Shown: piece by piece, positions 1 to 64,000 of the stretch
How the letters are laid out: every line of letters starts with the position of its first letter
Position numbering within the stretch: the first letter of the stretch is position 1
Assembly (NCBI GenBank): GCA_030295235.1
Contig: AP026133.1
Location: 434,001 to 498,000, forward strand
DNA length: 64,000 bases
Source: Fistulifera solaris
Lineage: Eukaryota; Bacillariophyta; Bacillariophyceae; Naviculales; Stauroneidaceae
Direction of reading: 5' to 3'
Made by a program: the position numbers and the translations under genes
The notes under the pieces: generated by a model
Told to the model about the DNA's origin: nothing
What the model saw: the letters and a program-made list of their open reading frames with translations, nothing else
The model's database searches: none

Positions 1-1164
1 ATTACCAAGAGCTATTTTCATCGTTGCTTGGATGCATGGGTGCATTCCAAAGACAAAATGGCCGGCGAGAGAGCCGAAATTCTTCTCTTAAAGATGCAAG
101 ACGCGAACAACGACAGAGGGCTGGAAGGTGGTGGGCCTTGTATACAGAGCTGGTTTAAAGTTGTTTGTGCTTGGACGAACAGCAATAAGTCACGAAGAGA
201 TGCAGCACCACGGGCTCAAAGAATTTTGGAACTGATCGTTCAGAATGACGAGTTTGACTGGAGCCATAGAGAGAATGCAAAGTGGATTGTTGAAACGTAC
301 TTGCAAGTGATGAGAGCGTGGTCGTTTCACGGAGGCAACGTTGGTTTCGAAAGAGTTGGAGCTTTAGTCGAAGAGTTGTTCAATAGGCTCAAAGCTGAGG
401 ACGACGTAACCAATCTCACGGAGAACGTAGCAAATCGGATTTTTCTGCATTGGGTGACTTCTTTGGTGAAGTCTGATTTAGAGGATCTTGCCAATCAACT
501 GAAAATATTATTTCGAGCAATTGTAGATCGCAATATGAATGTAGACTGGAACACTGCCAATTTCAATCTGGTCTTAAACGTTTACGCGAAAGCACGAGAT
601 GGCCCAGAAGCGGAGAATATATTAAAGAAAATGCTTCAACTAGCTTTGGATGGAAAGGATGATTGCCTCCCGAACACACAGAGCTTCAACTCAGTGATAC
701 TCGCTTGGAGTAAATCTGATGACCGGACTTTGGCTTGTACTCGTGCAGAAGAAATATTTATTTTGATGAAACGCATTGAAGGGGTCACACCCAATGTTGC
801 AACATATAATGCTTTGTTATCGGCGATGGGTGGGTCAGGGGACGTGGAAACCGCCACGCGAGGAGATAGATACTTCAAAGAACTCCAACGCATTTATGCA
901 GATACGAGAAATCCCTCTTTTCGACCGAACAACATCACTTACACAAAAGCTATTTCACTGTGGTCCAATGTTACCAGTCCCGAAGCCTTAGAGCGTTCCG
1001 ATGCTTTACTTCAAGATATGCTTGCTCCAGGAACGACGGATGATGACTTGAGGCCCACTATTGCCACATACAAAGCTTTTCAATCAATTCTGGCGAGCAG
1101 CGACGCGCCAGACAAACACGAAAGGATACAATATGTACAAGAAGCCATGAAGAAATTACGCTAG
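1..1164 (+). CDS. Pentatricopeptide repeat (PPR) protein, 3' part
   Basis: The frame is open from the first base of the window to a TAG stop at 1162-1164, so this is the C-terminal part (about 387 codons) of a longer protein. It contains helix-pair repeats of PPR type, for example around 547-650 (TANFNLVLNVYAKARDGPEA), 670-780 (TQSFNSVILAWSK) and 785-900 (PNVATYNALLSAM). PPR proteins bind single-stranded organellar RNA and act in its processing, editing or translation. The targeting peptide would lie outside the window, so plastid and mitochondrion cannot be told apart. It converges on the PDH-E2 gene with about 136 bp between the stops. The PPR family is well supported; the RNA target is unknown. 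Confidence 0.8.
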   Translation: MTKSYFHRCLDAWVHSKDKMAGERAEILLLKMQDANNDRGLEGGGPCIQSWFKVVCAWTNSNKSRRDAAPRAQRILELIVQNDEFDWSHRENAKWIVETYLQVMRAWSFHGGNVGFERVGALVEELFNRLKAEDDVTNLTENVANRIFLHWVTSLVKSDLEDLANQLKILFRAIVDRNMNVDWNTANFNLVLNVYAKARDGPEAENILKKMLQLALDGKDDCLPNTQSFNSVILAWSKSDDRTLACTRAEEIFILMKRIEGVTPNVATYNALLSAMGGSGDVETATRGDRYFKELQRIYADTRNPSFRPNNITYTKAISLWSNVTSPEALERSDALLQDMLAPGTTDDDLRPTIATYKAFQSILASSDAPDKHERIQYVQEAMKKLR

Positions 1165-1300
1165 TTTTCAACTTCGCCCTTTTCAGGCTTAGCACTGGAA
1201 AGACGAATCGTTGTTGCAGCACCTTCAAGCAATAACACTCCACTATAATAGAAAGATAGCTTGTTGAATTGAAAATTTTAGATATAGAATTCTGCTGGCA

Positions 1301-3284
1301 TTACTGTGTCAATCGATTGACATTGTTCTCCATAATGTTGGCGAGTTCCTTCAAGAACAGCGCAGCATCCGAACCGTAAATTTGACGGTGGTCACAAGTG
1401 AGAGTAACGGTCATTTGCTTGACTTTCTTCATGCCCAGCACTGCTTGTTTGCATGGAACAATAACTTCACGAGTGGCTCCGATGGCCAAGATACCACCAG
1501 TTCCGTTAGGCAAAATCGAACCAAACTGGGTGACACCGAACATTCCCATATTCGAAATGGAGAAGGTTCCTGATTGGTATTCGTCAGGCTTCAATCCACC
1601 TTTTCGGGCCTTCTCGACCAACTCCTTCCAGTTCTCCGCCAAGTCTTCTACACTGCGCTCGTTCGCGAATTTCAGGCAAGGTGTGATAAGGCCACCTTCA
1701 ATTGCGACAGCCATGGCAATGTTGATATCCTTCTTGTATACAATGGTTCCGCCGTTTTCAGGGGAGAAGGAACTGTTGATGATAGGATACTTTTCGATGG
1801 CAAGAGCAACAGCCTTGGCAAGAAGAGCGGATACGCTGATACCCTTACCCTTGACATTCTGGTAAAGCGCGTCAAAGTTGTCCATCTCAATATCACGTGA
1901 TACTTGGAAGCCAGGAGTACTCATAGTGGCCATCATGTTGTTGCTGACGGCCTTTTGCATGCCCGTCATGGCTACCGGTCCGGAAGGCATCTCAACTACA
2001 GCAGCACCAGGTCGCACAACTTTTTTACGTTCCGGCTCTTTTGTCCAGTCGCAATGAGTACATCATCCGCTGTGACGCGACCAAATTCACCTGTTCCCTT
2101 GATCGTCGCCAAATCCAATTTGGCCTTCTTGGCCAAGGCCCGCGCCGTCGGTGTGGCCGCAACGACACCGGCAGCCGGGGTCCACGAAGGCTTGGAGGAA
2201 GCAGAAGCCGCGGGCTTCTTGACCTTGGCTTCACCCGACGCCACAGCTTCGACATCTGCCGCAGTGATACGGCCTTCCGGTCCCGTACCCGTCACTAAAG
2301 AAATATCTACACCCAGCTCCTTGGCACGGTTGCGGGCCAAGGGCGACGCAAAGAGACGCTCCCCGTCTGCTTTAGCCGGAGTGGCCGCAGCCGGTGCGGC
2401 TTTGGGAGCAGCAGCGGCCACTGGGGCAGCTGCAGCGGGCGCGGCGGCGGCCGGCGGAGCTGCTCCCGAAAGAGTAGCAGCATATGCTTGCAGAGCGGGA
2501 ATGTCACTCTCGTTTTCCGCAATCAAGGCCACCGGGGCTCCGACGGCACCACTTTCACCTTCCTGGGTGATAATGGCAGCCAAGAAACCATCTTCAAATG
2601 CTTCAACATCCATATCAGCTTTATCGGATTCGACGACCATGATGGCTTCTCCGGCAGAAATGGCATCACCTTCTGATTTGAGCCATGATACCACTTTACC
2701 TTCCTTCATGGTGGAAGACAAGGCGGGCATATCAATCTTGCTAAAAGGCACCTCGGGAGCTGTACAACAAAAGGAGTGAGACCAAAATTGCCGCCCAACA
2801 TCAAATATTCGTTGTATCAACAACACTTACCAGCAGCAGCAGTCGTTGCCGGAGCCGCCGCGGGAGGAGCCGCCGCCGAAGTCGCATCTCCACCACTTCC
2901 TCCGGCATTGAATTCTGCCAATACAGCTTCTACTTCACTCGAATCGGCCGCAATCAAAGCCACAGCTTCACCGACAGGAGCCATTTCACCCTCTTGTACG
3001 ATAATTTTGGCAATGATTCCGTCCTCAAACGCTTCGACATCCATATCGGCCTTATCGGATTCGACCACCATAATTGCTTCACCCGCCTCAATTTCGTCTC
3101 CTTCATTCTTAAGCCACGACACGACTTTTCCTTCTTTCATAGTCGACGATAAAGCCGGCATTGTAATCTTAGTACCAGCAAACAACTGCGTGATCTTGAT
3201 CCGCGACGGCTTGACCGCCGGGGCAAACGCCTGGCTGCTGGATAAAAGAGCCAATGCGGCTACAGACGCTGTTAAGAATTTCAT
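1301..3284 (-). CDS. Plastid pyruvate dehydrogenase E2, dihydrolipoamide acetyltransferase (one frameshift)
   Basis: E2 transfers acetyl groups from pyruvate to CoA and so supplies plastid fatty-acid synthesis. ATG at 3284 starts a signal peptide ending in SSSQAFAP (residues 15-22), the diatom plastid motif. Exon 1 (3284-2831) has lipoyl domain 1, with the lipoyl lysine in ESDKADMDVE near residue 78. A 71-bp GT-AG intron (2830-2760) follows. Exon 2 (2759-1301) has a second, near-identical lipoyl domain, an Ala/Pro linker, two peripheral subunit-binding domains (LFASPLARNRAKELGVDIS and TPTARALAKKAKLDLATI) and the catalytic domain with its DHR...GSDAA motif. The frame slips by one in the T run at 2039-2042 (AAAA on the coding strand); one added base gives 637 codons and joins conserved sequence on both sides. 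A single E2 often has only one subunit-binding domain, so two is unusual. The gene is divergent from FabZ. Confidence 0.92.
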
Positions 3285-3725
3285 GTTGTTGCCTATTTGC
3301 TGGATAATTCTAAAATGCAATGGTTCGGTCTTTTGTTTGGTCTCCCGAAATTCGAATGCTCGACGTCTGCAGTCTGCACAATTCAGATTTCGTCGATGTT
3401 TCCTTCACATCATTCCGTTTGCCATCAACGTCACTGACGTACGGTTGAAACGGGACAAAACCAATCACGAATGTGGGGAGGACATTCTTGCATTTTGATT
3501 GGCTTGTTTATGCCGCCCCGCGCCCGAAAACGTCACAGCATGAAACATCCGTTGCCAACATGCCGATCCGCTCGACAAATAATGATGTCGCACAGTTGCG
3601 TCTCGAAAAACCTCACCGCGAAAACGAGACGATCCACATATTACCAGTATCGATCCCTTTTTCATCGAACGACAATCAGTTATTATCAAACATCACATCC
3701 ACAATAACAGTCAAAACAAAACGCA
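3285..3725. promoter_or_regulatory. Shared divergent promoter of PDH-E2 and FabZ with TGACGT/ACGTCA elements
   Basis: This 441-bp stretch separates the two ATG codons of oppositely transcribed plastid lipid genes. It holds ACGTCA at 3428-3433, TGACGT at 3435-3440 (one base apart, forming an inverted pair) and ACGTCA at 3530-3535. TGACGT is the core of bZIP/CRE sites. The same core is described as a CO2/cAMP-responsive element in a diatom carbonic anhydrase promoter. Co-regulation of the two genes is an inference from shared spacing and motifs. Confidence 0.5.
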
Positions 3726-4379
3726 ATGAAACTGTTGTTGAGCTTACTCTTGACTGCCTCTTCGGCCATGGCCTTCATGCCCCGAATGACATCCGTTTCG
3801 TCGTCGTCGTCGTCGACGCAACTCGCCGAGTCGTTTACGGGTGCCAAAGATATTTCCGCTCTCACCAAGGACTTGAAAACTGTCTTTACGACCGAACAAA
3901 TCGATGAAATCTTACCGCATCGTTACCCTTTTGCATTGGTTGACAAAGTCATTGAATATGAAGCCGGAAAGCGAGCGGTGGGAGTCAAGTGTGTCACCAA
4001 GGTCGGTATCCCGGAACCCTGCCCTGTCCTTCGGCGCTCGTGTCACTCACAGTTCCTTTCCAGAACGAAGAATTCTTCAATGGTCATTTCCCCAGTCGCC
4101 CCATTATGCCGGGTGTCATGCAAGTCGAAGCATTGGCTCAATTGGCCGGTATTGTGTGTCTCCAAATGGAGGGGGCCGCACCGGGTGCCGTCTTCTTTTG
4201 CCGGTGTGGATGGTGTTAAATGGAAGAAACCCGTCGTTCCTGGAGATACATTGGTCATGGAAGTAGAAATTAAAAAGTGGAATGCGAAATTCGGTCTCGC
4301 CAAAGCGACCGGTAAAGCTTATGTGGATGGTGGTCTCGTCGTGGAAGTCGATGAAATGACCTTTGCGTTGGCCAAGTAA
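3726..4379 (+). CDS. fabZ: Plastid 3-hydroxyacyl-ACP dehydratase FabZ (one frameshift)
   Basis: FabZ dehydrates 3-hydroxyacyl-ACP in type II fatty-acid synthesis. The ATG at 3726 begins a signal peptide whose cleavage region SSAMAFMP resembles the plastid A|F-x-P motif. Exon 1 (3726-4001) includes [14 protein letters not shown], holding the first family motif. A 62-bp intron (4002-4063, GT-AG) is followed by [18 protein letters not shown] and [11 protein letters not shown], the hot-dog helix with the catalytic His and Glu. The frame slips at the T run 4196-4199. Removing one base leads into [17 protein letters not shown] and gives 196 codons, the expected size for FabZ plus a transit peptide. 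The product probably works in the plastid stroma downstream of the divergently transcribed PDH-E2. Confidence 0.9.
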
Positions 4380-4656
4380 GAAACAGTATAATAAACCAAC
4401 AGGATTGCGCTTCGAACGATCGAATCTTTTCGAATCGCGCCGCTAGTCAACTACAACTTATTTTAGCTTTTCTGCGACTTTCGTCTCTTTCTTTTAAATG
4501 CTGTCTAGATGACATACAAAGTACGCAACCAGCTTCGTTCGTCGATTTTCTCTTACTTCATGTATTCCAACAAAACGCAATGTGCATCGGCTTGGCAAAA
4601 TAAAGAGCGGCAAGAAATACGAAATACTATCTATTAATTCTTTTGATCATAATCGT

Positions 4657-6462
<1,806 letters not shown>

Positions 6463-7001
6463 GGTTGTTGTTTTCTTCTATGAAAGTCTGCTGGAATGAT
6501 ATGTTATGTCGGTGAACGACAGAAACGATTGCGACGAGGTGGAAGGAGAAGAATTATCGCGTGACGACGACTTGCTTGAGGAAAAAACATCGGAGCACCA
6601 CGAATTTTGAATGATCGGCAACCGCTCGTCGTAATGTCTGTCCGTGCTGCGTCTCTTGGATCCATCACCACGTTGCACTTGCAGAAAAGGATTTCGGTAC
6701 GGTGTACGGTACCGGTACCGGTACCGGTACCGGTACCTGGTATAACCTTACCTGGTACATTTTATTTTCGTACTGGCAGTCAAGCGGTACTTGTATTTAG
6801 GATCTCAGTCCTGCAGTCGACAGGCCAGCCTCTGCGACACGACAAACGAGAAACATCCACGTGTGAAAAAATAAATGCTAGGACGACGAACGTCCAAATC
6901 ACTTTTCATTTCTCACATCTCGCAGCATTGCCCTCGTTTCATCAACTGGCCTTTCCGCATTCCGGTAAATATAGTTGATCAACTCATTCACAACAATCGG
7001 T
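6463..7001. promoter_or_regulatory. Divergent intergenic region between KARI and the Got1-like gene
   Basis: No coding sequence is supported in these 539 bp. The region holds both 5' flanks and, near its middle, a perfect array of five GGTACC hexamers (listed separately). A further GGTAC-rich stretch (TACCTGGTAC) follows it at 6750-6759. Confidence 0.4.
6708..6737. repeat. Five tandem GGTACC palindromes
   Basis: The hexamer GGTACC occurs five times without interruption. Related GTAC-rich tracts lie 5' of the PET100-like gene (37803-37814) and the mitochondrial carrier (40521-40568), which suggests either a promoter element or a locally expanding microsatellite. Confidence 0.9.
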
Positions 7002-7834
7002 ATGAAAAAACTCAAAGTCCGTAGTCATCCGAGCTTCTCGGCACAGCGCGGACTATTCCTTTCGATGCTCGTACTTTCGTCCGTTTCCGCTCGCGACTTG
7101 AAAAAGTACGGTCCCTGGAACATGCCTTCATCGGTTGTATCACAAGGTCACTCATTCCTGAGTGAATGTGAGTCTCTCGCTGCTTTCTTCTGGAAGGTGA
7201 GGGGAGGTGCGGAACAGGATTACTACTACGACGATCGACGAGGTCGATACTATGACGATGACGACGAACAAGACGACTATTATGATGATTACCAGAAGAA
7301 AAGCAGTCAACGTCGTAAAGGACCCGCTTTTTTATCGAATATGCCCTCCGTCATCAAAAATGGTGATCGACGGATCGGTTTCGGTTTGTTGGGGTCGGGC
7401 AGCATCATCACGATGCTAGGGATTAGTCTCTTTTCAATAAGACATTGATGCGATTGGGGAATTTACTGTTTATTGCCGGAGTCCCCATGACACTCGGTCC
7501 CAGTCGCACACTGGGATATTTTGTAAAACCGGAAAAATTTCGAGCAACTGGTTGTCTCGCACTGGGGATCTTTCTTGTATTTATTGGGATGCCCGTTTTT
7601 GGAATTATCTTGGAAGCCTTTGGAATCCTGAATCTCTTTGGTAATTTGTTTCCCTTTGTGTGGGCGGTGGCGAAGAATATGCCGGGGATTGGTCCTCTAC
7701 TCAGCGGAGGTAACAATCGGAGACGTCGCGAGCCAAGGAGAGACGATTACTCTTATGAAGATGATTATGGCCGTGATGAGCACCCTTATTACGGAGATAG
7801 TCGGCCACCATCACGCGACAATCGTTACTACTAG
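7002..7834 (+). CDS. Got1/Sft2-type membrane protein with N-terminal acidic extension (one frameshift)
   Basis: The C-terminal half matches the Got1 family: RIGFGLLGSGSIITMLGISL, then NKTLMRLGNLLFIAGVPMTL, GCLALGIFLVFIGMPVFGII and NLFGNLFPFVWAVA, which make four hydrophobic segments. Got1 proteins act in ER-Golgi vesicle traffic. The frame slips in the T run 7431-7434, inside the first transmembrane segment; one added base gives 277 codons. The start at 7002 is the first ATG in the frame and opens a signal-peptide-like stretch (FLSMLVLSSVSA). It is followed by a Tyr/Asp-rich acidic region (about residues 68-95) that typical short Got1 proteins lack. The C-terminus is also charged and Tyr-rich. 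Family call is good; the role of the extension is unknown. Confidence 0.75.
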
Positions 7835-8261
7835 AGAAATATGCCATTGCCTTCTTTGCTAGCTAATAAGCTTGTCTTCATTGCTGTTTCGTTGTTGACG
7901 TGCCCGACATAGTACTTTGATGTGTAAGTAATGATTGATTAGCTTCCTTCTGTAGTTGTTGATGATGTCGTTAGAGCGATGAAATTTCCTCCCAGCATGA
8001 TGGAAACTCGAATAATAAGAATTGCAACGTGTCGTTGACCTCCGACTCGATTTCAGTTATGAGTCATGAGTCGCGAACGACAAAACGGAGGAATTGGAGC
8101 CACGAATTATTTGCTGATATCGACGAATGCAGCAAAAAAAATTCCGCACACTTGATATTGTGGCTGTTCGGCTTGTTCTTCATGCTATCCATCATACAAT
8201 AAAACCATCACTACAGATTGATTTTAGACGAGACTTTGCTTTCGTTGATACACGTTAAGAA
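7835..8261. other. Intergenic, no gene seen
   Basis: No supported coding sequence. A TGACGT core lies at 7896-7901. A copy of the dispersed ACT..ATTTCAGT motif, with overlapping TGAGTCATGA, lies at 8043-8071. The 3' part should contain the promoter of the radical SAM gene. Confidence 0.4.
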
Positions 8262-9983
8262 ATGGAACCCCGTCGACCAAAACGAACACGAAAGCCCCCG
8301 AGTCCGAACTCGGTGCTCGATCGTCGGGCGTTTGTAAAAGCTTTAGATGATCGGGGCCTCGTGGTCAAAGCCGTGCACATTGATGCGTTCTATCAAGCGC
8401 TCCATCGACAACATTATCCCGACCTACCCGAATTTGTCAATCGCTACTACCAGCACGAAGAAGAAGCGAGTGAGAAACTGAAATCATCGGTGCCCGTGGC
8501 GCCTTTAAAAAATAAAATTTCCGGAAAGAAAAACAAAAATCGCGTACAGTTGCCACAAAAGTTCTTGGAGTTTGTGAAAGACCCTAACAATGGATTTGTT
8601 ACAGTTACTTCGACGGTAGCGTTGCAAAAACGTCGGGCGATCAAACGACGACGAAATTAGCCGTTCGACTCCACGATGGACAACTCGTCGAATCCGTACT
8701 GATGCGTTATGTGAATCAGGAAGGCAGTCGAGCGAGTTTGTGTGTTAGCTCGCAGTGTGGGTGTGCCATGGGATGTGTAAGTTTTTTATATTATGGGCTA
8801 GAGCTGTATCAAGGACGGATTGCAACCTAATCGATCCTCGTATCCTTTTGTTTCATTCAGACCTTCTGTGCTACAGGAACAATGGGTGTAAGTACTACCT
8901 TTTACGAATCCTGTATCAATTACTTGCGGAACCCATACTCTCATGTTTTTTTTAACCACAGCTATCTGGAAACTTGACGACGGGCGAAATATTGGAGCAG
9001 GTCGTTCATGCGGACCGCATTTTGGCAAACGAGTGGCAGGAACGTCAAAAGAAAACGTGCAGTCCAACAGCCGTGGCTGCAAGAATGAGTTGAAACTAGA
9101 TCTGGTACGCAACATTGTTTTCATGGGTATGGGAGAACCTTTGGACAATTACACCAATGTCGTGGAAGCGTGTCGTGCTTTGATTGATCGCAAGCGATGG
9201 AATTTGGCGCACGGTCGCGTCACTGTGTCTACCGTCGGCTTAGTTAAACAAATTCGTCGATTGACAGAGGAGTTGCCGGAAATTTCGCTGGCCTTATCAC
9301 TCCACGCCCCCAACCAGGAAATGCGCAGTGCCATTGTACCCACAGCCAAGAATTTTTACATTAACGATTTGATCGATGCACTCGATGGTCACATGATGGC
9401 ATATTTGAAGAAGCGGCATCCTGCTGGTACAGTATTTTCCGCGGAGCAGCGTATTCAGGAAAGTTCCCGTCGACGAGCCATGATCGAGTACGTCATGCTG
9501 GAAGGTGATACAAGTTCGTTGGAATGCGCACATCAGCTGGGAAAACTATGTGAGAATCGCCATTTAGTAGTGAATTTGATCCCATACAATCAGACTGATG
9601 TAAAGGATAAATTGCGATGTCCTTCGCCGGAACACATTGAAACCTTTCGCCGGATTGTGAGTTCGTATGGTGCTTTCTGTACCGTTCGTAGGACGATGGG
9701 GGCTGACATCGACAGTGCGTGTGGGCAACTCATCACATTGGAGGGGAGCGAGAAAGGCAAAGTTCGTGACATTGAAGATACAGTAAACCAAAAAACAGGT
9801 AGTTTGAAGCATGAATTGGCGAATAGTTCTCAGGTTCGAAGAAATCCTGTTCGTCAGTTAATCGAACCTCGTGTTCATGAAGTGGTGGTCAAGGATTTTG
9901 ACTGGGATCCTTGGGTGGGGCACCTTTTGCAGCCACCGGCATTGCTGCGTCTTGCTTTTTCGTCTCGACTTATTTGTTGTTGA
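8262..9983 (+). CDS. RlmN/Cfr-family radical SAM rRNA adenine methyltransferase (two frameshifts, microexon)
   Basis: RlmN methylates C2 of an rRNA adenine (and of some tRNAs) using a 4Fe-4S cluster and a methylated cysteine. Exon 1 (8262-8776) has a basic N-terminus, a family-typical N-terminal domain, then [13 protein letters not shown] with the first two cluster cysteines. Intron 1 is 8777-8860. Exon 2 is a 27-nt microexon (8861-8887) encoding TFCATGTMG with the third cluster cysteine. Intron 2 is 8888-8961. Exon 3 (8962-9983) has [11 protein letters not shown] and the methyl-carrying cysteine in DIDSACGQL. One base is missing in each of the A runs 8626-8630 and 9047-9050; adding both gives 521 codons. 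No clear organelle leader is visible. RlmN and Cfr cannot be separated by eye. Confidence 0.88.
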
Positions 9984-10731
9984 GGAACCGAAATAAATAA
10001 ATCATTAAGTGAAACATTTGTGGTTGAACCGGCGTTACGACGATAAAATCCCTGGACACTTGTTCTCTCCCAGGCAGAATACAGACTTTACTTTGTAGTA
10101 TTGTCGCAAAGCTACCACATACGACTCCATACGCCCAAGCTTCCATCCGTTGTGCACGAGTAACAAATGATATCTGGTATTTACCAATTGCATGATGCAA
10201 TTATCTTCATTTAGCACACTCACAATGCTCGCCTCGACAATTTTCGTCGAAATCCTTGCGGGTCGTCCTTTTCCACATTTTACTGTAGACTTTAGTGTAA
10301 GCGGAACGCCACCACGACTGCATTTCAGTCATGAATCTTATTTGGACCCTCCGAGAATTTCATTCCATACTCACTACCTTGCATCCGTTGTGCACGAGTG
10401 ATAAACCAAAATCAACTTTTTCAAGATGCATCTCGTTTTGGCACCACTTATACGATGCACACGATGAATCGTGAAGTCAAAACTTCTTGCGGATCGTTGT
10501 CGTTCCATCTTGCTGTGGAAACCACGACTGCATTTCAGTCATGAGTGATGAAGTTGGATGTTTTATTATGCCTATTTTCAATCCTATTTATTTTGTCGTT
10601 TGCTGTCCTCCTTCTCATGAAAAAAAGTCTTGATGCTAGAGCTCGGTAGTATTTCAACTTGAGGTGAACGCTTCTCGATAGCGAATGAGTTCGACGCCAT
10701 TTCGAAACGCTTCACGAAAGATGCTGATGCG
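9984..10731. other. Repeat-rich intergenic region
   Basis: No supported gene. It contains two diverged copies of a roughly 210-240 bp unit, described under the repeat entry at 10144-10544. Confidence 0.5.
10144..10544 (+). repeat. Diverged direct repeat, two units, each ending in a dispersed inverted motif
   Basis: CATCCGTTGTGCACGAGT occurs exactly at 10144-10161 and 10382-10399 (238 bp apart). About 150 bp after each copy comes an identical 24-bp block, at 10311-10334 and 10521-10544, that contains the inverted-repeat core ACTGCATTTCAGT followed by CATGA. Between the landmarks the units share short patches (CTTGCGG at 10256 and 10489) but are otherwise diverged. This is an old tandem duplication. 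Confidence 0.75.
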
Positions 10732-12004
10732 ATGAAGGGTCGTCGTCGCCAGAAGATCGTACGACGATGGGGCATTTTTCTGTGCCTAGGTTTGACCGTG
10801 ATCCTATCGCTGCGGCAATTTCGTGCATTTTCTTACATCAACACGGAGGGTAGTTCTCGACCAGCCGCTTCTCGGGTGTTCTATTTCCATCCGAATGTTG
10901 TGTCGTCTCACCGCCCAGTCGACCCATTGTCGGAACATTCCGTCATTTCCGAATACATCGACTTTATGTCATGGCATCCCTGGGAGCACGATAGATGTCA
11001 TTATCCTGTGGAGTGGCAACGTACGTTTCATCCTACTTGCAATATTCTGCACGAGCTGGAACACACTGGCGAGCTGGCGGGTTCGGGCTATTGGCGACAA
11101 GGATGGCTCATGGATAATATTACGGTTTTGAAACGAGGTACGTTTGCTTGTCTTTTGACTTATCTTTGGCGAGTCGGCCTATGGTTCTCAGCTCGGCTCT
11201 ATAGCACTATTGAATCCGCCTTCCTCCAACGCGTGGGATGAATTCGCTTGGGGCCTTTACAAGTCAAAGGTCGAAGGCATGTGTCTGAGTCGACTGAAAC
11301 ACACTTCCCACGTTTTGGATCTATACGCATCGTGTGCTACATCGACTTTAATGGAACGTGCGGCGGAGAATTTCGCCGATTGGCTGAATCGTACCGAATT
11401 GAATAGCTGGCAGAGATTGTCGTTGGGTCGAGATGTCGCCCGCTTGCTGTGGGACATTCATTCGATAGATGCACCCTATACAACCATCGCACACAACGAT
11501 TTTCGGGCTTCCAATTTATTAATAAAGAACAATACGGCGTATGCGGGAGATTTCAATCAAGCCATTTTGCTTCAATGGGATAGCCTTGCCAATGATACGT
11601 GTCGCTACAAGCGCCCGGTTGGCTTGAACAATTTTGCTCCGCCACCCGAGCGAAAAGCTTCTTACAAAAAATTTGTTGTTCCAGTCAAAATGGATATCTA
11701 CGAGTTAGGGAATATTCTCTATCAGATCTTAACTAGAAGCGAACCGCGACATGACTGGCAAGAAGACAGGGGCTATGTCGAAACCAATACTCGCCGATGC
11801 GTTGCAATGCCAAACGTCAATTCACTCGACTATCACAGCAAATTTCTCTACTATGCTACACTTGCTTGTCATGCTATGAAAGCCTTTCATCGTCCCTCTA
11901 GCTATTCTGTCTGGAAAGGATTGGAAGAGGGAATGGTGCGCACAAATTTGTCCGACGAAGCGATGAAACGATTGTTTGATCCGTCTTCGATGTCGTTGAA
12001 ATGA
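10732..12004 (+). CDS. Type II membrane-anchored protein-kinase-like protein
   Basis: The ATG at 10732 is followed by a basic stretch and one transmembrane segment (WGIFLCLGLTVILSL, about residues 13-28). This predicts a lumenal or extracellular catalytic domain. Exon 1 (10732-11137) ends after NITVLKR, possibly the beta-3 lysine. The intron is best read as 11138-11204, which keeps the frame and gives 401 codons; a better-looking acceptor at 11191 would break it. Exon 2 has HNDFRASNLL, which fits the HxDxxxxN catalytic loop, and GDFNQ in place of DFG. Resemblance is to secretory-pathway kinase-like proteins, but the substrate is not known, and the altered DFG leaves activity open. Confidence 0.6.
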
Positions 12005-12233
12005 TACTCTATGTTTTAAGTGTACTTTTGTCAGTACCGTACCGTTGGACTGAATAATCACAAAACGCAAATTGGACATCAGTCCTGTCGAGAGTCTTGT
12101 ACAAAACGTGGGCTCTTGTTTTGACGCTGAAAGTAAAGATGTCAAAAACTTTATTCGATGATCACTTTTCTCAGCTCGGCTGATCTGTAATGCACAAGAA
12201 ATAACAAGAAGTGCAGTTGCATTAGAAAGTAAC

Positions 12234-12785
12234 ATGGACATGCGTGGAGGACAACCAGACTTTTTGAGCAGTCCTTGGGAGACGCTGAAGTTAGCGGACA
12301 ATTTCTCGGACGGTCATACCCAACTCCCTGGCCGAGTACCGATATCGCCTTCTTCCACATATTCAAGCTTGTCTTCGGATTCCGCGAGCGCGGCTGGTAG
12401 CATGAAAGCACCTGTGGAGGTCTATCAAGGAAGCAGAATGGAGAGTGCTAATCGTCGGAGCGATGCACCTCGTTCGAGAGGAGTCGGATTGTCGCAAGGC
12501 CTGATGGCGCGTCAAATGGTTTTACAGCAGTATGATACTGCCAAGGACCACAAAATCACCAAAGAGCGATTGAAGGCTGGCCGAACGAGTTTTGATATTA
12601 GAACTGGAACTAAAAAGCAAGCCGAAAGCTCGCGAGTCAAGAAAGCGCCGACCCCAGACGAAGTCCGTGATCCAGAAAGCATGTCGGGCATGAAGTATCA
12701 GCTTCACTGGGATCGCGAACGCATCGCACGCGACAAAGCGCTTCGTCTATTAGATGGGGCTTTCGGAGAAATAAGTGTCCTGTAA
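12234..12785 (+). CDS. Hypothetical protein, 183 aa
   Basis: A complete frame from ATG 12234 to TAA. The N-terminal half is Ser/Pro-rich and probably disordered; the C-terminal half is charged and likely helical (ARQMVLQQYDTAKDHKITKE; ending in RDKALRLLDGAFGEISVL). I recognise no domain, signal peptide or membrane segment. It ends 16 bp before the MDN1 stop codon on the other strand, so the two genes converge. The opposite strand also has ORFs here, but they show no recognisable protein. Confidence 0.5.
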   Translation: MDMRGGQPDFLSSPWETLKLADNFSDGHTQLPGRVPISPSSTYSSLSSDSASAAGSMKAPVEVYQGSRMESANRRSDAPRSRGVGLSQGLMARQMVLQQYDTAKDHKITKERLKAGRTSFDIRTGTKKQAESSRVKKAPTPDEVRDPESMSGMKYQLHWDRERIARDKALRLLDGAFGEISVL

Positions 12786-12801
12786 CCGATTAAGTGTATT
12801 A

Positions 12802-15800
12802 TTATGAATTTCCTTTCTGTAACTGAGCAAGCATCTCGAACCATTGTCGTAAGACATCTCCAAGGACCTCAGGCAGTGTTTGGATATCCTCGAGAAGGAT
12901 GTAGTAAGGAAAAGGGTAATCCTCCATGAAGTGTGTGACCTTCGGAGTCCCTTTCTCGAATGAGACCTCCTTCATGTTCAAAATGCTTTCTTTCTTATCT
13001 CCACCTTCAACGACAATCATCGCTAGCAAAATGTTCCGTTCCATCATCTCGCGAATAAGTCTTCGCAAAGCGTCTTTACTATCTCGTTCGATGCGCCCAT
13101 CGCTGATGAGGAATACAAGCTGCATGGATGCATTATCTCCCGGACTTTCTAACGCAGCAAGCGCACTCTCCACACAAAGTGCCGTTCGTGTTCTTTGCTG
13201 ATCAAACTGAAAGTTTTGAACAAGAGTTGCGCCGCTTTCTGTCGTAAAAGGCTGATGGAACGGGTGAACGAGCTTCATTTCCTCACCAAAGCTAGCAACG
13301 CCGACTTCTCCAACCTCAAGCTGACTCATTCCGGTGACGAGAGTAGCCAATGCTCTCAAAGCCATTTCTCCGGCACCTCCCTTCAACATGCTCTCCGAAT
13401 CGTCAACGGCGAGTAGAACACGATAATTTCGTTTCGCAGGTTTAGTCCTGCGTAGCCATATTTTGTCTTTCCTGTAACCGCTGGCGATGTAGCTAATTAC
13501 TCGCTTCATGTTGATCCGCTTTCCAGTTCTGTAATCGCCTCTTAACTTGGAAGCCACGAGTGGTTCCATGACGAGACGTAACTTCTCGCACAATCGTCTC
13601 GAAAGAGCATGAGTATCGCTCTGGATTTGTGACCAGCGGGCACGGGCCTCTGCAATTTGTTCCGTGTGGACAATCGTGTTGTGCTCGTCAACAATTATCT
13701 GTTTACGGCTCAGTGTTACTTGTGATTCATTCGAAACGTGCATGCGCGATAGGTCTGATACAACTATATTTGCTAAGCTTTCCTCCGTGTCGTCCATTTT
13801 GGTGCTCGAAACTGACTGATTCTCACTTTGGTCGTCTACGCTCTGAGTATCCATGTCGTCGGACACCTCGTCGGCATTTTGAGATTCATTGACCTGCGCT
13901 GGGTAGTCTTTGTGTGTACTATTCTTTTCTGGTTTGACTTGTTCGCTTCTTTCATGTTATTAACTTCGCTTTCTGTTTTTAAGGAAGGATCGTTTCCCTT
14001 CAACTCATTATTATCATCGAGTAACATTTCGTCGTTCTCCTCAACATTTCCAAGAGTTTGAGTAGTGTTCGCCTGGTCTTGACTAGCATGTTCAAAGTCT
14101 CCAGAATAATTCTTGTCATCAGACAAATCTTGTCCTGTTTCCATCTCTTCTTCCTTCTCGTGAGAATTGATGACATTAAGTTTCTTGAACCAAAATTTTG
14201 ATGCATCACCTGGGCTCTTCAACGGATTAGGGAATTCATCACCAAGGGATTGGTCTCTGTTTTCTCTCGAAGCTCCGCTGCTGTAATTTTGTCCCCTTTA
14301 CCGGAACCGTTACCACCATCATTCGGTGTATCATTTGCTTCGTTACCGGAGGCATCACCTTCGTTACTCTGGGGTGCGTCGTGTTCGCTATCTGATGCAC
14401 AGTTTTCATCAGGTTCGCCTTCTACTTGATCATTCCCGTCAGCGTTCCGCACCCCCAGACCAGATTGTGATTCTTTCTGCTGTTCATGATGCTGGAGATG
14501 ATCCTTGTTGTCTTGTGCATCGTCTGGTTGCGGCTCGTCCTCGTCATCTTCTCCCTTGTCCCCCACGGCCACACTAGATTCGACTTGAGATTCATCAACA
14601 CCCGTCGACCCATCAACACTTTTCTCCTCGGAATGGTCTGCTTCGTTTACGGTCTCGTCGTTCAAAGCCTCTTCATCGGTAGAACCCTGATTTTCTTCGA
14701 CATCGTCTTGATTGTCAAGCGAAAGTTGGTCTCCCATATCCATCTCCTCGTTCTCATCATCTTGGTCAACTTTGTGGTTGTCGTTTCCTCTGACATCAAT
14801 GCCGTGATTTTCCTCATAATTGTCCTCAACGTCGCAGTTGATATCGTTGGATTCGTCAGTATCCTGCTCCATTTCGACGCTTTTGTCGCGGGTTTCGTCC
14901 TTGCTCGGCGCCTCATCCTCCGCTTTTTTGTCTCTATCGTTATCGTCTCTGGTCATCATCTCATCGCTAGTGTTTTCACCTTTTACCGAACTGTTCTTCT
15001 CGAATTTTTCTTCACCTCGGTGGTCTTCTTCGTCACTATCACCCCAAAGTTTTTCATCGATGACATCATCATTTTCCCCATCACCATCTCCAAACTCTCT
15101 ATCGAGCTCCTCTTTTTGTCATCATCGTCTTGTGAGTCTCCGTGTTCTTCTTCCGGAACATCATACATTTCCCCTTCGAAGTCCCCTTCCATTTCCATCC
15201 CCTTTTCAGCTTCTTCTTTATCAAGTTGTTTCGATGACCCGTCTTTATTGTTTGAATCTTCGTTGGCATCATTCTTTAAGCCCAATAGTTGCTCTTCACT
15301 TTCGATTTGGTCTGTTACATCATTACGCCCTTCGCCTTCCCCCATACCCGTTCCATCGTGATCATCGGCAAAATTTCCTCCACCATCATTCATATCTTCG
15401 GCTGATCCATTGTCGTCGACTTTGTCCGAGCAAAATCCTTTTGCGACCAAAACACGAAATACTCGGAGTAAAATGTAGCTTAACTTGGAGCATTCTTTGT
15501 GAAACGACTCAATGGCCATGAAATACTCACCATAAACCTCCAGCGCATGAAAGCACAACACTCCAACGTCGTTCATTAGTCTGAAAGGAGTCCCCTCTCG
15601 TGAAGTGGAAGATCCTCTTCACTCTCAACAAGCTGAAAGGATTCAACGCATTCAACAAGAGACTGATGTAGGCGTTGTACCAAAGAATCGACTGATGTGC
15701 TGAGAAGATGTTGGTGTATGTTCAGTATCGTAACATGTTCGTATTCAAGCTCAGCCATTTCTTTTTTCTCTTTGACCAGGCTTTGGACTCCTAGCAGCAC

Positions 15801-18800
15801 CGAATTTGCTGTCGCTGAGGCAATTTCTTTCATTCGTTCAATTTTCGACTGGACGGGAGCAGAAGCCGATATCACAACAGAATTAACCTTTTGGTTTGAT
15901 ACTGTAAGAATTCATTCGCCAGTTTGAAAGCCCTTTCGCAAAGATTTCTGCACGGTTCAAACACCATCGACGGTAAACACACCAGATCTGAGGATTTTCT
16001 ACAAAGTCCATCGATTAAGACAGAGCAAGTCGCTAGAAACGCAGCAGAACGATTGACAAAATCCACGTGGGTGTCCGTGACTAGAAGAAACTGACCGCGT
16101 TTCAGCGGATTCTCGTGTTTTTCAATATAAGATTCAAGCTGGGCAATAGAATCTCGAGCCCAATTCGTGGCTTCTTCGCCTTCAAGGAGATTCATTGAGG
16201 ACAAAAGCACAAATTTGAGCTGTTTCATTGTTTCAAATAACGTATTCAGGGTTATGCTGAGTTTCCAGACCCGATCTCTTTGGTAGCTACTTTGATCAGC
16301 CTTATGGTTGAGTAAATCACAGGCACCATCCACGATCTTCCTCGTCTCATTTTCGAAGTGTTGTGTTCGAGCAATGATTGAGCGCTGCTGTAATAAAAGA
16401 AGCAAGCCATGATCTGTGATTGCTTGGACAACATCCAATTGATGTGAGGTTAAATGCTTACTACCGAAGACTGAAATTTCACCACGAAGGGAAGATATCT
16501 CGGCGACAGACCGTTGATAATACTGGTCAGCATCCCTAATCTCTGTCGAAGTCAGTTCTATAGAGGAAGACTGGAAGATTGCCTCTACTTCGCGCAATTC
16601 GGATGGCAACGACCACTTCGTCGATATATAGCCTTGCGCTTTCAATTCACGTAGAAGATCTGTCAAAGCCCGCTCTTTCATTGGTCTAGTCGAATTCTTG
16701 GATCGAAGTGACTCGATGCGATCAAAAATACATGTGGAAATATCCTTAGCTATGTCCTGGCCGAGAACAACGGTTGAGATATGACTGCCGGCCCTGAAGC
16801 CTGACATTTTCTGACACCAACGCTTCATTTTCGATGCGAGCTCGTATGTTCCCGGTTGTAACTCTATTTTCGAAGAATGCCGGGGTGAAACAGATGAATC
16901 GACCGGAGTCTGGTGTACGGAGAACGAGAAGAAATCATTCCTCAAAGGAATCGAATAACATGGGACATCATTTGAACCCGGTTCTCTGATACCCTGATTA
17001 AGTAGGGGTTCGATAAGGACACCTACAGAAGTAGAGAGCGCTTCGTCGTACTCTCTGCATATTTTCATCAGTGACCGATGGTTACGTTCGATAGACTCGG
17101 CTTGGGCATAATACGTTTTGTTGTCCCACTTCGCGAGGCTTACTTCCTTTTGAAGTTTTATTTCAATCGGTCTGCGAAGTTCCTTCATTTTTTGCAGTAA
17201 CAACCCTTCGAATTGACGGTAGTATCTGTAAAGAGATCTCAGTGACAAAGCTAAACTAAGGTGAGCTTCACTATGATTGCCACTTCGTACTTCTTCACCA
17301 ACCTGACAAGAGAAGCTTCGCAGCATTTCTAACCGGGTGGCAAATTCACCAAGGGGCGAAGACAGGCAGTAAGTGTCAAAGATTTTTAGAATCGCCGCAC
17401 ATTGTTCTGTAGTCGGTGGTAATGAATAACCAGAAGGGCCCTTCTTCGTAATCCATTCAGGGGTAAGACAATTAAATTCGCTGACACGGGGTTTGCTCTG
17501 GCTCTGGTTGCTCTTTTCTAAAACCGATACAATTGCTGAATGCAAGCGTAGCCAGTACCTTCTTGCATTGTATTCCATCTTCTCTTCGCGAGACGAAAGT
17601 AGACTCTGCCAGCTTGCAAGCTCAAGTTTCCTCCAATGTAGCACGAGTTGGCTGATTGCTACGAGGGCTTCACCTAGCTTCACTCGACTACTCGCATGTT
17701 GCTCCCAATCTTGTGAATGTTTCAATATTAGCTCGAGACCTCTCATTACTCTCCCCCATGGGGTTTTGTGCACGTCAGTTTTCCGAACACATTCTACCAC
17801 TCGTAACACCCCCATGAGAACGCTATTTCCCGGAAAAGTGGATAAAAGTTGAGACAGTCTTGCTCCTAAATCGCTTAGAGGTTTGGCGGCCCTGAGTACT
17901 TCACTCGGATTAGGATCTCTTGCGAAATCAACTGATTTTCTTATGAAATAGTTTGGCGCAGCTCTGAACGAAGATATTTCTGAAACAGAGGTCAGCGAGA
18001 TGGCCAAAGCAAATCCCGATATAGAGCCTAATGGCGTGACGCCAAAACTTTGACCGTCATCCTTTGTGTGCAGTCTTTTGGCTGCAGCAAAGGATATACC
18101 AAACGCCCTCGATCTATCGAAATCCGAAAGGACGGGAGAGCTGGGGTTAAAGAGCTGATCATGTAGAGAGGCTAAAAGTACTATGCGATCCTGGTCGAGG
18201 CATGCTGCGCGCGATTGTATTGTATCTTCCGTGGATGTTCCAACGTCAGATTCATCAAAGCCGTCGTCGCTGCTGTTATCCTGTAGAGCGTCTTGAAAAA
18301 ACATACGATGGTCTGGAAACTGCTCTCGATACTCTTCTTCTTCGCGGTCTTCCGTGATGTCTTTTTGGAGCGACATAAAATTTGCAGCATCTTCTCTCGA
18401 TCCTTCATTCAGCCGTCCCACAACAGTCAACCAACAGCTTAAGACGCCGTTATCTATTCCCGTCACAGCAGCATGAATTGAAAGTCTCGAAAGAATGCAA
18501 CAATAAATTTCCTCCAAACAGTGGGCGTCGTTATGGAAAGCCTTTTCGGTGTACCGGAGGACATCAACGAGATCATCGAGACGCGTCTCAAAAGGAAATT
18601 TGAGGCATGTGTCCATTGCACGTCGGAATAACTCCGCGTCATTCTCTTTTGAAGCAAGCTCATCAGCCAGAGTAGCGAATCCTTCCTGAATAAGTGCAAG
18701 CGATCCACAAAGTGGAATAACTACATCCTCGTATGCTTCGAACTTCGAAGAAAGCATCTTGGAAAATGCAGAACTTGTCGACTGAAAATGCGATATTTCC

Positions 18801-21800
18801 GATAGAAGTGTTTTTGGATCACCCGCCGAAGATGATTGGAATCCTTTTACTCTATTGACAAGAGCAACAGTCTTTGTTACATCAAGAATCGCATCTGAAA
18901 ATGCCTTCGTTTCTTTGTATAAAAATGAGAAGTCAGGCCGAGGACATGGTCGTCGGATGACTTTTTCCTCCCTCATGTTGTTCTCTAGACTGCAAGGCTT
19001 GGATTTCACTGAAAATTGACTGGCACTGTTCATCATTCGAAATTTTACCGTGAAGTAAAGCACTAGTAACCTGTCTTGCAAGAAAATGCGTTCGCAATTT
19101 GTCACGCCGAGATGCCAACAAAGAGATTTTATACATCGCTTTTTGCCCAGGATCAGCGGGAGAGTCCGGTATAGATAGCTGAAATCGCAGCAAGCCGCAC
19201 AGCACACGAGCATTCCCCAGCTCTTGTCGAAAGTGTGGAGATTGAGTATCCATACTCCAAATATTCCAAATGCTGTCCAGAAGAGGAGATACCACAGAAT
19301 TCACGAGCTTCACAAGACGTCCATTTGTGGATGATAAGCATATTGCTAAAATCTCTGTTTTCTTTGCTGCGTCAAAGGCATCTGTACACGCGAGAATTCT
19401 TGTGATGGTCGAGCTTTCGGTAGAAGCAAATGACTTTCGGAGAGCAAAAAGATATCTTGAGTCAAGAACAGTATCTCGTGTGGACGAGACGTGGAAGCAT
19501 GAAAGGAATTTGCTGCCAGCAAATGAAGAAGATTTATCCCCTGATTCTTTCTTACGCTTTGGTTTTCAATTGTCATAAAGGGACTCGTCGGCCTTTGCCC
19601 AGTGTTCCTTTCAAAGTAAGAAGCAAACATCGAAAAGCAATGTGACAAAAGTAGCGTTTTATCACCACTCACGGATCGTGAAAGACTCAATGCTTGAACA
19701 CTATCTTCTGATATCCCACTTTTGATAAGAGATGGAAGTTCAAGTGTTGGGAGAAAACGTCGCGACAGCTCTTTGCTACCCTCGAAAATCCTAGCAGATG
19801 CATTGTAGCACATAATTGAGAGCAATCCTCGAAGAACGTCATGTTTTAAATGAGCCTTTTTGACTCTATCAACCAGATCAAAGACTGGAATGGTTCTAAT
19901 TCACTGGGACACCACAATGAACCTTTCAGGGCGATGTTTATGAGTTGCCGAATCTGAGCCACCACGCCCTGAAGCAGCTCTTCAGCTTGCTCCTGGTTTT
20001 TCGTGTCCGTGACTATTTCTGCAACGAGACGAATGATATTGTACTCAAGAGCTTCGCAGCGCTCTTCCAACAATGGAGCTAGTTGCATGTAAGAGTACGT
20101 TTCCAACACCGATTCTGTAAAAAAATGATACCGATTTTTTGTGGAAACATAGTCGTCAGTCATGCTTTCAATATCCTTTATCTCGTAACCATATTCGCTC
20201 TCCGAAACCTGCGGATTGATGCACAGCGCGTCGTATACCTGATAAAACTCTCTCTCTCTCCTGGTTATCTCGTTGGATAATGTCTCAGTGATACTCCGCA
20301 GCGAGGCTTTCAAGCCCGAGACTGCTCCGTCTTCATTGAGATCATCAAGAAGCGATAGATGAAGAGTAGAAAACGCCGCTAACAACCGTCGTCTAAATTC
20401 TTGGTCAGTGAACAAGAGCATGTGCCTAATAGCGAGGAGCTTTTCGAGATTCAACAATTCGCTGGCATTGCGATCCACAGCAAGATTGGAGGCCAACCTT
20501 TTCAACCCTAAATACACATTCCAATCGTCCTCAATGCGGGGTACAAGAAACACTGTTGACCATTTGAGCGGAGATGACTGAGCGAGAGTTAAATCGTTAG
20601 TATCAAAAACAATTGTGTGAATCGTCCTGGTCAGCTTTTCTAGCATCATCCATCTGCGTTCGCCTCTGTCGACGGAAAGGGAAAATACGCTTTTTGTAAC
20701 CAACACCATTGCACAATGAATTCCCCAGTATCAAAGCAGATATGATCCTGCTTTCTCTGCTCTAGATAGACCGACGCCAGGAGAGACTGACGAAGCGCAT
20801 CTCGGTGCGAACGGAGCTCGAATAGGCAATATTTAGGCGTTGAATTATTTTGTTCCACATAATTGATCCATTCATCAAGTGCAAGGAAGTAAGGAACAAG
20901 ACAAGAAATCACGGAGCATCGAATTGAGCTTTGTCCAACATTCCCGTACGACACCAGGTACGACAGTTCAAGGACCGAGACCCCGACGAAGCTAGAACAC
21001 CTTGGTCGCTTCGTTTCCAAATCTTTCTCCCAAACATGCTCTTGAAATAAGTAAGGGACACGATGAATCAATCGCCAATCGATATATTCGTTGTAACTTT
21101 CGGAAACTGTTTTACGGTCGGTAAGAAAGCGATGAATCCATCTTGCTCCCCCTTCTCATTGTGGAAAAGATTTTTGACAAGTATAGTTTCCCTCGCCCCT
21201 CTGTCATCACGGACGACAAGATTAGTACAATAAGATGATCCCGTATGAAATCGGCACTCCCATCAACCACTAAGATACCCTGAAAACTAGTTTGCTGTTT
21301 TATCCAGTCAGTGGATGTTCGATCCTCCTGTAGATATGATTGTAAGACACGAGCACGCCATCTGATATCCCCGAGTTTGGGGTCGATAAGCCAATCGTCT
21401 CGAATATACAACACATCGACTAATGGCACAGAATCAGATAGCTGAAGACATCTAGAGTTTTCGTTTGACAAAAGACCCGCTTCACAAATTTCGCGGTAGG
21501 TGTTGAGCGATTGAAAACATAAACCTCGTCGGATCAAGGATAAGGCGACGGTCATGATTGGCCGCAAATGTGTCAACCCGCTTAGCGAGGAAAACGGTTT
21601 CGAAATACACGAAGACTTGGCTCCTTCCCCCCTTCTGAATATTCGTGGTGTCAATTTCTGTGTTCAGTTCTTTAGATGGAACGAACGAGATCTCAACACA
21701 ACGATTTCTCATTGCTCTAGACACCTCTCCGTAATTCGGATCACACGACAGAAAAACTCGAAAAGACGGATGGGCAAAGATTTCTCTCGCAGAGACATCC

Positions 21801-24800
21801 TGTTTGTCATGTCCTCCTTCAGCCAGAAACAAGCTGCCGCCTGGTTCCATGACCGGATTAAGACGATCCAGTACGGATGATGGGCAAACATTAGCATTCT
21901 TCAAATGCAACCAATAGCCATTTTTCATGGCTTCGACGAGCGGTCCATCTTTCCAAGTAAATGATCCCTCTTCACCACGCTGCTTTCCCAAAATGTACTT
22001 ATCAAAGAGTGATTTCACGCGCGAAAGAAAGCTAATGTCATCGGAAGAAAGAAGGCCCTGCTTTATCTCCTTCACTATTGCCAAAAGGTTCAGCGATTTT
22101 GTTACACTATTTTGTAACTCAACTTTGGACTGCTCGATAGAAGCTTTGAGATCGTGTATAAGTGAGCCTAAAGCACGAGACGTCTCGGCGTCGGCAATCA
22201 AAATGAGTAACCGCTCGCTCATGGAGAGGAGTGTAACTATCGACGAAACGACTTCTTCAGATGCATCAGCCTGTTCAAAAGTCCCAACAAGCTCAGAAAC
22301 GTCGGAGGAAGAAGAAAGAGCCACTTCTATTGTCCTAGCTCCAACCACATCAGCCAGCGCTCTGACCACCGATGTTTTACCAACAGTAGAATTCCCAACT
22401 AGTAAGCACGGCCAATTCATCATCACACACCGACTTGCTGCACGCAAGCTTTCACGTTGAGCAAAGAAAGGGATTGTATCATTGTAAAGTGGCTCTGTTT
22501 GTTCACAATCAATGGCTTTGTTTCGCTTTACAATGACGTCGTCAATACAGATATCACTAGTAGAAGTACGAAGCTCTGTCTTTGGCGCATGACCGATTTC
22601 CCCGAAATACTCTTTGCACAGTTGCCGTGCTGCTTCTCGGTCCGCCGAAACGCGGAAGCGTTGAATGTATAAATCACTCAACACAGCAAGCACATTCTCA
22701 CTTTTCTTGCCCATTACAGCCAAAAATCGAAAAATATCACGCAAATTGAACTCCCAAGGGCTCCCTGAAGTTCCCAGACGACCGCAGCATGTCTCTGAAT
22801 GGAGGCGGGTATTAAATCGGACAATTTGCTCCACAAAACGTCTATCTAAAGAGGCAAAACTCTCCAAACAAATTTCAACCATATCAGCCTCGGTAAGTTC
22901 GTCAACATAGACCTTGCTGAATCTATTTAAAAAAGATTTCGGCAGCCCTTTCCTGCCCCCCTCCTTGCCCAAGCGGGTTTTGAGCCGCAAATACACGAAA
23001 TGTAGGGGGGCACTCAAAGGTAGAACCCAGCTCTGGGATAAAGACACTTGCTCTGTGGTCCAAGCAGCTATTTAGGCCTTCAAGAACAGATTGTGGTGCG
23101 AGATTCAGCTCGTCAAGCAGAACCCAATCGCCGTTTTTTATTGCCGTCAATAAAGCACCATCTCGCCAACGAAATGAATGTTGAGAAGTTCCTGATCCGT
23201 TTTTCTCTACTACAGGGAGGTCAGTGCCCATTAAATCAGAAATGTCAGTCTGCTCCGAGAGATTAATCCGAGTCAGATGGTGACCAGAAGCAGAAGCAAG
23301 AGCAGCAATCAATGTTGTTTTTCCTACGCCAGGCGATCCTTCCAAAAGTATCGGCTTCGTGAGCTGCATGGCTCGTAGAACTCTCTGAATGTTAAGAGCT
23401 GGAGTCTGCGCTCTGAAAGAAAATGGAGGATCTATTACCACGTGCCCGCCTATGGGGATCTGAAACGGACCTGCTCCAAAATGACCATGAACGCATCGAA
23501 CAGGAGATGAAAGCGAATCCTCTAAGGTCGTATGTGACATGTAATCCTTAATTCGGCTTTCTGATAGCTGTTTGAGCTTCAAAATGTCGTCAAATGAAAT
23601 CCCCCCTGTACCAAGACCGAGTCCATCCAGATGCATCATTCTTGCGCCATGCAAAATAGCATCTCCAATGGGTATACAAGCTGATTTAGAGCAAGCTACT
23701 ATGAACTCAGTCCATGTAATCATGTCCCTGAGTGAGAGCGTAAAGGCCCTGTACTGACTTTGAGAATCTTCGCACACGTTTTTATTAAACCATTCGATGT
23801 ATTCCAATATTGGTGGCATTATTCGAGAAACAGAGGAAGAGTCTAGTGACATTGATAGTGACTGGCCAAGGACGAGCTCGATGTCTCTCATCTCGGAGAT
23901 GGGCGGAACCCATATTTCTGTGAATCGGCTTCTTAATGCTGGACTGAGTTCTCGCTTACCAAAATCACCACCAGGATTCATCGTAGCGAAGAGACGAAAT
24001 CGCTTATGACTCTTGATCACTAGATCTTCCGATGACGAGGAACCTTTTTTCTGCCAAAACCAGCGTACGGGCTGGTTCGAGAACAGAATTAAGCCGCTCA
24101 AGAACTGCGTCTTCAGCTAAGCTCATTTCATCCAGTAATATCATGTGACCTTCTTTCATAGCTTGAACCAACGAACCGTCAATCCATTCAAAGAGTGCGT
24201 GATGACGCTGAATAAGGAGTTCTAAATGACCTAGTTCGAAAGGTACATCGACTTCAGGGAAAGGAATTGCTGTGCTATCTGCGGAATTTAATTTTCGTCG
24301 TTTGGCGCTTATGTCTTGATCATCAAGGTGCTTTTCTTTTGCGCTTTTCAAAAAGCTTTTCGCGAACCGAACAATAGCCTCACCATCTTCCTCTGATAAA
24401 TGCACAGCATCATGTCGCTCCAACAGATTCCTTACATTCATGGGGACTTCGAGCGTCTGTGGTAACCAGGGCATCTTGCTTGTGAAAAGGAGATCGCGAA
24501 GACAGGTCAAGAGACTTTGCAGTACTGCTGAATGACCGCGCACGGGCCTAAGACCCCCAATAAGGTCTGAGATTTCGGTAGTTGCGTGACAGTTTACCAC
24601 GTCTAGCTTGTAGTCAAGAACTGATGCAAGATATTGTACAACGGTGGTCTTCCCGCAGCCAGTGTCTTGAACCAACAACGCGAAGCAGAATTTAAGCAGG
24701 ATAACTCATGATGAAGTAGGTCAATTGTATGCACTTACCTCCAACGAGCAAAACGGGTTCTTCATTCTTCATGCAGCGTAAAACTAAAGTCAAAAGTCTT

Positions 24801-27800
24801 AGCAGGGAACGAGTGGGCGCTATTCGGGTACCCCCGACATCGTTCTTCGCTCTTAATTGGTCAAGAAGAACCCTAGCCTCGGATAAATCCCCATAGTATG
24901 CCTCTTCAATGTTAACACAAACTCCTAGCTTCTCTTCGATTTCACTCTTCACGCATTCCTTCTCCTCCAGCGACCTCAAGCGCTCAGCAAGTAACATGTA
25001 TCCTTGTTGTGCAAGTTCAGACTTGGAAGAACAACCTCGTCCAGCCCAGCGAAGCAGATCACGAGGAGTAATTAAGCTGTCCCTGCCAAGAAATACACCG
25101 CTGCTCCCTCTTCGTTGACGCAAACCTTCCATCACGGCGACGAGTTGTTTTGCGTGAGATAGAGGAGCCGAACACCTAAGATGCAATATATTCACCATTT
25201 CATGGCTGGGTATGTCCGGAACAAACATCTCCACAAAACGGTTGCGAAATGCTCTTGACAAAGGCTTTCTTCCGCCATATGCTCCGCTTGGATTCTGAGT
25301 AGCAAATAAACGGAAACGCGGGTGCGCTTTCACGGTTTCGTTGATTTCCGAAAGATAAAGCTCCCTGTTATCGTCAAGAAGGCGATTCAGGGCTTCCAAA
25401 ATGTCACTAGGCGCTAGATTTAATTCATCCAGAATAACCCAATCACCTCTTCGTAAAGCCCGCACAAGAAGCCCATCCTGAAATGTTAAAGATCCATTTG
25501 CATCAGCGGTGAAACCACCCGTATACTCCTGGATATCAGTGTGCTCATGATTATTTATGCGCACGACTCGGTGACCGCATCTGGCAGCAATATATTCAAC
25601 AATTGTTGTCTTTCCCGCCGAGGTAGGTCCTTCTAGCAGGATGGGCCATGGGCCTGCGGCAATGGATGCTGTCAATCTACACAGATTTTTCTCAGTACTG
25701 GGAGTTAAAATGAATTTCGACCGCGGTTCAGGTATAGTCTCGCTGGACCAGTCAATCGGGTCAAGCGGGCCTTTCTCGATCCAGAACGGTTTGATCAGCA
25801 AGTACTCGGAACCTTCGTTACCACTTGGACGCCTCCCAGGATGTTGCATCTCTTTTGATCCAAGACCTTTTCCTAAATTTGACATTATGGCTTTCTTAAC
25901 AATTTTTGACGACTTTTCGTCAAGCACGCCCCGAAAAGCAAGTGTAAAACCTTCTACTAAGGCTCTTTGCAACGACAAATGTTGCTTAAGCACAAGACTT
26001 TTCGCAGCAGATAGCGCACGCGTCAGACTTCTCAGTGTATAGCGCGGTCGCTGACCATTACCATCAGCGAGCGAAGTCTGGGAAAGTGCACGGCATTCCA
26101 AGTATGTATCTACACAAGCAATGACTGATTCTACGTGATGAGGCTCTCTCTCGCTTGCCGGTAGAGCACCAATCAGGTATCGTCCCGCTACTTTTCTAAG
26201 TTCAAGTGGATCAATTAGCTCATCCACGTAAAGTTCAGTAAAACGCGATCGTACATTTGCGTTCAAATCTCTTTTCCCAGTATCTGTAGCTGGATTCATG
26301 GCCGCGAACAGTCGAAATTCGGGGTGTCGGGAAAGTGCGACGGAATCACCACGTTCTGTCAGCGTAATACTACTGTTGGAATCGTCTAAAAGCCCACACA
26401 GCCTCTGGAGAGTTTCCGACGAAGCTAAATTGATTTCATCAAGCAAGACCCATGAGCCGCATCGTATAGCATCCACTAAAGCACCTTCCGTAAACACAAA
26501 AGCAAAGCCAGAGTCGCACGCTAAACGTTGCTGCTCGAAACGATCAGCCATACTCTTAAATCGATTCCACGACTCATGAGAACTTTTATCGCTTGTTCCT
26601 TCTTTGTGCTTTTCTTCCAACTTTTCCAAACCTTGCGCTGCTGCACGGCGAAAGCACTGCGATAACTTCTTCCACTGCTTTTTTCTCAAGGCTGAAGTAG
26701 TAAAATCAAGAAAGCTAGCATTCTGTTTTCGTGAAAAAGTGAAAGTGAAGAGGTCTACAAAGTGTTGATGGACGAGCCGAGCCACGTGTTCGATCTCGAG
26801 AGGCCGAAAACCACCCAACAAATCAGTCGAATCAGTTTGAAGTGATAAGTTTTGAACGATCAACTCACGTCCGCAAAGGCTCGCCAGATGTTGCAATACT
26901 GTCGTTTTACCGCAACCAGTTTCTCCTACCAGTAGCGTGGGCTCATTTTGGCGGACGCAGACAGCAATCGATTCCATAAGACGTAACGAGTTTTGAGTTT
27001 GAGCAAAGGTAGCAGTCTCTTTGCGATTTAAAGCCTGGAAGTTAGAAATATGTATTCTGCATCTGCCCATCTCTGTAGCGTTCGGATGCAAAATAATCTC
27101 GGGCCCTCTGAGATTTACATAGCTTGTGGCGAGTTCCGCAGATATTCCCCACATCGGTGCAGCGATACTCCGTACGAAGTTAGCTCTTTCATGAGAGTCA
27201 GGACAGGCTGCTATAAAAACATCAAACGTTTCCCCCAGACAAAGAGTGCGTTGGCCTTCAGTGATATACTGCGCGTTGGCCTCAAATATAATAGTCTGCT
27301 TGATACGCGCCAGCAGTTTAAAAAGATCCCTGACACTTGGTGTGCGTCCGGACCATTTCAACATCTTACGGTCAAGCCCCTCCCCTTTCCGCCCACTTGG
27401 ATCCATGGAGCAAAATACTTTCAGAGCCGATTGAATGACGATATTTGGTAGCTCCGGATAAAGCCCAAAAGCGACCTCTTGGAGTTCATTCGAAGTAAGT
27501 GGGTCTACCTCCACCTTTGCCAATATGCTGGAAACATTACACGTCCTTTCCCTGCCTTATTTGTAAGCGTAGCGAAAAGCCGAAAGCGAGGATGACATCG
27601 CTCCAGTTGCCCATTTCCTAAAGGCAGCAAGCCGTCCTTAAGTAACTGAACTAACGAAGCCTGAATTTCGGAAGGAACCGTATCCAAATCTTCAAACAAC
27701 ACCCATCGACCCTCCCGTACAGCCCGTGTCAATGCCCCCGGACGCCATTCGAATTGCCCAGGAATATCAGTAGCAGTATAGGTTCCAATTAGTGTTTTTG

Positions 27801-29001
27801 TATCCGTTTCTTCGTCGACGTGAAGTTCTAACAATACATCCTCGTTACTCCCGCCAAAAAGTCGAGCTACCTCGCGCACCAAACTGGACTTGCCGGATCC
27901 TTGCTGACCCGTCAAAAGAATGGGATAGGGAGCACAAAGCGCTGCTCCGAGACGCGCCAAGTTTTGAGCTGTAGTTTCGGTATGTACAAGGGATGCTGGT
28001 CTCAGCGAAGATATCGATTCTTGGAGGGCATCATGCCTCACAAAAAGAATGCCCCGACCAACCTCTATCAAATAAGGGTGAAGAGGGATATGCTCACGAA
28101 TCAGCTCTGCCGAAGGCATATAAAAGGCCTCATCACCGGTATTGGTCCATAGTATTGTCGTTCGACCCTCCACATAAAGGGATTGCACAACTTCCTCTTC
28201 CCGATCCAGATCCCATGGATGCGGCACCCAAGGAACGAGCTCTTCCTCCACACCACGATCCGCATAAAAATCGGCTTTAACTTGACTAGAAAGCTGAAGA
28301 AGCCACGCCACGGCTCTTACGGTATGCCATTTTGTAGCTGGGTGATTGTCTTCGTCCTCCAAATTCATCCATCCAAATATCGGAGACCAATTCCACAACG
28401 AGGATAGTACTTTGTGATGCCTCATTTGACGACAATAAAAGCGACATAGACGATGTGTAGCTTCAGCAAGCAACCAATTGGGCGTTGATATGTTCGTCAA
28501 CGGACATTGTGGAAAGGTGCGAAACACGTCGGTCACAAGAGGCTCCAAATGAGGAGCGACCGGTAGCCAAATCGAAAAGAGTAGAAAGAGTGATTGGTAT
28601 TCCTCATTGAACGACGTACAAATACGAGCGGCGACATCCATCGCGATCGGAGCCATCGAACGAAGCAAAATGCGGAGATAGTCCACACGGCGCCATTTGT
28701 ACAGGACCTGTTCATCTTCAATTTCGTCGTCTTCGGTCGGCGGGGGATCATTTCGGGACTTCAGCTCTTGTCGCGCCGGCAAATCATCAACCGGAGTTTC
28801 TAACGTGTCGAGATGCGAGGCTTGCAAAAGTAATCTAGCAATCTGCTCTAAATAATCCGAAAGATCTCCCGTTTCGGAGTCCATAGGATCCGAACGAGCA
28901 ACAAGGGCCGCCGCGGAACGAATACGCTGCAGGTACACAAGGATCACATTTGCTGTATCCTCATCGACCGCTTTCGCTTCCTCGTCCGCTGTAACCCCCA
29001 T
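12802..29001 (-). CDS. MDN1: Midasin, giant six-AAA ATPase of 60S ribosome assembly (14 frameshifts)
   Basis: Midasin removes assembly factors from pre-60S particles in nucleolus and nucleoplasm. Six Walker A motifs are present in order: GQQGSGKSS (near 27900), GETGCGKTT (26920), GPTSAGKTT (25625), GDTGCGKTT (24660), GSPGVGKTT (23330) and GNSTVGKTS (22385). A long helical linker follows (21-15.6 kb), then an Asp/Glu-rich region (15.4-13.9 kb) and a C-terminal MIDAS domain with DDSES (near 13400) and LISDGR. The only intron found is 24738-24666, which splits the AAA4 P-loop. ATG 29001 is the first in-frame ATG. Single-base slips occur near 27535-27555 and in the homopolymers at 24045, 22956, 21627, 21148, 20691, 19857, 19563, 18962, 15889, 15592, 15113, 14260 and 13925. 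Nine missing and five extra bases give 5376 codons, within the family range. Confidence 0.95.
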
Positions 29002-29620
29002 TCTTTCGTCTCTGTAAAGGAACGTAGTTTTTTCGGTGAACAAGTATATTTCCTTACAATAAATGATAGTGGTGTTTTCGTTCCATCATTTTTCGATGAA
29101 GAATTTTTGCTGGCTCTGGCGAGAAAGTCAACCGACACCCGCACAGACGGGTATCCATTTTCTATTTTCTATTGGAGTTTCCGGGACCCGGGACTGAACA
29201 ACATCTGATTACTGGTATCTGAGGAGTCGGAAATGAAAAATAATCCGGAGTAGGTTCATAGAACCCCCCCGACTCACCTTGATTTTAGTCCTGGGAACTT
29301 ATATTATTATTTCTTCTAAAAACGTATTTTGTATTTGATGTTGAAAAAATTTATTCATCAACGACATCGTCACCACCATTGAATGGCCGACGCTTTTTAC
29401 TGGGTCTAGTTATGAGACAAACAAGTACTATTCCCATGTTTATCAACATACCTTTCTACTTGTACATTGTTCTGATTCAAAAGCCGTGCCTATGAGTATC
29501 TAATTGGTTACCAGGAACACAACGATGCGCACATGTCAAAGATGAAGGGGGTAATGTTAGAGAACTGATGGCAAAGTTGTTGGTTGCTCACATTTAAAAA
29601 TGAATTCCTGTGTTTCATGT
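29002..29620. other. Intergenic, MDN1 5' flank
   Basis: No supported gene. The region is AT-rich in its middle part and includes a run of seven C at 29264-29270. Both neighbours lie on the minus strand, so it should hold the MDN1 promoter and the 3' flank of the thioredoxin-like gene. Confidence 0.4.
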
Positions 29621-30199
29621 CTATTTCTCCAAGAGAGCCTTCCACTTGTCCATCACCTTCTCTGGAGTGTCAACATGTCGAACACAATCATTGACGCCGT
29701 CGGTGGTAAGGACTCGACCGGACGCCTGATCGAGAAGAATCAGAGTCGGAACCCCAAACTGTCGATCTTCGACGCCGACTTCCTGTCGTTCCACCCCCGC
29801 ACATGTCTTGAAATGACGCTTCAAAGCGGATCGCTCCAAACCATTTTCGTAAGGGATTGCTTGAAAAACGGAATGATTGCAGCTTTTCATCATTTCTTCG
29901 GCACTGCGATCGCTGCTGACGTAGTACACCGAAAGATTGGATACATCGTTGGCTTTAGCCGCCTGGACCACCGCTTCCACCTTGGGCACATCCTTTTGAC
30001 AATCCGGGCACCAACCAGCGGAGAAGAGCAAACCCACAATTTTGACAGGTTTCTGTCTTTCAGAAAACTCCGTCAACGAAGGAAATCGATTGATTAAACT
30101 TTGAACGGACAAGGTTTCGACGCTGAAAGCAGCCGTACGCTTCATGGCCAGGGCGATTGCAGCAGTGCCAGAGAAAAGCAGTGCATCCATTCTTTTCAT
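29621..30199 (-). CDS. Thioredoxin-fold protein with WCPDC active site
   Basis: From ATG 30199 the protein has about 192 residues. LLFSAGWCPDCQKDVPKVEA contains a two-cysteine CxxC site of nucleoredoxin/tryparedoxin type, followed by FGVPTLILLDQASGRVL with the cis-proline of the fold. The N-terminus (MKRMDALLFSGTAAIALAMK, then RTAAFSV) could be a signal peptide with an AAF plastid-like site, but this is weaker than the FAP motifs elsewhere in the window. The frame extends upstream to a GTG at 30307 without another ATG, so 30199 is preferred. It probably acts as a disulfide reductase or peroxide-linked redox protein; partner unknown. Confidence 0.75.
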   Translation of the reverse strand: MKRMDALLFSGTAAIALAMKRTAAFSVETLSVQSLINRFPSLTEFSERQKPVKIVGLLFSAGWCPDCQKDVPKVEAVVQAAKANDVSNLSVYYVSSDRSAEEMMKSCNHSVFQAIPYENGLERSALKRHFKTCAGVERQEVGVEDRQFGVPTLILLDQASGRVLTTDGVNDCVRHVDTPEKVMDKWKALLEK

Positions 30200-30782
30200 T
30201 TGATAGTCAATATAACAGCGCAGCAGCGCGGATTCAAACCTAAGAAAAAATGGGGTAAATACAGCAAACAATGAGCTCCGGTTGAAGCGCAACAACTCCC
30301 ATCTCACCCGTAGCTATTCAATCAAAACACTAAACCCGTTAGGACACAGGAAAATGGAAAATTGAACTCGAAATATCCACGTCCAAGTCCAAGTCCAAGT
30401 TCTTTGGAGGTTTCGGAACTAAAAAAAGGCTTTCTTTCCTCTACTATCCTATTTGCATTATCAATAGTATCCACCAATGGCATTACGGCATTACTCACCA
30501 AGAACCCAAACGAACTTCTTATTCAGTACCGTTTCTCATGAAAAGAAAGTACAAAAACGGACACGTTTCAGAAACTACTACTTAAACGATTATAGCAACA
30601 ACACACTATCTCTCGGAATGATGTATACTTCGTAATTGGCACGGATGCCCACGCACGATCTTTTTCGGTGAGGTGAAAAAAAAGGTTGACACAGAAATTC
30701 TTCTCCACTTTCAAGATCCGCAGAAAAAATTGGACACAATCTTTACTTCCAATGCCGGTTTTAGAAGTTAACCTTTAACACC
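30200..30782. other. Divergent intergenic region, thioredoxin-like / NhaC-like
   Basis: No gene seen in 583 bp. It holds both 5' flanks and a short hexamer repeat (GTCCAA, three to four copies, around 30380-30402). Confidence 0.4.
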
Positions 30783-33498
30783 ATGAAGATACTTTCCGCG
30801 TGGCTTTTCGCCGGGCTATTCGCACCCTGTAGTGCGTACGACTACGTCCTTATAGGGTGAGTTGACTTTCAGCCATTGTTCGTTATCTCGTCCTTCGTTT
30901 TGTTTGACTCACCTTTCAACGCTCACCCATCGACGCAGAGCGGGCGAAATTGAACTGATCGACAAAGAAACATCCATCCCTGGAATTAAAACGATCTTCA
31001 AGGACAAACCGGCCCTGGTTTCTGTCAGCGGCATAGAATGGGAAGCAAGCGAGACGCCCACAAATACTTTGAGCTTGAACTGGGTGACGCTCGTCGACGG
31101 AGAAATCGTCACGAGTGGCTCCGTCGATTTGGACAGTTCTTCGCGAGAACTGCTCACCAGTGTCGATGCTGGTGAAGTTATCATCAGTGATAGAGGGCGT
31201 TCGACCGTTGAAGTGCGTCTGCAGGTGGACAATTCGTCGGCGAGCACGACCGCGGAGTTTCAAGTCTTTGGTGCAGGTGCCGCCATTGCGCCTCTCTTGA
31301 TCATCTTGTTCTTGGCCATGACAACCAAAATGGTAAGTGAAACGATGAAGGAAAATAAATTTAAGATTACCTTCTCCTCACCGCCATATAGGTGGAGTTT
31401 TCGCTATTTACAGGAGTATTCGTGGGTGCATGCATGATCGCCGGAAACATCAACGATGGCTTCAAGTCGACTCTAGACACATATATCCTCGGAGCCATCA
31501 ATGATGAAGGACACGTTTTTGTTGTGCTTTTCACGCTCTTCTTGAGTGGAATGGTTGGCATGATGCAAAGGTCAGGTGGTATGCTCGGCTTTACCAGAGA
31601 TGTCAGTCGTTTTGCGACGACGCCGCGCCTGGGACAAGCAGCCTGTTTTGCGGTTGGCTGCTTCATTTTCTTTGACGATTATGCCAACTGCTTGCTGGCA
31701 GGAGAAACGATGCGCCCTCTTCTTGACCTGCTAAGTGTTTCGCGAGAGAAGCTTGCCTTTCTCGTCGACGCAACGGCCGCTCCTGTGGCGAGTATCTCGC
31801 CCGTATCGAGTTGGGTGGGTTTTGAAGTCGACCTCATTCAACAAGAAATTGACAAAATCATTGAAATTGAAAGCATCCGACAAGGTGTTGACAATCCGGT
31901 AAGTGCACACACATAGCTCGAGAATCTTTAGTCAATCATACACTCACATATCGACCCATTCGCAGGAAATCAGCATCAAGACTTCTGGTTTCGCAGTTTT
32001 CTTTCAAAGTATCAAGTATCGCTACTATGTAAGTGCATGGGAATTCGACGGTCGAAGGCGTGATCTTCGAAATCCTAACACATAGCACTTTCGTCTTTCG
32101 ATAGCCTATCCACATGATCATCTTTATCGTTGTTATGATATACTCAAACCGCGACTTTGGCACGATGTTGATCGCGGAACGTAAGGCACGTGTCTACCAA
32201 CGAAAGGATGGAGGCGATGGAAAAGGTAGAGCAAGCGAACTCGAGGAAAAGGCAGAGAACCAGCCCAAAGATGACACTCCGCTTCGTTCTTGGAATATGC
32301 TCTTGCCAGTTTTCCTTTTGATATTCTTCATTTTTTATTTGCTGGTCAAGAGCGGTGAAGTCGAGGGAGAAGACCAGACCATCATGGACAAAATTGAGGT
32401 TTCAGATAGCTATGTGGCTCTCTTGTGGGGCACCATGGCAGCAGCCATGTGTACTCTTCTTGTTTATCTGGTTCAAATAGTCAAGGATGGAGAATTCGTT
32501 CTTCCTACCACAGTACTCTCGGAAATGATGTCCAACGTGTTGAACAGAGACACCGATGACGACGGAGTTTCAAAGACTCGCCCACTAATGAGTGTGAACG
32601 ATTCCATCGAAGCCTTTTTATTCGGAATGGGGCGAATTTGTAAGTCATCGCGTGTCATGACTTTGTTCTGGCTGAATGAATCTAACGCGTCCATTTTTAG
32701 TTCCGGCATTGATTGTGCTGACCTTAGCTTGGGCCTCCGGAGCAATCATGGTCGCTGTCGGTGCAGACCGTCTCTTTTCAGCAATTATCACGAACGGGAT
32801 AGAAGCGAAATGGCTCCCTACTCTCTCCTTCGTGATTTCTTTGTTCATGGCGTTAGCGACTGGTAAGATCGTTTTCAATAAAACTTAGTTTACTGACCTA
32901 CCATTGCTTGCGAACTCATCGTTGCATCTCATTTGCAGGTACATCATGGGGTACCATGAGCATTCTCTTCCCTCTCATCTTGATTCCAACATACGATGCT
33001 GCGAATGGCGACGAAACCATTTTCTACGCTGTCACGGCTGGCGTCCTCAGCGGTAGCGTCGCTGGCGACCACGTTAGTCCCATTTCAGACACGACCGTGC
33101 TAAGTGCACTAGCGTGCGACTGCGACCTTTTGGCTCACGTGAGCACTCAAGCTCCCTACGCTGCTTTTGTAAGCGTGATAGCCATATTGCTGGGTACAAT
33201 TCCAATCGGTTTTGATGCATTCCCTAACATCGTTGGACTATTGCTGGGTTGGGGTGTAACCATTGCATTCATTTACTTGGTGTGCGTTCCAGTCATCAGT
33301 GAAACTGGAAAGTATGATATTCTGACTGAGCTGTATTTCAAGATTCGTGGTGGTGACGACTCGCCGCTCGCAATTCTTAAGGAAGACACAGCAAAAGCCT
33401 TTTCCGGCGAGCTGGTTATAAAAGAAAAGAATTTGGAGAGCTCAGGCAGCGAAGACGAAGAGGATCCAATTCTCAAGGATTTGGACGATGAATCCTAA
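30783..33498 (+). CDS. NhaC-type Na+/H+ antiporter, seven exons
   Basis: Exons are 30783-30856, 30939-31332, 31392-31898, 31966-32028, 32105-32639, 32701-32862 and 32939-33498. All introns are GT-AG, and the joined frame is 764 codons with no slip. The start gives a signal peptide (MKILSAWLFAGLFAPCSA). A beta-rich lumenal domain of about 130 residues precedes the first transmembrane segment (APLLIILFLAM). Many membrane helices follow. The family core is in exon 7: SGSVAGDHVSPISDTTVLSA and LLAHVSTQAPYA. The C-terminus is acidic and cytosolic-looking. NhaC proteins exchange Na+ for H+; a marine alga would use it for salt and pH balance. The membrane in which it sits is not shown by the sequence. 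Confidence 0.9.
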
Positions 33499-33746
33499 GG
33501 TTTTTGGCCGCGAAAATCGTTCGATGCGTCTTTTCTGAGCCATGCCAGGCGATAGTATGCATTCTGTGTTTGTTTATATTGATTTGTCGTAACTTTTATA
33601 TAAATGAGTAATGTGTTATTTGGATACGCAATGACGAATGACGTAATAGAGAGGAAGCATTAGCACAGAAATATGAGACGTCCGACATCAGTACTAAGTA
33701 CATGAAAGATAGATCTAACAAATGTAGAAGGCCAAAAGTATAAAAA

Positions 33747-36128
33747 CTAGAAACTGACATGAGCCAGAAGAAAGATACCGGTCATCGACAAAAGGGAAAC
33801 GGTGATAATTTTTCCAGATGAGGCCTCAAGTACACTACAGAGATTTTCGGAACAATCCACCGTCTCTGAAACGTCTCCTTCACATGGCAATCCACCATTA
33901 GCAGGAGCAGGATTATTGCACGCTCTAAAACGAGTCATGGTACCTCTGCAACAAGTAGTATAAGCTCCCCATTCTTAAATCGCGAGAATGAGTTTCAGAT
34001 CAATAAAAATAAATCCAATTGAATCAACTTCACTTACCGCTCCAACCTCCGTCAACAGGTTCAATCACCTGCTGCAAGCAGGTCGTCACAGTCCAATCAA
34101 AATGCTCGTTGCAACAATCCTCGGGGTTCGAGTACTGCTCGGTCAATGATGCGCCCTGTGGCGGTGCTTCCGGATCCGTAACACGCACGCAAATCTGGCG
34201 GTTGTAATTGGGCGAGAAAAAAGATGTGCAAGTATCCTCGGAGCAGGTTTGAGTCTCCTCTGCTTCTCCTTCACAGTCTGAGGACGCTTTTAAGCATTCA
34301 CGAGTTCGTGATTGTTTGCGGTCGCAACACTCGCCAAATTCCGACCATTCCGACCAACCGCCATTCTCACATGTATCACTCGTACACGCCTGTATAATGC
34401 GATCACTGCCTTCGCATTCTTCACCACCATTAGCAGGAGCAGGGTTCGTACAAGTACGTGTCATTAATTGTTCGAGATCACAACAGGGCCCAGCGCTCGA
34501 CCATTCCGACCATCCTCCATTGATTGGAGGATTCGCACCAGCGCTAATACAACTTTGTAATGCAAAATCAAAGTTGTCGTTGCAACAGTCATCATAGTCG
34601 TTGTAAGCCAAATTGGGATCCACTCCCACGGGAGGCCTTCCTGTGAGAACGCACGTTGTTGTCGAGTAGTCGGGATAATACTTGATCACACAAACATCTG
34701 GCGAGCAAGCAGTTTCTTGTGTTGCCTCCCCAATGCAACCACGACCTGAGTTAATATCCGGTGAAGCGAGACACTCTCGCGTTTGTCTCTGTTTCCCTTC
34801 ACAGCACTCATCTAATTCACTCCACTCAGACCATCCCGCATTAGGACAGTCGACCGGGAAACAAGCGACGGACCGCAACGATTCTCCCACACACTCCGCT
34901 CCATTGCCCGCCGGTTGCGGATTGGTGCAGGATCGATTTTCTAACCGCAATTCATCGCAACAAGGCCGACTTGTGTCCCAGTCACTCCAATTTCCATCAA
35001 TGTCTCCACAGCCCGACGACACTGTACAGGTACCCGCGTCATCTTTACAATATCCCTCGGAGCAAGTACACGAACACGAGGCATAATCAAAGTCTCCGAA
35101 TACGCAATCGGCCGGAATGGGAGTATAACACGCGCCTTGTTCACACTGAGAACGGTAAAGATTGGTGGTCACCGGGGCACGCAGGTACTCAATCACGTCC
35201 GAAATGGTGACAAAGAAGACATCACTGTACGCTGCATTCGTGTCTTCAATAAATCTCTTTAATTGAAAATTGTTGTTGACCATCCAGTTCCATGTCACAG
35301 CAATATGCAACGGAGCCTTGTTGCCCGTGTAACGACGCTGCAAATTCTGATTCAATATTTCGTACACATTTTCCGAACTAAAGTCAATCGGATTCAATAC
35401 CGTGTTGTCCAGTCCATACATGGGACCCATCGGAACCTCCCACAATCCTGGCAACGTCGCATTCAAACAATTGCATCCAATCTCACCATATCCTACTCCG
35501 TCGAACGTAAATGGCCACAGAGTATTGCTCCCCGCACCCGCTTGCGCGTTATCGGGCAGCGCAATGGACGAATCGTACAACAATTGCAAACTATACATAC
35601 TTTGCAAAGTTTCAAACGTATACGCCGTCGGCGGCGCCCGGTATCCCCGCAATTCGTCCGTCCCCAAACCACATCCGGCGAGAAAGGCCAAATTCCCCTG
35701 AATTTCTTCCGGGGGAGGATTGATGGAAGAAGTACCGGCAATCTCGTGTTCACCTTGACGCAAGGCCTGAATCATTTGACAGGTCGTGTCGTTGGTGGGT
35801 GTCACAAAGAAAGTAGCCTTAATGCCACAACCAAATTGATTTCGCACTTCGGTCAATGGACGGAACGCACGCAGAGACGATTCGGACGCCGGGTCGGTCA
35901 TAGAAATGATTACAAACTGCGGAATGTCTGCCAACGCAATGATGTTGGTCAGTGGAGATGTTGAAGCTGCCATATTGTCCTGTTTTGAAATGAGAAAGAA
36001 GTCAAGTTGAGGAAGCCGTCAGCAGTCGAGTGTGCGTGCGACGTTCAGGCATGTGCAAGACGTACCTGTGACCGTGTCAATCTCAAAAGGAAGGACGCTC
36101 CAAGGAGCCGAATTAATTCTAATCTCAT
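33747..36128 (-). CDS. Secreted NodB/chitin-deacetylase-like protein with thrombospondin type 1 repeats
   Basis: Exon 1 (36128-36066) encodes a signal peptide (MRLELIRLLGASFLLRLTRSQ with the next exon starting DN). Intron 1 is 36065-35980, exon 2 is 35979-34038, intron 2 is 34037-33974 and exon 3 is 33973-33747; the total is 743 codons with no slip. The first ~290 residues resemble a polysaccharide deacetylase barrel (CGIKATFFVTP, HEIAGTSS, LRGYRAPPTAY), but the metal-binding Asp/His set is not clearly complete. Several Cys-rich repeats of thrombospondin type 1 style follow (GGWSEWSSAGPCC, GGWSEWSEFGECC; intron 2 splits another). The C-terminus is hydrophobic (ITVSLLSMTGIFLLAHVSF), fitting a GPI signal or membrane anchor. 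A cell-surface carbohydrate role is likely. Confidence 0.8.
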
Positions 36129-36852
36129 TGTTGGCTTTTTTCTTTCTCAACTACTCTAGATGAATCAAGATCCTTCTCCTTCTGTGATGTTGGTTCGATG
36201 ACAGGTTACCAGGTACCGATCATCCATAAAAATAAATGAATGTGGTGTTCGAGCCGCCTGCCATTCTTGTCGTGCAACTTCGTGGAAGCAAGTCTCAGCA
36301 CGAGTATCGACTATTGTGTACATCAGTGGTGCAGAAACCATGCACGCCAGCCTGGAGTTGGTGGCATTTCTCCCCCTTCTTCCTCCATAAATCCACCCGA
36401 AACGTGAATGAAGGATAAGGGCGAACGAATTCGCTCTGCCGCTTACAAAACAGTCCATACTGTGATGTCGCTCCGGTCGTGGGTGAATACAGACAAGAAC
36501 ATGAAAATCAAAGAGGAGAGTGAATCAAGTGGGATTGAGTTATCGAAAAAACGTGTTCTGGTTGATAGTCGAATCCTTGGCATAAGCTTGCCAATTTTCT
36601 ATTTTGTTATCTTATAATGCGTTCCATACAGAGCGTAACCATTCGTATGTCCTCCGATAGCTTGTCAAAACATCTTTCTTCGAAGTAACACCGAGGTGGC
36701 ATTCGATTCCAGAAACCTGAACTGTAAGGTTGCCGCTCGTCGCGATTCAAGGTGTATTTGAGCTTTGAGCTTATCGCTGAGCTAATGATTCTTTCGCTAG
36801 AATCGGTGAATGTCTATATATCGGAGGAGCACCAACCGATAACAAGAACGAA
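36129..36852. other. Intergenic, no gene seen
   Basis: The 724 bp hold only short ORFs without recognisable protein. The left part is the 5' flank of the NodB-like gene and the right part the 3' flank of the C9orf85-like gene. CAGGTACC occurs near 36209. Confidence 0.4.
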
Positions 36853-37590
36853 TCACGTAGCCATATCCGTCGACGAGTCAATCTGCATAATACCTTGTTC
36901 TCGCTGAAGCAACATGTTTTGATAAGCATCTCCCGTCAGTAGCTTATCTGCACCACCCACTGCTTGCAAAAAAGGATCTTCCGTGTCGGACATGTCTTTG
37001 TCACTCTCGTCTAGATCATCATCGTCGTCGTCTTCATCATCATCCTTCTTTTTCTTCTTACGCTTGGCCGCCAAGGCTCTCTCTTCTTGGCGTTCCAACG
37101 TTTTGATTTCGCGCAATTTCAGTTTCCGACCCGTCGGCTCGGGCGTGTCTTCTTCTTGATCGGCGAGACTGCGAATGGCCGGTTCTTTGACACACATGGC
37201 ACACGCCCGGTAGTACGTCCGCGCGGAAGCCGTCACGGCAGTCTCGTCGTCATCTGCCGCAATATCCGGTCGATGGTTGTTCCATTGCTCCAACAAAGCG
37301 AGGGACTGTGGTGACGACCTCGTGCAGGATTCGCAAATGGTATGATAGGCGGCTTTGACGTTGCGGTTTCCACAATGATTGCATTTGGCGGGTGCCGTTA
37401 ATGGCTTGTATTTGCGGTATTGTTTCTTCCATTCGATCTTTTCGTGGCATCGTCGACAAACGTGTTGAATGGGAGAAGCTAGAATGGCGGCAGTTTTCTT
37501 GGACTTGGGATTGTGATGGAATGCAAACTTGTTCTGGTGAACGGGTGCGTGGCCTTTCTTCTTTTTCTTGACGGCTTGGTCCTGCGGCAT
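36853..37590 (-). CDS. C9orf85-like (DUF2039) zinc-binding protein
   Basis: The 245-residue frame has the family N-terminus: HQNKFAFHHNPKSKKT, then CRRCHEKIEWKKQYRKYKPL and CNHCGNRNVKAAYHTICESC. These give four CxxC-type cysteine pairs that could bind zinc. A further CAMC pair lies near residue 133. The C-terminal third is a Lys-rich then Asp-rich low-complexity stretch (KRKKKKKDDDEDDDDDD) that human C9orf85 lacks in this form. The function of the family is not established. The ATG at 37590 is the only good start. No signal peptide is seen, so a nuclear or cytosolic place is expected. Confidence 0.85.
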   Translation of the reverse strand: MPQDQAVKKKKKGHAPVHQNKFAFHHNPKSKKTAAILASPIQHVCRRCHEKIEWKKQYRKYKPLTAPAKCNHCGNRNVKAAYHTICESCTRSSPQSLALLEQWNNHRPDIAADDDETAVTASARTYYRACAMCVKEPAIRSLADQEEDTPEPTGRKLKLREIKTLERQEERALAAKRKKKKKDDDEDDDDDDLDESDKDMSDTEDPFLQAVGGADKLLTGDAYQNMLLQREQGIMQIDSSTDMAT

Positions 37591-37968
37591 GTTACAGCGG
37601 TGTTCCGTAAGGCTTAATAAATAGAATAAATAGAAGTGAAAGGAACGACGGTAAGAGGCGATTGGTTCCGACCTGTGTGTATCTTCGTTCGTTTTATCTT
37701 TTTCTTCTACATCATGTATTCGGTGGAGGACGAGAAAAGCGTACGGGCGGTCGAGAACAGACGGTAGGTACAGAAGACGGTTTGTACATAGTAAAAAGAT
37801 GGACCGGTACCGGTATTTCTTTCCTTAGTTCTTCTTTACAAGGTACGCGCAAAACGAACAGCTCATTTTCCCTCGCTTTCAAACAAAACTACAAACGAAG
37901 CTTGCGCTTTCAATAATTATGAGTATTCATTCGTTATTCACCTACAAACACACACACTCTGAGTAATA
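37591..37968. promoter_or_regulatory. Divergent promoter region of C9orf85-like and PET100-like genes
   Basis: 378 bp without a gene. It contains ACCGGTACCGGT at 37803-37814, one of three GTAC-rich tracts near gene starts in this window, and a CA-rich stretch just before the PET100-like ATG. Confidence 0.4.
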
Positions 37969-38310
37969 ATGGCAAAAGGAAAACAAGGGCTTTATTTAGA
38001 AAGCTGGAAATTTGCCGTCTACTTGGCGGTTCCCATTGCTGCTTCGTGGTACTATTCCGACCCCCAACGACAAAAGGAATCGGCCGACTACTGGCAATAC
38101 GTAAAATATCCTGCTAATCCCAATGTAAATATGAAAGAACAAATCGAAGTCTTGGCTGCCCAGCAAAAGCAAAGGAATGCGTATCGAGAACAAATGAAAG
38201 AATTGCAAGCGCAAGCCGCGCGGGCGGAACAAGCGAGAGCAGAAACATCACAAAGACGATGGTGGAACTGGAAAGGATTTGGGAGAGAGAAGAGTGCTAC
38301 CGAGAGTTAA
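37969..38310 (+). CDS. PET100-like cytochrome c oxidase assembly factor
   Basis: The 113-residue protein starts MAKGKQGLYLESWKFAVYLA, with a single membrane segment (FAVYLAVPIAASWYY, about residues 15-29). After it come a YPANPN stretch and a charged coiled-coil-like helix (KQRNAYREQMKELQAQAARA). The layout (LE.fK..iYl..P.a near the N-terminus, then a short charged tail) matches PET100, an inner mitochondrial membrane protein needed to assemble complex IV. The tail is longer than in human PET100. Small size makes the call moderate; other small inner-membrane assembly factors could look alike. Confidence 0.6.
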   Translation: MAKGKQGLYLESWKFAVYLAVPIAASWYYSDPQRQKESADYWQYVKYPANPNVNMKEQIEVLAAQQKQRNAYREQMKELQAQAARAEQARAETSQRRWWNWKGFGREKSATES

Positions 38311-38462
38311 TGAAAAAGGAATAAAGTAAACGAGGACATAAGCCATGTCGATCTTTGTTGCTAAACGAATGGTAACCTAGGGAAGAAAGTGTTGGATACA
38401 AAGTAGAATCCAGATCAAATCAATCGCACAAAACAAATGTATAGCTTTATCTTTATTCATAT

Positions 38463-39810
38463 CTATAGCTGAAACGACGTTTCTTCTTCCATCACTGGCT
38501 CTTCCTCCTCTATCTCTTCATTCAACGGGATCATCACCTTCTCTTCGTCCTCGTCCTCTACAAGCAAAGGAGGAGGTTGAGAGGTCATCGCATCACCACA
38601 ATCACGCAAGGAATTCTTGGCCAAATGCCACAGAGGCATCAAACGGAACGGTTCCTCGCAAAAATGACTAATTTCATCAATTCCTAATGTGCAATACCCT
38701 AACGTGGCCGTTGTGATGATAGTGGCGACGCTATCGAGCATGTTGGTGCCCCGTAGCGCCAATGGCAGATGAAAGAGATAAAACAGCAAAAGCCGGGCCG
38801 TGTGCGTCGTATAAACGGGAGGAATCGGGCTGGCTTGAATTCGTTCGGTAATCATGATGCAGTAATTCAATTGCTGTACGTTGTGATCCAGTCGAGAGGC
38901 TTCCGATGTTGTCAATAAACCCCGTGACAACATGTGCGCAAAAATTTGTCGCAGTCGAGTCACGACGGCCACAGGTCGTTTTCGTTGCTGCAAAATATAA
39001 GCCGCGTCGGCACTCAAGCTGTCAGCGAATGATTTCTTTTCTTTCGGGGAACACGGCAACATGACACGAAGTATATCTTCATCGGTACCATTGACTTCCC
39101 TCGCCCCGCAGAAATCCTTTCAGCAACCACGCAAAGAGAGCTACATGCCGAGCAGCTTTGAGTCCAAGAGCTTGATCTTTCGGATACACATTGGAGGCAA
39201 TTAATTGCGCCATATCGCGTGTGTAGAGTACGACTTTGCCGAAAGCCAATCGACCTTCGTTCAATCGACTGAGACCTTGATTCGATCGGAGCGTCAATAA
39301 AGCGGCCACGAATGTACTGACGAGCGAAAGTGGGGCCATGGATATTATGTGGGTGGGTGCCGCGATGTGGTCGTAGAACCAACACGCGAGGCAAGTCCAA
39401 ACCATCAAAACCGCCAACGGAGGAGCAACCCGGGCTAATACGCGACTTCTATGAAAGGCTAAAATGTGATCAATATATCTTCGTCGTGAACTGTGTCTCT
39501 TCCATTCTTCCAAAGTCCATGTGTTGGTGAAGGATCGTTTGCGGTGATGCATTTTCGGCACGGTAGGGTCGTAGTAACTGGACCGAAGTTCGAGAACTTT
39601 TTGAATGTCTTGGGCATACTTCTGCAGTGAATCACCAGAATAATCCATTACGCTAGAGCATCTGACAGGGAAGTAATTGTTGTAATTTTGTTGAGTTCGT
39701 GTTGACGATATCTTCCAGCTGGGTTGATTATGCCGACGAAAAATCGTCAAATGAACATAGGCATCACATGTTGTCGAACAAAAACCGAAAAAGATGAGCG
39801 TAAAACGCAT
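38463..39810 (-). CDS. Bestrophin-like anion channel with signal peptide (one frameshift)
   Basis: The ATG at 39810 opens MRFTLIFFGFCSTTCDAYVH, a signal peptide. The body matches the bestrophin/UPF0187 family: RSRVLARVAPPLAVLMVWTC, then LLTLRSNQGLSRLNEGRLAF (the fR.n.a..R..E.R core), and near the end CTLGIDEISHFCEEPFRLMP (the family E-x-PF motif). The frame slips in the C run 39104-39107; removing one base gives 448 codons. The C-terminal tail is acidic. Bestrophins pass Cl- or HCO3-, and some algal members feed bicarbonate to the thylakoid lumen near Rubisco. Plastid location here is possible but the cleavage site (CDA|YV) lacks the usual Phe. The 5' flank has TGACGT and ACGTCA elements. Confidence 0.75.
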
Positions 39811-40743
39811 TCTAACGTGAATGCGCTCGTCGCTCTTTCGACCTTTTGAACTAAATTTGATCGCCAACAGCAATATTCAGAAGATTTGTTCTCTTTTGAT
39901 TTCTTTGGAGGGAGTTATTGTAAACAAATGCTTCTTTCTGCTCTTAAAAATGTTTGTCGTTGTCGTTGTCGTTGTCGTTGAAAAACAATAAACGGACTTC
40001 GTCTTTGTGGTGACCACGTTGCGTGACGTATGTAAGTAAGAAGAAGTGTACTTAGGACATCTTGATTGAAGACGTCATCACAATGTTCCGAGTTGTCAAG
40101 GGTCAAGGAGCTGGTATGAACTTTACCACGACTGCTTGAGGAGTCAGGACTAGTCATGATTTCTCGTTCTCGTGTCATAAAGACACGAATGACAAATAAT
40201 GATCTTCTATTCTAAAAGTAACTATAGAATGTAAAATGTCTTCTTTTCATTTATTCTAGGCCGCTTAGAGTCCCTGAACACAAAACACGGAGCGAGGGTC
40301 CACTGGATATCAGCTATTTATCCGGAAGGAGTGCACTTGGCGTCAGCAACTAGGATTCTCAATTGTGTTAAAGGATGCCTTGGTAAAATTGTTTCATTCG
40401 TCGAGTTGCTATCCTTTTTCGTTGGCACTGTATCCGTACCATTCGTATTCACGGTCGACAAATTTTAAGTCTGTCAGGCGTACGTCACCGTAGCCGACGC
40501 AAGCCGCACGGAGGACGGATGTACCCGGTACAGTACAAGTACACTTGTACCTGGTACGGTACCGTACCTTTTTCCCTGTTCGTGTTCGTTCGCTCTTTCG
40601 CCTTTTTTTTAGGTTTGTCATTTTCGTTTCATCGTTTTCCTTCTGCCGTCGAGACCATTTGGAACATTTACACGACATAAAAATACACATTTTGCAAGTT
40701 AGCTGTATTAAAACCGTCCGAAACTACGACGAACAAGAGTAGC
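39811..40743. promoter_or_regulatory. Divergent intergenic region of bestrophin-like and carrier genes, with CRE-type elements
   Basis: TGACGT at 40024-40029 and ACGTCA at 40072-40077 lie 214 and 262 bp upstream of the bestrophin-like ATG. A TGTCGT microsatellite sits at 39955-39980. A perfect hairpin (CGTGTCATAAAGACACG) lies near 40171-40187. A GTAC-rich, partly palindromic tract at 40521-40568 is about 180 bp upstream of the carrier ATG. No gene is supported. Confidence 0.5.
39955..39980. repeat. (TGTCGT)n microsatellite
   Basis: Four hexamer copies in a row plus a partial one, in the 5' flank of the bestrophin-like gene. Confidence 0.85.
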
Positions 40744-41571
40744 ATGGGCGGTACGAAAGATTATCCTCGCGAATATCTCATTGCCTCGGCTTTGGCCGCT
40801 ACTATCAATTACCCTTTGTGGCGTGCTTCCGCCATAGGACAATCAGGATTTGTGGTGGAATCGGCTCGGATCCCGGCGATTTTGTCTCCGTATGTCCACG
40901 CCTTTGCCCCGCCGTACAAGGGTGCTCTGGCCACAGTACTGGGAATGACCTGGGCTCGGGCGGCCATCTTCTGGGGTTCCGATTACGGAAAAGAGCAACT
41001 GATGCAAATGGGCATTGCCGAGAGCGTGGCCACGGTTCTGCCTCCGTTGTTAGTCAGTACGATTGTACAATGCGTCAATATGCCGCTCGTGCGAGCGACC
41101 ATTACAATTCAAGACCCGCAATCGAAATTGCCGAATGTGGCTGCGGCCTTGCGTTACATTCATCAAACACACGGTTGGGCGGGACTTTGGCACGGTACAT
41201 CGGCGGGTGTCTTAAAAACAGTTCCCAAATACTGTACCGCCGTCGTTGTCAAGGGATTCATGGAAGATTGGTTGCCGCCACCGACCGATCCGTCCGAGCG
41301 ATTGTGGCGGTCCGCCTATAAAAGTGCGGCGGCCGGTATTGCCGGAGCGGCATTGACCAATCCACTCGATGTCATTCGCAACGAAATGTTCAAAACCAAT
41401 CTTGAAATGACTCCTACGGTGCAAAAGCTGTGGCGAGAGTTGGGTGTGCGTTTCTTGGGGCGGGGACTGGGCAAGAACATGATTGCCGTGGCGATTCCTG
41501 TAGCTTGCACAATATTCTTTACGGATGCTTTGGTTCACCAAACTCAACAGCAGCAACAGCGCGTCATTTGA
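40744..41571 (+). CDS. Mitochondrial carrier (SLC25-like) protein
   Basis: The 275-residue frame has the three-fold architecture of the mitochondrial carrier family in a diverged form. The clearest signature is NPLDVIRNEMF near residues 206-216, which fits the Px[DE]xx[RK] motif of the third repeat. HGWAGLWHGTSAGVLKTVPK matches the matrix-helix G-x-G-x-x-x-G region of repeat two. The first repeat (NYPLWRASAIGQSG) keeps the proline but loses the charged residues. Substrate cannot be inferred. No frameshift. Expected in the inner mitochondrial membrane, although plastid members exist. The C-terminus is a short Gln-run. Confidence 0.75.
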   Translation: MGGTKDYPREYLIASALAATINYPLWRASAIGQSGFVVESARIPAILSPYVHAFAPPYKGALATVLGMTWARAAIFWGSDYGKEQLMQMGIAESVATVLPPLLVSTIVQCVNMPLVRATITIQDPQSKLPNVAAALRYIHQTHGWAGLWHGTSAGVLKTVPKYCTAVVVKGFMEDWLPPPTDPSERLWRSAYKSAAAGIAGAALTNPLDVIRNEMFKTNLEMTPTVQKLWRELGVRFLGRGLGKNMIAVAIPVACTIFFTDALVHQTQQQQQRVI

Positions 41572-42193
41572 ACGAAAGAAGATAAGACGGCAATTCTTTT
41601 GTCTACCTCCTTGCTCGTACCTGGCAATTCGTCGAGCCGCATTTGACGCAAATTCGGATCTTTCTTGCGATGCCAACACTTACAACAACTCGTTTCACGT
41701 ATTGTTGCATTTAAAGTGATCTCCAGTACAAGTACTTCTCCGTCATGACGATCCGTGTACTCTCAATTCAATTTCTCGAGAAGAGAATATACGATGGAAA
41801 AGTGAGCAACTACGTCAACAAGGACTTGAAGCCATGAATCGAGTCCATTTGTCGGCTTTCCCAATAATACTTCCTTCGTAGAATACGAACTGTTAGCAAT
41901 ATTTGCAAAATATATCTTTCGATCGGATCTAGACGACATTATTTTACTTTAGTCCCAGAACTTTAGAAAATGCGTCGTCGTAGTTTTTCTTTTCTCATGA
42001 CCGGATTTCAGTCATGATCGAAGAGGCACTTTGTTATACAAGAGATGCAACACTTCATCGATCATCCGTTGATGACTTTTTTCTACTTGCTGTCAACCGA
42101 TCGAACATTAAAACAAAAGACAACAGAATTTGGTTGATTCATAAAGCCGTTCCACCTGCAAAAGGAAGCCGTGTATGATTTTGTAAATCAATA
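41572..42193. other. Intergenic, no gene seen
   Basis: 622 bp without a supported gene. ACGTCA lies at 41812-41817. A copy of the dispersed motif (TCATGA, then ATTTCAGTCATGA) lies at 41995-42017. Confidence 0.4.
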
Positions 42194-43267
42194 ATGACGG
42201 ATATACCCCGCACCAGACGAGGCAAAAAAATCGAGGCAGCGAGTAGTGTGACATGGTCGAATCTTTCTGACGACGACGACGACGACAACAACAACAACAA
42301 CGACTCGACCTTGGCGCTGCCCCAACTCCCTGAAGAACTCTTTTTTCGCATTTCTTCTTTCCTCGATGTCATTTCGCTGGTCGATATGGGAACTACAAAC
42401 CGTTACTATCACGCACTTTGTCAAAGCAATCCAGCCGGATGGACGAATCTGTGTCTGCACTTGTGGAGAACGAAAATTCACGTCGCACCCGAAGCACGCG
42501 CATTAATACAGGAAAATGCACTCGAAGCTTACCGAGTGGCGTGTGCAGATGCGACGCAGCGTTCTTATGTCACGAAACACGAATTTTGTTACAATCCTGA
42601 CACGCATCAAGGGACCGTGTGGAGTTTCCGTTTCAAAGAGAGTGCCGGTGCCGATTGGACCTCGGTAGATCCATGGTATCGAGGATTGCCGTGTCGACAA
42701 ATGGTGTTTTTGGAATCGGGAAAAGGCATGCAATATGTTAACGATAATAATAATGATGAAGAAAGTCCACGCCTCCTCGATCCGCCCGTTCCTATTGCCT
42801 GGAGATTTTTGACACGCCCCATGGATTTGCCACAACGACCATTGGGAAGTTATGTTCGATTCACGGTAGCGGGACGGGATGTTCCGACGTACAGTGTGCG
42901 TCGATCACCCAATGGGAATTGGGGCTTTGTGATGGAGTCGTGTTGGGGGTTGTACGCCAGCTACCCTTTGCCACCGCGTCGGAAGAAGATACTGCGCCGT
43001 GCGGGAGAAGAACCGACGTGGATCCATGCCGACGAGGAGGAGTCGACGGCTCATTCCTCCCATGACCATTGGCGGAACAAACGAATTCGAACAATCGGAC
43101 ATCCACACGCTACGTTGTCTCACGACCCCTTGCAGGATGACTCGCAATTGTTAATAACGAACGAAATTCAGTGGCGCGAGGCTTTTCTTTATAATGTGGG
43201 AGCTCGTGTTCTACCGGAAGGTGACCAAGCCATTGACGATTTTGATCGAGCGTGGGGCGGCGTATGA
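42194..43267 (+). CDS. F-box protein
   Basis: The 357-residue protein has a low-complexity Asp/Asn stretch (SDDDDDDNNNNND) followed by an F-box: LPQLPEELFFRISSFLDVIS, then LVDMGTTNRYYHALCQSNPAG and WTNLCLHLW, about residues 42-90. F-box proteins join substrates to SCF ubiquitin ligases through Skp1. The remainder (about 260 residues) contains no repeat domain that I recognise, but a Trp/Tyr-rich section (YSVRRSPNGNWGFVMESCWG) suggests a beta-rich substrate-binding part. No signal peptide or membrane segment. The frame is intact. Confidence 0.75.
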   Translation: MTDIPRTRRGKKIEAASSVTWSNLSDDDDDDNNNNNDSTLALPQLPEELFFRISSFLDVISLVDMGTTNRYYHALCQSNPAGWTNLCLHLWRTKIHVAPEARALIQENALEAYRVACADATQRSYVTKHEFCYNPDTHQGTVWSFRFKESAGADWTSVDPWYRGLPCRQMVFLESGKGMQYVNDNNNDEESPRLLDPPVPIAWRFLTRPMDLPQRPLGSYVRFTVAGRDVPTYSVRRSPNGNWGFVMESCWGLYASYPLPPRRKKILRRAGEEPTWIHADEEESTAHSSHDHWRNKRIRTIGHPHATLSHDPLQDDSQLLITNEIQWREAFLYNVGARVLPEGDQAIDDFDRAWGGV

Positions 43268-43687
43268 TGCCAAATGATGTAATGTGCATTGTTGCTTAGC
43301 CAACGAAGCCCTTCAAAGAAAACGACACGCGGACATTCGCTCTGCATATGCTGTGGGTAGCGTGAAATCGAATATAATTAGAATATGGCCTCTCTTGGTG
43401 CGATTGGTTCGTCTAGCAATGAAGAATCATCAAAATGCTGAACGAGGGTCAATTTACAAACACATTCGAGTTTAAAGAATACGATACGAGAAAGAGAATC
43501 AGCTCAAGGACTCCGGCCTACGCAATAATTTTCATCTACGGCTATTGCAATAGCCCATAATTTTGTTGAACACAGGCCAAAAAAAAGAGAAAAATTCTGT
43601 TGACGGAATGATACTTAGTTACAACAACAAGCTATCCAAGTACGAGAGGATCTGTGTTCAACGGTTAGACTGCACAAGCCATCATTT
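43268..43687. other. Intergenic, no gene seen
   Basis: 420 bp between the 3' ends of the convergent F-box and rhodanese genes. Only short ORFs without recognisable protein. Confidence 0.4.
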
Positions 43688-44056
43688 TTATTTCGCTCCA
43701 TACACAGCCCAGCAATCCGTTTCTTTGGGTCCGCCACCGTTGATTACTTTGACAAAGCCGTTCTTTTCTAAATACTCCTTGGCCATTTGTCCTCGACTAC
43801 CCGCACCACAATGAGTAATAATGGGTGTATCTTTCGGGACCGAGGGAAGAGGCATCTGATCCGTGGTTCGATCCCAAACCAAATTGATTGCTTTCGGTCG
43901 GTACGTCTCGGACGGTAAAGCGGTCCGAGCAATGCTCTTCACGTCTTCTCCGTCCGGGTCTGGACTGCGAACATCGACAACGAGCAGCCGATCGCCGGCC
44001 TCCGCGACAAATGTTTCCAGTTCTTCGGCGGATGCGACTCCTTCTTTGCGTGTCAT
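43688..44056 (-). CDS. Single-domain rhodanese-like protein
   Basis: The 122-residue frame is one rhodanese fold: LLVVDVRSPDPDGEDV (active-site entry with DVR), IARTALPSETYRPKAINLVW, and the catalytic loop PIITHCGAGSRGQMA with its Cys. The end has VINGGG. The loop (CGAGSRG) is six residues after the Cys, as in single-domain sulfurtransferases. No leader is visible, so it may be cytosolic, although an upstream exon cannot be excluded. It is divergent from the peptide deformylase. The ATG at 44056 is preferred because it is directly followed by the domain. Confidence 0.8.
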   Translation of the reverse strand: MTRKEGVASAEELETFVAEAGDRLLVVDVRSPDPDGEDVKSIARTALPSETYRPKAINLVWDRTTDQMPLPSVPKDTPIITHCGAGSRGQMAKEYLEKNGFVKVINGGGPKETDCWAVYGAK

Positions 44057-44361
44057 GATACAATGTCACCCTTGACGTTTTCTGTTTTTTGTTGAAGATG
44101 GAAGATGAATCAATGAGCAAAGGAAAGGCAGTTATTATTGTTATTGTGAAAAAGGAGGAACGTGCGTAAAAATAGTGCGGTACAATAAGTATATGACGTA
44201 GTAGTAGACCTCGCGCACCTCTTTGTCGTACCGCCATAAGAATCGTCAACTTTCAACATACTCCGTACTACAGCATTATTTTTATAAACAACAATCCTCA
44301 AATGTAGTCAATCTTATCTTATTACGAATGAAAAACGTTTGTAATCATTTTCTAACAAGCG
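44057..44361. promoter_or_regulatory. Divergent promoter of rhodanese and peptide deformylase genes
   Basis: 305 bp between the two ATG codons. TGACGT occurs at 44073-44078 and again at 44194-44199. Confidence 0.4.
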
Positions 44362-45255
44362 ATGCCTTTCACATATGTTCGCTACAGAGGAGTCGTCCAG
44401 GTCCAGCGTGGTCTCGTCATAGGGTGGTTGTGCATCTTGACATTCCCGATGGATGCGCTAAAACCAGTCGTTTTTTGTCGACGTGCTTTTCTCACCACGA
44501 CCCTCTCCGTTCCCTTGCAATCGATTCTCTCTCCTTCGCTCTCAGTATTATTAGCACCGGAAGTTGACAATCCTTTGGAATCAACGCCTTTGAACAACAA
44601 TTCACCAGTCTTGGTAGATTCGGATTCTTCTTGGATCGGTACCAATCTCCCCCGCATCAGCCTCACGCATGCTTCTACATCCACCACGATGACAGTGTGG
44701 CCCATGGGACGATGGCCGGATCCGGTACTCCGCCAACCGGCCGAACCCGTGTCATCCGAATTCTTTGGATCGACAGAATTGCAAAATGCCTGTTGGCTTT
44801 TACAAAACACAGCTCGACATTATCATGCCGTCGGATTGGCGGCACAACAATGTGGTGTAAATGCCCGCATCGTGTACTTGGAGCGTCCTTTTTTTAGAAG
44901 TCTTACGATGGTCAATCCCCACATCGTGCAACGTTCTCCGGAAACCAAAATGCGGGTGTGGACGGAACACTGTCTGGTGTTACCCCCAACGTTCGCGGCC
45001 ACGGTCTTGCGAGATGCCTGGATTACTGTCGAATACCAAGAAGCGTCAACGGGAACATGGAAGATTGTAACCTTGCGGGGTGAATGGGCACGAGCGGCAC
45101 AGCACGAATTGGATCACGATCGAGGGATTCTGGTGACCGATCATGTGGAATTATCCGAATTGGAGAATGATCTTATGCGATCCATAGAAACAGCGGGACA
45201 CGCGGGCCGTATGGAATTGGCTTACAGTAGGGCAGTGGAGAAGTCGGCTTTCTAA
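44362..45255 (+). CDS. Peptide deformylase with altered motifs
   Basis: Peptide deformylase removes formyl groups from N-terminal Met of organelle-made proteins. The 297-residue protein has an N-terminal extension of about 100 residues with hydrophobic and Arg/Thr-rich parts, fitting an organelle leader. Motif 1 is AVGLAAQQCG (usual GLAAPQ). Motif 2 is EHCLVLP (usual EGCLS), keeping the metal-binding Cys. Motif 3 is QHELDHDRGILVTDH, with the full HExxH. The two substitutions, Pro to Gln and Gly to His, sit next to catalytic residues and are unusual, so specificity or activity may differ. A second possible start is the Met at residue 30. Confidence 0.8.
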   Translation: MPFTYVRYRGVVQVQRGLVIGWLCILTFPMDALKPVVFCRRAFLTTTLSVPLQSILSPSLSVLLAPEVDNPLESTPLNNNSPVLVDSDSSWIGTNLPRISLTHASTSTTMTVWPMGRWPDPVLRQPAEPVSSEFFGSTELQNACWLLQNTARHYHAVGLAAQQCGVNARIVYLERPFFRSLTMVNPHIVQRSPETKMRVWTEHCLVLPPTFAATVLRDAWITVEYQEASTGTWKIVTLRGEWARAAQHELDHDRGILVTDHVELSELENDLMRSIETAGHAGRMELAYSRAVEKSAF

Positions 45256-46042
45256 ATTGGTCACAGTTTGATTCGACAACGATATAGAATTGCCACGGAG
45301 GCTTTAGACCCCGAATTGGCAAACTGCCTGTGGGGGTACATATCCAGGGCAAATCTACATTCACGCCAAATAGTCCAGGTTGGATCAAACCTCACATTCA
45401 ATTGTTGCAGCCTGGTAGTTCGAGCTCGACCCGTTCGTTGTCTCTCTGGTCTTCCTACGTATGACTTTTCAATATCATCGGGAATTCCTCCTTATGCGCG
45501 ATCGAATACTGGAGATACATCAGAGGGAAACCTACTCGTCCGTAATTCGTGTCTCTCTTTCAAGTGGGACTTCCACAAAAGCTATTCGAGCAGATTTTTT
45601 GTTGTTGTGGAACGGCGACACATAATTGCCCATTCAATTATAGTATAGTTATCATTGATATCACTTGAGACTCAAAAGGTCTAAAGTTGATCGTTCTATT
45701 TCTACTTAAGACCAGGAAGTCAGCTCGGCATTCATGATGAGTCCTTCTTTTTCATGAAAGCCACCGCGATTACCTCCTCATTCGTATATTATTGATTTGA
45801 GGAAAACAGACTAGATTTAGGCAAGATAGTGCATTTCGACATGTGAATTCATTGTTTTTTCTCTTTCGTTCTTTGTCTTTTGTTGACAGTTTGCTACTTT
45901 CTGTTGTAGACTTTGGAAACAGATGAAAGTGATATGAAGTAAGATCATCGAACAGAACGGTACACATGTACAAACTGTAAGTTCCGTATTCCCCGGCTTT
46001 GTGTCATGGTAGAGAAGAGGACTATCCATGTATTCCGTAAGA
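45256..46042. other. Intergenic, no gene seen
   Basis: 787 bp between convergent gene ends. An open frame of 126 codons at 45268-45648 shows no recognisable protein features. No repeats or RNA genes recognised. Confidence 0.4.
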
Positions 46043-46894
46043 CTAGCTGGTAATTGTGCCGAGCCAGGATCGGGCCTCCCATTTTCTGTTCCGACATTTT
46101 AATTCAATCCATCGACATTGATCGAAACAAGCTTGACTTATCCATAAAGTCAAATCCTTTTCATCTCTGTCAAATGCAACAGTTACACTGCCCGGTAATC
46201 CAAATGTATGCTTTGCGTTTCCTTCTAGTGTGCCGAGATCCCTAGGGATACACTTCTGATTCAGTGAATTCTCCATGGCGCGCAACTCCGGTCCAATCCA
46301 TCCCGACACCGAGCGAGCATCCAATCCTCCACCGTCGGCTCGACGACCTTCGGTACTAATTTCGGAGATTTTGCGTTCCAAATACAAAGAAATAGGTTTT
46401 TTGAGACTGCCCGTCTGTAAATCACAATTCAAAACGACCCGCGACCGATGATCTGGCTGCTGGAGCGCAAAGACGCATTCAACGCGTGACGTTTCCGGAG
46501 TAACGTACACACAAGCTGCGATGATTTCGTTCGTTTCCCACAATGGCGTTCCCAGTGTTTCATGGCGTTGCAACACCTCGAGATTGTCGAGCCCACATCC
46601 CGTTTCGGGCAATACGGTCAGAACGTGTCTTACTTCATTTTCTGACACCACTACTTCCAATGCCAAGGGTGCTTGTCCCCAATCGAGTAAGGCTTGAGGC
46701 ACATAAAATTCGGGTACCGGAATGTGCGTCCCATCGATATCGTATGTGGCATGATAACCCGCATAGTCGCTCATGTGATGGGATAAGGATCGGCGCGGTT
46801 GTCGTGTGGGTGACGAAAAGGCCGCACACAAGTCATTCCGGAAGATGGAAACGAGCAAGGGTAGAGCGACGGCTCCGTGCGACGAATGAATCAT
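46043..46894 (-). CDS. Unrecognised protein, possibly plastid-targeted
   Basis: Complete 283-residue frame, no slip. The start MIHSSHGAVALPLLVSIFRN followed by LCAAFSSPTRQPRRSLSH resembles a signal peptide with an AAF cleavage site and a Ser/Arg-rich transit part, as in diatom plastid precursors. The mature part looks beta-rich (EVVVSENEVRHVLTVLPETG; ITS-ended, ending WEARSWLGTITS). A lipocalin-like barrel such as those of plastid DUF proteins is possible, but I see no diagnostic motif. A TGACGT core lies 70 bp upstream at 46964-46969. Confidence 0.55.
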   Translation of the reverse strand: MIHSSHGAVALPLLVSIFRNDLCAAFSSPTRQPRRSLSHHMSDYAGYHATYDIDGTHIPVPEFYVPQALLDWGQAPLALEVVVSENEVRHVLTVLPETGCGLDNLEVLQRHETLGTPLWETNEIIAACVYVTPETSRVECVFALQQPDHRSRVVLNCDLQTGSLKKPISLYLERKISEISTEGRRADGGGLDARSVSGWIGPELRAMENSLNQKCIPRDLGTLEGNAKHTFGLPGSVTVAFDRDEKDLTLWISQACFDQCRWIELKCRNRKWEARSWLGTITS

Positions 46895-47340
46895 CCTTGA
46901 GAGGTTAGTTATTACAAATAAGTAAAACTCATATGATTACAATAAACTGCAACAAAAAAAGAATGACGTTACGTCGTTTTTCGTTCCGACCTCAAAAACA
47001 AGAACATGTCGCAGAACTACTTAAAGGGAGAGATGAAAACGAGTAACCTTATACGAAGCACGATTTGCTAGAGAGCAACATCAAAACGTTGTATCTTGTA
47101 TCTACTGTAAAGATTAGTTCAATGCTCGTGCCTTCTCACTTTTCGTCATAATTCCGACAGCAATCTTTCAGCAAGATTATTTCAGATCGCTTCTTTTCCC
47201 TTCGTTCTTGATCTAAAAACAGTATGGTCAACACAGGGAACATGACGAATTCGGAAGAATATAAAGGGAACTTGTATAGAGCAGCTGCATGCTCACCGCT
47301 GCTATTTAAAATTTAAAATCCAACAATATGAATTGGAAGT

Positions 47341-47372
47341 AGTGAGGAGTGAGGAGTGGGGAGTGGGGAGTG
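47341..47372. repeat. GAG(G/GG)AGT short tandem repeat
   Basis: Purine-only tandem units of 7-8 bp (GTGAGGA, GTGGGGA) repeated about four times. Confidence 0.75.
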
Positions 47373-47530
47373 AAAGCGGAGATGGAGTACCAGGTAAGGA
47401 GACGTTGGTTGTCGCAAGATTGATGAATCAGTAGGAAAATGAGAAGTTCCTGATTCCTGAGTCCTGAGATATCTTATTATTGTCACGCTGAACAAGAGCA
47501 AGAGCCAAGAGCTGATATTGCACAGAGCAA

Positions 47531-47558
47531 GATCGGCGGCGATCGGCGGCGATCGGCG
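47531..47558. repeat. GATCGGCGGC tandem repeat
   Basis: Two perfect decamers and a partial third, GC-rich in an AT-rich flank. Confidence 0.85.
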
Positions 47559-47909
47559 AGAAATCGTTTATTTGTCTGTACGGAGGCTGGACGGAGTCGT
47601 TTTGATGCTTGACTCTGTGCAGTATTTACAGGACATAAGACATACGGTTCTAGTATTTACGACACTTGTATCTGTGAATGGGAACCTTAAGAAGGTCGTG
47701 CATCATGAAAGACATGCGTGCGTCACGCGCTCCGTGATGCAAAAACGCTTGAAAATTGAATCGTACCAAATTAGAAACGGTTGGCGACTCCTAATTCCTA
47801 ATGCAAAGTGTCATCATCTCTCGAAGATCAGCATTCTTGCTCACTTTCTCTGCAAATCATCACAATATTTGAACTTTTGTCTTTTACCCCAAACCAGTAA
47901 CCCAAGATC

Positions 47910-48626
47910 ATGAAGTTTTTTACCGTAAGCATTCTTATTTTTGCTACTTTGGTCAGCGCCCAGAACAACCGCGCTCGTCCCAACAATCAAGCGGCGCGCA
48001 ATCGTCAACAAAGCAACAGTAACTCCCGTGATAACCGTCCTAACAACAACCGAGCACGGCCGCCCGCCAACAACAACCGTCCTCGCCCGAACAACAATCG
48101 CCCACGAAGTAACAGTAACTCCCGGGACAACCGCCCCAACAACAATCGCCCGAACAACAACCGTCCGAACAACAATCGCGCCAGGAACGGTAACTCCGAT
48201 TCCAACTCTCGTCGCGGCCTTCAGGACTACGTGGACTCTGTCGACGATTCCGCTTCCATCGACAGTCCTTCCATGAACTCCGTCGACAGTCCAGTCGTGA
48301 ACAGTGCCCCCTCCATCGACGATCCTGTCGTGAACAGCACTTCCTCCATGGACAGTCCTTCCATCGATGAGCCTACTTCTGTGGACAGCACTCCCTCCAT
48401 CGACAGTCCTTCCGTTGATGATCCTACTTCTGCGGATAGCACTCCCTCCATGGATGACGGTTCTTCGTTGGATGACTCCTCGTCTGCCGACTCTGTCGCC
48501 GCATCTCCTAGCGAGAACGCTAGTGTCGTCCAGATGCAGGAAGTTAGCTCGGCCTCGATGATGAGCGCTTCCATGTTCATGAAAGCAGCCTTGATTGCTG
48601 CATCGGTTGTCTACTTTTCCATTTAG
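47910..48626 (+). CDS. Secreted low-complexity Asn/Arg/Pro- and Ser/Asp-rich protein
   Basis: MKFFTVSILIFATLVSAQ is a clear signal peptide. Residues 20-100 are built from repeats of PNNNRPNNNR type with SNSNSRDNRPNNNR copies. Residues 105-205 are a second repeat zone of DSPSIDEPTSVDSTPS type. The C-terminus is hydrophobic (SASMFMKAALIAASVVYFSI), as for a GPI signal. A basic Asn/Arg/Pro half joined to an acidic Ser/Asp half fits a cell-wall or mucilage protein. Diatom silica-associated and adhesive proteins are similarly low in complexity, but no Lys-rich pentalysine cluster is seen, so silaffin-type function is not claimed. The end of the gene is part of a 69-bp duplication. Confidence 0.75.
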   Translation: MKFFTVSILIFATLVSAQNNRARPNNQAARNRQQSNSNSRDNRPNNNRARPPANNNRPRPNNNRPRSNSNSRDNRPNNNRPNNNRPNNNRARNGNSDSNSRRGLQDYVDSVDDSASIDSPSMNSVDSPVVNSAPSIDDPVVNSTSSMDSPSIDEPTSVDSTPSIDSPSVDDPTSADSTPSMDDGSSLDDSSSADSVAASPSENASVVQMQEVSSASMMSASMFMKAALIAASVVYFSI

Positions 48627-48716
48627 AAGAAGGAGCAGTAAAGTAACATGAAAGCGGCCTTAATTGCTGCATCGGTTGTCTACTTTTCCATTTAGAAGAA
48701 GGAGCAGTAAAGTAAC
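48579..48716 (+). repeat. 69-bp tandem duplication of the secreted-protein 3' end
   Basis: Unit 1 (48579-48647) and unit 2 (48648-48716) differ at two positions only. The unit covers the last 15 codons, the TAG stop and about 21 bp of 3' flank. Copy 2 lies after the stop and is not translated. The high identity shows a recent event. Confidence 0.95.
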
Positions 48717-48965
48717 ACTCAATAGTGCGCATTTTCGGTCGGGTTGTTCTACTCCCTTGTTTGTAATTTCATATCTCTTTACATCTCGTCGCTTCACATG
48801 TAGTCGTCACTTGCCAACTGTGGGAAGTCGAGTTGATTCAAAACTCTTTTCGTCGTCCTAAAATTTAACAACCAACACGTTTGTTCTGGTTGGCTTGCGA
48901 CAGAGCAAAGGCAACGACATGTGATCAAAAAAATAACCAAGACATTTCAGTCAGACATCATTCCG

Positions 48966-50078
48966 TTACCCCGAGTGATTATCCTCTCGAACCCCCATCA
49001 ATTTTAACATGGCCTCCCCAAAGGCGGCACCAATATCGTAATACGTATCCGCATGGCCATGATAGTGAAAACCTGAATTGTAGTGTTCGGTGCGATTCTC
49101 GTGGGTGAAAGCGCGTGCATCCACTAACTGGCTCGTGTTGGGGAATAATTCCGTCACGGCTTTTTGTGCATCACGGACTCGTTGCAAATTTTCCTGGTCT
49201 TTGGGTTTTCCTCGGTATTGTCCACATTCTCCAATGACAACACATAAATCGGGGCTATGTAAAGCGCGGCGAATGTCTTGAATCAAATACACCAAATTCG
49301 TCTTGTATTCACTATTCTTTTGAGGACTTTGATCCGCCCATCCCTGAAACCAAACAAACCCCTTGATTTCGTACGGCTCGGCGAGTGCTTCTAAGGATTG
49401 GTTCACAATCGACAACATCTCACGATAAGCTGCACCGTACTTCTCATCATCAAATGGTTTGTGTCGAAAATTCGTATAATTGCCCAAACCCGCCGATGGC
49501 GGTCGGAAATTCACCGCCAAGGAATATCCATCCCAAGCCGCTTTTATAATCAAAATATTTTGATTCGGAAGAGATTCAGAAATCGTCCATCCGAATCCGA
49601 GTTCCGGTCCTATAAAACTCTCATTGAAGCCCAATCCGACCGTCAATGACTCTTCTTTCAACGAAGGGAGGACGACACGAACTCGAGATCGGACACGCCA
49701 CTGGTCGTTTTGATCGACCAAATGGGTGTAATTTCCCATCTCAATAATGAGTGAATGAAGATGCTGGACGCTCCCAAACCCCACCATATTCGATTGTCCG
49801 GCCAGGAGGAAGACTTGTACCGGTTGCGACGTCTCCAACAACCAATCATCGTCAGCGGCGACTTTCCACATAACGGCACGTTCATTATCGACGGTGTTGG
49901 TGTGTTTCGTCATTCCGAATAAAACAGAAAGAGATAAGAGTAGGATTACGAGAACGGTGTAGTAGACACGACGGTTCTGTTGGGGTGAAGAAACCCATCC
50001 GGTCATTTGAGGAAGAAGAAGAAGAAGGCCATCATACTCGTCCTCCTCCCCTTCCTGCTGTTCCATTTCCAAATGCAT
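48966..50078 (-). CDS. SASA-type carbohydrate (sialate O-acetylesterase-like) esterase, membrane anchored
   Basis: The 370-residue type II membrane protein has a cytosolic acidic N-terminus, one transmembrane segment (YYTVLVILLLSLSVLFGM, about residues 39-56) and a SGNH-like esterase domain. VFLLAGQSNMVGFGS holds the nucleophile Ser in the GQSNM block. IGPELGFGWTISESL, GFVWFQGWAD and a C-terminal HYHGHADTYYDIG with the catalytic His complete the SASA family pattern. Such enzymes remove acetyl groups from sugars. Location is probably the Golgi or cell surface. The gene converges with the low-complexity secreted protein. No slip; ATG 50078 is the first start. Confidence 0.88.
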   Translation of the reverse strand: MHLEMEQQEGEEDEYDGLLLLLPQMTGWVSSPQQNRRVYYTVLVILLLSLSVLFGMTKHTNTVDNERAVMWKVAADDDWLLETSQPVQVFLLAGQSNMVGFGSVQHLHSLIIEMGNYTHLVDQNDQWRVRSRVRVVLPSLKEESLTVGLGFNESFIGPELGFGWTISESLPNQNILIIKAAWDGYSLAVNFRPPSAGLGNYTNFRHKPFDDEKYGAAYREMLSIVNQSLEALAEPYEIKGFVWFQGWADQSPQKNSEYKTNLVYLIQDIRRALHSPDLCVVIGECGQYRGKPKDQENLQRVRDAQKAVTELFPNTSQLVDARAFTHENRTEHYNSGFHYHGHADTYYDIGAAFGEAMLKLMGVREDNHSG

Positions 50079-50768
50079 CTTTCACCCGCGCTCGTTTGAC
50101 GCCACGGACTTGCTGCTCTCTTATTAGTTGAGTATCATTTCGAACGGACTATCAGGTTTTTTCTTTTTCTCGTTTTTTTTCTTCTTGTGGATTCATTTCA
50201 TCCGTTCGGTTCGGTTCTGTCAGGCTTGGCTGGATGCAGATCGACATGTTTGTTTGTACGAGTCATGACTGAGATGCAGTCATGCAAAAAGTGGCATGCA
50301 CTTGGATCGCGAAGGAAACTGACCCACACATTGTAACTATAGTATACTTATTTCGAAGATACAACATGATAACCTTTTGGTTGTTGTCGCACGATGATCA
50401 TGATGGGGGCGTTTCTGATACGGCACATTATTATGGTTATGAGATGCAATTCAAATGGAACTTACACGTTAACGCAACTCTATAAATAATACGTAGTAAT
50501 GGCATTTTTGTGCCACGTGGATGACTTGAATTTTGAACAAAGGCTTTTCAAGGCCCCCCACGTCCGACGATTTTCTCGGTCGTACGTCGTACCCTATTTG
50601 ACCTTATTGTACTACTTTCACAAGAACTGTCATGTGTTGACAATTCACTCCTTCTTTAGAGCGGTCCTTTGCTGCATCCCGGTCCTTTGCTTCATCCAAT
50701 TCCGAAACAAGTGCCTTAATTGCTTTGACATCGCTATTGAGGAGAGTAAGCATCAAAATGATTATTCG
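50079..50768. other. Intergenic with a reverse copy of the dispersed motif
   Basis: 690 bp without a supported gene. At 50261-50284 the minus strand carries GACTGCATCTCAGTCATGA, one mismatch from the block found twice near 10.3-10.5 kb. Confidence 0.5.
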
Positions 50769-52211
50769 CTATTCAAAATAATTGAGTTGAGAGGTTGAAG
50801 ACAAGCCATCCACTTCATCTTTCATCCCCGGATTCATTTGTGAAGGAACCAGGTTCGTAGCTGTCTGACGACTGCGGAGTGGATCTATGGCAGATGGGTA
50901 GCGAGAAAAGTTTGGATATTGCGCGTAAGAAGTGCTTTGCGGTTGCAATCCCATTACCGTCTGGTCGCTTGGCAGTTGTCCGTATAGAGGCATTGAATAA
51001 TACGAATGATTCGAGATTTCCGTGCCGGGAAAACGACCAGCGTCCATGTAATTGGCATTGTGATAGGCTTGACCTGTTAACGAATGATATGCCTGAGATG
51101 GCATGTTTGTGACAGTACCCGGACCCCATACGGATTGCATATGTTGTAATGGAGGCGGCCCCATTGAGTCGACATAGTCCCTCAGCGATGTTCCCGCTCC
51201 AGCGGCAGAGTTCGATTGAATATAGCTGGCTTGACTCACCGCTGGGGGCAGAAATGTTGATGGCGCTGACAACGACATTCCTGGAGGCATACCGCTGACT
51301 TGATTCCTCGACGCATACAGACGTTGCTGATCGAAAAAGTATGGCTCATTGTCTCCACGATGGAAACCGGAGTTGATGCCGTGACTCAATGGGCCACTTC
51401 CTCCCAACGCTTGCCTGTATAGCGCGCTCGACGTATCATATGTCTGAGGCTGTGATATTTCCACATCTTCTCGTAAGGTGAATTTTTGATTCGAAGTGGT
51501 TATTATGCCTTGCGATGTTTGTACACCCTTTAGTTTCTTGCGTTGCTGGGCAAGCTTTTTGGCTTTTGGAAAAGGTCGTGCGGCTTCGGTTTCTTTCAGC
51601 GTGCTGTCTTTTAAAAGTTCTCCTTTCTCTGCTTTATACAGACTTACGGCTTTTTCATAACGTATCTTTTCAACGTCGGCTCGTCGCTGAAACATTTCCT
51701 TGGAATCCGGGTCGAGCTCTTTCCATTTGGTTCCCAACATCTTGGCCAGTTCGGTGAAGCCGATCACGCCATGTTCCCGACGATGTCGTCGCTTCGCATG
51801 CCTCCGCGTATCCACATCGATTCGATCGATATCAGCTTGCTGCAATGGGATCAACGATTCACCCGCCAAAAGTCGCTCTCGGCCCCATTGGAAGAAAAGA
51901 TTGTAGGCACTCAACGGACGCTTGGGATGATCCGCTGGCTTCTTCCATCGTTTCCGTTGTTGTTTTTTCACAGTATCAGTGGTTATGGATGCAATGTCTT
52001 CTTCTTGTTCGTCCTCTTCATCTATTTCCTCTCTGAATGAGAGTATTTCAGAAAGTGGAGAAGGAGGCGCACGTAAATTTGAGGTGGGCTGTGGCGATAG
52101 ACTAAAATCTGACATGTTCAAACTTTTACGTTGGAAAAGAAAACGATGCAGTGAAGGCTTCTCCTTTGAACTTTCAAAGAATAATGGACTGGGATAGTTC
52201 GCTGTCAGCAT
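50769..52211 (-). CDS. HMG-box DNA-binding protein with an interrupted box
   Basis: The 480-residue frame has an acidic N-terminal stretch (REEIDEEDEQEEDIA), then a basic lead (KKQQRKRWKKPADHPKRPL) into an HMG box: SAYNLFFQWGRERLLAGE, and GFTELAKMLGTKWKELDPDS followed by KEMFQRRADVEKIRYEKAV. Between helix 1 and helix 2 there is an insert of about 35 residues containing RRHAKRRHRREHG. The remainder is Gln/Ser/Tyr-rich and probably disordered, as in transcription regulators. Two starts are possible, Met at 52211 and Met at 52115 (MSDFSLSP). Nuclear action is expected; target genes are unknown. Confidence 0.82.
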   Translation of the reverse strand: MLTANYPSPLFFESSKEKPSLHRFLFQRKSLNMSDFSLSPQPTSNLRAPPSPLSEILSFREEIDEEDEQEEDIASITTDTVKKQQRKRWKKPADHPKRPLSAYNLFFQWGRERLLAGESLIPLQQADIDRIDVDTRRHAKRRHRREHGVIGFTELAKMLGTKWKELDPDSKEMFQRRADVEKIRYEKAVSLYKAEKGELLKDSTLKETEAARPFPKAKKLAQQRKKLKGVQTSQGIITTSNQKFTLREDVEISQPQTYDTSSALYRQALGGSGPLSHGINSGFHRGDNEPYFFDQQRLYASRNQVSGMPPGMSLSAPSTFLPPAVSQASYIQSNSAAGAGTSLRDYVDSMGPPPLQHMQSVWGPGTVTNMPSQAYHSLTGQAYHNANYMDAGRFPGTEISNHSYYSMPLYGQLPSDQTVMGLQPQSTSYAQYPNFSRYPSAIDPLRSRQTATNLVPSQMNPGMKDEVDGLSSTSQLNYFE

Positions 52212-52990
52212 CTATCGCATTGCTCTTGATGATCGTCGTGCTTTTAGGGACAAGAAATAATAATGATGTAACGTTCTAGTTTCACCAAACTTCTATAAAG
52301 ATAAAGCTTACCAGCCGGCGAGAAGATGATTTCGAAAGTAGCAACAAGCGTATCTCACACAGAGTTTCCTCTCATATCTCATATCATTCCATCTCCGCTA
52401 GTGATTCAAACAAGATAATGAATGAGATGCCTGTGAAAGATGATTAAGCCGGTCCTGTTGCCTCCTTCCTCCTTGGTTGCCACGAACGTGCGATTTCGTG
52501 GTTGAAAAGGCGCTTGTCCCGTAGCGTTCCGTTTTCCATTAATACAGAGAGTACTGCTGGGTCATCCCGAAGTTTCGCCCTTTAAAGTTAGGACAATTGT
52601 TTACGGAATTCTTTCCTTATTTTTCTGAAGGCAATTGTAAATAAACAATAGCCTTTCGGAAGCGGTCGGCCTTCTCGCAGTAGATTAGGCGCGATTCAGT
52701 CTTGAAAGCATAATCTGTGTTAACAGGTAAATTCTATACTTGGATCATCTGGCAGTATTCTGTCCTAAATGTTAAAAACTTGCGTACTCTAACTCCTAGA
52801 AACGGGAAACGGCACTCCGATTCGGACTCCGTTTTCCGATTGTCAAGATTTGTTGATTTCCTTTTTCCGTTTCCGCTTATCGCCGTTTCTCCGGAACGAT
52901 TGTTGTGCAAGCTGTCATAGGAATCGGGTTATTTGAACCGTGAATGGATTTGTGTGAATAACGCGGAGGACGAGACGCGGTGCGAGGCGT
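52212..52990. other. Intergenic, HMG gene 5' flank
   Basis: 779 bp; only short ORFs without recognisable protein. The first part should carry the promoter of the HMG-box gene. Confidence 0.4.
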
Positions 52991-53792
52991 AAAATTGTGC
53001 AACCACTCCATGCTATGCTGATGGACCTTTTTGGACCGTCCGTCGTTGGATTTACTTAGGAGGAATACATACCTTAGCGACATGCCATCCAAAAAACTTT
53101 TTGGATGCAGCCAATCAGAATCAGACGATCCAAAAAAGTCCAAAAGGTCCAACCAATCAGAATGCGTTATCCAAAAGCGACTTGTAAAGCGCCTGTACGC
53201 GATCCGGGCGGGCGGGTTATAAAAATGGCGATCCATCGTCATTTTTGGATCAAGCTATTGTTGCATAAACCAGCGAGTTTTACATCCTGTGGATTGAAAT
53301 GAAGATGAATAGTAGTTTATTTGATGACTTTGTACGCAGCGCTCAGTGGTGTTTTCACGTTCCCAGAAAATATGGGGGGGGGGGGGGGGAGTGGTGTTTT
53401 CACGTTCCCCGAAAAGATGGGAGTGTGGTGTTTTCACGTACCCGGAAAATATGGGGTGTGGTGTTTTCACGTACCCAGAAAATATGGGAGTGTGGTGTTT
53501 TCACGTACCCAGAAAATTTGGGAGTGTGGTGTTTTCACGTACCCGAAAAATATGGGCGTGTGGTGTTTTCACGTACCCAGAAAATAGGGAGATGTGGTGT
53601 GTGAACGGGTGTGACTACTTTGTATGTAACGATTAATTGCAGAAAATATGGGATTGTGGTGTTTGTGCGAACGACGAAACGCGAAAATTTATTAAGAAAG
53701 ACGCCTTTTGGCGTCTGCCCATGCTCGCTTCGCTCGCGAGCAATAAAAATCCAAAAGGTCCACCAGCATGGAGTGGTTGCCCAAAATTGCGA
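52991..53792. mobile_element. Putative non-autonomous inverted-repeat element (MITE-like)
   Basis: The left arm (about 52993-53035) reads GCAACCACTCCATGCT and ATGGACC-TTTTTGGA. The right arm (about 53749-53786) is its inverse complement with a 5-bp gap and two or three mismatches. The arms are about 40 bp. Inside are CCAATCAGAAT twice (53111 and 53153), several CCAAAA/TTTTGG inverted copies, the 34-bp minisatellite and, at 53701-53714, a perfect ACGCC-TTTT-GGCGT hairpin. No transposase is encoded and no target duplication is evident. The element sits directly 5' of the gene at 53897. Confidence 0.6.
53345..53600 (+). repeat. 34-bp minisatellite with an internal run of 16 G
   Basis: Seven copies of a 34-bp unit beginning GTGGTGTTTTCACG and ending AAAATATGGGAGT, with a shortened copy following, and a remote degenerate one near 53640. 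The first unit contains 16 consecutive G at 53374-53389. All three forward frames are open through it only because of the repeat. Confidence 0.92.
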
Positions 53793-53896
53793 AAAGACAT
53801 CTTCAATTTTTTTTTACATCATGAAGCAAAAGGAGCCAAAGCTGCCTCTAAACGGTATGAAGAACGCACGGAGCAAGTCGATATGAGTTAGAAAAC

Positions 53897-55318
53897 ATGA
53901 CGACAACCAGTAGTCGAGGAACGTCGGCTTTGTTGATCCTCCTTGCGTTCCTAGGAATTATGGGAATGTTCTCCGACAGAATGACCGTGATGACCGCGAC
54001 GAACGAAATGACTATTGAAACGAAGAATGAGGTTGAACAAAAACCACGTCCTCCAAAGAAGCCCAAACACGAAATCGCCAATTTTCTTCCCAACGTGTTA
54101 TCAGGAATGCTAGATGCTCATCCGTTTGACTTGCCGAACCGAGTTGCCGTTTCCTTGCGAGGAAATTCGACCTTTATATCAGTCGAACAAACAGTTCACT
54201 TTCTTCGGCAACATTGTGACACGATTTCGGAATCTCTGTCATCGGCCGATTTTCGCGTGGGACTGTCGTTCCTTGAACTTCGACCGCGAGGGACGAGTAT
54301 GTCGTTTCCTTCCATGGTTGAATATCTTGTTTTGGCCTATCAATCGTTACATTCTTTGGCAGCTGTCTGTTCGGATACATCCACACATCGTCGACCCGAG
54401 CAATGGTCTTCCTTACGAAGAGGAAACCCATCCGTTCACGTCCCGTGGATATACATTCCTACACGAGATATCAAAAACATGGGGGACATCTATTCGATGA
54501 CGATCGACGCCGTCTTGCGCGCTTTTGTGAGCACCGCCACGCGCAATCGACCGACTACCAAATTTTTCGGATACGAAGTAAATGATGATAGCACTCGATC
54601 ACAACTGGAACAACCTGCGGATCTACTTACGGCGCATCAGAAAATTCTATCTCATGTGCGATACCACGAAATGGTGGCAACGGCCGATGCACTCATTTTA
54701 CTCAAGAGTTCTAATGTTCTCAAGGACAACTTGTGGCTCGACATGAGTAACTTTCCCTTTGAAGAATGGCAGAACGATGTGCAAAAGGCGTTAGAAAGTC
54801 TCACTCCGACGATTGAAAATAAAATGAACAAAACAATTCTCTGCTATCTCGATCAACAAAACGACAAACAGTACAGGCTTCCGATTGGTTATCACAAATT
54901 ACTCAAGCAGCATTTTTCTGTTCACCGTGAGGTTGATCTGATAACAATCGATTCCGCCAATCCTCTGGATTTACTGTATCTTCGTGGCCGATGTCCCGTC
55001 TTGATGGGTTCTCGGAGTCCGCTGCTATCTTCAATCTCTCTCTTTCTTTCTGTGGGCACTAAAATCATTGAGCACGGGTGGGATCCCGAACCTGCTGCCT
55101 ATGTTTCCGCTCAGGTACTGGCGCATGGTCTAAATTACCCGTACTTGAGAGTCTTTCGTGGCCAAATGGTCGATGTGGAGTCGAATCACGTACCCGACCC
55201 CAACTGGATACCGATGTCTTGCGACAAATCATGCTCAAGGGATTTGCGCCACTGGAAAAGCTTTTTAGGAGTTTCTCCTCTTCGCATAAAATCAGGCGGT
55301 AAACGATTGAATGAATGA
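53897..55318 (+). CDS. Type II membrane protein of unknown function (glycosyltransferase-like?)
   Basis: The 473-residue frame has one N-terminal membrane segment (ALLILLAFLGIMGMF, residues 11-25) and a short stem with a basic Pro-rich patch (KPRPPKKPKHE), the usual design of a Golgi enzyme. The lumenal part has alternating strand-helix character and a C-terminal section (PVLMGSRSPLLSSISLFLSV then GTKIIEHGWDP). That section loosely recalls the end of some glycosyltransferase folds, where a stretch about being hidden in a small loop is followed by an acidic residue. I see no DXD motif, so this is only a suggestion. The frame is intact. The inverted-repeat element lies about 105 bp upstream. 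Confidence 0.6.
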   Translation: MTTTSSRGTSALLILLAFLGIMGMFSDRMTVMTATNEMTIETKNEVEQKPRPPKKPKHEIANFLPNVLSGMLDAHPFDLPNRVAVSLRGNSTFISVEQTVHFLRQHCDTISESLSSADFRVGLSFLELRPRGTSMSFPSMVEYLVLAYQSLHSLAAVCSDTSTHRRPEQWSSLRRGNPSVHVPWIYIPTRDIKNMGDIYSMTIDAVLRAFVSTATRNRPTTKFFGYEVNDDSTRSQLEQPADLLTAHQKILSHVRYHEMVATADALILLKSSNVLKDNLWLDMSNFPFEEWQNDVQKALESLTPTIENKMNKTILCYLDQQNDKQYRLPIGYHKLLKQHFSVHREVDLITIDSANPLDLLYLRGRCPVLMGSRSPLLSSISLFLSVGTKIIEHGWDPEPAAYVSAQVLAHGLNYPYLRVFRGQMVDVESNHVPDPNWIPMSCDKSCSRDLRHWKSFLGVSPLRIKSGGKRLNE

Positions 55319-55512
55319 GTGACGAACAATAAAGTTCGCCTACTATCGTTTTCTTTCGTAAGGTGACCCTGGATCTAGAATGTAGACATGCCATCGCTAT
55401 ATATCCCTCAATCTTGAACTTGTGACGATTTGAACGCAGAAACGTTTTTAATTTGCAATTTAAGGTTCAAAAGCGAATCGTCAGTTTCCAATTCTTCTTT
55501 ACTCTTTTAGGA

Positions 55513-56115
55513 CTACCACAAGCCCCATTTTTTTGTCTCCAACTCTGACAAACTCTTTTCTTTCTTTTCTTCAGCTAACTGTCGTTCCAGTTCCTTTACT
55601 CGCAAATCGAGCGTATGCAAAGCAGCTTGTAAAGCATCCCGTTCCGCTTTAGCAGCCTTTATTCGTTTCTCTTCTTTCTCTAAATCTTTCGCTTTACTCC
55701 GATTGTACTCCAAGACGACAGTCGTCCCGGATACGAGCAGAATGAAAAATTCCCCAATGAACTCGGCCCCCGTTTTCATGGCATTCTCATCTTCGAGGGG
55801 TTTAATTTCGCGAACTTTGTATCCGGCACTCCAAATGGTCATGCGACTCGACACTTGATGCGAGGCTTGGCCAATGCCAATCAAGACGCGTTGGGTGGCC
55901 GCATAACGCGAGAATTCGTGTTTGATCCGTTTCGACAACGGTTTGGCCAGTGTTTTGACGAACAGTGAAGCTAGTTTGGTGACTCTTTTGAATGAGGCAA
56001 TCAAATCAAAAGACAATGAGCATGATTGAGTGTGTTTGAAAGAGGAACAGAGAAGAATTTCAGATGCGCTTTGTTTGTAGCTGACAACAGGAACTTACGG
56101 AAGTGCAGTTGCCAT
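55513..56115 (-). CDS. OPA3: OPA3-like protein
   Basis: Exon 1 (56115-56099) is only 17 nt and encodes MATALP, the conserved OPA3 start. A 114-bp GT-AG intron (56098-55985) separates it from exon 2 (55984-55513); the total is 162 codons. Exon 2 has KLASLFVKTLAKPLSKRIKH and GAEFIGEFFILLVSGTTVVL, the OPA3 N-terminal and membrane regions, then EYNRSKAKDLEKEEKR and a coiled coil (RDALQAALHTLDLRVKELER). An ATG at 56016 opens a longer exon 2 frame but gives a non-homologous N-terminus. OPA3 is a mitochondrial membrane protein with a role in mitochondrial shape and lipid balance in animals. The role in algae is not known. Confidence 0.88.
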
Positions 56116-56652
56116 GGCTGCGACAACAAAAGCTATAAGTTATCAAAGATAGGAAAGAATCAGTTATTAGTTCATTCAAAGTACCAGGTAATGACTATTC
56201 AATGTCCTTGTTTATCCATTTTCTTTTTATGTTTTTGTCGGTGTCATTCATGCGTGTTCCATCGCGATGAGAAAAAAGACGACGAGCAGATGAGCTCGAT
56301 TAAGAAGTCGTATCATCGTTTACAGTAAGGTTAACGGGAACCATTTCAACGAGTGCGCTGCGAGCAAAACTGCAACTATACTTTGTACTTAAACATGGTT
56401 TCGACGAAGCGTGTTGCGGGCGCCTCCGTGATGAAGACCTAAAACGGAACAACTGCTGTCTTTTTAGTTGGAATGACGAGAAAGTGGGTTGCAATGACAC
56501 AAGTGGCGAAACACGATATTCTCGGAGTACATCATAAAATCATGACTAAAATCTAGAGTCGTGCTAAAATACGGTCAACACTTTGGCACTATAGTAAATT
56601 TTAAGAGCAGCTGACGACAAAATATTCAACGTAAAAATGAACATCGGCATTA
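56116..56652. other. Intergenic, no gene seen
   Basis: 537 bp between two minus-strand genes; only short ORFs. Confidence 0.4.
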
Positions 56653-57339
56653 TTACTCGGTTACACGGATTTCATGAACTTCATTGCGCAACAAATGCAC
56701 TCGTTGATTCTCTGCGGACGAACCCGAACGTCCCGTATTCGATGCATGACTCTCATTGTTCGGGGCCATGAGTAAGGCCACTTTATCGCCTAACCAAACT
56801 ACCGCCGACCCGACCCCCAGAACAAAACGCTCAATCAAGTTATAACGATGTACATAATCCGCCGTCGCACGGTATCCTTTCATCAGACCCTGCTTCGTCT
56901 TTTCCAAAATATGATGTTTCTCATCGGCTTCCTTGGCGCGCTGCCACAAATTTGTGGCGGCCCGTTGTGATTCTTCGACAATGTTGTACTGTTCGTCCAA
57001 CTGTTTCGCTTTGTGATGTACCAACAGAGCAACTTCACCGACCGCACGCGCGGTATCACGAAGGCCGGACGCATTCGGTTGTTCGCACGCAAACTTGGCC
57101 CCCACACCCAAAACCACCGCCAAGATGGGACCGCCGACCAAACAGCCCACAACGGCGGAACCAATACCGGCTGCTTGTGCGAGCCGTTTTTCTTCGACGG
57201 CTGCATTGTCTTCGTGAGTATCATTCATTTGTTCGGCATTCACAATGACATCGTTTTCGTCGACTACGACAGTACTCGGTTCATTCGTCGATACCAGAGT
57301 GAATTCAAAGCTATCTTCAGACTTTTTGGATTGCGTCAT
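56653..57339 (-). CDS. Glycine-zipper hypothetical protein
   Basis: The 228-residue frame has an acidic N-terminus, then AAGIGSAVVGCLVGGPILAV and VLGVGAKFAC, a small-residue-rich membrane segment of glycine-zipper type (about residues 56-85). A long charged, probably helical part follows (AKQLDEQYNIVEESQRAATN). A second weaker hydrophobic stretch (ERFVLGVGSAVVWLGDKVAL) precedes the C-terminus. No signal peptide is evident. I do not recognise the family and infer only that it is a membrane-associated protein. Confidence 0.6.
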   Translation of the reverse strand: MTQSKKSEDSFEFTLVSTNEPSTVVVDENDVIVNAEQMNDTHEDNAAVEEKRLAQAAGIGSAVVGCLVGGPILAVVLGVGAKFACEQPNASGLRDTARAVGEVALLVHHKAKQLDEQYNIVEESQRAATNLWQRAKEADEKHHILEKTKQGLMKGYRATADYVHRYNLIERFVLGVGSAVVWLGDKVALLMAPNNESHASNTGRSGSSAENQRVHLLRNEVHEIRVTE

Positions 57340-57842
57340 CTTGGTGAAAGATATTTTATGAAAGGTTCAATCTATGAAAAAGAAACAAGTAAATGCACCC
57401 TTATTGTTCTTGTATGTTCTGGTCTCTATTTTTGGATTCGGTACGAATAAAAAAATGGCACCTCCACGACTTAATATCGTTACAATAAGAATCAGAATAA
57501 TCGCTCATCCCTCGTCCGCACTTTATTATCAACCTCTCTACTCTGAACCTGAGAACGTGCGCGCAGAGAGGAAAATCCCGAGTCACTAATTCAGTGAGTC
57601 ATGAGTGAATCGGTTTGCGCCCCCCGCACCCCCGCATCGCGATGATGCAGATGATGCCAACCATCCGTCGATTATTTGATTGCGGCATCGAATGCGAATT
57701 CTGTCGTAAAGGAAAAGAGTTTCTGGTCTCTACTCTCAAGTCGATCTGTTGCAACCTTGTAATTTGCATTTCAGTAAGAAGGAAAAAATCAATTTCGAAA
57801 CGACAAAGAGGTCCTTTGTTTTTGTGAGCGTTCCTCCGTGTC
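57340..57842. promoter_or_regulatory. Divergent intergenic region
   Basis: 503 bp between divergent genes. A degenerate copy of the dispersed motif with TGAGTCATGAGTGA lies at 57590-57610. A C-rich tract (CCCCCCGCACCCCCGC) follows near 57619. Confidence 0.4.
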
Positions 57843-60446
57843 ATGACGAAGACGACGACACTTGCCAATCGCGCCGTAGTACTTTGCTTTTGGCTCATGA
57901 TACGAAACATTCATTGTTTCCAACTCAAACAGATCTCACCTCGAACATTGACTACTAGAATCATGTCCGCCCAAATGTCAAATTTAATACCCAGCAATCA
58001 AGAGCTGGTGCAACAACGATTGCAGGTAGCGCGCGAAAAGCGAGCAGCACGCACTCGGTCGATTCAACAAATCCAGGAACGGAATATGCATCTCAAAAAC
58101 ATACTTCATTCAGAGAATAACACTACAGTACCCATGTATGCGGTCAAAGTCACCGTTTGTGACGAATTGAGAGACGAACTCAAATTGAGTGGACGGGAAA
58201 AGCGAGGACGCGTGTTCATTGAATCAGAGTCCGACGCGGTGCGATCCTTGAAAGGACTGCGATTTGAATTGCATGCCTTCTTTCGTGCGTTACGAAAGGG
58301 AAGCTTTTGTTGTCGGCAGGATATCCATTAGTAGAAGAAGATGGGACAATCAGCAGCAGCAAGACTGTGGATGATGTGGTATGGAAGATTGAATCTGATC
58401 AAGACGTGATTGATACGTTCCAGAAGGCCGATAGATTTTTCCAAGTCAATGCGTCCACTTTGAAACGACCGTCAATTGTGATCAAGGTACAGAAAGATCC
58501 GAATGCTGCTCCACCGCCACCACCTCCCGCGTATCTGCAGAATATGCCAGATCCGTCTAGCAGTCCGACGATAACTATGTTATCGTTCTACTCGTTTCCT
58601 CCCGGAGGAGTGGAAAATCCGGAAGACTTTGCGAATCTGCTGCGGAAATCGTGGAAACCGTTTCAAGCCTTGGGCCGTATCTATGTCGCAAAGGAAGGTA
58701 TTAATGCCCAAATGAGTGTCCCGACCAATATATTAGACAATTTTATGGCGTGCTGTCAAAGTATTCCCGAGTTGGGATCGTACATGGAAAATGGAATAAA
58801 TATCGACCCCATTCCATTGACACGTGAAGAATTTGCCACCGCAGGAACACCCGCGGCAGGTGGTGAGCCCGCACCACCGTTCACGGGCCTCCACGTCCGC
58901 GTGCGCCGACAAATTGTGGCCGATGGTTTGGACGAGGCGTTGGATTGGCAATCCGCGGGATATGATATGCCACCCCTAGAGTGGCATCAAAAGCTCAAGG
59001 AAGAAAAGGATAACCTGGTACTTTTAGATTGTCGCAATACATACGAGACTGATGTCGGTCGCTTTGAAGGAGCAGAACCGTTAGGAACGGAAAACTTTCG
59101 AGACAGCTGGGCCGTGTTGGAAGATCGCCTCAAAGACCTTCCTAAAGATACACCCATTTATGGTTATTGCACGGGTGGCATTCGATGCGTCAAAGTTGGA
59201 GCTTACGTGACACAAAAGATGGGCTTTAAGAATTTCACTCGTCTCGCTGGAGGCATCGTTGCGTACGATCGAACAATACAGGAGGAAGCTCCAACAGAAG
59301 AGCCTCTTTTAAAGGTACCAATTTTGTCTTCGACGGCCGTCTAGGTCGACCTATCACGGAAGATTCACTGGGAACGTGTTTAACATGCGGAGGAGAGACA
59401 TCTTTGGTGAGCAACTGTCGCAATGAGAACTGTCACAAACGGATGATTCAATGTGAAAACTGTAGGACTTCTTTTCTGGGAACTTGTTCCGATGCGTGTC
59501 GACATCGCCTGGTTCGAGGGACTTCTGTTTCTATTACATCGCGACCAGAGGAAAGCAAAGTTTCGTTCAAGAATCTTGAGGATTATAGCTCGGGACACAG
59601 TTCTCCGACTCCCTCAGTTTACAAAGAAGTCGAGTTCAATACCAAGTCGCTCATTCCTTCAGGATCTCATATGATATCGGGAGACGCCCAAGGTCGTCTG
59701 CTGGCACAGCTTGCTTCCATGACACGAGAAGGACGTGTGATGGAGCTTGGGACATTTACCGGCTACAGCACGATTTGTCTCATCGAGGGAGCAGGGAACG
59801 TGGCCAAGGTAATGGGGCAAAAGGTACTAGAGAATCTGGTCCATTTGTGTTGACGATGGAGCGAGATTCGAGAGCGTTCGATGTTGCTACTGCTCACGTC
59901 AAGGCTGTGGCCGAACACGGTCTATCTGAAGCGGGTGCAGAATCAATATGCAGTTTCCGAGAAGCCGACGTTCCTTCGATACTGTCAAGCACTGTATCAT
60001 TGGTGTATGAAGAGTCGGTTGGTGTCGAACTTCGTCGTGTCTCGGATGCCCTGGCTGCCGTTGAAAGCATAGCAAATGGAGCAGAGGATGACCTGTCTCC
60101 TTTTGATCTGGTGTTTGTTGATGCGGACAAAACACGTTTACTTGACTACGTAGAGGCATGCCTGTCGAACGATCGGGTTTTGAAGAAAGGTGGTCTAATT
60201 ATTGTAGACAATGTTCTCTGGAAGGGCCTGGTTTTGGATGCTAGTCGAAACGATAGTTTTTCTACAGCATCCGATAACGAGGATGAGGAAGCCGATGAAG
60301 AAACAGCTGAACTCCGCAAGAATCGACGAGCTAGAAAGCTAGCCAACAAAATGCATCGATTCAATGCAGCGATTGCGCAAGACAAGCGTGTTGAAGTATT
60401 AGTAATTCCCGTGCGGGATGGTTTAAGCGTTATCCGGAAAAAGTAA
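57843..60446 (+). CDS. TrhO-type rhodanese fused to TrmR/CCoAOMT-type O-methyltransferase (three frameshifts)
   Basis: Met at 57843 starts a hydrophobic leader (VVLCFWLMIRNIHC) followed by FQLKQISPRTLTTRI, compatible with a plastid bipartite leader. Residues about 60-235 are a unique domain. Then comes a UPF0176/TrhO module: SFYSFPPGG, IYVAKEGINAQMSVP, LLDCRNTYETDVGRFEGA, and the catalytic YCTGGIRC near residue 442. The zinc-type tail is CLTCGG...CRNENCHKRMIQCENC (512-552). Without a stop the frame runs on into an O-methyltransferase: MELGTFTGYST (SAM site, about 635), DLVFVDADKTRLLDYVE, and GGLIIVDNVLWKG. Missing bases lie in the runs at 58305, 59307 and 59819; adding them gives 868 codons. 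The last rhodanese part and the methyltransferase SAM site share one unbroken frame (59404-59853). In bacteria the two activities make mo5U34 in tRNA. Confidence 0.85.
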
Positions 60447-60863
60447 ATGGATTAAAGTGGGTTATTTGTTGCTTGTCAGACTGTGCACGTTCTCTGGCTT
60501 TTCATATTTTGGCAGTCAACGAAATGAATAGCCGAAGAAGTGCTTTACCAAGGAGGCAACGAACAATGTTATCCACTAGATTATAATTCTTTCTCGACTT
60601 TCTGAAGCAGTTTTGAAACGCATCTTTGCTAAAATCGACAACGTTCTTGCTTTGGACCTTCAAACCCCGACAATCAGATTTACTATAGCCTCAAGTGTAA
60701 GCGACCTTGCTTCCCGACTGAATTTCAGTCCGGAGTTTGATCATAGTTTGCGCGTCATTACGCATTTATTTGCCTTGATTCCAATTCCAAGGCCATTTCA
60801 TTTTACTCTTATCCGTTACGAAACCATTGTTTTCCATAACTTATCATTCATTTATGACATATC
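60447..60863. other. Intergenic with dispersed repeat
   Basis: 417 bp. The stretch 60690-60733 aligns to 10291-10334: both have AGTGTAAGCG followed 11 bp later by CGACTGNATTTCAGTC. No supported gene. Confidence 0.6.
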
Positions 60864-61208
60864 ATGATAGGAGTTACATTTCTTCCCATTGTTGCCATGC
60901 TTGTCCATCTGAGAGGGTCGATCTACCGTAGTAAAAGGACGAACGATTTTAGGCCAGTGAAGGCTGACCATTCAAACAATGACGACGATTTTTTGCCGAC
61001 GCAAGAACCACAGATGTATTTCCCCACAGGACCCTTGACCCCCGAGCGAAAAGAGCTTTTGCAATACATTCAACAACTCAAGGCCGAAACGAAAGACGAT
61101 GATGATAACGAGGAAGGCGGCCGTGCATGTAGAGGAGAACCGCAGGTAGACCCATCCCGACAAGTTCAACCCAATAAAGGCGACTCAGAGTGGATCGATG
61201 ATTGGTAG
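60864..61208 (+). CDS. Small hypothetical membrane-associated protein, 114 aa
   Basis: ATG 60864 to TAG 61208. The N-terminus is hydrophobic (MIGVTFLPIVAMLVHLRG), fitting a signal anchor. The rest is charged and acidic, with a helical part (LTPERKELLQYIQQLKAETK) and an acidic C-terminus ending DSEWIDDW. I do not recognise it. A real gene is suggested by amino-acid make-up only. Confidence 0.4.
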   Translation: MIGVTFLPIVAMLVHLRGSIYRSKRTNDFRPVKADHSNNDDDFLPTQEPQMYFPTGPLTPERKELLQYIQQLKAETKDDDDNEEGGRACRGEPQVDPSRQVQPNKGDSEWIDDW

Positions 61209-61384
61209 AATTGTCGTAAAACACAGTTTGAAATATCTGGCTTGACGCATTTGCATTGGCAGTGCTAAAAAATCCTCGACAATCGGTCATAGTGACACAC
61301 TATCCCATTCGCACAACGAAAGGATTGATAAACTGAGTGACACCGGCCGCCTATGTCCGTGATTACGTTGGATCGGCGGGTATA

Positions 61385-62383
61385 CTATACATTATCGTCA
61401 CAAGAATGAAAGGCGGTGGGTGCGGTACTCGAGGCCTTCGGATTCCTCACATTCTGCCCCGGTGGACTCAACAACACCTGACGAATTCCTGCCGGGTGTT
61501 TCCCTAATGGCCAGGGCATTGCGAAGGAACGATAAATGCAGTTGACAATGTGAAGTAAGGGTTTTTGGAGCGCTCTCCCTGATCCAGGCATGACGGAAAT
61601 CGGCTGCTCTCGAGGTTGCAATGGGCTAAAGATAGGATCACAAACCACCGGGTTATCTCGGTTCATTTCGCGATGCTCGACGATTTTCGACAAAGTATTT
61701 AGAAGCAAAGCCTGCATGACATCTTTGGCAAACTGGTGATTGGCTATTCTGCGGATCGCCGATCTTGGGAAGCGAAAGAACTGCGTCTTTTCGAGAGTCC
61801 GACAACGCAGATTGACTTTGACAAAGATACTTGAATGATCGAAGAAACCAACATGCGCAATGTCAAACATTTCTGCCGAGCCGAGGATTCTGTCTACCTT
61901 CAAATCCGTTGAAGATCCGTCGTAGATCTTGAGGCTTACCCGGCCATGATATATGATATAAAAGTAATGCTCCGTTGGAATATCTTCATCACCATCGAGA
62001 GTGACAAATTCCATGTCTGGCGCTACAATGGTCTTGAAAAGACGTCGGGATAAACCTCCTGTACGATAAAATAAATACCACAATGCCTCTTCATTTTCAT
62101 TGAGCGCCACGTAGCGTTCATCGTTCAGAAGATTGACAAGCGAAGTACCGTGCACGTAAAGTCCCACCACGGCCCAGATCAAGCTATCCAACGGCAAGCC
62201 ATCGGCTTGACTGTCACCCCAAAGAGGCGAACCGAGTAATGAATTGATAAGAAGCATCATATAAGCAGCAAAGAGGAAGAGTCGAATGACCAGCAAATCA
62301 CCGTGCATGCCAGAAAGAGTGAAAAACAAGCTTGCGAGCTGCATCCATATCGACAGCGGCGTGTAAATGGATTTTGCCGTCAT
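61385..62383 (-). CDS. Popeye-like membrane protein with cyclic-nucleotide-binding fold
   Basis: The 332-residue protein has two or three N-terminal membrane segments (VIRLFLFAAYMMLLINSLLG; LIWAVVGLYVHGTSLVNLL). Then comes a cAMP-binding-like beta roll (ALWYLFYRTGGLSRRLFKTI; EHYFYIIYHGRVSLKIYDGS), the order found in Popeye-domain proteins, which bind cAMP in animals. The signature DSPE/FQVT residues of animal POPDC are not evident, so ligand binding is unproven. The C-terminus is Pro-rich. The upstream flank has a full CRE palindrome TGACGTCA at 62638-62645. Confidence 0.6.
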   Translation of the reverse strand: MTAKSIYTPLSIWMQLASLFFTLSGMHGDLLVIRLFLFAAYMMLLINSLLGSPLWGDSQADGLPLDSLIWAVVGLYVHGTSLVNLLNDERYVALNENEEALWYLFYRTGGLSRRLFKTIVAPDMEFVTLDGDEDIPTEHYFYIIYHGRVSLKIYDGSSTDLKVDRILGSAEMFDIAHVGFFDHSSIFVKVNLRCRTLEKTQFFRFPRSAIRRIANHQFAKDVMQALLLNTLSKIVEHREMNRDNPVVCDPIFSPLQPREQPISVMPGSGRALQKPLLHIVNCIYRSFAMPWPLGKHPAGIRQVLLSPPGQNVRNPKASSTAPTAFHSCDDNV

Positions 62384-62950
62384 TTCTCCTCAATCGGTAT
62401 GATTATTACGATGCCAATTTTTTGACCTACTTAGAAGGTACTTGCTCTCATTATTTTTGTTCAAATTCTGCGTCGCTTTGATTCCATTATTTGTTCATCA
62501 TCACGCAAAGATCCCCACCAGCAAGAAGGGATAAGGTTCGCGTTACGGGGATATTACGGTACGACTTCTCCTTTTCAAAAGGGAACCCTTAAATATCCCT
62601 CATCGTCTGTCCTCATCCAGTCCAGTCGACACCCATGTGACGTCATATACTCCACGTGTAAGAATGTTTTCGCCTCCTTCCTATCCACAAATCGATGTCA
62701 CATTTTACGTTTCCGGTATATAAGATTAACCATCTTTAACGGTTAATCGAAGTTCTTAGGCGTTTGCCTATTTCCGCGTACTGGGTTGCGGTACATGAGA
62801 AATGAGAAATGACAACATTGACAACGCCACGCCACTTCAAACCAAAAAGATGCTTAACCAATAAGTCGTTATCAATCACTTTCAATTTTAACTACGCATA
62901 GAAGTTTGGAAATGAATGCACTAGCTCAGGCCGAGTTCCTTGCTCTCTGA
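62384..62950. promoter_or_regulatory. 5' flank of Popeye-like gene with CRE palindrome
   Basis: TGACGTCA, the complete CRE, at 62638-62645, 255 bp upstream of the ATG at 62383. No gene is seen. The border to the MULE remnant is not exact. Confidence 0.5.
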
Positions 62951-64000
62951 CGCTTTTCTTGATTGTTGGAAAGGACGGTTCTAATAAAACATTCACATGC
63001 TTGAAGGCATTCCTTCCGAGTGAAAGCACTTGGGTCTACCACTGGTTGTGGTCTACTGCGTTGCCGACATTACATCTCAAAGCAGCTCTTTTTCTGTAAT
63101 CGCCTGGTGCTCACTGATGGTGATAGCTGCATGTATTTGCCGCTCCAACGTGCCATCAAGAGTGGTGTCCTTCCAAACTCTCAGTTCTTTCTCTGCGCGT
63201 GGCACAAAATTGATAGGGGAATGATTGGGAACAAGCTATCAAAGCCAAAACTCTCACATTTATCTGAACTTTTTATCAAATTGTTCAGAAGTGGCTATGG
63301 TCGTGGACGGACAACATCGAGAGCTATCGGGAATACACGGCGCCTCTTGGTCTGTTTTGGCAGTTCCTTGAAATAGAAGAAGTCAAGCGTGGTTTGGGTG
63401 ATGACTTCATTAATAATCTTAAAAAGTACTACAAAACAAGTGTCGAACCATTCCGAAAGGAGATTACGTTTTATCGTCGAATGTCTTTGCGGTGTGGAAA
63501 TGTAAGGACTACAAATTCAGTGGAGACAGAGAATGCTTGTTTAAAGAAATCGGCAGGAGGGGCAAGACCACAGGACAATATTCACAAATCGGCAACCGCT
63601 TTGAATCAAGTACAAAACAATCGCATTGGCGAGAAGAACCGTGACTGTGCCGCTCGAATGGAGATGAGTCCAACGGATGATTTGTACAACATGTTGACTG
63701 GAGTCACGACGCATGCAATAAGTTTGTGTGCAGCTCAATGGGAATCGCGAAATGACTACGGGCGTTTACCAGCACGACAGAGACTGCTTTTTTGTCAAAA
63801 GAAAGGTATACAAAGATTACTCAAGAGAGCTGCTTCGATGACGGAGGTGCGTATTACAAGCACATAGTTCCGCCATTTGCAAGGACTCGCGTTGTCAAGG
63901 TAGTAACTAAGGGATCAAACTACTCATTGAAGTGCAGCTGCAAAGAATGGGAGCGATCAGGATTACCTTGCCGCCATACATGGAGACTGGTTGATCGAAA
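62950..64000 (+). mobile_element. Degraded MULE (Mutator-like) transposase, runs off the window
   Basis: Pieces of one transposase lie in several frames: AFLPSESTWVYHWLWSTALP (about 63007), VLTDGDSCMYLPLQRAI with a catalytic Asp and FFLCAWHKIDRG (63110-63215), then GLFWQFLEIEEVKRGLGDDF into the frame at 63394-63867, and at the end CSCKEWERSGLPCRHTWRLV, a SWIM zinc finger (CxC...CxH). Frame changes occur near 63089-63093, 63350 and 63840. These are compatible with either decay or the homopolymer errors seen elsewhere in the window. The 3' end is outside the window and inverted repeats are not seen. Confidence 0.8.

Follow-up and report, generated by a model that had tools for sequence, protein, structure and literature searches.

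In a 64,000-nucleotide stretch of Fistulifera solaris DNA (hereafter the window), we found one gene that joins a TrhO-type tRNA hydroxylase to a complete O-methyltransferase. The gene occupies positions 57843–60446 of the forward (+) strand, and all its parts described below lie on that strand. Its ATG at 57843 and the stop ending at 60446 agreed with the original prediction. Read in order, it encodes a plastid-type leader, a domain without a Pfam family, UPF0176_N, a rhodanese domain with CTGGIRC, a Cys-rich Rhodanese_C tail and the O-methyltransferase. We judged the chances to be about even that the product is a single bifunctional plastid enzyme, one that would hydroxylate U34 and then methylate it to 5-methoxyuridine (mo5U34); this reading comes from sequence comparison, and its strengths and weaknesses are weighed below.

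A domain search of the translated protein detected UPF0176_N, Rhodanese, Rhodanese_C and Methyltransf_3, as had been foreseen, and within the window each of the four scored above its curated Pfam cut-off; chance is therefore not an issue. UPF0176_N, the N-terminal domain of TrhO, spans 58574–58915 (PF17773, E 1.8e-15). The Rhodanese domain spans 58979–59269 (PF00581, E 1.7e-9) and contains the codons of the CTGGIRC active-site loop at 59168–59188, and the Cys-rich Rhodanese_C tail lies at 59311–59502 (PF12368, E 2e-17). The N-terminal part of the O-methyltransferase (PF01596; 59578–59808) includes the SAM motif LGTFTGYS at 59746–59769 and shares its frame with the Rhodanese_C tail. The C-terminal part (59809–60446; PF01596, E 4.3e-22) is read in frame 59589–60446 and carries TMERD (59853–59867), VDADK (60117–60131), DNVLWKG (60207–60227) and IPVRDG (60405–60421), with the stop after it. 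The CTGGIRC, DxDK and DNVLW motifs on which the prediction relied were in this way all located.

The join between the two enzymes was examined separately. The TrhO tail and the SAM site had been placed in one unbroken frame, and they do share the open frame 59230–59853 (207 aa), in which Rhodanese_C occupies residues 28–91 and the start of Methyltransf_3 residues 124–184 (E 6e-5; 22.8 bits, cut-off 22). Because both matches fall in this frame, the join needs no frame correction. About 25 residues separate the TrhO tail from the methyltransferase, whose start, EDYSSGHSSP, aligns by eye with near-first residues of free-standing Bacteroidota enzymes. We concluded that TrhO and the O-methyltransferase are encoded in one gene, and that the fusion is confirmed as real.

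The whole gene in the window is covered by four frame pieces (57828–58331, 58268–59344, 59230–59853 and 59589–60446) and contains three breaks, each of which looks like one missing base. Break 1 (58299–58316) is inside the extra N-terminal domain, break 2 (within 59300–59315) is at the upstream edge of the Rhodanese_C tail, and break 3 (approximately 59785–59815) is at the start of the C-terminal part of the methyltransferase or just before it, at or shortly before GGGGCAAAAGG near 59810. A search of the genome (51.7 Mb in 61 contigs) placed the window gene on contig C8 and identified a partner copy on contig C7, whose DNA is 89% identical across the 3.5 kb that align and 91% identical within the gene. 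The same genome gave 23 matches to silicon transporters (PF03842, best E 3.5e-222), whereas among 14 control genomes none scored over the cut-off and one gave a match below it; together with the plastid-type leader this points to a diatom, or possibly another silicified alga. Diverged paired copies would fit an allodiploid diatom such as F. solaris. The C7 copy has a single 672-aa frame that runs from the leader through all of TrhO to the SAM site; it lacks breaks 1 and 2, and it shares break 3 with the window copy. Methyltransf_3 scored 21.9 on the C7 frame, which holds only the start of that domain, against the cut-off of 22. Around GGGGCAAAAGG the copies differ by three substitutions; read in the upstream frame each of them alters the amino acid, read in the downstream frame one of the three does, so the missing base of break 3 may sit slightly upstream of the run. 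A GT-AG intron at break 3 (length 3n+2, in both copies, sought by eye) was rejected as unlikely, the candidates of 11, 32, 38 and 47 bases being either very short or such as to delete a conserved motif.

We compared the two copies for selection in six successive segments. The dN/dS values were 0.26, 0.07, 0.05, 0, 0.04 and 0.12; the segment with a value of 0 is the Rhodanese_C tail (no amino-acid change in 69 codons), and that with 0.12 is the methyltransferase after break 3. With dN/dS well under 1 in each segment the gene looks functional, and the pattern suggests purifying selection on all segments of a working gene. The 14 Rhodanese_C matches in the genome were read as seven homoeolog pairs, and all seven pairs of TrhO-domain genes (the fusion pair included) differ by two or more gaps whose length is not divisible by three. 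Such frame-changing gaps were seen at TrhO-domain genes of C7/C8, C21/C22, C1/C2, C3/C4 and C38/C39. Some fall in short single-base runs, and a few adjoin closely and may cancel, or fall in untranslated ends of the stop-to-stop frames. These gaps suggest residual assembly errors, and the breaks in the window copy look like errors of the same kind, break 3 less certainly so. One might propose instead that the window copy is a duplicate in decay whose breaks are real and that only the C7 copy works, since two of the window breaks are absent from C7. Set against the low dN/dS of every segment and the frame-changing gaps in seven of seven pairs, which point to assembly even if some cancel or are untranslated, we regard decay as distinctly improbable. 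If break 3 is real, it would truncate the methyltransferase in both copies.

The original prediction knew of no description of such a fusion, a claim that the literature contradicts. Sakai et al. (2019; PMC6599085) reported a yceA-trmR fusion in Phytophthora sojae, P. ramorum and Phaeodactylum tricornutum, three species that they call bacterial, and they used the trhO-trmR fusion to single out TrhO. The window gene is a further member of this known stramenopile fusion: it combines the same two activities in a single gene, it runs TrhO into the SAM site in one frame, and one of the three published species is likewise a diatom. Its orthology with those fusions is inferred from their description rather than from aligned sequences. 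The fusions receive one sentence and a figure legend, in which the leader, the extra domain and the origin of the methyltransferase are not discussed (PMC6599085). The same authors took trhO homologs in eukaryotes as a hint of xo5U-type modifications there (PMC6599085). In its available text, a 2009 survey of oomycete fusions does not name the TrhO-TrmR pair, some of its table entries being hypothetical proteins (PMC2705460). A coconut survey reported ho5U and two TrhO homologs, one of them predicted to be chloroplast (PMC10298058). Our literature search found no paper pairing 5-methoxyuridine with Phaeodactylum, no report of plastid mo5U and no functional test of a TrhO-methyltransferase fusion.

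In the TrhO half, UPF0176_N, Rhodanese and Rhodanese_C stand in TrhO order. Alignment showed that the residues equivalent to C200, T201, G203 and R205 of E. coli TrhO, which are essential there by mutation (PMC6599085), are all kept. K112 and R114 are tRNA-surface residues among the E. coli TrhO mutants (PMC6599085); in the diatom R114 is kept and K112 is replaced by R. A sequence search of solved structures matched 9j5o, a tRNA uridine(34) hydroxylase (E 6e-29), and 4f67, the UPF0176 protein lpg2838 (E 4e-22). Against the NCBIfam TrhO equivalog model NF001133 the C7 frame reached 160 bits (E 6.7e-47), narrowly missing the cut-off of 170, and the next-best model gave 73.5 bits. We filed this half as TrhO-type despite the miss, on the grounds that the threshold belongs to the database and is not a biological trait. 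E. coli TrhO (YceA) and the diatom protein both have Rhodanese with CTGGIRC and a Rhodanese_C tail; the E. coli enzyme, in contrast, stands alone and has a basic extension as its end, at the point where the diatom chain runs on into the methyltransferase, and the diatom protein has a leader and an extra N-terminal domain.

A tree of 63 TrhO rows (three phyla plus one Bacilli row, with 6 of 12 diatom paralog rows, one per pair, left out) put the TrhO half in a 100/100 clade whose other members are an E. coli TrhO, a second proteobacterium and 21 of the 30 Bacteroidota rows. The E. coli row, L157, is the 350-aa trhO product of a plasmid record. Approximately unbiased (AU) tests rejected grouping of the TrhO half with the diatom's own TrhO paralogs (p 0.0004) and with cyanobacterial TrhO (p 3e-7). 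A single clade of all Bacteroidota plus diatom TrhO was also rejected (p 1e-6); because the Bacteroidota rows split into groups, we do not derive the TrhO half from Bacteroidota and claim for it the clade that also includes E. coli TrhO. The nine Bacteroidota rows (L105, L110–L116 and L119, among the 30) in which CTGG[IV]K replaces CTGGIR group apart in the tree; R205 proved essential in E. coli TrhO when mutated to alanine (PMC6599085). The diatom paralogs also have varied C-terminal parts. TrhO is joined to an RNA-modification enzyme a second time in the genome: on contig C21, one 923-aa frame (L128:735–3503, − strand) contains both a TrhO paralog and a pseudouridine synthase domain of RluA type (PF00849, E 1.9e-14). 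The paralogs L126:1984–3642 (−), L121:1345–2898 (+) and L123:1410–3155 (−) end respectively in parts that are zf-CCCH_2-like (below cut-off), RRM-like (by eye, without a Pfam match) and weakly MIB_HERC2 (below cut-off).

The methyltransferase half is complete and keeps its SAM and DxDK/DN motifs; we take the residues of D...DN to be those of the metal site. Its phylogeny was built from 89 rows, 80 of them bacterial rows picked by similarity to the query, so that the tree weighs TrmR, CCoAOMT and the picked bacterial rows against each other rather than the whole family. The domain sat on a long branch (1.92), its sister group being 36 Bacteroidota/Chlorobiota rows (95/80), and four TrmR-type chains plus an Anaplasma enzyme lay behind a 100/99 branch, with a long-branch warning for those rows. 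The domain had been called TrmR-like. That description holds for the protein family, with orthology doubtful: the best tree sets the domain beside Bacteroidota methyltransferases and excludes a grouping with TrmR, although the AU test left that grouping unrejected (p 0.18; four TrmR-type rows). The other outcome that the prediction had left open, grouping with CCoAOMT, was rejected (AU p 0.0017; two plant rows).

B. subtilis TrmR (YrrM, 5zw3) has the same family, the same SAM and metal motifs and 28% identity over the alignment; it differs in lying in a separate clade (the 100/99 branch) and in having IDAAK where the diatom has VDADK. Plant CCoAOMT (1sui, 5kva) shares the fold family and the DADK motif, with 28% identity over the alignment for 1sui, but differs by the rejected grouping. 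The nearest bacterial relatives found were Bacteroidota O-methyltransferases (for example Draconibacterium L013 and Pontibacter L034), which are at most 33% identical and have a similar N-terminal and M.SG..QGR region, but are free-standing. VDADK stands in place of the IDAAK of all four TrmR-type chains aligned, and for this reason we did not file the diatom domain as TrmR; IDAAK is not unique to TrmR, however, FIDAAK being present in Bacteroidota row L049, and the domain may work like TrmR. Among the other Methyltransf_3 matches in the genome, where counts are lower bounds, one frame pair was listed (L003, L004; COMT-like by eye), and the same search found no separate TrmR or CCoAOMT. The 414 pattern matches on viral contigs included no relative.

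These results bear on an alternative in which the TrhO half makes ho5U34 and the methyltransferase acts elsewhere, on a catechol-type small molecule or a free nucleoside, with no common pathway. In a single-sequence structure search, 3cbg (E 4.7e-18), CCoAOMT 1sui (3.8e-11) and many other members of the family ranked above both TrmR 5zw3 (4.9e-8) and 8k1f, a tRNA 5-hydroxyuridine methyltransferase (6.5e-4). That several relatives, CCoAOMT among them, outscore TrmR favours separate substrates, as does the position of the domain away from TrmR in the best tree. Rv0187, which belongs to the same Pfam family as the diatom methyltransferase half, methylates catechols and free 5-hydroxyuridine, and on tRNA containing ho5U it gave no significant activity (PMC6543040). 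Nevertheless, the CCoAOMT grouping was rejected, and one diatom and two oomycetes are reported to join TrhO to a trmR homolog (PMC6599085). Taking these together with the bacterial data below, we consider separate substrates unlikely.

We surveyed bacterial genomes for co-occurrence of the two enzymes. Among 148 Bacteroidota genomes, TrhO was present in 83, and the Bacteroidota methyltransferase model matched at E 1e-15 in 91 (49/80 + 42/68). TrhO was found in 50 of the 53 genomes with a methyltransferase match of at least 190 bits versus 33 of the 95 others. Since aerobic life could explain the pairing, we restricted the comparison to the 117 Bacteroidota genomes with strong COX1 matches (best E about 1e-110 or lower), a set that contains all 83 TrhO genomes. 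Within it TrhO was present in 50/53 genomes with a methyltransferase match of that strength and in 33 of the other 64 (Fisher p 1.5e-7, a value that ignores kinship). Seven score thresholds were tried in all 148 genomes and six within the COX1-strong set, where p was lowest at 70 bits (7.6e-9) and highest at 135 bits (4e-4), kinship again ignored. This strong association of the related Bacteroidota enzyme with TrhO counts against a small-molecule substrate.

The pairing is not strict. The TrhO check took in 40 of the 80 methyltransferase loci, 31 from Bacteroidota/Chlorobiota and 9 from other groups. TrhO scored over the cut-off in 24 of the 31 genomes and had no match in seven, which favours a small-molecule role; in the nine others it was never over the cut-off, with weak matches in two. 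No TrhO neighbour lay within up to 3 kb of any of the 80 loci. A bacterial fusion would need about 350 + 210 aa in one frame, and all frames over Rhodanese_C matches were too short. The longest were 413 aa in the 40 genomes with methyltransferase loci (27 matches in 26 genomes), 501 aa in Bacteroidota (84 matches in 83 of 148 genomes), 408 aa in cyanobacteria (14 of 59) and 372 aa in Pseudomonadota (11 of 60). Sakai et al. noted a trmR homolog without trhP in Pontibacter actiniarum (PMC6599085), and their trmR label may already cover the Bacteroidota enzymes; the homolog they list is possibly the free-standing O-methyltransferase described above.

The N-terminus had been predicted to be a plastid leader, and both copies bear this out. 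A signal-peptide-like segment of 25 aa (57843–57917) has the hydrophobic core VVLCFWLMI, with a Kyte-Doolittle peak of 2.98 in each copy. With the cleavage site placed by eye, F stands at the expected +1 position in both copies, and the 22 residues after IHC include no acidic and three basic residues, with six Ser/Thr in the window copy and seven in C7. Such a core, with F at +1 and then basic residues free of acidic ones, is the pattern described for diatom plastid leaders (PMC4329603). The leader therefore resembles those that direct proteins to the plastid, and it probably does so here. Between the leader and UPF0176_N is the extra N-terminal domain of approximately 105 aa, which starts MYAVKVTVCDELRDEL (58134–58444, bounds approximate). 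It is conserved between the window and C7 copies, reached the curated cut-off of no Pfam family, and in a genome search at E 0.01 matched nothing other than the C7 and C8 copies.

The compartment could also be another one, with the fused protein acting on tRNA in mitochondria or the cytosol and the leader being alternative or misread. The window copy has further ATGs at codons 19 and 41, which would allow for this. Oomycetes, Phytophthora included, are not known to have plastids. The fusion is also found in Phytophthora (PMC6599085), so it need not be a plastid invention, and this too favours another compartment. We doubt a site outside the plastid, however, because both copies retain the hydrophobic core, F at +1 and the basic stretch without acidic residues.

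We returned to the two-step plastid enzyme as the preferred reading. In certain tRNAs the TrhO half would turn uridine 34 into 5-hydroxyuridine with the help of O2 and its CTGGIR-loop cysteine, and the fused SAM- and metal-dependent O-methyltransferase would then methylate the new hydroxyl to give 5-methoxyuridine. At position 34 this nucleoside would widen wobble decoding of four-codon boxes. The leader would probably send the protein to the plastid, and the benefit of fusion may be that the intermediate is handed over between the halves. We infer both reactions, the substrate, the compartment and this advantage, mo5U synthesis in the plastid included; the fusion of consecutive steps hints at function, and Sakai et al. 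took it that way (PMC6599085). Counted against the two-step reading are break 3, the placement of the methyltransferase outside TrmR, its VDADK, the structure ranking, the 7 of 31 genomes without TrhO, the substrates of Rv0187, the NF001133 miss and a Bacteroidota association computed with kinship ignored.

Compared with the published fusions, our analysis adds a second copy, a selection test, details of the leader, the N-terminal domain without a Pfam family, a tree position for each half on its own and the association in Bacteroidota. With that association, the idea that an mo5U methyltransferase exists outside the TrmR clade becomes testable. More speculatively, and with a good deal of doubt, a lineage of ho5U34-tRNA methyltransferases apart from B. 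subtilis TrmR may be common in aerobic TrhO-bearing Bacteroidota, a stramenopile may have acquired both bacterial-type genes and fused them, and diatoms may make organellar mo5U with one protein. The fusion gene offers a compact expression test for both modification steps. If the two-step reading is true, the Bacteroidota relatives would be candidate mo5U methyltransferases outside the clade of B. subtilis TrmR, and a eukaryotic organelle would carry, through a single two-step enzyme, a wobble modification that a 2023 abstract calls specifically bacterial (PMC10516636).
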